This document shows positions 1 to 40,455 of a stretch of 40,455 nucleotides of DNA, one piece after another. The DNA comes from Bacteriovorax stolpii (GTDB lineage Bacteria > Bdellovibrionota > Bacteriovoracia > Bacteriovoracales > Bacteriovoracaceae), in assembly GCA_945905815.1 (NCBI GenBank), contig CAMDQH010000022.1, forward strand, positions 1 through 40,455, written 5' to 3'. Made by a program: the position numbers and the translations under genes. The notes below the pieces were generated by a model, which was given only the letters and a program-made list of their open reading frames with translations, did not search any database and had not been told where the DNA came from. Within the stretch, counting starts at the first letter, position 1; the number at the start of each line of letters is the position of its first letter.

Positions 1-1172
1 GGCACATTCAAGTTGAAATATAGCCCACCAGGAATTTGAGTGCCGGGCTTTACGTTGTCGGCCTGGGCAATACCGTAGCGCTTAATCAGGGGCAATATCT
101 TTGACTTGATGGCAGTTGGTTCAACTGAGGCCATCATGATTCGGTAAGCTTTTTTGCTACTAGCAGCGTAGGAGCTGCCGCGGTAGCCACCCTTTTTATT
201 TTCTTCATATTGAGACTGCTCAGTTTCAGCTTCTCCAAAACTCTTTGGCACATTTTCGACTGAATCCAAAACTGTTACGTCTGATTCTGGGTCGTAACGA
301 GAACCAAGTTTTTCATCAGAGAAAACTTGTTGGGCCTCAATTTTTTCAAGATCATCTAGTTCTTTATTGGAAAGATCGATGGTTTGTTGGGCAAGTAGGT
401 CTTGCTCCTGATAACTAAGAGTTTTATCAAGCCAAAAGAAGTTTGGTTCAAATAGTGTGATTTTATTAACGAGATATTCTTCATACCATTTGTTGGCATT
501 TTTTAAAGCAAAAACAAGGACACTTAATACTAAAAGAAGAAGAATGACCTCTTGAAGAAATCTGATTTGTTTTTTGAAGGCCGTTCGCTTTTGCAAATTC
601 ACAAAATCGACTTTTAGAAGAAGAATATCTTTGCGTAATTCTTTCACAAGATTTGGCCAGTCTGGATAGAGCGTGACTTCCATGTGTGCCAGGATGTCGT
701 CTTCGAAAGTCCCTTTGACTCTCGCCTCTTGGCCCATGACTTGTGAGATATCATTAAAGGTAATGAACAAGTTTTCAGAACTAACGTTAGAAATCTGAAA
801 TTTTTCATTAATCAGGTCTTCATAGGCCGGATAGACCTTGATCATGTGATCTCTTAAAATCGTCGCGATATATCGTTCGGGAAGATCATAGAGGATTGAG
901 ATTTCTCTGACTGAAAGCTCTTTATTGATAAATGAATAGGTAATAAATTTTTCGAACAACCAAGTAAGCCATGAAATGAGAGGACCAGATTTGGCGATTT
1001 TTTTTGCGTAATCAAAACGCTCACCAAGTTCTTTTGGCTCAATTTGATCCTTAAAGAATGAATCCCAAAAACCAGTAAAGGACTCAGCGTAACGACCTTC
1101 CCATGCTATCGAATTGATATCAAGGTCTAGCCAGGACTTAAATTGATCAAAATCAGATTTTTGTAAAATCAT
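1..1172 (-). CDS. Hypothetical single-pass membrane protein, 3' end outside the window
   Basis: The frame is open from ATG at 1172 to the window edge, giving about 390 visible residues; the C-terminus is missing. The N-terminal ~200 residues look soluble, with a helix-turn-helix-like stretch (LSVREISILYDLPERYIA) near residues 70-90. One hydrophobic segment (VILLLLVLSVLVFAL) follows near residue 205, then an acidic, low-complexity linker rich in Asp, Glu, Ser and Gln. The last visible part (YRIMMASVEPTAIKSKILPL, then PGGLYFNLNVP) looks like a small folded domain. That tail loosely recalls the extracytoplasmic domain of some anti-sigma factors, but I cannot assign a family. The start overlaps the thiolase stop as ATGA, so the two genes are translationally coupled. 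Topology is probably cytoplasmic N-terminus, one membrane span and periplasmic C-terminus (inference). Confidence 0.75.
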   Translation of the reverse strand, partial: MILQKSDFDQFKSWLDLDINSIAWEGRYAESFTGFWDSFFKDQIEPKELGERFDYAKKIAKSGPLISWLTWLFEKFITYSFINKELSVREISILYDLPERYIATILRDHMIKVYPAYEDLINEKFQISNVSSENLFITFNDISQVMGQEARVKGTFEDDILAHMEVTLYPDWPNLVKELRKDILLLKVDFVNLQKRTAFKKQIRFLQEVILLLLVLSVLVFALKNANKWYEEYLVNKITLFEPNFFWLDKTLSYQEQDLLAQQTIDLSNKELDDLEKIEAQQVFSDEKLGSRYDPESDVTVLDSVENVPKSFGEAETEQSQYEENKKGGYRGSSYAASSKKAYRIMMASVEPTAIKSKILPLIKRYGIAQADNVKPGTQIPGGLYFNLNV

Positions 1173-2344
1173 ACTCTCTTTAATAAAAGGGCAATTCCTT
1201 GGCCGCCACCAATACAAGCACTGGAGATGGCCCAGTCTTTTTTCAGATGCTGCATTTGGCGTGACAAGGTTAATGAAATTTTAATTCCAGTTGCACCAAG
1301 TGGATGACCTAGGGCCACAGCTCCCCCCCATATATTGAGTTTTTCCATTGGTAGACTGAGTGCCCGTTGGCAACTAATCACCTGCGAAGCAAAAGCTTCA
1401 TTGATCTCAAAAAGATCTATGTCTTGAATGTTCTTTTTTTGTCTTTCAAGTAGTTGTGTAATCGCGGGCACGGGACCAATTCCCATTTTAGTTGGATCAA
1501 CTCCTACTACTTGGCCATCAATAACTTCTGCAATAGGCTTAAGATTATATTTAGTAACATATTCTTCGCTGGCGATAATCATGGCACATGCGCCGTCCAC
1601 TATCCCTGAAGCAGACCCTGCTGTTACCGTCCCATCTTTTTTAAATGTCGGTTTAAGCTTTTGCATTTGTTCTAAAGAAACATCATCTCTTAAGTGTTCA
1701 TCGCGTGAACAATCGATACGCTCGAATTTTATTGGCACAATTTCTGGCTGTATAAGATTTGCTTCGTATGCTTTAAGTGCTTTTGCATGAGATTGATATG
1801 AATATTGATCTGAATCTTCTTTCGTAACATTATATTCCACGGCCAAATTTTCGGCGGTGATTCCCATCGGCGTTTGGACATGCTTATCATAAAGAGTGTC
1901 GAGTAAAAGATCTTGAGTTTTTAGTGCTCCATATTTAGTTCCAAATCGACTTCCATAAACTAAATGCGGAACCATTGTCATATTCTCGGCACCTGCAATC
2001 AAGAGTGCGTTTGCTTCTTTGCATCTGATTAGGCGTGCGGCGTCTAGTATTGCCTGAATACCTGAGCCACATAGACGATTAATCACAATGCCTGGAGTTG
2101 TTATTTTGAGTCCTGCCTTTAGTGCGAGATGTCTTCCGGCATATAATGTGTCAGGCGTTGAAGGAATGACGTTAGCAAATATTACTTGATCAAGAGTGTT
2201 TGGATCAATTTTTGTTTCCTGTAAGAGAGCTTGAGCAGCGTAAACAGCTAAATCTACGGGAGTAATGCTCCCAAGACTGCCACCAAACTTTCCAAATGGT
2301 GTGCGTTTACCGTTAACTATAAAGACTCTTTCTTTACTGATCAA
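1169..2344 (-). CDS. Thiolase (acetyl-CoA C-acetyltransferase / beta-ketothiolase)
   Basis: Full-length 391-residue thiolase of the AtoB/FadA/PhaA type. It catalyses reversible condensation of two acetyl-CoA, or thiolytic cleavage of 3-ketoacyl-CoA. The acylated nucleophile is Cys92 in NRLCGSGIQAI. His347 sits in GGAVALGHPLGATG and the second catalytic Cys377 in CIGGGQGIALL. The family motif NEAFASQ is also present. The start codon is TTG at 2344, because no upstream ATG lies in frame near the conserved N-terminus; an AAGGCAGG stretch just upstream may be the ribosome binding site. The stop overlaps the next minus-strand gene by 4 bp. Whether it works in fatty-acid breakdown, acetoacetate metabolism or polyester synthesis cannot be told here, since no partner dehydrogenase or hydratase lies nearby. 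Confidence 0.95.
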   Translation of the reverse strand: MISKERVFIVNGKRTPFGKFGGSLGSITPVDLAVYAAQALLQETKIDPNTLDQVIFANVIPSTPDTLYAGRHLALKAGLKITTPGIVINRLCGSGIQAILDAARLIRCKEANALLIAGAENMTMVPHLVYGSRFGTKYGALKTQDLLLDTLYDKHVQTPMGITAENLAVEYNVTKEDSDQYSYQSHAKALKAYEANLIQPEIVPIKFERIDCSRDEHLRDDVSLEQMQKLKPTFKKDGTVTAGSASGIVDGACAMIIASEEYVTKYNLKPIAEVIDGQVVGVDPTKMGIGPVPAITQLLERQKKNIQDIDLFEINEAFASQVISCQRALSLPMEKLNIWGGAVALGHPLGATGIKISLTLSRQMQHLKKDWAISSACIGGGQGIALLLKRV

Positions 2345-2434
2345 TATTTGCCTGCCTTGTGAGAAACATCCTTAATTAAGTATCATAATTAATAATGCCA
2401 CGAAAGGCATTAGCTTTCATTAAAGGATTTGAGC

Positions 2435-2857
2435 ATGTCTGACATATCAGCTGCCACTAGATTGAACCAGGCCAAGGAAGTCATTACCAAAAGGGAAACT
2501 TTTGAGATGAGAAAAATGGGCGAGAAGCTTGATAAAGATATCAAGATTGTTAAGAGGAATAATGACAAGAAAGTTGAGAAAATTAAGAGCGACTACGAAG
2601 TTGAGGTCACAACAGTTAATTCTGAGAGTGAAACAAAATTGAATAAATTACGCACGAATTGGGATAAAAAAATAAATGAAGAAAATAAAAGATATGAAAA
2701 ACTTCTGACTGACATCAAAACTGATCATGGTGAAAATACCAATGAACTACAGATAAGTAATGAGGATCAGATTGCAAAGCAGAATGCGAAGCATGTCGAT
2801 TATCTTGATAAAGCTCGCCTAAAGTTTGAAGAAGAAAAAGCAAAGCTTGAAGCGTAA
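2435..2857 (+). CDS. Charged coiled-coil protein, function unknown
   Basis: About 140 residues, almost entirely predicted alpha-helix, very rich in Lys, Glu, Asp and Asn, with heptad-like spacing of Leu, Ile and Val and no hydrophobic segment or signal peptide. I place the start at the ATG at 2435 (MSDISAATRLNQ), because AAAGGA lies 7 bases upstream. The in-frame TTG at 2429 would be too close to that site. It is followed after 28 bp by a FliG C-domain-like gene with a strong ribosome binding site, so the two are probably co-transcribed. A long charged helix next to a rotor-type protein recalls FliH/FliJ-like stalk proteins, but composition alone does not prove that and I assign no function. 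Confidence 0.7.
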   Translation: MSDISAATRLNQAKEVITKRETFEMRKMGEKLDKDIKIVKRNNDKKVEKIKSDYEVEVTTVNSESETKLNKLRTNWDKKINEENKRYEKLLTDIKTDHGENTNELQISNEDQIAKQNAKHVDYLDKARLKFEEEKAKLEA

Positions 2858-2885
2858 CCCGTCATAAATCCAGGAAGGAGAATAG

Positions 2886-3320
2886 ATGAGTCAGAACAAT
2901 GCGGAGAATGGTGGAGTTTTCATTAATGGCAAAGGCCAGGTCATTGAGCTTTTAAGAAAGATGGATGGCGCAGATAAGGCAAAGTTGCTCAAAAACTTAC
3001 GTTTGAGAAACCCGACACTGGCAAAAGAACTTACAGAATCTTGTCTTTCATTTGAAAGTATATGGGATCTTGATGATGAGTGCTTAAAGGCAGTTGTCTG
3101 CCAAATTAAGCCTGCGATTCTTGGTTTAGCTCTAAGCTTAGTACATGTAAAAAATCAACGTAGAGCTCTTGCCCTCATCTCACGAGATATGGCCATGAAA
3201 GCATTTGAGATAATGCAAAAAGATCTTACTAGTAATCGTAGTGAGTGTTTTCGTGCGCAACAAAAAATTCTCGAGTTGGCAATAAATCTTCAACGTAACC
3301 GCGTTATCCAGTTTTACTAA
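2886..3320 (+). CDS. Stand-alone FliG C-terminal-domain-like protein
   Basis: This 144-residue protein aligns by eye with the end of the middle domain plus the C-terminal domain of the flagellar rotor protein FliG. Matching stretches are NLRLRNPTLAKEL, FESIWDLDDECLKAVV (FliG: F-E-D-L-x-x-L-D-D-R-x-L-Q), then a short helix, then AMKAFEIMQKDL and RAQQKILELAINL. The N-terminal FliG domain that binds FliF is absent; a normal FliG is about 330-345 residues. The Arg that usually follows the DD pair is replaced (DDEC), and the segment equivalent to the torque helix (CQIKPAILGLALSLV) has lost most acidic charges, so it may not couple to a stator. AGGAAGGAG ends 5 bases before ATG. The stop interlocks with the stop of the convergent gene. 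It could be a motor accessory or a FliG-derived adaptor for another machine. Confidence 0.72.
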   Translation: MSQNNAENGGVFINGKGQVIELLRKMDGADKAKLLKNLRLRNPTLAKELTESCLSFESIWDLDDECLKAVVCQIKPAILGLALSLVHVKNQRRALALISRDMAMKAFEIMQKDLTSNRSECFRAQQKILELAINLQRNRVIQFY

Positions 3321-3745
3321 GACAATAATTTTTTATATTCAATTTCAAGTGAAGAGGTATATTGCTCTTCACTTAGTATAGATGAATGGATAACTCGGTT
3401 TTCAGCAACGAGGCTAGACGTACTTTGAAATCGAGACACCATGGTGGATGTCAAATCGCTTAGCCAATCCGGGGCAGAACTCATGGCCTTTTCAAAATCA
3501 CTATTTGGTATTTTAATTACCTCTACTCTGCTTAGAGTTATAGCCGAGTAAGTATAGGGTACGCCTAAAAGCATGGCGCTTTCACCAAGTATATCATTTT
3601 CCTTTGCCAAGAAAACTGGAATGAGCCTTTCCTTAGATGCTTTAAGACAAACGACTTCTCCAGCCTTTATGATCATCAGATCTGAAGAAATTTCTCCCTC
3701 CCGAAAGAGAACTGTTTTGGCCTCAAAAAAAGTAGTTTTAGACAT
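3317..3745 (-). CDS. Cyclic-nucleotide-binding-domain protein (single domain)
   Basis: A 142-residue protein made of one cNMP-binding (CRP-like) beta-roll with a short C-terminal helical tail and no DNA-binding helix-turn-helix. Recognisable parts are the opening strands (KTVLFREGEISSDLMIIKAG) and the phosphate-binding-cassette position (DILGESAMLLG). The conserved Arg that contacts the cyclic phosphate in CRP-type cassettes (R-T/S-A) is not there; the sequence reads PYTYSAI. Ligand binding is therefore doubtful or altered. I chose the ATG at 3745, with AAGGAG about 8 bases upstream, over an in-frame start 14 codons earlier that lies inside the ppx coding region. It overlaps the ppx stop by 8 bp and is the last gene of the seven-gene run. 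Confidence 0.8.
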   Translation of the reverse strand: MSKTTFFEAKTVLFREGEISSDLMIIKAGEVVCLKASKERLIPVFLAKENDILGESAMLLGVPYTYSAITLSRVEVIKIPNSDFEKAMSSAPDWLSDLTSTMVSRFQSTSSLVAENRVIHSSILSEEQYTSSLEIEYKKLLS

Positions 3746-4667
3746 GTACGAACTCCTTCTTGATTTCTCCTTCCAGAATCGTGCCATATCTTAGTCCATA
3801 TGTTGAAATTGTGACTTCTTTCACAAGCAACCTATGAATGATGTGATAAACTAAATGCAGTCCACCTCGTATGCTATTAGAACGCTTCTGAAGAAATGGA
3901 AAAAGATCCAAAAACTGCTCAGGTTGATGTTCAGAATACTTTTTAAATAAATTATCTATATCTTCAGCTTTAATAACCAGCCCATGAACATCGTCTTCAA
4001 CGAATTCTTTGTTCTGAAGATGCATATTTCCAAGAGAGGTTACAGTTCCGGCAACACAATAAAGATTTTTTGACTGAAATTTATCAATATCATTTCTAAA
4101 ATCCAAAAACGTTTTTTGCAAATTCTGAACAAATAATCCATCCTCAAGCCATTGCGAAGCACGAACTGCTCCGATTGGCATACTGATGGTTTCAAGGATA
4201 TTAAAATTCATAGTGTTTACTTTAATTAATTCAGTAGATGCTCCACCAATGTCCATAATCGTAATAACATCCGAATCAAAATTACTGTTAAAAAGTATGC
4301 CCTTGGTCGAAAAGTATGCCTCGGCTTGAGATGTGATTGCCAAGACACTTACACCAAGTTCATTTTTTATTTTAGTAAAAAAATCAGGCGCGTTCTGTGC
4401 AACTCTAGAAGCTTCAGTGGCAGTTGCGATGATATTCTCTCTTGGGATATTGTGCTTATCACATTCTTCAGCGTATTCCTTAATTGCTTCAAAAGTTGCA
4501 ATCATTGATTCGGAATGAAACACTTTAGTTTTGTCCAAGTCTTTACCCAATGAAGTGATGTAACTTTTTTTCAAAATCTCTTGAAGCTTATTATTAGTAA
4601 CGTCAGCGATCAAAAGAAGGACGCTGTTGGAACCAATGTCTATTGAAGCTCTTAGTTCTTTATTCAT
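3738..4667 (-). CDS. Ppx/GppA-family exopolyphosphatase / pppGpp phosphatase
   Basis: 309 residues, the size of the short two-subdomain Ppx/GppA phosphatases rather than the roughly 500-residue enterobacterial forms. It has the actin-fold phosphate loops DIGSNSVLLLIADV (residues 10-23) and DIGGASTEL (139-147), and the ITSQAEAYF segment in the place of the family's S-G-x-E-E-A, with Glu116 as the likely catalytic base. The family splits inorganic polyphosphate from the end or converts pppGpp to ppGpp; substrate cannot be told from sequence. The start is the ATG at 4667, which overlaps the mtnA stop as ATGA; a longer reading frame inside mtnA is rejected. A RelA/SpoT-like gene lies elsewhere in the window (39048-40298), so a link to alarmone metabolism is possible but unproven. 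Confidence 0.88.
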   Translation of the reverse strand: MNKELRASIDIGSNSVLLLIADVTNNKLQEILKKSYITSLGKDLDKTKVFHSESMIATFEAIKEYAEECDKHNIPRENIIATATEASRVAQNAPDFFTKIKNELGVSVLAITSQAEAYFSTKGILFNSNFDSDVITIMDIGGASTELIKVNTMNFNILETISMPIGAVRASQWLEDGLFVQNLQKTFLDFRNDIDKFQSKNLYCVAGTVTSLGNMHLQNKEFVEDDVHGLVIKAEDIDNLFKKYSEHQPEQFLDLFPFLQKRSNSIRGGLHLVYHIIHRLLVKEVTISTYGLRYGTILEGEIKKEFVHV

Positions 4668-5719
4668 AATGTAACAACCCTTACTAGATCTCCTGCCCGT
4701 GAAGGAGTGATCAAACCTTTTTCGCAAATAATACCAGTAATTAATTTATGATCAGTAACATCAAAGCTTGGATTAATGGAGTGGGCTCCAGCAGGCGCAA
4801 GTTTGATACCTTTTAATTCAGTAATCTCGTTTATTGCCCGCATTTCAATTTCAATATGTTTACCATCAGGTATAGTGAGATCAAATGAACTAATTGGTGC
4901 TACTACATAAAAAGGCACTTTATAGTGACTGGCGACGATCGCCAGAGTCGCTGTTCCTATTTTATTTGCGGTATCTCCATTACTGGCAATCCTGTCGGCA
5001 CCAACAAAAATGGCATCAACTTTTCCATGAGACAGTAAATACGAAGCAGCACCTTCAACGACGATACTATAGGGAATCTTTTCTTTAGATAATTCAAATG
5101 CAGTTAAACGTGTTCCTTGAAGATAAGGGCGCGTTTCGTCTGCATAGACATGCTCAACATGGCCTAATGAATGAGCATGAGAAATAACCCCTAAGGCAGT
5201 TCCTAAACTCCCACATGCAAGGAATCCAGTATTACAGTGGGTCATTAAGTTCCACTTACGGTCACCAAAAAGCTTCTTAAGTTCACTGAATCCGACCTGC
5301 GCCATGCAAGTATTCTTTTCATTCGATTGCTTAATTTGCTCGTCACCAAAAGCTACCAAATCCCTGAAAATAACTTCTATGTCTGCGTTCATTTTTATTG
5401 AATCTTTCATTATGTCAAAACAACGATTCACTTCGAATGAAAGGTTTACGGCCGTTGGTCGGGCACTTATCATTTCATCACAGGCCGTACGGCAGTTTTC
5501 TATTGATAGTTTAGACTGACCTTTTACCCACAACGCCATCCCATATATTGCTGTAAAACCTATGCACGGTGCACCTCTTACCACCATTTCCGTGATTGCA
5601 AGGGCACAATCTCTAAGATTAGCTATTTCTACATATGTTTCTTCGTGGGGTAATAAACGCTGATCTAATAAGTAGAGTTTATTATCGCGCCAAATAATTG
5701 GTAAACAGGACTCAGTCAC
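4664..5719 (-). CDS. mtnA: S-methyl-5-thioribose-1-phosphate isomerase
   Basis: MtnA converts 5-methylthioribose-1-phosphate to 5-methylthioribulose-1-phosphate in the methionine salvage pathway. The 351-residue product has the family blocks LYLLDQRLLP, VVRGAPCIGF, MTHCNTGFLA with catalytic Cys162, DETRPYLQGTRLTAFEL, and VGADRIASNGDTANKIGT with catalytic Asp242. These sit close to the well-studied Cys160/Asp240 pair. I assign the start to GTG at 5719: AAAGGAG lies 5 bases upstream, and translation from there gives the usual family N-terminus. It overlaps the preceding stop as GTGA. The longer ATG-initiated frame is rejected because it lies inside the upstream gene. No other methionine-salvage gene is in the window. 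The related eIF2B-like paralogues are less likely given the complete MtnA motifs. Confidence 0.95.
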   Translation of the reverse strand: MTESCLPIIWRDNKLYLLDQRLLPHEETYVEIANLRDCALAITEMVVRGAPCIGFTAIYGMALWVKGQSKLSIENCRTACDEMISARPTAVNLSFEVNRCFDIMKDSIKMNADIEVIFRDLVAFGDEQIKQSNEKNTCMAQVGFSELKKLFGDRKWNLMTHCNTGFLACGSLGTALGVISHAHSLGHVEHVYADETRPYLQGTRLTAFELSKEKIPYSIVVEGAASYLLSHGKVDAIFVGADRIASNGDTANKIGTATLAIVASHYKVPFYVVAPISSFDLTIPDGKHIEIEMRAINEITELKGIKLAPAGAHSINPSFDVTDHKLITGIICEKGLITPSRAGDLVRVVTL

Positions 5720-7599
5720 AGAGTCTCCTTTTTCCAGAAAACTTCTAGAACTTCTTTTTTTACTGGTTTCCATTTTTTATTTTTAGGATAATTAAGTATT
5801 AAATGAGATTTTGTTCTTGAGATAGAAGATAAAGTTCCACTCAGTTGTGAAGGATCACTACTTTCAAGGGAAATAGAGTTAATTTTAATTGCTTGATTTC
5901 TTACACTGGCTTTCCAGATTTTTTTATTTACAGAATTGCTGTCCAGAATAAAATAATCCCATAACTTTTGATTCAAGCTAAAAAAATCACCGCTGGTTTC
6001 TTTTAGTTTATCGGCCGTCAAATCCAGCAACCATGTTCCGTCACTCCATTCGGATTTCCATTTACCTTGCAGTTTCCCATTTAAAACACCCTCAGAAGCC
6101 GACATATAGGGTTCCAAAAACTTATATGAAGAATTCCAGGCAAAGTTTACGAGATCCAATTCAAAATCCTGTTCAGAGGATTTCCCAGAATACTTAAGCA
6201 GTAAACTGGATTGCTTGTCTTGTAATTCAACCTGGTAATATTTCTGATTAGGAATAATTCCAAAACGAAAAGACCCATCGTATATTTTATCACCGTCGAG
6301 GCACTGTCTAAGAAGAATCACAGTTGAATGATAAGGCTGAGGAGCGGGGTCCATTAACTCAGAGATTGACTGAACAGATAACAAAGCTGTCTTTAAATCA
6401 CAGGAAGTAAAACCCAGCTCCTGGTTGAACTGAACTACTTTGCTATTTTCAAAATCTAAAACAGCTCTCCTAGAGAATTTCAAGTCTTGCTTTGGGGTAA
6501 TAAATGAAGTTTGAATGATTTGATTTTTAAAATCTAAAAACCATTGACCAGGGATTATCTGGTCAGCGCCAAGGGTGAACACTCCTGGAAAATGCAATTT
6601 AGCACTAAGAGATGTTGTATTCTCGTTTAGAAAAACTTTATTAAACTTAACCTCACCTTCACCCAAACCTTCTATCTTGTTCCAAAAGGGATTTGATATC
6701 TCATCGCCAACCATTTTGAGGTAGCTCATAGGAAACTGTGAAAACTTTAAGTTCAATTGGATTTGATTATATTTAGCTGTTATTTCGCCTGTGCCAATTT
6801 TTTTCTTTTCAACCAATAATTGAATGGTTGAAGTCAGGTCAACGGCATGCGGATTTAAAATTGATTTACCATCAATTACCAAATCTTCATATTGCGAACC
6901 TTCGACCGTTTCTTTGGTTTTGAACTCGCCTCTATAATTAATTATCCACGTTTTTGGATTAGGGGTGATATCACCAAAAAGCCAAAGATCTGATGAAAAA
7001 TTTTTATTTTTGTATGTAATGCTAATTGGAATATTAAGTTCAAATGCGGAGTTTTTGCCATATTGAAATTCTCGGACCAAAAACTTGGTCAGTGTAAAAA
7101 AGCGCCTATCTCCATCCAGTTCTTTGATCGAAACATTTTTCGCTCTAACCGTATAATGTGCATCAACAAGGTATTCCGGTAAAACAACCTCGACACTCGG
7201 AGGGGATTTTTGAAGATTTCGCTCTTCGGATCCAGCAGTTTCGCCTTGATTCGAACTTATATAAATAAATAGATCAGAGATGTTTATCGAAGCATTACCG
7301 CGGTTGAAAAGAATTAACCACCATGGAACCTTTAACTGAACTTCATTAGCGCTGGCAATATTTGCATTCCCTCTTTTTAGTGTCAACCCCTTTAGGCTTA
7401 ATTTGAAATCTATTGAAAACATGTAATCAATTTTTTCGATTTTAAAAATAGATCCAGGATAACTTTTCTGGATTTGAGTGTTAAAAAGAGAAATTAATGA
7501 ACTAGGATTTAATTTTGAATAAGCACTATAGAACAAAGACCCCAAAACTAAGAGCAATACTAACCAGGCGTACAATATAACTTTTGTCGTTACTTTCAT
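5716..7599 (-). CDS. Inner-membrane-anchored AsmA-like protein
   Basis: 627 residues with one N-terminal transmembrane helix (VILYAWLVLLLVLGSLFYSA) and a long, beta-strand-rich, probably periplasmic remainder. The early part resembles the AsmA/TamB/YhdP group: a membrane anchor followed by a segment of the type FKIEKIDYMFSIDFKLSLKG with repeated L-x-L-x-G strands. Those proteins form elongated grooves linked to phospholipid transport to the outer membrane. Sequence similarity is weak, so the family is an inference from architecture; DUF748-like or other exported beta proteins remain possible. It starts 2 bp after the pcrA stop and its stop overlaps the mtnA GTG, so it is embedded in the housekeeping operon. 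Confidence 0.7.
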   Translation of the reverse strand: MKVTTKVILYAWLVLLLVLGSLFYSAYSKLNPSSLISLFNTQIQKSYPGSIFKIEKIDYMFSIDFKLSLKGLTLKRGNANIASANEVQLKVPWWLILFNRGNASINISDLFIYISSNQGETAGSEERNLQKSPPSVEVVLPEYLVDAHYTVRAKNVSIKELDGDRRFFTLTKFLVREFQYGKNSAFELNIPISITYKNKNFSSDLWLFGDITPNPKTWIINYRGEFKTKETVEGSQYEDLVIDGKSILNPHAVDLTSTIQLLVEKKKIGTGEITAKYNQIQLNLKFSQFPMSYLKMVGDEISNPFWNKIEGLGEGEVKFNKVFLNENTTSLSAKLHFPGVFTLGADQIIPGQWFLDFKNQIIQTSFITPKQDLKFSRRAVLDFENSKVVQFNQELGFTSCDLKTALLSVQSISELMDPAPQPYHSTVILLRQCLDGDKIYDGSFRFGIIPNQKYYQVELQDKQSSLLLKYSGKSSEQDFELDLVNFAWNSSYKFLEPYMSASEGVLNGKLQGKWKSEWSDGTWLLDLTADKLKETSGDFFSLNQKLWDYFILDSNSVNKKIWKASVRNQAIKINSISLESSDPSQLSGTLSSISRTKSHLILNYPKNKKWKPVKKEVLEVFWKKETL

Positions 7600-7601
7600 A
7601 T

Positions 7602-9842
7602 TTAGCTCAAAATCTTTTGTAAAGGTGCAAACTTAACCATAAACTTTTTTCTGACGCCGTCCCTGAAAAGAATAGTAACTTTTTCTTCCGGACCCATGCC
7701 TTCAGAATCGAGAACGGAACCCTCTCCATACAGAGCATGCATTATTTTTGATCCAGATGGATAATTTGCGGTTGTTATTGTTTTTTTTGTTTGGAACACT
7801 TTTTCTTTATAAAAGACTGCATCTTCTGAATTATTGGAACTTTGATCAAATTCATTATATGCGTGATCACCAAATTCAGATTTTCGTGCGCTCGATTGGT
7901 AATTCGTCCATTTATAAAACCGCGATGGGATCTCGTGAAGAAACTGGCTTGGCCCATTGAATTTAAGGCTTCCCCACAGCATTCTTCCCTGAGCGAACGT
8001 AATTGTTAACTGTTTCATTGCCCGAGTCATCGCCACATAAAAAAGTCTTCGTTCTTCTTCAATCGCAGTCGGACCTACCTCTAGGCTCTTATATGAGGGA
8101 AATATGTTCTCTTCAGCGCCGATTAAAAAGACGTAAGGGTACTCCAGACCTTTTGAGCCATGAACAGTCATCAGTGAAACAAGTTCGCCAGTCGCTTCTT
8201 CGATAGTCGTATCCAGAGTAATAGTCTCAAGAAACTTTACCAAGTTAGGTTCTGTCTCTATTTCTTCAAACTGTTTAACCGCACTCATCAGTTCTTCTAA
8301 GTTTTCTAAACGGGCGGCACCCTCATGCGTCTTATCCGCCTTTAAAAATTCAAAGTATCCTGATTCATTTAAAAGTTTCTCATAACTAACAGTAGGAGAA
8401 TGATTTCTCTCTTCTAAAAGCTGAACTTCTTGAATTAATTGGACCAGCTGATTGATCGCACTTTGAACTTTTCCAGAAAGTGAAAGATGTTTAAATTCAG
8501 AAGGTCCCTCTGAAATTTTCTCAATTAGTTCAAACAAAGACAGTTGAAGTCTTACTGCTTCATCTTCAAGTTTTCGTAGGGATGTGGCCCCTACACCTCT
8601 CGCTGGTGTATTAATGATCCTGGTTAGAGCGAGCGAATCTTTCTTATTAACCACTACTCTCATATAGGCAATCATATCTTTGACTTCTTTACGGTCATAG
8701 AACTTGATTCCAGCAACTACTCGGTATGCAAATTTTTCTTTACGTAGAGCATCCTCGATTGTTCTTGAGTGGGCGTTGTTACGGTAAAAAACAGCAATAT
8801 CCCTTAATGAAACTCCCTCATTGGCCAAAGTCTTAATTTGTTGGCCAACATATTCGGCTTCCGCCCTATCATCGCGGCATTCAACAATTTTGATCTCGTC
8901 GCCCTCATCATTATTAGTCCACATTTGCTTACCCTTACGGGCGATATTTCGAGAAATAACTTCTGTTGCAGCTTCAATGATCTTTTTTGATGAGCGATAA
9001 TTCTGCTCAAGTTTAATTAACTTAGTTTCAGGGAAGATATTCTCATATTCTAAAATATTCCTGATATCGGCTCCACGCCATGAATAAATGGACTGATCTT
9101 CATCTCCTACAACGCAGATATTTCTGTGGTGCTGGCTTAAAAGTAGGATTAGCTCGAACTGAGCACGATTAGTATCTTGATACTCGTCGACTAAAACATA
9201 TTTGTATTTTTGCTGATACTTATTGAGAACTTCTGGAAATGTACGAAAAAGATTTAATACCCCTGTAATTAATCCACCAAAATCAACAGCATTACTTCGG
9301 TGAAGTTCTGCTTCATAATCTAAAAAGATGTCCCAAAGTCTTCTATCTTCAGCATATTTTTCAATTTCTTGATTTCGCGCAAGACCAATATAGTATGCAC
9401 GGTTTTTTAAACCATCGACATAAGCTGCCACAGTATACGGGGAGAGCTCCTTAGTGTTTATTCCACGTTTTGCCAGAATCCCCTTTATGATGGATTGCGA
9501 TTCACCGTCGTCATATATTGTAAAATTTTTACTCAGACCAAGATATGTAGCTTCCATACGCAGCACACGTGCACAAAAAGCATGAAATGTAGTTACCTGT
9601 AAAGCTCCTACATTGATTTGCGTATTAACAGCAAGACGCTCCCGCATTTCACGCGCGGCTTTATTTGAAAATGTAACAGCAAGAAGCTGAAAAGGACTGA
9701 CATTTTTTTCTTCTAACAAGTATTGAATACGTGCCACGAGTGTTCTGGTTTTACCAGAACCAGCACCAGCAAGGATCATTACCGGACCGTCGGTTATGAG
9801 TACTGCCTGCTTTTGTGATTCGTTGAGAAAATCAAGATTCAT
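7602..9842 (-). CDS. pcrA: ATP-dependent DNA helicase UvrD/PcrA (superfamily 1A)
   Basis: 746-residue 3'-5' DNA helicase used in nucleotide excision repair, mismatch repair and replication-fork clearance. All SF1A motifs are present: Q-motif LNESQKQAV, Walker A AGAGSGKT (Lys31), Ia TFSNKAAREM, II DEYQDTN (219-225), III GDEDQSIYSWRGAD, IV LEQNYRSS, V MTVHGSKGLEYPYVF and VI RRLFYVAMTRA. The C-terminal ~45 residues (IMHALYGEGSVLDSEG onwards) match the Tudor-like domain of PcrA/UvrD that contacts RNA polymerase or other partners. Length is slightly above the usual 720. The ATG shares one base with the glmS stop (TAATG). Distinguishing it from Rep rests on that C-terminal domain. Confidence 0.95.
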   Translation of the reverse strand: MNLDFLNESQKQAVLITDGPVMILAGAGSGKTRTLVARIQYLLEEKNVSPFQLLAVTFSNKAAREMRERLAVNTQINVGALQVTTFHAFCARVLRMEATYLGLSKNFTIYDDGESQSIIKGILAKRGINTKELSPYTVAAYVDGLKNRAYYIGLARNQEIEKYAEDRRLWDIFLDYEAELHRSNAVDFGGLITGVLNLFRTFPEVLNKYQQKYKYVLVDEYQDTNRAQFELILLLSQHHRNICVVGDEDQSIYSWRGADIRNILEYENIFPETKLIKLEQNYRSSKKIIEAATEVISRNIARKGKQMWTNNDEGDEIKIVECRDDRAEAEYVGQQIKTLANEGVSLRDIAVFYRNNAHSRTIEDALRKEKFAYRVVAGIKFYDRKEVKDMIAYMRVVVNKKDSLALTRIINTPARGVGATSLRKLEDEAVRLQLSLFELIEKISEGPSEFKHLSLSGKVQSAINQLVQLIQEVQLLEERNHSPTVSYEKLLNESGYFEFLKADKTHEGAARLENLEELMSAVKQFEEIETEPNLVKFLETITLDTTIEEATGELVSLMTVHGSKGLEYPYVFLIGAEENIFPSYKSLEVGPTAIEEERRLFYVAMTRAMKQLTITFAQGRMLWGSLKFNGPSQFLHEIPSRFYKWTNYQSSARKSEFGDHAYNEFDQSSNNSEDAVFYKEKVFQTKKTITTANYPSGSKIMHALYGEGSVLDSEGMGPEEKVTILFRDGVRKKFMVKFAPLQKILS

Positions 9843-11653
9843 TATTCAACCGTCACTGACTTGGCCAAGTTTCTTGGCTTATCAATATCTGTGCCTTTAA
9901 GTGAAGCAATATGATAGGCCAAGAATTGTAGGGCGACGTTAACGTAAAGCGGACTTAAATTAGGAAGCCCTTCAAAATCAAGAGAGATATAGTGATCAGC
10001 AAGATGCTCTAGCTCTGATGAATCTTTAGGACCAACAATAACAATGATACCTTTTCTTGCCTTGACCTCTTCAATGTTGGAAATAGTTTTTTCAAACAAT
10101 TCAGGACCCACAATTGCAATATTTACAATTTGTTCATCGATCAAAGCAATTGGACCATGCTTAAGTTCTCCAGCGGCGTAGCCTTCAGCATGGACATAGG
10201 CTATTTCTTTTAATTTCAAAGCGCCTTCTAATGCAATTGGAAAATATTTTCCACGACCTGTGAAGATGAAACCTTTTTTATTATATATTGCTGATGAAAC
10301 TTCTTTTATCGATTCAACATTAGAACAAAGCTCACCAATGCGGTTAGAAAGAAGTTTAATTTCTTTAAATAAAGACGGATCATCAATGGTTCCTTCCATT
10401 GCCCGACTCATCAAATATCCTGTCAAAACCTGAAGACTAAAAGCTTTGGTAGAAGCAACACCTATTTCAACGCCCGCGTGAATCAAAAAGTTTTGGTCAC
10501 AGTTTCTGAAAAGTGTAGAGCCCTCAACGTTTACAATTGAGAACGATTGAATTCCATTTTCTTTACAAAGTTCCTGACATGCCAACGTATCTGCAGTTTC
10601 GCCGGATTGAGATATGAACAAACCAACTTCACCTTTATTTAAAATAGGATTTTTATAACGAAATTCAGAAGCAATATCAACCGATGCACTTTGACGATTA
10701 TTCTGTTCTAAGTAATTTTTTATAACAAGACCAGCGTGCCAAGCGGTCCCACAGGCAGTGAGGTGCCATCCCGATGGCCTATAATTTGTAAGTGTATCGA
10801 GAATTTTTCGTCCCTCGTTCTTAATATAGTAGCCCGCTAGTTTTTCAATCAGGTAAGGTTGTTCATGAATTTCTTTGAGCATGAAATGCTCATATGGCCC
10901 TTTCGTGGTTGAGTCCATAGTCATAGCATTTGACTGAAACTTATAGCGACCCGAAGGAGATAGATCTAATTCGTAGAAGTTAATTTTAACATCAAAATCT
11001 GACACAATACTTTCGCAGATCACGGCATCTTGAGGGAAATATATACGAGGAGCAAACCCAATTAAAGCAAATGGATCAGAAGAAACAAAAGCCTCTCTTG
11101 TATCCTTATTATCACCAACTACAAGAGGTGCTGAGCGCTTTAAGCAATAAAGTTTCTCGCTCGCCTTCTCTATGATAACAAACGCAGAATTACCTGTAAT
11201 CGTATTAAAGGCTTTAGCAATTGATTGCAAAGTATTATTATTTTGTTTGAAAAATTTTGTTAGCAGGACGAGAAAAACTTCAGAATCTGTTTGTGACTTA
11301 AATATAAAACCTTCGGCTTGTAACTCTTTTTTTAGGGTTCCAGCATTTTCAATAATTCCATTATGTACAACAGCAAATAGTTCATTACCATGTGGATGGG
11401 CGTTATCAGTAGTAACACCGCCATGTGTGGCCCAACGAGTGTGACCTATCCCCGTATGCGAAAATGGTTTTTGCTCATTAATTAAGGCCTTAAGATTATC
11501 GAGCTTGCCTTCTTTTTTAATAATTTGAAGTTCATTATTAATTTTTAGGCAAATGCCTGCAGAATCATAGCCACGATATTCTAAACGAGAAAGGCCCTCA
11601 ATGATTGGGCCAACTGAGTTACCCGGACCAGAATATCCAACGATTCCACACAT
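9842..11653 (-). CDS. glmS: Glutamine--fructose-6-phosphate aminotransferase (isomerizing)
   Basis: GlmS makes glucosamine-6-phosphate from fructose-6-phosphate and glutamine, the first step to UDP-GlcNAc for peptidoglycan and lipid A. The N-terminal Ntn glutaminase begins MCGIVGYSG; Cys2 becomes the nucleophile after Met removal. HTRWATHGGVTTDNAHPH and VVHNGIIEN complete that active site. Two SIS sugar-isomerase domains follow (ACGTAWHAG, SQSGETADTL, STKAFSLQ, EGYAAGELKHGPIA), and the C-terminus IDKPRNLAKSVTVE is diagnostic. Start is the ATG at 11653, preceded by GGGGAA; the in-frame codons upstream would block exposure of the catalytic Cys. It lies 84 bp after glmU. That gap is too short for a glmS ribozyme and I see none. 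Confidence 0.98.
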   Translation of the reverse strand: MCGIVGYSGPGNSVGPIIEGLSRLEYRGYDSAGICLKINNELQIIKKEGKLDNLKALINEQKPFSHTGIGHTRWATHGGVTTDNAHPHGNELFAVVHNGIIENAGTLKKELQAEGFIFKSQTDSEVFLVLLTKFFKQNNNTLQSIAKAFNTITGNSAFVIIEKASEKLYCLKRSAPLVVGDNKDTREAFVSSDPFALIGFAPRIYFPQDAVICESIVSDFDVKINFYELDLSPSGRYKFQSNAMTMDSTTKGPYEHFMLKEIHEQPYLIEKLAGYYIKNEGRKILDTLTNYRPSGWHLTACGTAWHAGLVIKNYLEQNNRQSASVDIASEFRYKNPILNKGEVGLFISQSGETADTLACQELCKENGIQSFSIVNVEGSTLFRNCDQNFLIHAGVEIGVASTKAFSLQVLTGYLMSRAMEGTIDDPSLFKEIKLLSNRIGELCSNVESIKEVSSAIYNKKGFIFTGRGKYFPIALEGALKLKEIAYVHAEGYAAGELKHGPIALIDEQIVNIAIVGPELFEKTISNIEEVKARKGIIVIVGPKDSSELEHLADHYISLDFEGLPNLSPLYVNVALQFLAYHIASLKGTDIDKPRNLAKSVTVE

Positions 11654-11737
11654 ATAAATTCCCCAAATTGTAATCAAACTTTAGGGGTAAAATCTAACAT
11701 TTAGGTATCAGACTTGCTAGGGTTACGCGAAGCGCGA

Positions 11738-13144
11738 CTAGGTCTTTTTAGTCTTCAAAAACTTCTTGGCAGCACCCTCTTTAATGACTTGAGGGGATCT
11801 CCCAATTCCGAAGGCCCCGTCAGGAATACTTTTGGTAATAGTTGACCCTGCCGCTATGAATGCGTCATTGCCAATTTCAATCGGAGCAATGACCTGGCAG
11901 TCAGAGCCAATGAAGGTATTTGAGCCAATTTTCGTTTTATGTTTGTTGGCCCCATCATAATTACAGGTAATAAAACCGCAGCCAATATTTGAGTTTTCAC
12001 CAATTTCTGCGTCACCGATATAGCTAAGGTGAGATACTTTTGCTCCTCGGCCAAGCTTAGATTTCTTTACTTCAACAAAATTACCAATTTTGGCATCTGG
12101 TCCGATTTCAGTACCAGGACGAAGTCTTGCCATGGGTCCAATCGTTGCGTTGTCTAAGACGACAGCACCCTCTAGATAACTTCCGGCAAGAATTTCAGCG
12201 TTTTCAGAAATTGAACTATTTTTAATAAAACAATTCGATTCAACCAATACGCCTGTACCAATTTTAGTTTTCCCCATGATGGTACATCCGGGATATATGA
12301 CTGAACCAACTCCAATTTCTACATCTGACTCAATATAAACTTGTGTCGGATTTAAAAACCGAACTCCATCGATCATAAGTTTTTGAACTGCTTTATCTCT
12401 AGTCAATTGATCAACTTGAGCTAATTGTGCAAGTGTATTGATTCCTAGGAAAGGAGTTTCAGACTTAAACTTCACTGATTTTACTGAATATTCATGTTGA
12501 AATAAATCTGTTAAATAGAATTCTCCCGACTTGTTTTTGTTAGAAATTTGTCCAAGAACAGACTTCACATGAGACGTTTTAAGGACATAAAAAGCAGAAT
12601 TTACTTCCTTTATTTTTCTTTGGTTTTCGTCAGCATCCTTTTCTTCGACTATTTTGAAACCTTTTCCGCCCTCGATTATCCTTCCATAACCAGTAGGAAC
12701 TTCTGTTTCAAAAGTAGCAGCAACACCTACTAAATCAGGATTTTCTTTCATCATTTGGAATAATTTATTGAACTCAGATTCAGTAATTAATGGAGTATCT
12801 GCACAGGCCACAAGGGTGTAATCGTAAGTCCAAAACTGTGGTAAATCATTGAAGCAAGCCTTGAGTGCATCTGCTGTTCCATTTTGTTCTTTTTGCCACG
12901 CAATTTTCATTGAGGATTTCATTGAATGGGTGTTCCACCAATTTTCTAAAAGGTCTTTTCTATGGCCAACGACAACACCAATTTCTGCTTTAAGTGATGA
13001 ATTTTTTGCAAATTTTATAGCTGCATCAACGACATAATCCACTAAAGGCTTACCCGCACACATTGCAAGCGCTTTTGGAGTGTCAGTTTTCATTCTAGTT
13101 CCCTTGCCGGCAGCAAGTATTACTATACCAATAGAGTTGCCCAT
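11738..13144 (-). CDS. glmU: Bifunctional UDP-GlcNAc pyrophosphorylase / GlcN-1-P acetyltransferase
   Basis: 468 residues (E. coli GlmU has 456). The N-terminal uridyltransferase domain carries the nucleotide loop LAAGKGTRM (10-18) with Lys24 downstream, ACADTPL and YGRIIEG. The C-terminal left-handed beta-helix, from about residue 255, has hexapeptide repeats (for example VEIGVGSVIYPGCTIMG) and the acetyltransferase active-site blocks KLGRGAKVSHLSYIGDAEIG and TCNYDGANKHKT. GlmU acetylates GlcN-1-P and then couples it to UTP. I chose the ATG at 13144, with AAAAGG upstream, over an in-frame GTG 12 codons earlier. It is the first gene of the minus-strand run and is divergent from lon across 222 bp. 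Having glmU and glmS together links two steps of the same pathway. Confidence 0.97.
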   Translation of the reverse strand: MGNSIGIVILAAGKGTRMKTDTPKALAMCAGKPLVDYVVDAAIKFAKNSSLKAEIGVVVGHRKDLLENWWNTHSMKSSMKIAWQKEQNGTADALKACFNDLPQFWTYDYTLVACADTPLITESEFNKLFQMMKENPDLVGVAATFETEVPTGYGRIIEGGKGFKIVEEKDADENQRKIKEVNSAFYVLKTSHVKSVLGQISNKNKSGEFYLTDLFQHEYSVKSVKFKSETPFLGINTLAQLAQVDQLTRDKAVQKLMIDGVRFLNPTQVYIESDVEIGVGSVIYPGCTIMGKTKIGTGVLVESNCFIKNSSISENAEILAGSYLEGAVVLDNATIGPMARLRPGTEIGPDAKIGNFVEVKKSKLGRGAKVSHLSYIGDAEIGENSNIGCGFITCNYDGANKHKTKIGSNTFIGSDCQVIAPIEIGNDAFIAAGSTITKSIPDGAFGIGRSPQVIKEGAAKKFLKTKKT

Positions 13145-13366
13145 ATAACCGAACCTTTTAATCAGTGTTTTATAACTCACTGTTTTATAGATAAAATAAA
13201 TAAATTTTCTTCTAAAATATTACCTCACAAAAGTACGTTTCTCAGCTAATAAAATTTAAAAAAAATGAACATTATCTTAAATACCTTTAAAGATGAACCG
13301 TAAATATCCCGATTCATGTTCAGTACAAGTTTTTCATGGAATAGAAATACGCTATAGGAGAAAATC

Positions 13367-15802
13367 ATGGTGACGAATTACGAGGGAGAAGCGATTGAAT
13401 TTAAGGAAACGCTCCCTTTACTTCCGGTTCGAGATCTTGTTGTTTACCCGTTCATGATTCTCCCTTTATTTGTTGGTCGCGAGACATCAATTAAGGCCGT
13501 AGAAGAGTCTCTGAACAACACTGATAGACTCATACTTCTCGCATCTCAGAAAGACATCACAGCAGAAAGTCCATCTCCTTCAGAAATTTATGAAATGGGA
13601 ACTGTTGCAATGATTATGCGGATGAGAAAGCTACCTGATGGACGAGTGAAAATTCTCATTCAAGGTTTGGCCAAGGCTCGCATTAAAGAGTTTGTTGGTA
13701 CCGAACCGTTCTACCAAGTAAAAGTTGAAAAGGTAGAAAATCAAATAGTAACGGCAACAGCTTCAACTATTGAAGCTCTTGCAAGAACGGTAAAAGAAAA
13801 TCTTGAAAAAGTGATCGCACTTGGGAAAGTACTATCCCCAGATATTCTTATGGTATTAGAAGATATTCAGGACCCCGGTCGTTTATCAGATTTAATAGCA
13901 TCTAATTTAAATCTCAAAGTTACTGAAGCTCAAAAAGTTTTAGAACTCCTGGACCCTGTCGAAAGACTAGGTCATATTAATCAAGTTTTACTTAAAGAGC
14001 TGGAAGTCTTAACTCAACAGTCTAAGATTAAGCCTCAAACAAAAGATGATCTTTCTAAGCATCAGAAAGACTTCTTCTTACGCGAACAAATTAAAGCAAT
14101 GAAACAAGAACTTTCAGACGATTCTTCAGAGAAAAATGATGAGTTTACTGAAATTCGTGAAAAAATTAGCGCGAAATCGCTTCCGGCTGAATCTGAGAAA
14201 GAAGCACTTAAGCAGCTTTCCCGTTTAGAACGAATGCACCCAGACTCTTCAGAGTCTAGCATCCTTAGAAGTTATCTTGAATGGGTGGTTGATCTACCTT
14301 GGTCAGAGGTATCTGATGAAGTTAAAGATCTACAATATGCCAAAAACGTGCTTGATGAAGATCATTTTGATCTAGAAAAAGTTAAGGAACGAATTCTTGA
14401 ATATCTAGCAGTTCGATCTTTAAAAGGTGGAAGTGTCAAAGGACCAATCCTTTGTTTTTCTGGCCCTCCAGGTGTTGGTAAAACTTCACTCGGTAAATCA
14501 ATCGCGAGGGCGACCGGACGAGAATTCGTAAGAATTTCACTAGGTGGTGTAAAAGATGAATCGGAAATTCGTGGTCATCGTCGCACTTACGTAGGTGCCA
14601 TGCCCGGTAGATTCATCCAAGCAATGAAGCAATGTAAAACGATCAATCCAATCATTCTTTTAGATGAGATTGATAAACTTGGTTCTGATTTTAAAGGTGA
14701 TCCAGCTTCGGCAATGCTTGAAGTCTTGGACCCTGAGCAAAACTGCGCATTCAGAGATAACTATTTGAATATGAATTATGATTTATCAAAAATCATGTTC
14801 ATTGCTACGGCAAACATGCTTGATCAGATCCCCGGTCCACTACGTGACCGTATGGAAATCATCAATCTGGCTGGTTACAGTCAAGAAGAGAAAATCCAAA
14901 TTTCTAAAAAATATCTTATCCCTAAACAAATGGATGAGCATGGAGTCACTGACGAACACATTGAGTTCCATGATGAGGGTGTAGAATTTGTTATCTCTGG
15001 TTATACTCGCGAAGCAGGTCTTCGTAATCTAGAGAGACAAGTTGGTGCTCTTTGCAGAAAAGTGGCCAAGAAGATTGCTTCTGGCCACCACAGCAAAACT
15101 CATATTCTAAAAGCAACTGTCGAGGAACTTCTTGGTCCGGCAATTTACTCTAGAGAAGATTCTAATGAGTATGATGAAATTGGTGTTGCCACAGGTCTTG
15201 CATGGACCGCTGGCGGGGGAGAAATTCTTCACATTGAAGCCACTACAATGAAAGGTCACGGAATTACCCTGACTGGGCAGCTTGGTGACGTCATGAAGGA
15301 ATCTGCTCATACGGCTTTTGGATTCATTCGTAGCCATGCAACGGAACTTGGAATTGATGATAAGTTTTTTGCTGAAAATGAAATTCATATTCACCTTCCA
15401 GCAGGGGCGATTCCTAAAGATGGCCCATCCGCAGGTATTACTTTGGCAACAGTGATTGTATCACTACTAACCAAGAGTCATATCAGCAAAGACATCGCTA
15501 TGACGGGTGAAATCACCCTAACTGGTAAAGTCTTACCGGTTGGAGGAATTAAAGAAAAGGCCCTCGCTGCGATGAGAGCCGGAATTGAAACAATTATTAT
15601 TCCTTGGAAAAACCAGAAAGATATTTTGGAGATACCACTTCAATATCGTAAGAAATTAAATTTCATTCCGGTAAAGAATATCCAGGAAGTTCTCAGCATC
15701 GCTTTAGTGGACTGGAAAGGTCAACTTGATTTGGATCAGCACAAGCGTAAAACTGAAGAGACTAAGAAGCCAAAAGACAAAACTGGCCAAGTAGCTGCAT
15801 AA
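13367..15802 (+). CDS. lon: ATP-dependent protease Lon
   Basis: 811-residue bacterial LonA, a cytoplasmic AAA+ protease that degrades misfolded and regulatory proteins. Order: N-terminal substrate-binding LON domain ([20 protein letters not shown]), coiled-coil linker rich in Lys and Glu (about 200-290), AAA+ module with Walker A GPPGVGKT (366-373), Walker [11 protein letters not shown] and RDRMEII, then the Ser-Lys protease domain. Ser688 in PKDGPSAG and Lys731 in GGIKEK have the same 43-residue spacing as the E. coli pair Ser679/Lys722. The C-terminal ~25 residues are a Lys/Glu-rich tail. TAGGAG lies 6 bases before ATG. A terminator follows directly, so it is probably a single-gene unit. 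I could not find a convincing heat-shock promoter in the divergent region. Confidence 0.98.
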
Positions 15803-15806
15803 ATAG

Positions 15807-15831
15807 AAGGCCCCTTTATGGGGCCTTTTTC
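15807..15831 (+). terminator. Rho-independent terminator of lon
   Basis: AAGGCCCC (15807-15814) pairs with GGGGCCTT (15820-15827) around a 5-base loop TTTAT, and the 3' side runs into five T residues. It begins 4 bp after the lon stop and separates lon from the receiver-domain gene. Confidence 0.93.
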
Positions 15832-15876
15832 ATTCTAAATCCTTCTATTATTCTACAAATTTGATATCCTTAATCT

Positions 15877-16275
15877 ATGAATGAAATTATGAGTCGTGGA
15901 AGTCTTAAAATAGTCGTTGTAGATGATTCTGACTTTTCCAGATCCCTTATTGTTAAAATGCTGAGAGACGCTGAATTTCACGTCGTGGGAGAGAGCAGTA
16001 GTGCCGCTTCTGCACTTCAAGTTATTAAAGAAAAGAAACCGGATGTCGTCATAACAGATATTGTTATGCCAGAAGTTAGCGGAATTGAACTAGCTGAACT
16101 CATTAATCAGAATTATAAAGATATATATGTCATAGTTGTTTCTTCATTGTCCCAAGAACACGTGGTATTGGAAGCAATCGGTGCCGGAGCAGCGGACTTT
16201 ATTGCCAAACCAATAAGCCAACAACAGTTGGTGGAATCACTTGAAAAAATTATGTCTCAAATGGAAAAGGAATAA
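15877..16275 (+). CDS. Single-domain response regulator (CheY-like)
   Basis: 132 residues forming one receiver domain with no output domain. The acidic pair is Asp16/Asp17 (VVVDDSDFS), the phospho-acceptor is Asp61 (VVITDIVMPE), the switch Ser is in VIVVSSLS (89-90), and Lys111 lies in FIAKPIS. The domain is complete and should be phosphorylatable. It probably signals by binding a partner. The next gene, 2 bp away, looks like a CheX-type phosphatase, which suggests a dedicated phospho-switch. No clear ribosome binding site precedes the ATG at 15877; the in-frame ATG at codon 5 is an alternative start. Confidence 0.9.
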   Translation: MNEIMSRGSLKIVVVDDSDFSRSLIVKMLRDAEFHVVGESSSAASALQVIKEKKPDVVITDIVMPEVSGIELAELINQNYKDIYVIVVSSLSQEHVVLEAIGAGAADFIAKPISQQQLVESLEKIMSQMEKE

Positions 16276-16277
16276 AC

Positions 16278-16712
16278 ATGGAAGTTTATCGTGCCTTCGA
16301 ACTGACCTCTATTGATGAACTCAAAATCCTATCGGATGTAAGGCTCATAAATCGACATGACTTGAATTCAATTTATTCAAAAGATAATTTGCATGTTCAA
16401 TTTAGTCTGATGGGCGAGCTTCGTGGAACAATTTCGTGTTTTATGTGTTTAGACAAACACGAGCTGACTCCAACAGATAAAAACTACATTTTCCCACTTT
16501 TTGTTGAGGCCATGAACATTCTCATTGGTAAGCAAGTGAGTATGGACAAGGAACTAAAATCTTTCAAGGTGAAGCTTTCTCCACCAAAACTTTCCATGAT
16601 AGCTCAAGAAATAAACACTTTATTAAAAACAAGCATGCAGTATTATGAGCTAGAACTAGAACGCCATACTTTTTCAATACTAACTGAGTATAGCATCGAG
16701 GCATTGAGTTAA
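16278..16712 (+). CDS. CheX/CheC-like protein, probable partner of the preceding receiver
   Basis: 144 residues with the features of the CheC/CheX/FliY fold: a strand segment with a Gly turn (VQFSLMGELRGTISCFMCL), then a helix carrying E-x-x-N followed by Gly (FVEAMNILIGKQVSM, Glu77 and Asn80). In CheC and CheX the Glu-Asn pair dephosphorylates CheY-P. CheX proteins are about 150 residues, which fits. The position directly after a stand-alone receiver supports the call. The rest of the sequence is divergent, so the alternative is a non-enzymatic relative of CheX. AAGGA lies upstream of the ATG. The stop overlaps the next start as TAATG. Confidence 0.55.
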   Translation: MEVYRAFELTSIDELKILSDVRLINRHDLNSIYSKDNLHVQFSLMGELRGTISCFMCLDKHELTPTDKNYIFPLFVEAMNILIGKQVSMDKELKSFKVKLSPPKLSMIAQEINTLLKTSMQYYELELERHTFSILTEYSIEALS

Positions 16713-17041
16713 TGAAAACAGCACTAAGAATATTTGGAATTTTTATCGCAACTCTTCTTTTTCTATCAATTGAAATTGGTGATAAACCGATTTTTGGACA
16801 TATTTACAAACTCATTTCACCTGCAACCAGAGATGCCCAGAAGTTAGCGGAAAGTTTCTTCGATAGTTCTGTTGATCAAACTAACAATTACTCAAAGAAA
16901 CTTTTTGAAAATTCGTCTCCTCGGCTTAGAGACTCAGTTAAGTCAAAAATGTCTAGCATTAAGAATCATCAAGGTCGTCCACAAGAAGACTTAACAGTTC
17001 AAGATAAAAACGAACTTGATGCTTTGATTAAATCAAATTAA
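16712..17041 (+). CDS. Small membrane-anchored hypothetical protein
   Basis: 109 residues with an N-terminal hydrophobic helix (IFGIFIATLLFLSIEIG), either a membrane anchor or an uncleaved signal, followed by a polar region rich in Ser, Lys, Asp and Asn. I recognise no domain. Its ATG overlaps the stop of the CheX-like gene, so the three genes 15877-17041 form one operon and this protein may act with that phospho-switch. It ends 12 bp before the convergent peptide gene, with no obvious terminator between them. Confidence 0.7.
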   Translation: MKTALRIFGIFIATLLFLSIEIGDKPIFGHIYKLISPATRDAQKLAESFFDSSVDQTNNYSKKLFENSSPRLRDSVKSKMSSIKNHQGRPQEDLTVQDKNELDALIKSN

Positions 17042-17052
17042 TAAAGCATCTC

Positions 17053-17238
17053 TTATATGGCTGTACCTTTCTTCAAATTACTCTGATTGCTCTTCTTTGA
17101 TAACTTCGCCAGCTTAGCAAGTTTCGAATTTTCTCTGGCTTGAGAAATCATCGGACATTCCGTATTAGACTGGCCTTCACCAAAAGCTGAGGCCGAGAAA
17201 AAAGAAGCCAAAATAGCAATCATCAATAAATGTTTCAT
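17053..17238 (-). CDS. Small secreted peptide, copy 1 (61 residues)
   Basis: A 61-residue precursor with a clear signal peptide (MKHLLMIAILASFFSASAFG), probably cut after AFG or before EGQ. The mature part is about 41 residues, with a single Cys in TECPMI and a strongly basic tail rich in Lys, Ser and Asn. It is a paralogue of the gene at 17403-17588: both share MKHLL-x-IAILASFFS-x-SAF-x-EGQ and TECPMI. A strong ribosome binding site, GGGGGAA, lies 5 bases before ATG. About 117 bp upstream is a dyad TGTCTA-N5-TAGACA, also found at the same distance from copy 2. I recognise no family. Options include a bacteriocin-like or predatory peptide, an envelope peptide or a pheromone; none is demonstrated. 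Confidence 0.8.
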   Translation of the reverse strand: MKHLLMIAILASFFSASAFGEGQSNTECPMISQARENSKLAKLAKLSKKSNQSNLKKGTAI

Positions 17239-17354
17239 AAATTCCCCCTATGAGTATTACTAATAGGTATTACAAGTTTGATGCCAATGATGGGTAAGAT
17301 AAGTGCTCTGAAGTTCGAAGATTGGTAGTGGTTAAGTGTAGGAAGTACAGACAC

Positions 17355-17371
17355 TGTCTAAAAAATAGACA
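17355..17371. promoter_or_regulatory. Operator-like dyad upstream of secreted peptide copy 1
   Basis: TGTCTA-N5-TAGACA, extended to CTGTCTA-N5-TAGACAG when one flanking base on each side is counted. A further half-site (CAGACA) lies immediately outside it. The centre is about 125 bp upstream of the copy 1 ATG. The same 6-5-6 dyad occurs at 17707-17723, at the matching distance from copy 2. It overlaps the T-tract of the terminator of copy 2, so part of the pattern might be explained by that hairpin. Confidence 0.55.
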
Positions 17372-17396
17372 GGGGAAGCGCTGGCCCTCCCCTGTT
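17360..17396 (-). terminator. Rho-independent terminator of secreted peptide copy 2
   Basis: Read on the minus strand, ACAGGGGA pairs with TCCCCTGT (8 bp, plus one G-U), with an 11-base loop, followed by CTATTTTTT. It lies a few bases after the copy 2 stop, so copy 2 and copy 1 are probably separate transcripts. Confidence 0.85.
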
Positions 17397-17402
17397 AAAT
17401 AA

Positions 17403-17588
17403 TTAAACTTTAAGACCTTTACTTGTATTGCTTCTAATGAGCTTCTTAGGAGATTTATCAAGATTAAGCTTCGCGTTCGCTTCTCTTGATGCTCTTATCA
17501 TCGGGCACTCTGTATCGGTCTGACCTTCAGCAAAAGCTGAAAAAGAAAAGAAAGAAGCCAAGATAGCAATAATTAGTAGATGTTTCAT
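17403..17588 (-). CDS. Small secreted peptide, copy 2 (61 residues)
   Basis: Paralogue of 17053-17238 with the same length and layout. The signal peptide MKHLLIIAILASFFSFSAFA has a good AxA-like cleavage site (AFA before EGQ). The mature peptide starts EGQTDTECPMI and ends in a basic, Ser/Lys/Asn-rich tail. The signal peptide and the first ~12 mature residues are well conserved between copies while the tails differ, a pattern of duplication followed by tail divergence. The ribosome binding site is GAGGGGGA. A promoter-like -35/-10 pair and the dyad lie about 100-135 bp upstream, and a terminator follows the stop, so it is a complete single-gene unit. Function unknown. Confidence 0.82.
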   Translation of the reverse strand: MKHLLIIAILASFFSFSAFAEGQTDTECPMIRASREANAKLNLDKSPKKLIRSNTSKGLKV

Positions 17589-17684
17589 AGATCCCCCTCG
17601 TAAGTTAGTTACATATTGTTATGCAACTGGCTTGCCACGTTTAGGGACGCGTAAGTAGCTAAAAAATCATTTCTGAGTGTTGAT

Positions 17685-17712
17685 ACTATAGACATTGTTT
17701 CATAGGTGTCTA
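17685..17712 (-). promoter_or_regulatory. Candidate promoter of secreted peptide copy 2
   Basis: On the minus strand, TAGACA (17712-17707, five of six matches to TTGACA) and TATAGT (17690-17685) are separated by 16 bases. The -35 element is one arm of the dyad at 17707-17723, so a protein bound there would compete with RNA polymerase. This implies a 5' leader of nearly 100 bases. Confidence 0.45.
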
Positions 17713-17723
17713 AAGTTTAGACA
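17707..17723. promoter_or_regulatory. Operator-like dyad upstream of secreted peptide copy 2
   Basis: A perfect 8-bp inverted repeat with one central base, TGTCTAAA-G-TTTAGACA. It contains the same TGTCTA-N5-TAGACA core as 17355-17371 and lies 119 bp upstream of the copy 2 ATG. A third half-site (TAGACA) occurs at 17688-17693. No T-tract follows, so it does not look like a terminator. Confidence 0.6.
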
Positions 17724-17736
17724 GTTATTAAAATGG

Positions 17737-17767
17737 CAAAAAAAAGCCCTCACTAAAGGAGGGCTTT
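17737..17767 (-). terminator. Terminator at the end of the Tad/RHS/Cys-peptide run
   Basis: On the minus strand a 9-bp stem (AAAGCCCTC with GAGGGCTTT), a 7-base loop and eight T residues. It lies about 30 bp after the stop of the Cys-rich peptide gene and is the first convincing terminator downstream of the whole pilus locus. Confidence 0.93.
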
Positions 17768-17794
17768 AATAAACAATAAAGTAAATATTGGGTA

Positions 17795-18016
17795 TTAAGC
17801 TCCGTGTGCTTTGCTAGAAGTGCCTTTCTTATTCTTCCCTTTTCTTGGCGTAGAAGCCTCACGCCTTTCAGCCTTCCTACTGACTCCAGGGCACATGGGC
17901 TTACTGCCACAAAGACCTGTATGGCAGCAGTCAATATTTGGAGAAGACACTTCCCCAAGAGCAAAGGAGTTAGTGCTTAATAAAGAGAATAAAGAGGCAA
18001 TGATAAGATATTTCAT
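17795..18016 (-). CDS. Secreted Cys-rich, Lys/Arg-rich small protein (73 residues)
   Basis: The precursor has a signal peptide (MKYLIIASLFSLLSTNSFA). The mature region has two parts: a Cys cluster (Cys30, 31, 36 and 42 in DCCHTGLCGSKPMCPG), then a highly basic tail with many Lys and Arg (for example STPRKGKNKKGTSSK). It shares the overall plan of the two 61-residue peptides further along the strand (signal peptide, Cys-Pro motif, basic tail) but is not closely similar in sequence. GGGAGAA precedes the ATG. It starts 13 bp after the RHS-protein stop and ends at a strong terminator, so it is probably co-expressed with the RHS gene and perhaps the pilus genes. Function unknown; the four Cys may form two disulfides or bind a metal. 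Confidence 0.78.
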   Translation of the reverse strand: MKYLIIASLFSLLSTNSFALGEVSSPNIDCCHTGLCGSKPMCPGVSRKAERREASTPRKGKNKKGTSSKAHGA

Positions 18017-18029
18017 AAATTCTCCCGAA

Positions 18030-19658
18030 TTAAATGTTTAAGTTCACGCCTGCTGGCTTAACGATTGATAACAAATTCTGGAAAGCTTGGGTCACTTGCA
18101 ATGCCATTTTGTGGCCAGCACTCGACTCCACTTTCTTAATCTCTCCGTAGTTATCGTAAGCTACGTTAATTTTCCCAATTTTTTCCATTTCAATTTCCAC
18201 TGGTTTTCCAAGGGCATTATATTTAAATGCTAGAACACGCCTTTGAGTTGCAGACTCTTGATCAACCATCTTAGAGATTTTACCTTTAGAATCATAAATC
18301 AAGAAAACCACTTTACCTGCATTATTAGAAGCTTTAACAAGATTACCTTTGGCATCATACTCAAACTGAGTTGTACCATCGTTGTTTACAACTTTCTTAA
18401 TTTTGTTAATTGTATCGTCGTACTCAATATTAACGAAATCACCTTTAGTCGAAGTCTTTTTAGACAACAATCCATTTTTATTGTATTCAAAATTTGTAAC
18501 ATGATTAGCGCGGGCAATCTTCACAGGCAAAGAATTGTCGTTATAGATTGTCTCTGTCTTGATACCATTGATTTCGGTCACAATACGATATGTATACTGA
18601 GCACCATCTGATTTCGCCTTAATTTCATATTCATAACGATTCGCGACCGGCTTACCATCGAATCCTGGTTTAGTTACAATTGTCCAGTAGTGGTTTTCTT
18701 GATTTTTTGGATTTGAACCATATTTATAATCAGTTTTCTCACCATTTCTATCGGTAATTTGAGACACAAAAAATGTTTGTGGGTCATAGCTTACTGATAG
18801 TTTAGTTTTATCTGAATAACCGATTCCTGTTAAGTTATGTGACTTATCAAAAGTATATTCATAGTTATTGTCGCCAACGTCTTTTGAAGAAACTAAGTCC
18901 TCGTCCTGAAACTTAAAAGTAGCTTTTTTGTCACCAGCTGACCAAATTTCCTTAACTAGTCCATCCGGGTACCAAGCAAAAAAGATTTGCTTTGCCTGAG
19001 AGTCTTTAAGTGACTCAAGCTTGCCTTCTTTATAAGTAAAGCCCACGAAGTATCCAGACTTGTCAGCAATTTTTACCATCTGACCATCATTATTGAAAAA
19101 GTCTTGTCTACCATCTGAATGATCACGACGGTAACCTTCTTTAGTTACATTTAAAGTCTGTGGCCCAAGATCATGTGAATAAAGTACTGTTCCAGGGGCA
19201 ATGGTTGCCTGAACTCCAAAATTCATTGCATAGGTGTGTCTTAGCTCAGCGTTTTCAGCAAGCTTCTTAATAAGGTCGCTTGTCGCTTTTTCAGAAAGTG
19301 CCGTTTTCTTTTTCATCTCATTCACAATTTTTGTGGAAGCTGCAATCGGATCAATCGCAGTTTTTGGCGTAAATCTAGTTTTAGCACCAACTCCATGCTC
19401 TTGAATAACGATGGATCCATCAGCCGAAGCCTCTAGTCTGGTTTCAAATTCACTACCCCATCCAAAACCAAACCAACCAACCTCAGTTGATTTTGAATTG
19501 TAGGTTCTCGTGATCTCTAATTTTTTACCACCGCCAGGAACAACAATGTCCGTGTAGGAGATATAGAAATTTCCGTTCTTTAAATTTACACCCGCCAGAG
19601 CAAACGAGCCCATGGTTAGAGTTAAAATAGCCAGAAAAAACATTCTAAATAGCTTCAT
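18030..19658 (-). CDS. Exported RHS/YD-repeat protein
   Basis: 542 residues with a signal peptide (FRMFFLAILTLTMGSFALA). The mature N-terminus matches the start of RHS-type proteins (GNFYISYTDIVVPGGG, then ITRTYNSKS and WFGFGWGSEFETRL, the DUF6531-like entry domain). The body holds degenerate YD repeats such as YRRDHSDGRQDFFN, YTFDKSHNLTGIGY, FEYNKNGLLSKK and FEYDAKGNLVKA. RHS proteins form beta-cocoons, often around a C-terminal toxin. Here the chain ends soon after the last repeats without the RHS core consensus or an added toxin domain, so it is short for the family. It lies 55 bp downstream of tadB/C on the same strand, with no terminator between, and is followed by the Cys-rich peptide. 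A cell-surface or pilus-associated role is an inference from position. Confidence 0.85.
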   Translation of the reverse strand: MKLFRMFFLAILTLTMGSFALAGVNLKNGNFYISYTDIVVPGGGKKLEITRTYNSKSTEVGWFGFGWGSEFETRLEASADGSIVIQEHGVGAKTRFTPKTAIDPIAASTKIVNEMKKKTALSEKATSDLIKKLAENAELRHTYAMNFGVQATIAPGTVLYSHDLGPQTLNVTKEGYRRDHSDGRQDFFNNDGQMVKIADKSGYFVGFTYKEGKLESLKDSQAKQIFFAWYPDGLVKEIWSAGDKKATFKFQDEDLVSSKDVGDNNYEYTFDKSHNLTGIGYSDKTKLSVSYDPQTFFVSQITDRNGEKTDYKYGSNPKNQENHYWTIVTKPGFDGKPVANRYEYEIKAKSDGAQYTYRIVTEINGIKTETIYNDNSLPVKIARANHVTNFEYNKNGLLSKKTSTKGDFVNIEYDDTINKIKKVVNNDGTTQFEYDAKGNLVKASNNAGKVVFLIYDSKGKISKMVDQESATQRRVLAFKYNALGKPVEIEMEKIGKINVAYDNYGEIKKVESSAGHKMALQVTQAFQNLLSIVKPAGVNLNI

Positions 19659-19713
19659 AATTCCACCCTCTTAAAATCAGTTCGATACAAGGAACATATC
19701 GGTTAAAAACTTT

Positions 19714-20682
19714 TCAAACTTTAATATCAATAATCTTCAAAATAATAAACATTCCGAGGGCAACCATCCCACAAATGACTAACAATGCTACAATCCCTAA
19801 GACTGTTCCAAATAGCAGAGGAAAATAATCAGGATCTCCACTGCCAAACATGATAATCATCATGAAAGGCATACAGCCAATGATATAGGCCTGAATTTTA
19901 CCTGAAGCAATGTATGTATCAATTTTCAACTGAAGTCTGAGGCGTTCTCGAATAACCAATGTGATAGTGTCAAAAACTTCGGCAAGATTACCACCGGTTT
20001 CGCGTAAAATACTTACACTCGTTACAAACATCTCATTATCTTCGGTGTAAACACGATTTTTAAGATTTTCCAGCGCCTCATCTAAAGGGACTCCAATTTT
20101 TGCTTGCTGAAGAACAAGATTAAATTCCTGGCTCACCGGCGGAGGTAATTCATCAACGACCATACCAATTGCTTGGGGCATAGTTAGTCCAGCGCGAATG
20201 CCGTTTCCGAGAAGATTCAGAGCATCTACCATCTGAAGCGCATATTTCTTTTTTCTTTTTTCTTCAAAATAATCAATCGCCGGCCGAGGAATTTTCCATC
20301 CACCAATAGTGGCAGCAATTCCTGCAACAACACCCAAAGCCGTTTTTCCTATTATTGCGAGAGCGCAGAAGACAAAAGCTCCAGATCCCAAAGAAATTAT
20401 CATTAGTCCCCATGTTACTTTTTTGGGATCAACTTCAATAAAAAGAATTTCAAATTTCTTAAGAAGATATTCTCTAGTACCTGATGTTTGCTCCTCTACC
20501 CAAGCAAATATCTTGATACTATTAACATAACAAAAGATAAAAAAACCAAGTCCAATTACTGCCAGAACTCCAGTTTTACCAAGGACATCAAGCATAAAAT
20601 TAACTTCACGTTTCTGTTTTATTGCCTGAGCAAATACAATATTTGAGAAAAGTAATGGCAAGATAAAGAATAATTTATTCAT
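19714..20682 (-). CDS. tadB: Flp pilus inner-membrane platform protein (TadB/TadC type)
   Basis: 322 residues with several transmembrane helices and one type II secretion system F domain (about 150-290), including the typical cytoplasmic helical stretch ALQMVDALNLLGNGIRAGLT, then AIGMVVDELPPP and VTSVSILRETGGNLAEVF. It is the platform on which the pilus ATPase acts. Tad systems normally carry two such proteins, TadB and TadC; only one is present in this locus, so the symbol is approximate. The N-terminus has an extra signal-like segment (FFILPLLFSNIVFAQA). The start lies 2 bp after the stop of the fused ATPase gene; an internal Met at codon 30 is an alternative. Confidence 0.88.
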   Translation of the reverse strand: MNKLFFILPLLFSNIVFAQAIKQKREVNFMLDVLGKTGVLAVIGLGFFIFCYVNSIKIFAWVEEQTSGTREYLLKKFEILFIEVDPKKVTWGLMIISLGSGAFVFCALAIIGKTALGVVAGIAATIGGWKIPRPAIDYFEEKRKKKYALQMVDALNLLGNGIRAGLTMPQAIGMVVDELPPPVSQEFNLVLQQAKIGVPLDEALENLKNRVYTEDNEMFVTSVSILRETGGNLAEVFDTITLVIRERLRLQLKIDTYIASGKIQAYIIGCMPFMMIIMFGSGDPDYFPLLFGTVLGIVALLVICGMVALGMFIILKIIDIKV

Positions 20683-20684
20683 GG

Positions 20685-22790
20685 CTAACCATTGTTAAAT
20701 AGTCCCCGAGGCACTTTATAACCTTTTGCTTCTAACTTCTCGATGAACTTGGGAATAAAACCACTGGCCATAAATTTACCAATAATTTTTCCGTCTTTAC
20801 CCATACCTTCTTGCTTAAAGGTGAAAATATCCTGCAATGTTATGACTTCACCTTGCATACCACCAATCTCAGTAATATATAGAACCTTTCTTGAACCATC
20901 ATCAAGACGTGACTGTTGAATAATCATATGAACTGCAGAGGCAATCATTTCTTTAATAGCTTTTTGGGGTAAACCAACTCCGGCATATTGAACGAGCGTT
21001 TCAAGTCGCGAGATCGCATCTCGTGGAGTATTGGAGTGAACAGTAGTCATTGATCCATCATGTCCAGTGTTCATCGCTTGTAACATATCTAACGTTTCTC
21101 CACCTCGACACTCACCAACAACAATTCTATCAGGACGCATTCGTAGAGTTTGTTTCACAAGACATCGAATATCAATCGCACCATCACCTTCAAGAGAAGG
21201 AGGCCGTGTTTCAAGACGAACTACGTGATCTTGCGGAAAATTTAATTCTGCAGAATCTTCGCATGTAATAATTCGTTCATTGGCCTGAATAAATCCACCC
21301 AACATATTAATTAAAGTTGTCTTACCTGACCCTGTACCACCAGAAACAACCATATTTCTGTGGGCTTCAACAGAAATACGCAAAAAATCCGCCATTCCTT
21401 CTGTCATTGAACCCCATTTAACAAGGTCCTTATAATCAAGTCTTTTATCCGGAAACTTACGAATGGTAATAACACACCCATCGATTGCACAGGGTGGAAT
21501 AATTGCATGCACACGCGAACCATCTGCAAGACGTGCATCTACATAAGGGGTTTTCTCATCAATTCTTCGACCAATGGGTGCAACGATACGTTCAATTACA
21601 TTCATAACCTGTCGATCATTGGTAAAAGTCACTTCTGATTTTCTGACTTTACCTTTTTGCTCAAAGTAAATTTTCTTTGGGCCCACAACCATAATCTCTG
21701 AAATTGTTTTATCTGCGAGCATATCTTCTAGAGGTCCAAGCCCAAGTGCTTCATCTAAAATTTCTTTTACGATTCTATTCATATCCTCGCGAGTGCCAAG
21801 CACGTTTTTGGTTTCTTCTTTACCAAGAAGTTCCACTACCATTTTTTTTGTTTGTTCACGCAAAATTATTTTGGCTTTGGGATCGTTATCGTCCTGTTTT
21901 TTAAGATCCATCTCTTCGACTAGAGATTTATGAACTCGACTTTTAAGCTCGGTCCACATGTCTCTTTTTTTATCATCCGAAGGACCTTCCTTTGAAGCTC
22001 CCGCAGCTGCTGCACCTACGTCCTGAGGTTTAGCTATTTTCTCTAAGGTTTTTAAAACATTTTTTTGAACAAGCTTACGAACACAATCGGTTACACCTGA
22101 TGAGAATGGACCTTTTCCGCCTACCATTACAGGGACCGAACGCGAGAGGGCCGCAATACAACTCGCATCATCACGAGGTATGGCATGAAAAACGGGTTTA
22201 CCTATTTGTTTCCCGATAACATCCGGAGAAACAGGATGACCATTAACCGCCTGATTTACCAAGATCTGAATCATATCTTTTGGAAAAAGCATTGTTACCA
22301 GATCAGTATACATTCTTTTAGATTGATTGACCGCTAAAAGGTCTGGTGAAACGACAATAAAAATAAGAGTCGAAAATTCAAGTGCCTTTAATGTTAGTGG
22401 AGTAAGGTCGCAGCCCCCATCTATTATTATCACCGGGTAAAGATTGGTCATTGCCTTAAGTACTTTGCCTAGACCTTCTTCGTTAACTTGAGTTGCAGCA
22501 ATCGGTTCTGTTGGCATCCCAATAAAGGAAACTCCTGCTTTATGATCAGTTGTAAATAACTGAATAGATCTTGGATCTATCGCTCCAGCAAATTCAGAAA
22601 GTTCTTTAAGATTTTTTTTAGATTTCAAACCCGTAATAATATTTTGATCGCCGCATGCCTTTTGATCAAAATCAAGTAGAAGTGTTTTGGCCCTGATCTC
22701 GGCAGCATAAGCAAAAGCAAGGTTTGCCGCAACCTGCGACTTACCAACTCCACCCTTACCACCAATTATTGTAATAATATTTCCGGCCAT
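20685..22790 (-). CDS. tadA: Fused CpaE/TadZ-like ATPase and CpaF/TadA pilus secretion ATPase
   Basis: 701 residues in one frame. Residues 1 to ~255 form a MinD/ParA-type ATPase: deviant Walker A GGKGGVGKS (10-18), LLLDFDQKACGDQN and IIIDGGCDLTPLTL. This is the usual CpaE/TadZ localisation factor. A linker rich in Ala, Gly, Lys and Asp (DVGAAAAGASKEGPSDDKKR) follows. From ~290 to the end is a complete CpaF/TadA: LGLGPLEDMLADKTISEIMV, ADGSRVHAIIPPCA, Walker A GGTGSGKT (484-491), Walker B-region MRPDRIVVGECRGGETLDML and the His box MTTVHSNTPRDAISRLE. I start at the ATG at 22790, one base after the secretin stop; a frame starting 15 codons earlier overlaps the secretin. The two proteins are normally separate genes. 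The sequence reads straight through without any sign of a frameshift. Confidence 0.93.
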   Translation of the reverse strand: MAGNIITIIGGKGGVGKSQVAANLAFAYAAEIRAKTLLLDFDQKACGDQNIITGLKSKKNLKELSEFAGAIDPRSIQLFTTDHKAGVSFIGMPTEPIAATQVNEEGLGKVLKAMTNLYPVIIIDGGCDLTPLTLKALEFSTLIFIVVSPDLLAVNQSKRMYTDLVTMLFPKDMIQILVNQAVNGHPVSPDVIGKQIGKPVFHAIPRDDASCIAALSRSVPVMVGGKGPFSSGVTDCVRKLVQKNVLKTLEKIAKPQDVGAAAAGASKEGPSDDKKRDMWTELKSRVHKSLVEEMDLKKQDDNDPKAKIILREQTKKMVVELLGKEETKNVLGTREDMNRIVKEILDEALGLGPLEDMLADKTISEIMVVGPKKIYFEQKGKVRKSEVTFTNDRQVMNVIERIVAPIGRRIDEKTPYVDARLADGSRVHAIIPPCAIDGCVITIRKFPDKRLDYKDLVKWGSMTEGMADFLRISVEAHRNMVVSGGTGSGKTTLINMLGGFIQANERIITCEDSAELNFPQDHVVRLETRPPSLEGDGAIDIRCLVKQTLRMRPDRIVVGECRGGETLDMLQAMNTGHDGSMTTVHSNTPRDAISRLETLVQYAGVGLPQKAIKEMIASAVHMIIQQSRLDDGSRKVLYITEIGGMQGEVITLQDIFTFKQEGMGKDGKIIGKFMASGFIPKFIEKLEAKGYKVPRGLFNNG

Positions 22791-22791
22791 A

Positions 22792-24300
22792 CTATTCTCG
22801 TCTCCTGAATTTTTTTCTAATTTCTTCCGTCCCAACCGAGGCAGATTCTATAATTTCGGGAGTTACAAATACAACATACTGGCTTTTAGTCGTTGAATAG
22901 TTTTTAGATCTTAAAAGTCTGAATAATGGAGTTGCAGGAGTTCCTTGCCCTGTTGTTGCTGATGAAGGAGCAGGATCAGTTTTATCATATTCAGTACTAG
23001 ATTGATTTTGGACCACACCACCAATTGCTGCCGATTCTTTTGATTTAATTACAAGATTAGTGTTAATCGTGTTGGTCGTCGTGATTTGAGCATCGTTACC
23101 AATCGCAAGGCTCACTTTAAGATTAAGTGCTAATTCAATTTTTTCTTGCTCAAGAATTTTAGGCGTAACTTCCATCGTTAAGCCAACGTTTGAAGATGTT
23201 GCTTTTGTGAAGTCACCAGTACCAACTGCAAATGGAGTATTAGTGGTCTTGTCCACTGTGGCCGGTTTTGTATCGCGAGTGATAACCATTCCTGATTGTA
23301 TTATGCGCGCATACCCTGCACTTTTAGCCGCATTTAATTTTGGAAAAAGACCCGAGATAGTAGCACTCAATGTTCCAGAGGAAGTTGATGTCACATTGCC
23401 CGATTTTGTCTGACCAAAACTTATTCCACTGTTATCTTCACCCATTAGCGGGGCCCATTTGAAGGCAAATACCTTTCCGTAATTTTTTGCTAATTCCACA
23501 AACTGTGCAGTAATTTTCACCATTTTTGGTGCAGGTTGCGGTTCTTTTTTTTCATTTATAGCAATGAAGTCAATGATTGCTGGCTTATCCGAAGCGGAAA
23601 ATCGATCATCTTTAGTTGATAGTGAGGCAATTTGTGGTGGAAGATAAGCAGTGGCGATACTCATGGCCAAAGTTTTTTTACCTTCAGATCCCACAACTCC
23701 TTCCAACCAATATGTTTTATTAACGATTCTAACACTTACATCTTTTAAATTATTTCGAGCAAGTTCATCGCTCATTTTTCTAGCTATTACTCGCTGAGTT
23801 TGAGGACTTAATTCAATAATTGATAACACTTCGGCGTAGCTTGCAAGAACTTTGGAAACACGTCCAATATCTTCTGGGACAACAATCTCACCCGACACGA
23901 CAATTTTTCCACCCTTGATCCCAATATCGAGGCCTTCAACATCACCAATGAGTTCACGTAATTCTGCTACTTTCGCTGATGTTCCGGTCGCCGTGATAAC
24001 TACAGTATATCTAAGACGAACATCCCCTAGATTATCTCTAATTGTGACAGTCGTTTTTCCAGGCTTCATGCCTTTAAATACGATTTCTTTTTTTTGAGGC
24101 ACGAGCGTAAGTTTAAGTAAATTATCGGCGCCGAAAACTATTTTAGGATTATATTCAAAATCAATTTTTTCAATAACATCTATTCCCATCGCCACTTCTA
24201 ATTCTTTTTCAATGATGGGTGCAACTGCTGCATCCTGAGCTAAAGTAATCCCAGTTAAACAAAATGAAAGAAAAATAAGGCTAAGGAATTTAACGACCAC
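22792..24300 (-). CDS. cpaC: Flp pilus outer-membrane secretin
   Basis: 503 residues with a signal peptide (VKFLSLIFLSFCLTGITLAQ). The N-terminal half has the pilus-assembly domain (VFKGMKPGKTTVTIRDNLGD) and BON-like repeats (LDIGIKGGKIVVSGEIVVPE, VRIVNKTYWLEGVVGSEG). The C-terminal half is the secretin beta-barrel domain, from VKITAQFVELAKNYGKVFAF through MVITRDTKPATVDK and ESAAIGGVVQNQSS to YVVFVTPEIIE. It forms the outer-membrane channel for the Flp pilus. I assign GTG at 24300 as the start: AAGGGG is upstream and the signal peptide follows at once. An ATG-initiated frame 28 codons longer lies wholly inside cpaB and would spoil the signal peptide. It overlaps cpaB by 11 bp. Confidence 0.93.
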   Translation of the reverse strand: MVVKFLSLIFLSFCLTGITLAQDAAVAPIIEKELEVAMGIDVIEKIDFEYNPKIVFGADNLLKLTLVPQKKEIVFKGMKPGKTTVTIRDNLGDVRLRYTVVITATGTSAKVAELRELIGDVEGLDIGIKGGKIVVSGEIVVPEDIGRVSKVLASYAEVLSIIELSPQTQRVIARKMSDELARNNLKDVSVRIVNKTYWLEGVVGSEGKKTLAMSIATAYLPPQIASLSTKDDRFSASDKPAIIDFIAINEKKEPQPAPKMVKITAQFVELAKNYGKVFAFKWAPLMGEDNSGISFGQTKSGNVTSTSSGTLSATISGLFPKLNAAKSAGYARIIQSGMVITRDTKPATVDKTTNTPFAVGTGDFTKATSSNVGLTMEVTPKILEQEKIELALNLKVSLAIGNDAQITTTNTINTNLVIKSKESAAIGGVVQNQSSTEYDKTDPAPSSATTGQGTPATPLFRLLRSKNYSTTKSQYVVFVTPEIIESASVGTEEIRKKFRRRE

Positions 24301-25123
24301 CAGGCGGCCCCTTACGGTTTGCTTGATCTGCCTGATTCGCAAAGTATGTCTTTGCTTCGGCGGCATCTTCGTCCAATACATCAAAAAGCCTTGTAGCCTT
24401 TATCCTCTCAATAATTTTGTCGTCGTTATTTCGAAGTGAAAGATAAATCCCATTTCCGGCCGACATCATGAAAACCATTTTCTGAACTTCAAAAGGGGTA
24501 AGCTCTAGAGTAATTGTATTATAATTTGTATAGCTGTTTAGCTTTACCTGACGTGTTGAATCGTTTGGACCACCGATATTCACGATAGGAATTGAGTTGG
24601 TAACAAATAGACCGGTTGAAAGAATTAAAACATCCTGAAGAACAGTTTTCACTTTTATTTTTTCTTTTTTTCCAGCGGCATAATCTACAAGTGCAAGTAC
24701 ATCAATTCGATCACCTGGCTTTAATAAACGACTCACTGACTGACCTTCAGTTACCTGAATCGAAAGAGCTCTTTTACCAATAGAAACTTGTCTCGATAAT
24801 CCAGACTGAGCTCCAGGATAAGTAACTCTGGGGGAAGTAATTTGTTCCCCTGCTTTTATGGGTACTGCTGCGATTGTGTTATAAAGTTCCTCAACACTTT
24901 TAAAGTGTCCTGGCATCTGAAATGATTTAGGAATGTTTTTCAGCTGAACTTTTCGATCATCAATAATTTCAAGTTCTTTGATATCTTCTTTCGCTACAAC
25001 AACTGGTGTTGAGTCACCGTACTCACTAATGAGCTCGGTTTCACGACTTGAAATATAAGACAAAACCATCATTACTGCTAATGCAGCAAGGATAAGACTC
25101 GTTGTAAACGCCTTGGTATTCAT
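24290..25123 (-). CDS. cpaB: Flp pilus assembly protein CpaB/RcpC
   Basis: 277 residues. An N-terminal membrane helix (SLILAALAVMMVLSYIS) precedes a SAF domain (VVVAKEDIKELEIIDDRKVQ, then IPKSFQMPGHF and AVPIKAGEQI) and the RcpC domain (RALSIQVTEGQSVSRLLKPG, DRIDVLALVDY and TLELTPFEVQKMVFM). In other Tad systems it is periplasmic and works with the secretin. AGGAA precedes the ATG. It comes after an 84-bp gap without a gene and overlaps the secretin start, which makes cpaB-cpaC-tadZA-tadB a tight block. Confidence 0.92.
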   Translation of the reverse strand: MNTKAFTTSLILAALAVMMVLSYISSRETELISEYGDSTPVVVAKEDIKELEIIDDRKVQLKNIPKSFQMPGHFKSVEELYNTIAAVPIKAGEQITSPRVTYPGAQSGLSRQVSIGKRALSIQVTEGQSVSRLLKPGDRIDVLALVDYAAGKKEKIKVKTVLQDVLILSTGLFVTNSIPIVNIGGPNDSTRQVKLNSYTNYNTITLELTPFEVQKMVFMMSAGNGIYLSLRNNDDKIIERIKATRLFDVLDEDAAEAKTYFANQADQANRKGPPGGR

Positions 25124-25207
25124 TGTTCTTCCTAAACTTTGATCGAAGTTTCGATAACTTAATCATAGCAGAAATTTCAATGCGAGGAGTAGAAAATGAA
25201 ATATTGC

Positions 25208-25720
25208 CTATTGGATTGTGCAACTTCCACGGCTAACAAGTGCTGAAAAATCCCCACCAGGGTAGTCAGGTACTGGATTAACCACTGTTCCGTTTCCAAT
25301 GTAAGTGGCACCGCAAACACCATAAACTGTTTGAACACGAATAAGCATTGTTGCAGGCTGAGTATACTCATCACTACAAGGCGGATCACTTGGGCTTGAA
25401 GCTATGGGAACTGTTAAACGATAACAAGGAGCAACTGGTTTACCACTCTCCTCATCTCCCGTTTTAAAATAATCCTTCCAACCAATAAAAAACATCCCGA
25501 ACTGAGTCCAAGGCTTATATGTCATTGCCTTGTCTGGTTTAGGAATAGTTGAGTTATTTTGAACCCTATAATAGAAATAGGCCCGGGTTACTTTTTGCTG
25601 ATTGATTGAAGCATTGATGGCATTCGCAAAGCCTGAAATCATCGAATAAAACATAAACATCAATGGCAAAAATATAATAAGTTCAATCAGGGCCTGGCCC
25701 TTTTGGTTATTTTTCCTCAT
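25208..25720 (-). CDS. TadE-like minor pilin / pseudopilin
   Basis: 170 residues. It begins MRKNNQKGQALIELIIFLPL, the TadE-type start with a short basic leader, a Gly before the presumed prepilin-peptidase site, Glu at +5 and a hydrophobic helix. The remaining ~135 residues are polar and aromatic, with four Cys in the C-terminal half that may form disulfides in the periplasm. The ATG at 25720 overlaps the upstream stop as TAATG; a TTG two codons earlier is a less likely start. It probably acts as a minor component of the Flp pilus with the neighbouring pilin-like genes. Confidence 0.82.
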   Translation of the reverse strand: MRKNNQKGQALIELIIFLPLMFMFYSMISGFANAINASINQQKVTRAYFYYRVQNNSTIPKPDKAMTYKPWTQFGMFFIGWKDYFKTGDEESGKPVAPCYRLTVPIASSPSDPPCSDEYTQPATMLIRVQTVYGVCGATYIGNGTVVNPVPDYPGGDFSALVSRGSCTIQ

Positions 25721-26247
25721 TAGCAACCATCGTCATAAAGAGTAATATCCATTGAATTAGTACAAATGTCTTCGCCCGAGATCGCTTTACAAACTCGACT
25801 AGCACAAACTCCACGCGTTGGTTCCCGGCCAAGAAAAGATTCGGAGATAAGCTCTAATTCTGTCTGGCCAGTCACTCGGCCTATGACATCCATTTTTCTC
25901 GTGAATGTGGCATAAGTCCCTACCATCAGATATTTTCCAGCATCAAGATTTAGTTCATCATTATGATTTATACCAAAGACAGCATTAATTCCAAAAACTT
26001 CTAATTTAAAATCTTTGAAAGTATTTTCAGCTTCGGCAAAGGCTTGAGTTCTACTTCCCGGGCCCCATGCTGTTTGATTTGAATCCTGAGTCAAATAAAC
26101 ACGGCTGGCCATATAAGTCGCGTAGTGAGTGACATAGCCAGAGGTATAATTCATGGATGTGGTGAAAACGAGAAGGATCAGACTAACTGCAAAAATAAAA
26201 CTAAAAATGAATTCAATGGTCGATTGACCTTTTTGATTATTTTTCAT
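25720..26247 (-). CDS. TadE-like minor pilin / pseudopilin
   Basis: 175 residues starting MKNNQKGQSTIEFIFSFIFA, again a basic leader, Gly, Glu at +5 and a hydrophobic helix, as in TadE/TadF. The body is polar, with several Cys near the C-terminus (RGVCASRVCKAISGEDIC and the terminal DDGC). It is a likely partner of the adjacent TadE-like protein, with which it shares the NNQKGQ leader. Start and stop overlap both neighbours (ATGA and TAATG), so translation is coupled. Confidence 0.82.
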   Translation of the reverse strand: MKNNQKGQSTIEFIFSFIFAVSLILLVFTTSMNYTSGYVTHYATYMASRVYLTQDSNQTAWGPGSRTQAFAEAENTFKDFKLEVFGINAVFGINHNDELNLDAGKYLMVGTYATFTRKMDVIGRVTGQTELELISESFLGREPTRGVCASRVCKAISGEDICTNSMDITLYDDGC

Positions 26248-26549
26248 TGATAGGGATCACTTGGACCAAAAAAATGCGTCTGTGTTTTTGAGGCATTATA
26301 ATAGGAAGCATGATCCTGAGCGGTGGCTTTTGGTGAATTACCTTCTGGTGTAGTTCCCCGACCAGTCATTGAAGCGTGCCGGTACCCCCACTCTGCCTCA
26401 ACCTTATAAACTCGACCAATTTCTCCATTGTCACCGAAATATTTTTGGAAGGTGGCACTTTTATAAAAGGTGGTAACTAAGGAAACGGCCACTGATAAAA
26501 GGAGAATATATTCGACGACCGTCTGGCCACGTTGGTTTTTTATTTCCAC
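26244..26549 (-). CDS. Flp-type pilin-like protein
   Basis: 101 residues from GTG at 26549: leader MEIKNQRG, then QTVVEYILLLSVAVSLVTTF, the class III (Flp) prepilin signature with the Gly-Gln cleavage site and conserved Glu-Tyr. The C-terminal ~60 residues are polar, longer than in a normal Flp pilin (50-70 residues in all), so it may be a minor or tip subunit. GGAG lies 7 bases before the GTG; the ATG-initiated frame 8 codons longer overlaps the peptidase gene further and lengthens the leader oddly. It overlaps the prepilin peptidase gene by 10 bp. Confidence 0.82.
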   Translation of the reverse strand: MEIKNQRGQTVVEYILLLSVAVSLVTTFYKSATFQKYFGDNGEIGRVYKVEAEWGYRHASMTGRGTTPEGNSPKATAQDHASYYNASKTQTHFFGPSDPYQ

Positions 26550-27034
26550 TGTTCCACTCCAAGCAAAATCCATGCGAGCAAAACGACTGGCGCAAAACTG
26601 AAGTTTGAGCGAATGCTGTCTTTAAATCCCTGCCAATACATACTTAAAGCATAGGCCTTAATATTTTTAAAGTCCTTGGCAATTTTAAAAGATAACATAC
26701 AAAGACCGACTATAAGAGTTGAGTAAAGCACCTTCTCAAACATCCCTGCGTGCTGCTCTAGAGGAACCAGAAGAAATAGTGAAGCTAGAAACTTACTATC
26801 ACCAGCGCCCATTATTTTAAGAACAAACAGTATAAAACCAACAACTATCCATCCTATTGGAAAAATTAAACTCGCCCATTCCCAATGATAAACAACAGGG
26901 TAGAAGAAGTGGAAGAACAATCCTAAGAACAAATTGATTATGAACCAGAAGTTTGAAATTTTTTTGGTTTTAATATCGATCCAAGACACGATAGCTAACT
27001 CTGATAAAACAAGGAAATATATCCAGACTATCAT
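26540..27034 (-). CDS. cpaA: Prepilin peptidase CpaA/TadV
   Basis: 164 residues, five to six transmembrane helices, A24 family of aspartyl prepilin peptidases. The two catalytic Asp are Asp20 in VSWIDIKTKKISN and Asp79 in GAGDSKFL (G-x-G-D motif). It cleaves the Flp-type leaders of the pilin-like proteins around it, on the cytoplasmic side of the inner membrane. There is no N-methyltransferase domain, as usual for TadV. Start overlaps the upstream stop as ATGA. Confidence 0.92.
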   Translation of the reverse strand: MIVWIYFLVLSELAIVSWIDIKTKKISNFWFIINLFLGLFFHFFYPVVYHWEWASLIFPIGWIVVGFILFVLKIMGAGDSKFLASLFLLVPLEQHAGMFEKVLYSTLIVGLCMLSFKIAKDFKNIKAYALSMYWQGFKDSIRSNFSFAPVVLLAWILLGVEQWK

Positions 27035-27246
27035 GGACCCACATAGCCATTAACGTAACCTGCGAAGAAACATTCACCTGGGCATACACCTACTGTTACG
27101 TTGGTGGATAATACATGACCTACGCCGCCCATCGAATTACGGAAAAAGCCTCCAAAGAGACTTGTTACTTTGACTCCAATTATTACTGCGAATGCGAGTA
27201 TGAAAATATACTCCACTGTCGCCTGTCCTCGACTACATAGCTTCAT
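27031..27246 (-). CDS. Flp-type pilin-like protein
   Basis: 71 residues, beginning MKLCSRGQATVEYIFILAFA, with the Flp leader, Gly-Gln cleavage site, Glu-Tyr pair and hydrophobic helix. The mature C-terminal half is glycine-rich with two Cys (GVCPGECFFAGYVNG). It is shorter and differs from the major pilin at 27301-27501. It follows that gene after 54 bp holding a possible hairpin, and overlaps the peptidase gene. Confidence 0.82.
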   Translation of the reverse strand: MKLCSRGQATVEYIFILAFAVIIGVKVTSLFGGFFRNSMGGVGHVLSTNVTVGVCPGECFFAGYVNGYVGP

Positions 27247-27275
27247 GAATAGATATTATCACGAACTATGTAGTA

Positions 27276-27296
27276 CGCAAGGAATTGGAGCTTGCG
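27276..27296 (-). other. Stem-loop between the major flp pilin and the rest of the Tad genes
   Basis: CGCAAG (27276-27281) and CTTGCG (27291-27296) form a 6-bp stem with a 9-base loop in the transcript just after the flp stop. No T-tract follows, so it would not be a full terminator. Such an element could protect the upstream pilin message or slow polymerase. Confidence 0.4.
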
Positions 27297-27300
27297 CAAA

Positions 27301-27501
27301 CTACATTGAATTGATCTCTGTCGAAACTTTACCAAAGACTTCATCCATAACACCGCCGCCTTGACCCGATAGGCCCAGTTTGTCCATGATGACACCTTTG
27401 AACTTCACAACGATCGCTGCTGCCACTGCTACGAGTAGAATATACTCTGTAGAAGTCTGTCCGCTCTCGTCTTTTAAATAAGCAATAAATTGTTGCTTCA
27501 T
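27301..27501 (-). CDS. flp: Major Flp pilin
   Basis: 66 residues: leader MKQQFIAYLKDESG, cleavage before QTSTEYILLVAVAAAIVVKF with the conserved Glu-Tyr, one hydrophobic helix, and a short Gly-rich C-terminus. Length and layout match major Flp pilins. It is the first gene of the Tad run, has the best ribosome binding site of the group (AAAGGGGA, 6 bases before ATG), and follows an extended -10 promoter. This fits the high expression expected of a pilus subunit. Confidence 0.92.
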   Translation of the reverse strand: MKQQFIAYLKDESGQTSTEYILLVAVAAAIVVKFKGVIMDKLGLSGQGGGVMDEVFGKVSTEINSM

Positions 27502-27579
27502 ATAATCCCCTTTAAAGGTACCTAAGTCTTATCGTCCAGAAGATCGAAAAACTTTAGGTCTTTAATTATCTCTTTAATA

Positions 27580-27588
27580 ATTATAACA
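27580..27588 (-). promoter_or_regulatory. Extended -10 promoter of flp/Tad
   Basis: On the minus strand TGTTATAAT contains the extended -10 form TG-N-TATAAT. It lies about 80 bases upstream of the flp ATG. No good -35 is visible at the usual distance, as is common for extended -10 promoters. Confidence 0.55.
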
Positions 27589-27617
27589 CGGCGCTGCTCA
27601 AGTATTGATTTTTTTGT

Positions 27618-27633
27618 ACTTGCATCTGCAAGT
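27618..27633. promoter_or_regulatory. 16-bp palindrome upstream of flp, operator candidate
   Basis: ACTTGCA-TC-TGCAAGT is a perfect 7+7 inverted repeat with two central bases. It lies about 30 bp upstream of the flp -10 box and about 80 bp from the 6S RNA -10 box. It has no T-tract on its 3' side in either direction, so a protein-binding site is more likely than a terminator. Confidence 0.5.
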
Positions 27634-27714
27634 GACTGTATTTATTGTGACCACAAGTTAGACAGGTGCCAACTATTGTTGAAATTGCCTATAACTGCCA
27701 ATTAGAAAATGCGA

Positions 27715-27720
27715 TATAAT
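27715..27720 (+). promoter_or_regulatory. -10 box of the 6S RNA gene
   Basis: A perfect TATAAT ends 6 bases before the first base of the 6S terminal stem, the correct distance for transcription to start there. A clear -35 box is not visible at 16-18 bases. Confidence 0.65.
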
Positions 27721-27726
27721 AACTAT

Positions 27727-27920
27727 GGGTCCGGGACGAAGCTATAAAGTTTCGCCCCTACGATTTTTTTTTCGGGAGCGGTCCCTGGTCACGGTGTGCA
27801 AGCTTGCCTGGTTTAGTATTAAGCCAGAATGTGAGAAGCCTAAAGTGATTACTAATTGCGCCCACCTAGTTTTCTAGGGGGACGAAACCGTTTTAAAGTC
27901 TTCTGTCCCGGACCTCTTTT
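27727..27920 (+). ncRNA. ssrS: 6S RNA
   Basis: About 190 bases that fold as one long, interrupted hairpin around a central bubble, as 6S RNA does. GGTCCGGGAC (27728-27737) pairs perfectly with GTCCCGGACC (27905-27914). GAAG then pairs with CTTC across a bulge, GTTTCG (27749-27754) with CGAAAC (27883-27888), and CCCCTA with TAGGGG. The tip is a hairpin CTGGTTTA (27808-27815)/TAAGCCAG (27820-27827). The 3' side carries GAGAAGCCTAAA, close to the GAGAAGCCTTAAA of E. coli 6S. The alternative small hairpin CCTAG-TTTT-CTAGG sits where E. coli 6S has its release hairpin. 6S RNA mimics an open promoter and sequesters sigma-70 RNA polymerase. Exact ends are estimated. Confidence 0.87.
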
Positions 27921-27982
27921 CCATTTTCTCTGCTTGGAACAAATTCCTTGACGTTATAAGTCCAAACCCAAACAATTAAAGT

Positions 27983-28513
27983 ATGGAATTCATTAACGTC
28001 AACGATTATCAAAATGTTTCTTGGATTGAATCTCTGGCACTTGAAGAAGTGAACATGGAGGAGTCTGGGATCATTCGCTTTAACGATCATTTAAACACAC
28101 AGGCCCTTCTCGAAGAATCATCATTAAATTTTGTAAACAAGCTAAAAGATCGTTTCGAATTTTATGTTTCTCTATTTAATCAATCCCGCAGCAATCGTGA
28201 TAACAGTAGAGCAATCAAAGTTTTTAGAATTTCAAATACTGTTAATGATTTTATGTTGTTTAGAAATTCTTTAAAGCTAATCGTTGCTCGCCGCTCACCA
28301 GACGTAATCAGCATTGGTTTTTTATCAAACAATGGTGGTTTGTTTACGGCCCGCTTGGCGAACGAAAATCAATCAGTACATGCTATTCATGAAATAAAAG
28401 CTCACGTAGGTCCCTTTAATAATATCTCTTGGAGATTTCAAGACGAATCAGTTGAGATCGAACCACTTGTTAAATATTATCTTACCGAGTTTATTAAAAA
28501 CTCATCACGCTAG
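27983..28513 (+). CDS. Hypothetical cytoplasmic protein
   Basis: 176 residues, no signal peptide, no membrane helix, mixed alpha/beta composition. I recognise no domain. Visible features are an acidic N-terminus (LALEEVNMEESG), a basic middle (QSRSNRDNSRAIKVFR) and a strand-rich centre (KLIVARRSPDVISIGFLSNN). It starts about 63 bp after the 6S RNA and no clear ribosome binding site precedes the ATG, so transcription from the 6S promoter through this gene is possible; in many bacteria a protein gene follows 6S RNA. It overlaps the convergent reductase gene by 9 bp at their 3' ends. Confidence 0.72.
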   Translation: MEFINVNDYQNVSWIESLALEEVNMEESGIIRFNDHLNTQALLEESSLNFVNKLKDRFEFYVSLFNQSRSNRDNSRAIKVFRISNTVNDFMLFRNSLKLIVARRSPDVISIGFLSNNGGLFTARLANENQSVHAIHEIKAHVGPFNNISWRFQDESVEIEPLVKYYLTEFIKNSSR

Positions 28514-29440
28514 AGTTTGAACGGATAGTCTTTTGAAAGTAAGCTGAAGTGACTCCTCCACCGTGGGCATGGCCGTACCCAAGAAATCTTGTACATTAAA
28601 TGTATCCATTCGAAAGAAGTACTGATCAGTTTGAGTTTTGTTTCCTACTTTGGAATTATTACTATCATCAGGAAATGGAAGAGTAGTCCGCTGAATGAGA
28701 TTCTCGTCTTTTTTAAATGTCTTAGCTATAAGACGGGCAAATTCATAACGTGTTAAATAATCTTTTGAAGAGATTTGAAACAAACGATTTGTAACGTTAG
28801 AGGCGAGAAATGATTTTAAGATTCTGCCTAAAATAAAAACATCTATAAATCCAGTAACCACTGTGTCATCGGCCAGCAGCATACGATTGTGAGCTAAAGA
28901 AGTTTGGACGAATTCAAACCAATTAGGATGTTTCGGTCCATATGCTCTTCCATAAATTGGAGCACAACGCAGAATCAGATAATTTAGACTTGAACGTTGG
29001 ATATAAAATTCAATAGAAGAAAGAGTATTGCCATAAACAGTATTAGGAAAGGGAGTATCTCCCTCTTTATAAAGCTGATCTGCTCCGCCCAAGACATAAG
29101 ACGAGGAGATATAAATAAATTTTGATCCGTATCTCTCAGAAGAACTACAGACATTTACAGCACCTGCAGAATTTAAAGCATCTGCTTGCTTTGGATTCAA
29201 TTTGCATTCAGTGAGCGAACTAAGGCCAATCGCATAGATGGTGAAATCCGGCTTAATCAATCCAATTAAATTGGTCACGTATTCTTTTTTCAAAACGTCG
29301 CAGGGAAAACATGTGATACCAGGTATTTCAACAGGGGTTTTAAAGTAGGTTCCAACGATTCGATATTCGTCTTTCAATGCAATCGCAAGATTAGATCCGA
29401 CGAAGGACGAAATTCCGAAAATGAGGACAGTTTTTTTCAT
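28505..29440 (-). CDS. RmlD-like NAD(P)-dependent sugar reductase/epimerase, active-site Lys missing
   Basis: 311-residue extended short-chain dehydrogenase of the RmlD (dTDP-4-dehydrorhamnose reductase) type. The Rossmann loop reads VLIFGISSFVGSNLA, which keeps the spacing of G-x-x-x-x-x-G. KFIYISSSYVLGG carries the Ser/Thr position. The catalytic Tyr136 lies in NTVYGNTLSSIEF, but the Lys of Y-x-x-x-K is Leu140. LRCAPIYGRAYG and FIDVFILGRIL match RmlD substrate-side motifs. Loss of Lys usually abolishes reductase activity, so it may be inactive, regulatory or use altered chemistry. It lies next to the flagellins, so a role in flagellin or surface glycan metabolism is conceivable but unproven. 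Confidence 0.82.
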   Translation of the reverse strand: MKKTVLIFGISSFVGSNLAIALKDEYRIVGTYFKTPVEIPGITCFPCDVLKKEYVTNLIGLIKPDFTIYAIGLSSLTECKLNPKQADALNSAGAVNVCSSSERYGSKFIYISSSYVLGGADQLYKEGDTPFPNTVYGNTLSSIEFYIQRSSLNYLILRCAPIYGRAYGPKHPNWFEFVQTSLAHNRMLLADDTVVTGFIDVFILGRILKSFLASNVTNRLFQISSKDYLTRYEFARLIAKTFKKDENLIQRTTLPFPDDSNNSKVGNKTQTDQYFFRMDTFNVQDFLGTAMPTVEESLQLTFKRLSVQTLA

Positions 29441-29457
29441 GTATAGATTTTAACACA

Positions 29458-29497
29458 GAAAAAAAAATAAAAAACCTTCCCCCATTCGGGGGAAGGT
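29458..29497 (-). terminator. Rho-independent terminator of the downstream flagellin
   Basis: On the minus strand ACCTTCCCCC pairs with GGGGGAAGGT (10 bp) around a 4-base loop, followed by a long T-rich tract. It starts 14 bp after the flagellin stop and separates it from the reductase gene. Confidence 0.95.
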
Positions 29498-29510
29498 AAG
29501 TGGGTGTGAA

Positions 29511-30344
29511 TTAGCCAATCAACTTGAGAGCAGAAGCAGAATTTTGATTCGCCTGTGCTAGGACCGAAATACCTGCCTGGGTTAGAATGTTATTCTTCGC
29601 CAGTTCAGCTGTCTCGGACGCAACATCGACGTCTCGTATGCGGGAGTTCGCAGCGCTAAAGTTCTCTTCAGTGACCATAATGTTATTACTGGCCGATTGA
29701 AGACGATTTTGTAGCGCCCCGAGATTAGCACGGACTCCGTTGATCCGTACCAATGCATTATCAAGCTTAGAAAGTGACACCTGTGCGCCTTCCTTGTTAG
29801 CAATTGTCTCGCCGCCGAGAGCAAGAGATTCAAGGGATGAATCAGTATCAGTTGAGTCGTATTTAATCCTGTCTTGTGTGGGATCATTGTGGATCCCGAC
29901 TTGGATTTCGACCAGACCGCCTGTTCCATCAAGAAGCTTTCTTCCATTGAATTCTGAACCTTTTGAAATTCGCTGAATTTCATCTTTAAGATTCTGAAAC
30001 TCGATGTCTGAAAATCCTCTTTCAGTTTCGCCAACAGTATCAGAGGCTGCTTGCACAGCAAGTTCTCTAAGGCGAATGATGATACTAGATACTTCGTTGA
30101 GGCCACCTTCAGCTGTTTGTATAAGCGATATACCGTCATCTGAGTTCCTCTTGGCTTGTCTGAGACCCCGAATATGTGCTTTCAGTTTTTCACTGATCGC
30201 TAATCCAGCTGCGTCGTCAGAGGCGCGAGTTATCCGTTCACCGGTGGATAGCTTTCTAAAGTTGCTATCCAAGTTATTCTTAGTTACACCTAAGGCCCGT
30301 TGAGCCGCAAGGCTCGAAACGTTCGTATTTATTCTCATTCCCAT
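29511..30344 (-). CDS. fliC: Flagellin
   Basis: 277 residues, a short flagellin consisting essentially of the conserved D0/D1 coiled-coil ends with almost no variable outer domain. The N-terminus MRINTNVSSLAAQRAL and the block LSTGERITRASDDAAGLAIS, then LIQTAEGGLNEV, are classical. The C-terminus ENFSAANSRIRDVDVASETA to LAQANQNSASALKLIG completes the D0 helix. It is exported by the flagellar type III apparatus without a signal peptide. AGGAG precedes the ATG at 30344 and lies inside a 5-codon upstream ORF. No sigma-28 promoter is evident directly upstream. A strong terminator follows. The second flagellin, 178 bp upstream, is clearly homologous but not identical. Confidence 0.96.
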   Translation of the reverse strand: MGMRINTNVSSLAAQRALGVTKNNLDSNFRKLSTGERITRASDDAAGLAISEKLKAHIRGLRQAKRNSDDGISLIQTAEGGLNEVSSIIIRLRELAVQAASDTVGETERGFSDIEFQNLKDEIQRISKGSEFNGRKLLDGTGGLVEIQVGIHNDPTQDRIKYDSTDTDSSLESLALGGETIANKEGAQVSLSKLDNALVRINGVRANLGALQNRLQSASNNIMVTEENFSAANSRIRDVDVASETAELAKNNILTQAGISVLAQANQNSASALKLIG

Positions 30345-30347
30345 AAG

Positions 30348-30365
30348 TTAGTCTCCTGTTAGCAT
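30348..30365 (-). CDS. Possible 5-codon leader ORF before the flagellin
   Basis: ATG-CTA-ACA-GGA-GAC-TAA, preceded by a perfect GGAGG six bases upstream of its ATG. It ends three bases before the flagellin ATG and contains the flagellin's own AGGAG. Ribosomes reading it would cover or deliver onto the flagellin start. It is too short to be judged by coding statistics, so it may be chance. Confidence 0.35.
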   Translation of the reverse strand: MLTGD

Positions 30366-30510
30366 TGTGAACCTCCATGTTCGGTTTGGGGACTTCTTGT
30401 CACCCAGTTGTTTGTTTTAAAAAACTACTACCCTAAAATCAACTCGCTAGTACACCCACTACAAGTTTTGCAGGATTCGTTTTACGTCAGTACTGTCTTA
30501 AGGCTTGAGC

Positions 30511-30533
30511 CTCAGGGGATACTTACCCCTGAG
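30511..30533 (-). other. Hairpin spanning the stop codon of the upstream flagellin
   Basis: CTCAGGGG (30511-30518) pairs with CCCCTGAG (30526-30533) around a 7-base loop that contains the flagellin stop codon. No T-tract follows, so it is not a standard terminator. It could stabilise the flagellin message or lower read-through into the second flagellin. Confidence 0.5.
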
Positions 30534-31371
30534 AAGCAGCATTAATAAGGCTGAGAGCGTTCGTCGTAGACTGATTCGCCTGGGCCAATACCGAAGTACC
30601 TGCTTGCATCAATATGTTCGTTCTAGTCAATTCAGAAGTTGCTGAAGCAATATCAGTGTCACGAATACGTGAGTTAGCAGCTGATAAGTTTTCATTCGAA
30701 ATCTGAATGTTGTTAATCGTCGACTGTAATCTGTTCTGAAGAGCACCGAAGTCAGCTCGAATTCCAGAAACGTTCTGAATCGCTTGGTCAATCGCTGCTA
30801 ATGAGTTCTGAGCAGAAATTTTATCAGAAACAGAAGCTAAGTTAAGACCTAGGGCCGCAACGTTTACATCTGCTGACGAAGCATCGAAAGTTAATCGATC
30901 TGATAAAGGGTCATTTCGTGTACCAATCTGAATGTCGAAAACAGAACCTGTACCGTTAAGAAGTGGAACTCTGTTAAATTCAGTAGAGTTCGCAATACGA
31001 TCTACTTCTGACATTAACTGTTCAAATTCCACGTTAAGGAATTTTCTTTCTGTGGGCCCGATGGTATCAGAAGCTGCTTGTACTGCTAGTTCTCGTAATC
31101 GGATCATAATGTTTCCGCATTCTGCTAATGCACCTTCTGCGATCTGCACCAAAGACACACCATCTTGTGCGTTTCTTTCTGCCTGACCTAAACCACGAAT
31201 TTGTGCTTTCAAGTTTTCTGAGATCGCGAGTCCTGCAGCATCGTCGCCTGCACGGTTAATACGCTGACCAGATGACAATTGCTCTAACACTTTGTTCTGA
31301 GCAAGTTTTGTTGTTCCCAAGTTTCGTTGCGCGTTTAGCGATGAAATGTTGGTGTTAATCCTCAAACCCAT
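30523..31371 (-). CDS. fliC: Flagellin
   Basis: 282 residues with the complete conserved ends: MGLRINTNISSLNAQRNL, LSSGQRINRAGDDAAGLAIS, LVQIAEGALAECGNIMIRLR, and the C-terminal SAANSRIRDTDIASATSELT and LAQANQSTTNALSLINAASQ. The central region is short, as in its neighbour. A Cys occurs in the LAECGNI segment, unusual for a flagellin. The start is the ATG at 31371 with AAGGAGG 6 bases upstream; an in-frame codon 8 residues earlier is not needed. A well-matched sigma-28 promoter lies about 80 bp upstream. Several flagellins in one filament are common in predatory Bdellovibrio-like bacteria. Confidence 0.96.
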   Translation of the reverse strand: MGLRINTNISSLNAQRNLGTTKLAQNKVLEQLSSGQRINRAGDDAAGLAISENLKAQIRGLGQAERNAQDGVSLVQIAEGALAECGNIMIRLRELAVQAASDTIGPTERKFLNVEFEQLMSEVDRIANSTEFNRVPLLNGTGSVFDIQIGTRNDPLSDRLTFDASSADVNVAALGLNLASVSDKISAQNSLAAIDQAIQNVSGIRADFGALQNRLQSTINNIQISNENLSAANSRIRDTDIASATSELTRTNILMQAGTSVLAQANQSTTNALSLINAASQG

Positions 31372-31451
31372 AAATCCTCCTTGATCGGGTTTCACTCGTT
31401 CTCAATCCATGAGAGGAGCGAAGAAAACCATAATTGGCCTTCATGTTTAAC

Positions 31452-31478
31452 TTTTCGACAACCCACGAAAAGACTTTA
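31452..31478 (-). promoter_or_regulatory. Sigma-28 (FliA) promoter of the flagellin
   Basis: On the minus strand TAAAGTCT, 11 bases, GTCGAAAA. The consensus is TAAAGTTT-N11-GCCGATAA; seven of eight and six of eight positions match with exact spacing. It is oriented toward the flagellin at 31371 and leaves a leader of about 75 bases. Confidence 0.8.
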
Positions 31479-31602
31479 GTTTTTTGTATAAAAGTTTTAC
31501 ACAAAGCAAAAGACACGACTCAAGTAATTGATTTTAAGGACTTTTTTAAAGTCAGGGTAATTTTTGCCGAGGCAGAAAGGATTAAAGCCAGCATAATGAG
31601 AT

Positions 31603-32601
31603 ATGACTATTACGACATTAAAAGCTGCTCCTCACCTTCTAAAAGCAACAATTGAGCTGATTGAAAAATCTTTTCATTATGAAAAGCCTAATTGTTTCGC
31701 TGTAGACTTCGCCCCACTCATGAATGAGAGAAATTTTCATAATTGTTTCATCATGATTGATGAAAAAGAAAATGTGATTGCGCATGTTGGAGTTTGTGAG
31801 AGAAAAATTTTGGGGATTCCAGTCGCTATGCTTGGCGGAATTGCTGTAGATGAATCTCACAGAGGTGAAGGACACTTTCAAGAATTGTTTCAAGATGTTC
31901 TAGCTGAAAAAAGAAATGATGTGGCATTATTTATGCTATGGAGTGATCAAGAAAAACTTTATAAGAAACATGGGTTTTACCTATGTGGAACACAAATTGA
32001 AATAGCTAAGAATGGATCAAATAAAGAGTTTATAAAATCAAAGCTGAGTGTACTCAACCCTAGTCAGTTTAAGCAAATCCAAAATTTGTACGAAAAATCA
32101 TTCGGCAATTTGTATACGACGATCAAGCGTTCACCAAATGACTGGCAAGAAATTATGGCCATACATTCTACTGATTTGTACCTTAAAGAAAATTCAGGGA
32201 TTATTACTGATTATTTTTTAACGAACAAAGGTCAGGACTTAACAGATATTATATTTGAATATGGAACCTCTGGTGAAATGAAGGATCTTGTCAAAAAAAT
32301 TGCGTCCTACGGTAACGTCTGGTTAGGTGCGAATCTTTTAAATGATGGAGAAGCCCAATTGCAGTTTTTTATGGCACCTGGGGATACAAAACTCTTTGCT
32401 CTTTTCATAGGGCTCTATACAGATGAAAAAATTCTTATCCGAGAAATGAACTCTATGAAACAGGAAGTTTACTTCTATTTTAATGACGAGTTACTTTCAC
32501 TTGATACTGAAGAGTTTTTAAGAGGGGTTATTGGACCTGAGGTTTTTGAAGAACTAGGCGAGCTAAAACCTATCTTTGTCAGTGGCTTAGATAGTATTTA
32601 A
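31603..32601 (+). CDS. GNAT-family N-acetyltransferase
   Basis: 332 residues. The N-terminal ~150 form a GNAT domain: strand VIAHVGVCERKILG, core strand VAMLGGIAVDESHRGEGHFQ with the acetyl-CoA pyrophosphate loop (R-G-E-G), and YKKHGFYLCG near the end of the fold. The C-terminal half has no clear match but could be a second degenerate GNAT-like domain, as in two-domain acetyltransferases. Substrate is unknown. No strong ribosome binding site precedes the ATG. It lies between two minus-strand genes and is convergent with ubiB, with only 19 bp between the stops. Confidence 0.85.
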   Translation: MTITTLKAAPHLLKATIELIEKSFHYEKPNCFAVDFAPLMNERNFHNCFIMIDEKENVIAHVGVCERKILGIPVAMLGGIAVDESHRGEGHFQELFQDVLAEKRNDVALFMLWSDQEKLYKKHGFYLCGTQIEIAKNGSNKEFIKSKLSVLNPSQFKQIQNLYEKSFGNLYTTIKRSPNDWQEIMAIHSTDLYLKENSGIITDYFLTNKGQDLTDIIFEYGTSGEMKDLVKKIASYGNVWLGANLLNDGEAQLQFFMAPGDTKLFALFIGLYTDEKILIREMNSMKQEVYFYFNDELLSLDTEEFLRGVIGPEVFEELGELKPIFVSGLDSI

Positions 32602-32620
32602 TCAACAATTTGACTCAGAT

Positions 32621-34333
32621 TCAGTATCTTCTCATGATCGTAATACGAACTAATAAATAACTGGCAAAACCCCAAAAGATCCAACTTAGCAACGGAATGT
32701 CATAGACTGAAATGATGTTAACATTCCTGACAAAAAGAGTCCCACATAATATCATAACTGAGGCAAGAAGAGACATTCCTAAGATATAAAAGGATCGGCT
32801 GATGCTTTTCGACAAAGTATCCACTTCTTTAATTCTAATTTCTAAAGCATAGTTATTTTTTGAAATTTCTTTTAAAAACCATTTTATGTGTTTGGGAACG
32901 ATCCTCAGAGAGCTGATAACATCTTTTGCCACCCACATAAGTTCATCTTGGGCATTTTTCTTAGAAAGCATTTCTCCAACAAGCTTATCAAGATCCTTTT
33001 CTAAAATTTGGAAAATATTTAAATCAAGTCCGATTGATTTCCCAACGCCGTCCAAAGTTATTAAGGCCCGGAAAATAATAAACCACTCACGCGGTAGATA
33101 GAGTTCGTGCTTACTGAGAGTTTTGATGAGATTTCTCACGAGCTCAGACATATTGGTTTCTTTTACACTTAGACCAACATAGGGAGAAATAGCATCTTTG
33201 ATATCGCGAATGAGTTCTTCATGATTAGGAATAGAATCAAAATCCGCGACTTCCAAAAACTCATACACTAAATTTTCAAAATCATGCGTAATGAGAGAAT
33301 ACATTATCGCTATGAGGTTAGCGCGGTTCTTCTTGCTCAGGGTTCCCATGAGTCCAAAATCAATTAACCCAATTTTCTGATCGGGCATAACAAAAAAGTT
33401 TCCACCATGTAGGTCAGCGTGAAAAAAACCATCTGCGAGAAGGGTGTGGGTAAAGAGTTCAACACTTTTTAAGAGGCGCTCTACTACCACGGGTCCTAAT
33501 TGCTCCAACGAATTAAATTCATTAAATGGCCTACCATCAAGGAATTCAAGGACAATTACCTCTTGGGTAGTGTACTCACGATAAACATGAGGAACGACTA
33601 AGATACTTTCCTTATCTATAACCAATAAATTCTTCTTAAGACGCTCACAGTTCTGTGCTTCTACCTGAAAATTTAACTCATTCTGGGTACTTTTAAAAAA
33701 ATCATTGATCATCTTCGACATACCTAGAAACCGTATATCAACTGAAACCTTTTCTAGCTTTTGAAGAATAAATTTAAGAATTTCAAAATCTGTATTAATG
33801 GTTTTGGCAATTCCTGGACGCCTAACTTTTACGACAACTTTTTGGCCATTTATTAACTCGGCTTTATAAACAACACCAATTGAAGCTGTGCCGATCGCAA
33901 CTTCATTAAAACTTGAAAATACTTCGTGAATTTTCTTGCCCAAATTTGTTTCAATAACATTCCGGGCCGTTTCAAATGGAATACCTTTCACTTTATTTTG
34001 AAGAAGTTTTAATTCCTTAATCATCACTGGTTCAAGGATGTCTTCGCGTGTCGCTAATAGCTGACCAAGCTTAATAAAACTTGGACCCAGCTCCTCAAAA
34101 CTCATTCTTAGTTGAGTACCAAAAATCTGCCACCACTCTTCAGAAGAAATATCTTCCCGCTTTAATTCTGACACCCTTGCAGGAAGAACAAATCCAGGAA
34201 TAACTTTATCCAGACCCGACTTTACAATTAATTCCGAAAAGCCATGACGACTCAACACGGTGAGAATTTCACGCATACGCGCAACGTTTTTAATAGTCTT
34301 AGAAATTCCTATTCCCGTTTTGATTAAATCCAT
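32621..34333 (-). CDS. ubiB: UbiB/AarF/ABC1-family atypical kinase
   Basis: 570 residues. Family hallmarks are the KxGQ-type block LGPSFIKLGQLLATREDI (KLGQ at 88-91), the Ala-rich nucleotide loop in ASIGVVYKAELINGQ with the Lys in VVVKVRRPGI, the catalytic loop HADLHGGNFFV and the metal-binding DFGLMG. Two C-terminal transmembrane helices (LGMSLLASVMILCGTLFV and LLSWIFWGFASYLLVRI) anchor it. UbiB proteins are ATPases needed for coenzyme Q synthesis or lipid distribution. Length matches the family (about 540-570). No quinone-synthesis gene is adjacent. Confidence 0.93.
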   Translation of the reverse strand: MDLIKTGIGISKTIKNVARMREILTVLSRHGFSELIVKSGLDKVIPGFVLPARVSELKREDISSEEWWQIFGTQLRMSFEELGPSFIKLGQLLATREDILEPVMIKELKLLQNKVKGIPFETARNVIETNLGKKIHEVFSSFNEVAIGTASIGVVYKAELINGQKVVVKVRRPGIAKTINTDFEILKFILQKLEKVSVDIRFLGMSKMINDFFKSTQNELNFQVEAQNCERLKKNLLVIDKESILVVPHVYREYTTQEVIVLEFLDGRPFNEFNSLEQLGPVVVERLLKSVELFTHTLLADGFFHADLHGGNFFVMPDQKIGLIDFGLMGTLSKKNRANLIAIMYSLITHDFENLVYEFLEVADFDSIPNHEELIRDIKDAISPYVGLSVKETNMSELVRNLIKTLSKHELYLPREWFIIFRALITLDGVGKSIGLDLNIFQILEKDLDKLVGEMLSKKNAQDELMWVAKDVISSLRIVPKHIKWFLKEISKNNYALEIRIKEVDTLSKSISRSFYILGMSLLASVMILCGTLFVRNVNIISVYDIPLLSWIFWGFASYLLVRITIMRRY

Positions 34334-34399
34334 ATTTTCATGGTAAGATAAAACGACTGAATAGCAAAAACCATAACTTAGAAGAACAATTTACCCCAT

Positions 34400-34900
34400 A
34401 TGTGGAATCTATCCTTAGTCATATTGTCAGTTTTAGTTTCAACCCAAATTTGGGCCGCGGAAACCTGCAGTCGTGTAGCGACTATTAACTACCAGGAGGT
34501 TCTGGTAGATGTAAGCACTTCAAATCGAGGCGAAGGTTTGCGCTATTATCTAGAAAAAGACCAAATTGCTAAAGAACTCTTAAATGAATATCGAGATAAT
34601 AATCGACCGACTTGGAAAAGTGCTGCAATGAGCACAGTTGGGTCGGCAATGATTTTGGCCGGCCTAATGCGAACCAATTCCGGTGAAAACGAAACCCTAA
34701 CAAGTCGAAACTTTCTGTTTGTTGGTGGGGCGACTTTAATTGGAGTCAGTTATCTGATTTCTAAGACAAATCAGGTAAGTAACGAGTACTTACTTGTTAA
34801 ATCGGTAGAGGAATACAACAAGCGGAACACCCCAAAAATCTTCTTTTCACCGACCGGCGATGGTAAGGGTTTAGGATTTGGTGTGGGTCAGGAGTTTTAA
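34400..34900 (+). CDS. Exported or membrane hypothetical protein
   Basis: 166 residues with a signal peptide (LSLVILSVLVSTQIWA, cleavage before AETCS). Two further moderately hydrophobic stretches occur in the middle (SAAMSTVGSAMILAGLM and NFLFVGGATLIGVSYLIS). I recognise no family. The start at 34400 has no clear ribosome binding site, but it places the signal peptide correctly. It opens a plus-strand run that continues through greA and recG; the stop overlaps the next start as TAATG. Confidence 0.7.
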   Translation: MWNLSLVILSVLVSTQIWAAETCSRVATINYQEVLVDVSTSNRGEGLRYYLEKDQIAKELLNEYRDNNRPTWKSAAMSTVGSAMILAGLMRTNSGENETLTSRNFLFVGGATLIGVSYLISKTNQVSNEYLLVKSVEEYNKRNTPKIFFSPTGDGKGLGFGVGQEF

Positions 34901-35190
34901 TGTCGTTTAACTGCCACAAATGTGGGAAACCCTTATCTGATACATATAAAGTGATGGTGAGTCGTTCAGACACTTGCCCTTATTGCAGGGCAGATCTCAG
35001 ATGCTGTAAGATGTGTCAGTTTTACGATCCGAAAGCCTACAATGATTGCAGAGAATCAATGGCCGACAGAGTGGTAGAAAAAGAAAAGGCAAATTTTTGT
35101 GACTATTACAAATTTGGGCCTGGTGGCGAAGATGCAAATAAACAGCGTCAAGATGCTCTGGCAAAAGCCGCAGCTCTATTTAAAAAGTAA
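34900..35190 (+). CDS. Small Cys-rich, probably zinc-binding protein
   Basis: 96 residues with nine Cys, including two zinc-ribbon knuckles (CHKC at 5-8 and CPYC at 26-29) and a second cluster (CCKMC at 35-39, then Cys50 and Cys67) that could bind a second metal ion. The C-terminal 25 residues are a polar helix (EDANKQRQDALAKAAALFKK). Zinc ribbons often bind nucleic acid or proteins. It lies 14 bp before greA, suggesting a role linked to transcription or simply co-expression. No specific family recognised. Confidence 0.78.
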   Translation: MSFNCHKCGKPLSDTYKVMVSRSDTCPYCRADLRCCKMCQFYDPKAYNDCRESMADRVVEKEKANFCDYYKFGPGGEDANKQRQDALAKAAALFKK

Positions 35191-35204
35191 TTTGAGGAAC
35201 TAGT

Positions 35205-35678
35205 ATGACTGACTGTCCAATGACCTTGTTAGGCAAAAAAATGATTGAAAGCGAACTTACTCAACTTATAAAAATTGATAGAGAATATATCAAACAAGCA
35301 ATATCTGATGCTAGAGAATTGGGTGACCTAAAAGAAAATGCTGAATACCATGCGGCCAAAGAGCGACAATCAATTATTGAAGGCCGAATTATGGATCTTC
35401 AAAGTAAATTAGCACGTGCAAGGGTTATTGATATAACGACTTTAACATCAGACAAAATTGTATTCGGTGCGACCGTAACAATTTTTGACAATAAAAAAGA
35501 AATTGAAGTCACATATCAACTTGTTGGCGAAGATGAAGCTCAGAACGATCCAAGGAAAATTTCTTTTAGTTCTCCACTTGGCCGTGCCATGATTGGTAGA
35601 GAAGCTGGTGATGACATCGTCGTTAAAGCTCCTAAGGGCGACCTGACCTATGAAATCCTCTCCTTCAAATACAACTGA
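35205..35678 (+). CDS. greA: Transcription elongation factor GreA
   Basis: 157 residues. The N-terminal coiled coil has the acidic tip ARELGDLKENAEYHAAKERQ, with Asp41 and Glu44 at the same numbers as the E. coli GreA catalytic pair that stimulates RNA cleavage by backtracked RNA polymerase. The C-terminal FKBP-like domain contains ISFSSPLGRAMIGREAGD. GAGGA lies upstream of the ATG. The 3' end overlaps recG by 29 bp in another frame, so the two are coupled. GreB is less likely given the tip sequence. Confidence 0.95.
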   Translation: MTDCPMTLLGKKMIESELTQLIKIDREYIKQAISDARELGDLKENAEYHAAKERQSIIEGRIMDLQSKLARARVIDITTLTSDKIVFGATVTIFDNKKEIEVTYQLVGEDEAQNDPRKISFSSPLGRAMIGREAGDDIVVKAPKGDLTYEILSFKYN

Positions 35679-37743
35679 GCATAATTGGGGTGACCCAATT
35701 GAATCTCTAAGTAGAAGTAAAAAGCCTTCACCTACTTTTGAAAAATTGGCTGCTGCTGGTATACAGAAAATTTCTGATCTCTTATGGATTTTGCCTTTAA
35801 GAATTCATAAAAGTCCGCCACCCAGTCCATTTAGAGAAGCTGTCCTGGATCAATTTTTTCGTGGCTCCGGAAAAGTTATTCACGTTGAGGTTAAACCGGC
35901 CTTCGGTCGACGTGGTAAAGGCAATATCCTCCTCTATAACGGTTACGCTGTTGTAGTAGATGATCTTTCACAAGAAAGTCTGAGCCTGAGGTGGTTCAAT
36001 CTCTATCCAAATCAAAAAAAACAAATTGAAGCTCTCACACATATTAATTTCCTGGGTCAAGTGCAAGAATTCAAAGCACAAAAACAAATTATTAACCCGC
36101 AGATTTTAACCACTGAAGAAGTCGCACCATACATTATTGAATACCCTACGGTGAATAAAATCCCAGGAAATACTTTAAAGAAAGCGATTGAACTCATCCC
36201 TCCATTATTATGGAGCAAAGTTCCGCAAATCTTACCCGAATTGGGTTATGACAAAAAACTTTCTTTAGGCGAAGCCTTTAAAATTATCCATGGAAGAATA
36301 GCTCCTGCAAATTTTAATTCAAAACTTAAAGAACAAGCCGAAGAGCGCCTCATCTATGAAGAATTTCTGATCGATCAACTTAAAATTCAAACTCGTAGAA
36401 AATTTATCAAGCAAAAAGATGCTCCCATTTTAAAGGCAAATGATCTACTTCTTAAGAATCTAAAATCCACGCTTCCATTTACCCTTACATTAGACCAAGA
36501 CAAAGTTTTAGGAGAAGTGCTCAAAGACCTTAAGTCCGGGCATCCAATGATGAGGTTGGTTCAAGGTGACGTTGGATGTGGAAAAACTATTGTTGCCTAT
36601 CTTGCCTCGCGTGTAGTGACCCAGCTTGGCCACCAGGTAGCACTTATGTGCCCTACTGAAGCCCTTGCTCAACAACACTTTGAATCGTTCAAACAACTAG
36701 CTCCCGAAATTTCAATTGAACTTCTATTAGGATCAACTAAGGCCAAGGATAAAAAACTTCTTTTAACCAAATTAAAAAATGGCGAAATCAACATAGTTAT
36801 TGGTACTCATGCCCTTTTTCAGGACAGTGTCGGTTTTCATAAATTGGGACTCGCGATTATTGATGAACAACACAAGTTCGGTGTTGAACAAAGATTAAAG
36901 CTTGTTGCTAAAGGGGAAGGTACACATAGCTTAATTATGACTGCGACCCCTATTCCGCGAACATTAAGTCTAGCGCAATATGGCGATTTAGATATTTCTA
37001 CTATTAAAATGATGCCATTAGGCCGCAAAGGTATAAAGACGAGAATTACTGAAAAAAAAAATTACGACAAATACTTAGAATTTGTGAAAAGCCGACTTAT
37101 GCAAAAAGAGCAGGCATACTTTGTTTTTCCCGCCATTGAGGAAAGCGAAACGATGGATCTTCAAAATGTTAAAGAAAGCTTGAATAAGTATCAGGAAAGT
37201 TTCCGCGCTTTTAAAGTGGAAATGCTCCACGGGAAAATGAGGCCTGAAGAAAAACAAAAAGTTGTGCAAGATTTTCGCGATCAAAAAATACATATTCTCA
37301 TTTCAACCAGCGTGATTGAAGTAGGAATTAATATACCGAATTCGACAATTATGAGTATTTATAATCCTGAAAGATTTGGGTTAAGTTCGCTGCACCAGTT
37401 ACGCGGGCGTGTTGGACGAGGCGAAAAGGCAGGATTCTGTTTTCTGGTACTGGACAAAGAGCTCCCACCCGACTCCTACCATCGCCTGGAAGTAATCGAA
37501 CAAAATCTGGATGGATTTGTTATTGCGGAGGAGGATTTGAAATTTAGAGGAGAAGGTGACCTTTTTGGTGTAGATCAGTCAGGTAGTGTTACGAGCAAAA
37601 AACTCGCAAATTTTCTTACTCATACAAGTATTTTGGAACAAGTCGTGGCCGATGTAGAAAGACTCAAGGAAACTCGCCCTGACATTTTGTCCCCTATTTT
37701 CGAAAAACTCGCAAAAGATCAAAAAATCCTCGATACTATTTAG
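35650..37743 (+). CDS. recG: ATP-dependent DNA helicase RecG
   Basis: 697 residues (E. coli 693). RecG reverses stalled replication forks and remodels branched DNA. The N-terminal wedge/OB region comes first, including GKVIHVEVKPAFGRRGKG. The SF2 helicase motifs follow: Walker A GDVGCGKT (Lys312), motif Ia CPTEALAQQHFESF, DEQH box LAIIDEQHKFGVEQR, motif III MTATPIPRTL, motif V STSVIEVGINIPNSTIM and motif VI HQLRGRVGRGEKAGFC. AAGGG lies before the ATG within the end of greA. The next gene begins 13 bp after its stop. Confidence 0.96.
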   Translation: MKSSPSNTTEHNWGDPIESLSRSKKPSPTFEKLAAAGIQKISDLLWILPLRIHKSPPPSPFREAVLDQFFRGSGKVIHVEVKPAFGRRGKGNILLYNGYAVVVDDLSQESLSLRWFNLYPNQKKQIEALTHINFLGQVQEFKAQKQIINPQILTTEEVAPYIIEYPTVNKIPGNTLKKAIELIPPLLWSKVPQILPELGYDKKLSLGEAFKIIHGRIAPANFNSKLKEQAEERLIYEEFLIDQLKIQTRRKFIKQKDAPILKANDLLLKNLKSTLPFTLTLDQDKVLGEVLKDLKSGHPMMRLVQGDVGCGKTIVAYLASRVVTQLGHQVALMCPTEALAQQHFESFKQLAPEISIELLLGSTKAKDKKLLLTKLKNGEINIVIGTHALFQDSVGFHKLGLAIIDEQHKFGVEQRLKLVAKGEGTHSLIMTATPIPRTLSLAQYGDLDISTIKMMPLGRKGIKTRITEKKNYDKYLEFVKSRLMQKEQAYFVFPAIEESETMDLQNVKESLNKYQESFRAFKVEMLHGKMRPEEKQKVVQDFRDQKIHILISTSVIEVGINIPNSTIMSIYNPERFGLSSLHQLRGRVGRGEKAGFCFLVLDKELPPDSYHRLEVIEQNLDGFVIAEEDLKFRGEGDLFGVDQSGSVTSKKLANFLTHTSILEQVVADVERLKETRPDILSPIFEKLAKDQKILDTI

Positions 37744-37756
37744 AGAGGAAATCACC

Positions 37757-38164
37757 ATGATACACTTAGAAATAATTAGTAGCCCTGATATAAATATTTT
37801 AACCGATTTTCAATTCTGGCAAAATGAAGTCTACCTTGGACGTACATCAGGCACTATTCATATTAAAGACGATAATATTCGTGAATCCCACGCGATGATT
37901 GAAGTAGTTGCAAGTGATCTTATTATTCACCCTCAGAAAGGTGTTGAATCATATTTAATAGATGGTAAGCGCTCCACCAGCATACGGAAGATTGCTATTG
38001 GACAAATAATTACAATTGGAACAACAACCTTTAAGGTATTAAAGTTCGAAGAGACTCAAATAAACTCAAAGAAAAAAATCCTGGACGAAAAACTTTCCAA
38101 ACTTTTAGAGACAAACTCTATACGGCTAATCGTAATTGAAAAACTCGCTCATCTAATGAAGTAA
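37757..38164 (+). CDS. FHA-domain protein
   Basis: 135 residues. The N-terminal ~95 form a forkhead-associated phosphothreonine-binding domain: VYLGRTSGTIHI with Gly28/Arg29, NIRESHAMIEV with Ser44/His45, then IGQIITIGTTTFKVLKF. The conserved Gly-Arg, Ser and His loops are present, so it may bind phosphothreonine. A basic, helical tail follows without a further domain. AGAGGAAA precedes the ATG. The hydrolase gene starts 2 bp after its stop. Confidence 0.85.
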   Translation: MIHLEIISSPDINILTDFQFWQNEVYLGRTSGTIHIKDDNIRESHAMIEVVASDLIIHPQKGVESYLIDGKRSTSIRKIAIGQIITIGTTTFKVLKFEETQINSKKKILDEKLSKLLETNSIRLIVIEKLAHLMK

Positions 38165-38166
38165 AT

Positions 38167-39051
38167 ATGTTCAAAAACAATGAAGCCAACTTTTTTAAAA
38201 CCGAAGATAATGAACAGATTTTTTACCTTAAAAACTTCTCTACCTTTGATAGCTCTAAAAAAACTATCGTTTTTAACTACGGTTTAGTTTGCAGCAACCA
38301 TCACTGGAAGTATCAAGTAGAATATTTTGATGAAAGAGGTTATCAGATTTTGATGCATGATTATCGCGGCCATTTCCAATCCTCAGGAAATCACGATATT
38401 AAAAAAATTACTTTTGCGCAAATGTCAAAAGACATCAACGATCTCTGTGATTTTCTAGGTATTAAAAAAGCGATCATAGTAGGACACAGTATGGGAGTAA
38501 ATATAACTCTCCAAATAGCTAAGGATTATCCTGATTTAGTTCAGGGTATGGTTCTCATCTCTGGAACATTTATGGCCGTTAATGACATCATGTTTGATTC
38601 AAACGTTATGGAATTTATTACTCCGTTTTGTGTTGCTGGACTTCAAAAGTATCCTGAAGCAGTAAAAAAATTATGGATTTCTAGTGGACTTAACCCTATC
38701 GTAAGAAATCTTATTCATTCGAGCGGATTTAATAAGGCCAAGGTTTCGAAAGAATTTATAGAAATTTATCTCAATCGTGTTGGCCAACTTGGGCCTGAAG
38801 TTTTCTTCCAACTATTTTCCGAAATGACAAAGCAGAACATTAGTTCAAGTTTAGAAAGAATAAATATCCCTACACTCGTAATCGGAGGTCAGAAGGACAA
38901 TGTCATCCCAAACCATCTCCAGCGGACCCTTGCAAGTCTCCTTCCACAGTCTGAAACATATTTTTTTGTTAATGGGTCTCACGTACCTCAGGTAGACTTC
39001 CCAGAGATGATCAATGAAAGAGTTGATCTCTTCTTAAATCAAAAATGCTAG
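38167..39051 (+). CDS. Alpha/beta-fold hydrolase
   Basis: 294 residues. The nucleophile elbow is GHSMG (Ser108), the acid is the Asp in GGQKDNVIP, and the His is in GSHVPQVDFPE. FNYGLVCSNHHWKYQ replaces the usual HG oxyanion segment, and MHDYRGHFQS is the second conserved block. It is a soluble esterase, lipase or related hydrolase; the substrate is unknown. It ends the plus-strand run that starts at 34400. The stop codon is interlocked with that of the convergent gene (CTAG). Confidence 0.92.
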   Translation: MFKNNEANFFKTEDNEQIFYLKNFSTFDSSKKTIVFNYGLVCSNHHWKYQVEYFDERGYQILMHDYRGHFQSSGNHDIKKITFAQMSKDINDLCDFLGIKKAIIVGHSMGVNITLQIAKDYPDLVQGMVLISGTFMAVNDIMFDSNVMEFITPFCVAGLQKYPEAVKKLWISSGLNPIVRNLIHSSGFNKAKVSKEFIEIYLNRVGQLGPEVFFQLFSEMTKQNISSSLERINIPTLVIGGQKDNVIPNHLQRTLASLLPQSETYFFVNGSHVPQVDFPEMINERVDLFLNQKC

Positions 39052-40298
39052 GAATCCATTCTAATCGCATGCAGCTCTAGAATCGGTTTAAAAATACGTT
39101 TCATGGCCGAACGTAATTGAGATCGCTTGTATTCATTATGAGAAGCTTCACCTTGAGTATTTTGCAGATGACTTTCATAATCAGTAATCTGTACTTCAAA
39201 TGGATAAAAAAATCTAACATCTCTTGAGATTGCAGAAGTGTCTAAACTCAGAAGTCTTTGAGACAAAGGATTTTCTTTATCTTTGAGTGCCTGTTTTCTA
39301 ACCTCGTTAAAAGAGGACATGAAAGGGTTACGGTATTTGATCAGCTGTCTTCCAGTGAAATGAATCGCTCGGTATTCATTTGAGGAATGAACGTTCTTCT
39401 CTTCATCTTGATGACCTTGTGGATAAGACTCAGATATTAATTTGTTAAGACGCTGATAAAACTCATCCCCTGGGATCTGGTTTTTAATTGATAGCTTATA
39501 CAAGCCACCAATCTTTTTACGAAGAAGTTTCAAATCTACAAGCGTATTTTGTGAGCGACTTGGTTTGATGTTATTAATCATAATGACGTAATTTTTATGT
39601 AAAAACTCGATCACTCTTAGGGCATCTAACTTATTATAAGTAATAATTCTTACGCCAATTCTATCAAACAGTTCTTCCGCCACATTCTCTTGTTTATGCA
39701 AAAGCTTAATAATGATTGAATCACGAGTTTTCTTCGCCTTCGTTTGAAAATCAAACAAAGGTATAGTCGTGCCTGCTTCATTTTTTAGAAACAGGCGGTT
39801 TTCATCATCGCGTAGAATAAACTTATAAAACCGATCAAAAATTTGCTGTTGAACTGTTGAAAAATAACGGGCCCTCAAATCCTTGTCGGCATGAAGAATC
39901 GTATGCATGACTTTTAAGATCACACCGGCCCAAAGAGATTCTTCCGTCTTTAACTTGAAGTTTGAATTTCCAGTCGCAGACAAAAATAATTCTGAAATAT
40001 TTGTAATGCTATAAAGATAATTTGGAACTTTTAGATCTAATCCCTCAGGGTTTCCTTCAATTAAAAAGTAGCGCTTAATAAATTGCAATGCTTCCTGAAA
40101 AATCCCGAATAACTCTGCGCTCTCAACTGGATCAGTTATATTAAAACCATAACCGCTCAAAAAGTTTGTAACCTGGTTCTTATCGTATAGTTCAGATAGA
40201 TAATTTTTGGCATCAAGAGACGACTTACCACTGCAAACGACATCGAAAGCTTCCCAATTGAAAGTATATTCACCAAGATAGCTTGGACGTTGAGTCAT
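39048..40298 (-). CDS. RelA/SpoT-fold nucleotidyltransferase-like protein
   Basis: 416 residues. From about 190 the sequence follows the RelA/SpoT synthetase plan: Arg192 and Lys198 in TRDSIIIKLLHK; ELFDRIGVRIITYNKLDALR with Asp212 at the Mg-binding position of D-x-x-G-x-R; EYRAIHFTG (309-317) for the Y-x-S/A-I/L-H motif; and FEVQITDYESH with Glu368 for E-V-Q-I. The order and spacing are right, apart from a long insert between the second and third motifs. The N-terminal ~180 residues are helical and unassigned; they do not show a full HD hydrolase motif. A (p)ppGpp synthetase, a toxic small-alarmone-synthetase relative or a tRNA-pyrophosphorylating relative are all possible. No strong ribosome binding site is visible. 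Confidence 0.68.
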   Translation of the reverse strand: MTQRPSYLGEYTFNWEAFDVVCSGKSSLDAKNYLSELYDKNQVTNFLSGYGFNITDPVESAELFGIFQEALQFIKRYFLIEGNPEGLDLKVPNYLYSITNISELFLSATGNSNFKLKTEESLWAGVILKVMHTILHADKDLRARYFSTVQQQIFDRFYKFILRDDENRLFLKNEAGTTIPLFDFQTKAKKTRDSIIIKLLHKQENVAEELFDRIGVRIITYNKLDALRVIEFLHKNYVIMINNIKPSRSQNTLVDLKLLRKKIGGLYKLSIKNQIPGDEFYQRLNKLISESYPQGHQDEEKNVHSSNEYRAIHFTGRQLIKYRNPFMSSFNEVRKQALKDKENPLSQRLLSLDTSAISRDVRFFYPFEVQITDYESHLQNTQGEASHNEYKRSQLRSAMKRIFKPILELHAIRMDS

Positions 40299-40357
40299 AT
40301 TTTGCTAATCTCTTGATTCAGGTTTAAAGTGATGAGAGGCAAATTAACGCAAATTCT

Positions 40358-40455
40358 ATGAAAGATCAAAAAATTCAGCGACCTTCTATTCCCACGGTAC
40401 TTTTTCTTTCTTGGTTCTACACTGGGAAGGTCCCCAAAGCGCCTGGAACAATGGG
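40358..40455 (+). CDS. pgpA: Phosphatidylglycerophosphatase A, 5' fragment
   Basis: 33 visible codons running off the window. After a short N-terminus the sequence reads FLSWFYTGKVPKAPGTMG, which corresponds to the conserved start of PgpA (G-x-G-x-x-P-x-x-P-G-T-x-G). PgpA is an inner-membrane phosphatase that makes phosphatidylglycerol from its phosphate. The ATG at 40358 is the only sensible start; the earlier ATG at 40332 runs into a stop. The gene is divergent from the RelA/SpoT-like gene, with 59 bp between their starts. Confidence 0.75.
   Translation, partial: MKDQKIQRPSIPTVLFLSWFYTGKVPKAPGTM

Follow-up and report, generated by a model that had tools for sequence, protein, structure and literature searches.

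What is the function of a DNA dyad that occurs twice, at almost the same distance, in front of two similar genes for short exported peptides? The question is raised by a window of 40,455 nucleotides (the whole stretch of DNA that was analysed) from Bacteriovorax stolpii. An earlier interpretation made from the letters alone, called the sequence-only reading here, had proposed one regulator that controls a family of exported cationic peptides. The genes concerned are these:

17053..17238, minus strand: secreted peptide copy 1, 61 aa, with signal peptide and TECPMI motif
17403..17588, minus strand: secreted peptide copy 2, 61 aa, with signal peptide and TECPMI motif
17795..18016, minus strand: third secreted peptide of the cluster, 73 aa, Cys-rich, with a basic tail
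18030..19658, minus strand: secreted RHS/YD-repeat protein (DUF6531, RHS_repeat), upstream of the peptide cluster

The open reading frames and their translations agree with the earlier description of two 61-residue precursors with near-identical signal peptides, the TECPMI motif and diverged basic tails; the common signal peptide can be written as MKHLL(M/I)IAILASFFS(A/F)SAF(G/A)EGQ. Across relatives the signal peptide of the TECPMI peptides is conserved, as are a Thr and a Cys, which are invariant; the rest of the sequence varies. A Pfam search with these peptides returned no family at E<=1, known peptide and bacteriocin families included, which is consistent with the earlier remark that they belong to no described family. 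An envelope or a prey-directed role would be plausible.

The gene order in the window is RHS protein, Cys-rich peptide, copy 2 and copy 1, and the three-peptide part of this cluster is found again in the genus. The third peptide, which contains CCHTGLCGSKPMCPG, has no dyad of its own and starts 13 bp past the end of the RHS gene; it is kept in the genus. Next to the peptide cluster is the RHS/YD-repeat protein, which has 542 aa and carries a signal peptide; no toxin tail is apparent in it. The RHS gene is in turn adjoined by a probable tad/Flp pilus locus (19714-27034), which includes an ATPase fused to an N-terminal ParA/MinD-like domain, a secretin-like protein and a prepilin-peptidase-like protein. 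Near the flagellin genes there is a 6S RNA (27725-27918, RF00013, 55.6 bits), and just upstream of it, at 27648, a weak match to the dyad with 2 mismatches, which is at chance level.

Between the dyad and the start codon of each copy lies a predicted sigma-54 promoter of the -24/-12 type, which the sequence-only reading had overlooked. The elements upstream of the two peptide genes are:

17355..17371, no strand: putative upstream activating dyad of copy 1, TGTCTA-N5-TAGACA, 68 bp to the -24 element
17337..17353, no strand: putative degenerate second activator site of copy 1, minus strand TGTCTGTACTTCCTACA, about 50 bp to the -24 element
17271..17286, minus strand: predicted sigma-54 -24/-12 promoter of copy 1, TGGCATCAAACTTGTA, 32 bp to the ATG
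17707..17723, no strand: putative upstream activating dyad of copy 2, perfect 8+1+8 palindrome, 69 bp to the -24 element
17678..17694, no strand: putative degenerate second activator site of copy 2, 2 mismatches, 40 bp to the -24 element
17622..17637, minus strand: predicted sigma-54 -24/-12 promoter of copy 2, TGGCAAGCCAGTTGCA, 33 bp to the ATG

The dyad of copy 2 reads TGTCTAAA-G-TTTAGACA, so the perfect 8+8 palindrome reported before is confirmed. We count 116 bp (copy 1) and 118 bp (copy 2) between dyad and ATG; the earlier values of 117 and 119 bp differ from ours only in the way of counting. The -24/-12 element of copy 2 is the only site that scores at least 18 on either strand of the 40-kb window, and that of copy 1 is kept in orthologues. 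On the other hand, the -35 box that had been predicted to overlap the dyad of copy 2 did not hold up: sigma-70 elements at the dyads score no better than in shuffled sequence, and the promoter is instead the -24/-12 element at 17622-17637. Since the promoter is of the sigma-54 type, the dyad would not be an operator at a -35 box; it would be the site of an activator, with 68-69 bp between it and the -24 element downstream. The additional outer half-site noted before is indeed present at both copies, where it is a degenerate second site that is conserved in related peptide promoters; as a general feature of the dyad it fails, because outer half-sites are not enriched at dyads. At copy 2 the second site lies 40 bp from the promoter and the main site 69 bp, so that the two are in phase.

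When the peptide promoters of 13 species are compared, four blocks stand out as best kept: the dyad, its degenerate second site, the -24/-12 element and the site for ribosome binding. At both copies these blocks are retained, the dyad with 0-4 mismatches and the -24/-12 element as TGGCA...TTG, and little else is. A full or degenerate dyad precedes every TECPMI copy that was tested, nearly always with a clear -24/-12 element. The dyad is conserved upstream of orthologues throughout the genus, often in degenerate form, and the earlier suggestion that a whole regulated unit (dyad, promoter and peptide) was duplicated is supported. Because both promoters are conserved over the 13 species, the duplication is older than the present species, and both units apparently remain under the same control.

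Is the dyad specific for these peptides? We searched the genome (3.01 Mb in 141 contigs) and found 7 exact TGTCTA-N5-TAGACA sites and none for the backwards pattern; with up to one mismatch the numbers are 18 and 11. Nearly all of the 18 sites are followed, about 60-150 bp downstream, by a gene whose product begins with a signal peptide, and 2 of them sit between divergent exported genes. The genes behind them code for a subtilase, a 5'-nucleotidase-like protein, lipoproteins and many unnamed proteins. Among 58 related genomes, exact dyads are present in nearly all members of the family Bacteriovoracaceae, with control counts close to zero.

To describe the site more generally, we collected exact dyads from the genome and its relatives, 150 distinct ones in all, and used random positions in the same loci as controls. 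The dyad statistics come from pattern searches and extracted sequence stretches, and signal peptides and sigma-54 elements were scored with simple schemes devised for this analysis. For 126 of the 150 dyads (84%) an open reading frame with a signal peptide starts within 25-220 bp on one side, compared with 15% in the control. The 147 dyad-linked proteins fall into about 96 unrelated families, so that the link to export does not come from one gene family counted many times. A literature search for the exact hexamers of the dyad gave unrelated papers only.

The same set shows what lies between the dyads and their genes. Using the consensus TGGCAC-N5-TTGCW and a score of at least 16 as the threshold for a strong element, we found a -24/-12 element within 20-150 bp of 88 of the 150 exact dyads (59%), copies 1 and 2 likewise having theirs, and at 3.4% of random positions, which is a 17-fold enrichment. 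The offsets from the edge of the dyad to the TGG of the -24 element are clustered at 37-41, 47-51, 57-60, 68-72 and 88 bp, with peaks at about 40, 49, 58.5 and 69 bp and gaps between them. This phasing gives a Rayleigh R of 0.71 at a period near 9.8 bp (null maximum 0.44), and R is again 0.71 if only one value is taken for each of 31 protein families, with 0 of 20,000 nulls as large. In the genome itself, 12 of the 18 dyads with up to one mismatch have phased sigma-54 elements, at offsets of 39, 41, 47, 57, 58, 59, 68, 68, 69, 69, 69 and 70 bp. Genomes that had not been used before gave offsets at 40-41, 46-52, 56-60 and 67-70 bp (R = 0.51). The combined pattern TGTC-N9-GACA-N40-70-TGGC-N7-TTGC occurs in 152 of 291 Bdellovibrionota genomes, with 3 control hits overall.

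Such phasing is expected if a protein bound to the dyad must face a protein bound to the promoter, as a bacterial enhancer-binding protein (bEBP) faces the sigma-54 polymerase, and the dyads are placed as one expects of a dyadic upstream activating sequence (UAS), at about 70-150 bp upstream and on a constant helical face. We know of no other reason for it. The dyad, the promoter, the phasing, the signal peptides and the conservation are established from sequence statistics; that an activator binds the dyads and activates from there is what we infer. Taken together, the link to signal peptides, the sigma-54 elements, the phasing and the phylum-wide pattern argue that the dyad is the UAS of a sigma-54 activator and not a peptide-specific operator. 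We are confident that it is very probably the UAS of a bEBP whose regulon consists of Sec-exported proteins and lipoproteins, both TECPMI peptides included. The activator would bind TGTCTA-N5-TAGACA about 75-105 bp upstream of the transcription start, contact the sigma-54 RNA polymerase at the -24/-12 promoter by looping of the DNA on one helical face, and open the promoter by ATP hydrolysis, at genes for Sec-exported proteins and lipoproteins that would include those of both peptides. The genome presumably encodes rpoN, to judge from its GAFTGA bEBPs and the -24/-12 promoters.

These results also bear on two quite different explanations. A dedicated regulator for exported cationic peptides, as in the sequence-only reading, would explain the dyad and the -24/-12 element in front of the TECPMI copies, but the peptides make up only 7 of the 147 dyad-linked proteins in 96 families, and the dyad is also found in families and genera without a detectable TECPMI peptide. 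We reject a peptide-specific regulon, which is contradicted by the genome-wide targets and has hardly any probability left. What stands of the earlier proposal is that a whole unit was duplicated and that one regulator is likely; the targets, however, are in their great majority not TECPMI peptides. In the other explanation a conventional regulator, be it a repressor or an activator, uses the dyad as its operator at sigma-70 promoters, and the sigma-54 elements are a coincidence. It could account for the roughly 40% of dyads that have no -24/-12 element and lie nearer to the start codon (median 85 bp vs 108 bp for those with the element). Against it, sigma-70 scores are at or below the shuffled background in both classes of dyads, and an enriched and phased element is difficult to call a coincidence. 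We have therefore rejected sigma-70 promoters of the -35/-10 type at the dyad, and we regard this explanation as improbable.

Most of the exact dyads without a sigma-54 element still precede genes with signal peptides, and gene families tend to retain their class of dyad, with or without the element, across species. A search for a substitute promoter element at these dyads, by k-mers, by GG-N10-G positions and by base composition, brought up no clear candidate. The activator may act differently at these dyads, or they may be sites of another regulator. In one genome (G003; loci L116, L117 and L120-L126) exported genes are preceded by many extended palindromes, gagTGTCTAGAAACTAGACActc being one example; these palindromes lack any sigma-54 element and form a second class of dyad sites.

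Which protein could be the activator? The genome encodes 6 bEBPs with a GAFTGA or GSFTGA loop and 3 without, so that a bEBP with an AAA+ domain, a GAFTGA loop and an HTH is available, although its cognate status is inferred. The candidate is an NtrC-type response regulator with GAFTGA (L313:3224-4726), encoded in an operon (L313:1305-5977) behind a CHASE2 histidine kinase and followed by lspA and lgt. This order is kept in most of the Bacteriovoracaceae, and among four family members the HTH of the candidate shows no variation over about 35 residues. The operon itself would couple signal transduction to lipoprotein maturation.

The assignment was reached by elimination among bEBP types in a few lineages. 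Four reduced genomes that have the combined pattern (G031, G262, G216 and G285) share only three bEBP types, namely those of L313, L135 and L138. In G123, which is 99% complete and has neither dyads nor patterns, the L135 and L138 types are present and the L313 type is absent; the latter is the only canonical GAFTGA activator that is found in all four reduced genomes yet not in G123. In the families f2 and f9 the HTH of the candidate was not found, and the dyad and the pattern are missing too. On the other hand, G033, G034 and G143 keep the candidate regulator and have no exact dyad, and in family f6, which has the regulator, the dyad is barely enriched (46 vs 27 in the control). A phylogenetic profile of the regulator over the phylum (Mann-Whitney p = 0.002 outside the Bacteriovoracaceae) is suggestive only, as it is not corrected for kinship, which confounds it. 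On balance, the response regulator of L313 seems to us the most likely activator. It is less probable, though a possibility to be taken seriously, that another bEBP uses the same sites by the same mechanism, for example that of the L135 type, which is universal and has a well conserved HTH, or that of the L138 type, which all four reduced genomes share. However, both occur in G123 as well, the L135 type occurs also in an f2 genome without dyads and pattern, and the L136 and L137 types are absent from genomes with the pattern.

With the L313 regulator as the probable activator, the system appears to work like an NtrC-type regulon: there is a 17-bp dyad upstream of a -24/-12 promoter and an AAA+ activator with GAFTGA and a Fis-type HTH. 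It differs in the sequence of the site and in a regulon of mostly exported proteins from many unrelated families. The nearest known site is that of GlrR/QseF (GlrK-GlrR, QseE-QseG-QseF) of the Enterobacteriaceae, given as TGTC(N)10GACA (PMC4987338) or alternatively as TGTN12ACA (PMC6075780); the spacer of the former is one base longer than in the TGTC-N9-GACA enriched here. Both systems combine a response-regulator bEBP with sigma-54 promoters and have an envelope theme, which in GlrR/QseF involves glmY, rpoE and the lipoprotein QseG. On the other hand, the kinase of our candidate has CHASE2 and shares an operon with lspA/lgt, and the targets are many exported-protein genes instead of glmY and rpoE. 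Against the NCBIfam equivalog of GlrR (NF011695) the candidate scores 369 bits, far below the cut-off of 763, and this score together with the N9 spacing rules out that it is GlrR. The Rrp2-RpoN system of Borrelia is similar in that a sigma-54 activator is tied to lipoproteins and surface proteins (PMC3037356). In Borrelia RpoN is reported to activate rpoS directly, and rpoS controls the lipoproteins, whereas here each exported gene would have its own dyad and sigma-54 promoter. Control of the bacterial exterior by sigma-54 is already a published theme (PMC3162934); a text search of that paper found no mention of Bdellovibrio.

What does this mean for these bacteria? To our knowledge, little is known about the control of export in Bdellovibrio-like predators, and our literature searches found no description of a site-defined regulon of exported proteins in Bdellovibrionota. 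The result is a concrete proposed regulon, in which a single DNA site and a single type of promoter are shared by dozens of exported-protein families and a two-component system is named as the candidate regulator. With the dyad, new members of the regulon can be predicted in any Bdellovibrionota genome, and there is a first point of access to unnamed exported proteins such as the TECPMI peptides. Since the probable regulator is encoded together with lspA and lgt, a signal from the envelope or from export would adjust the exported proteins. We tentatively suggest, at somewhat less than even chances, that the lspA/lgt-linked two-component system senses the load on envelope or export and sets a large part of the exported proteins through sigma-54. 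If this is true, it would be a dedicated switch of the secretome across a phylum with known bacterial predators, and a new family of short exported peptides would be part of it.
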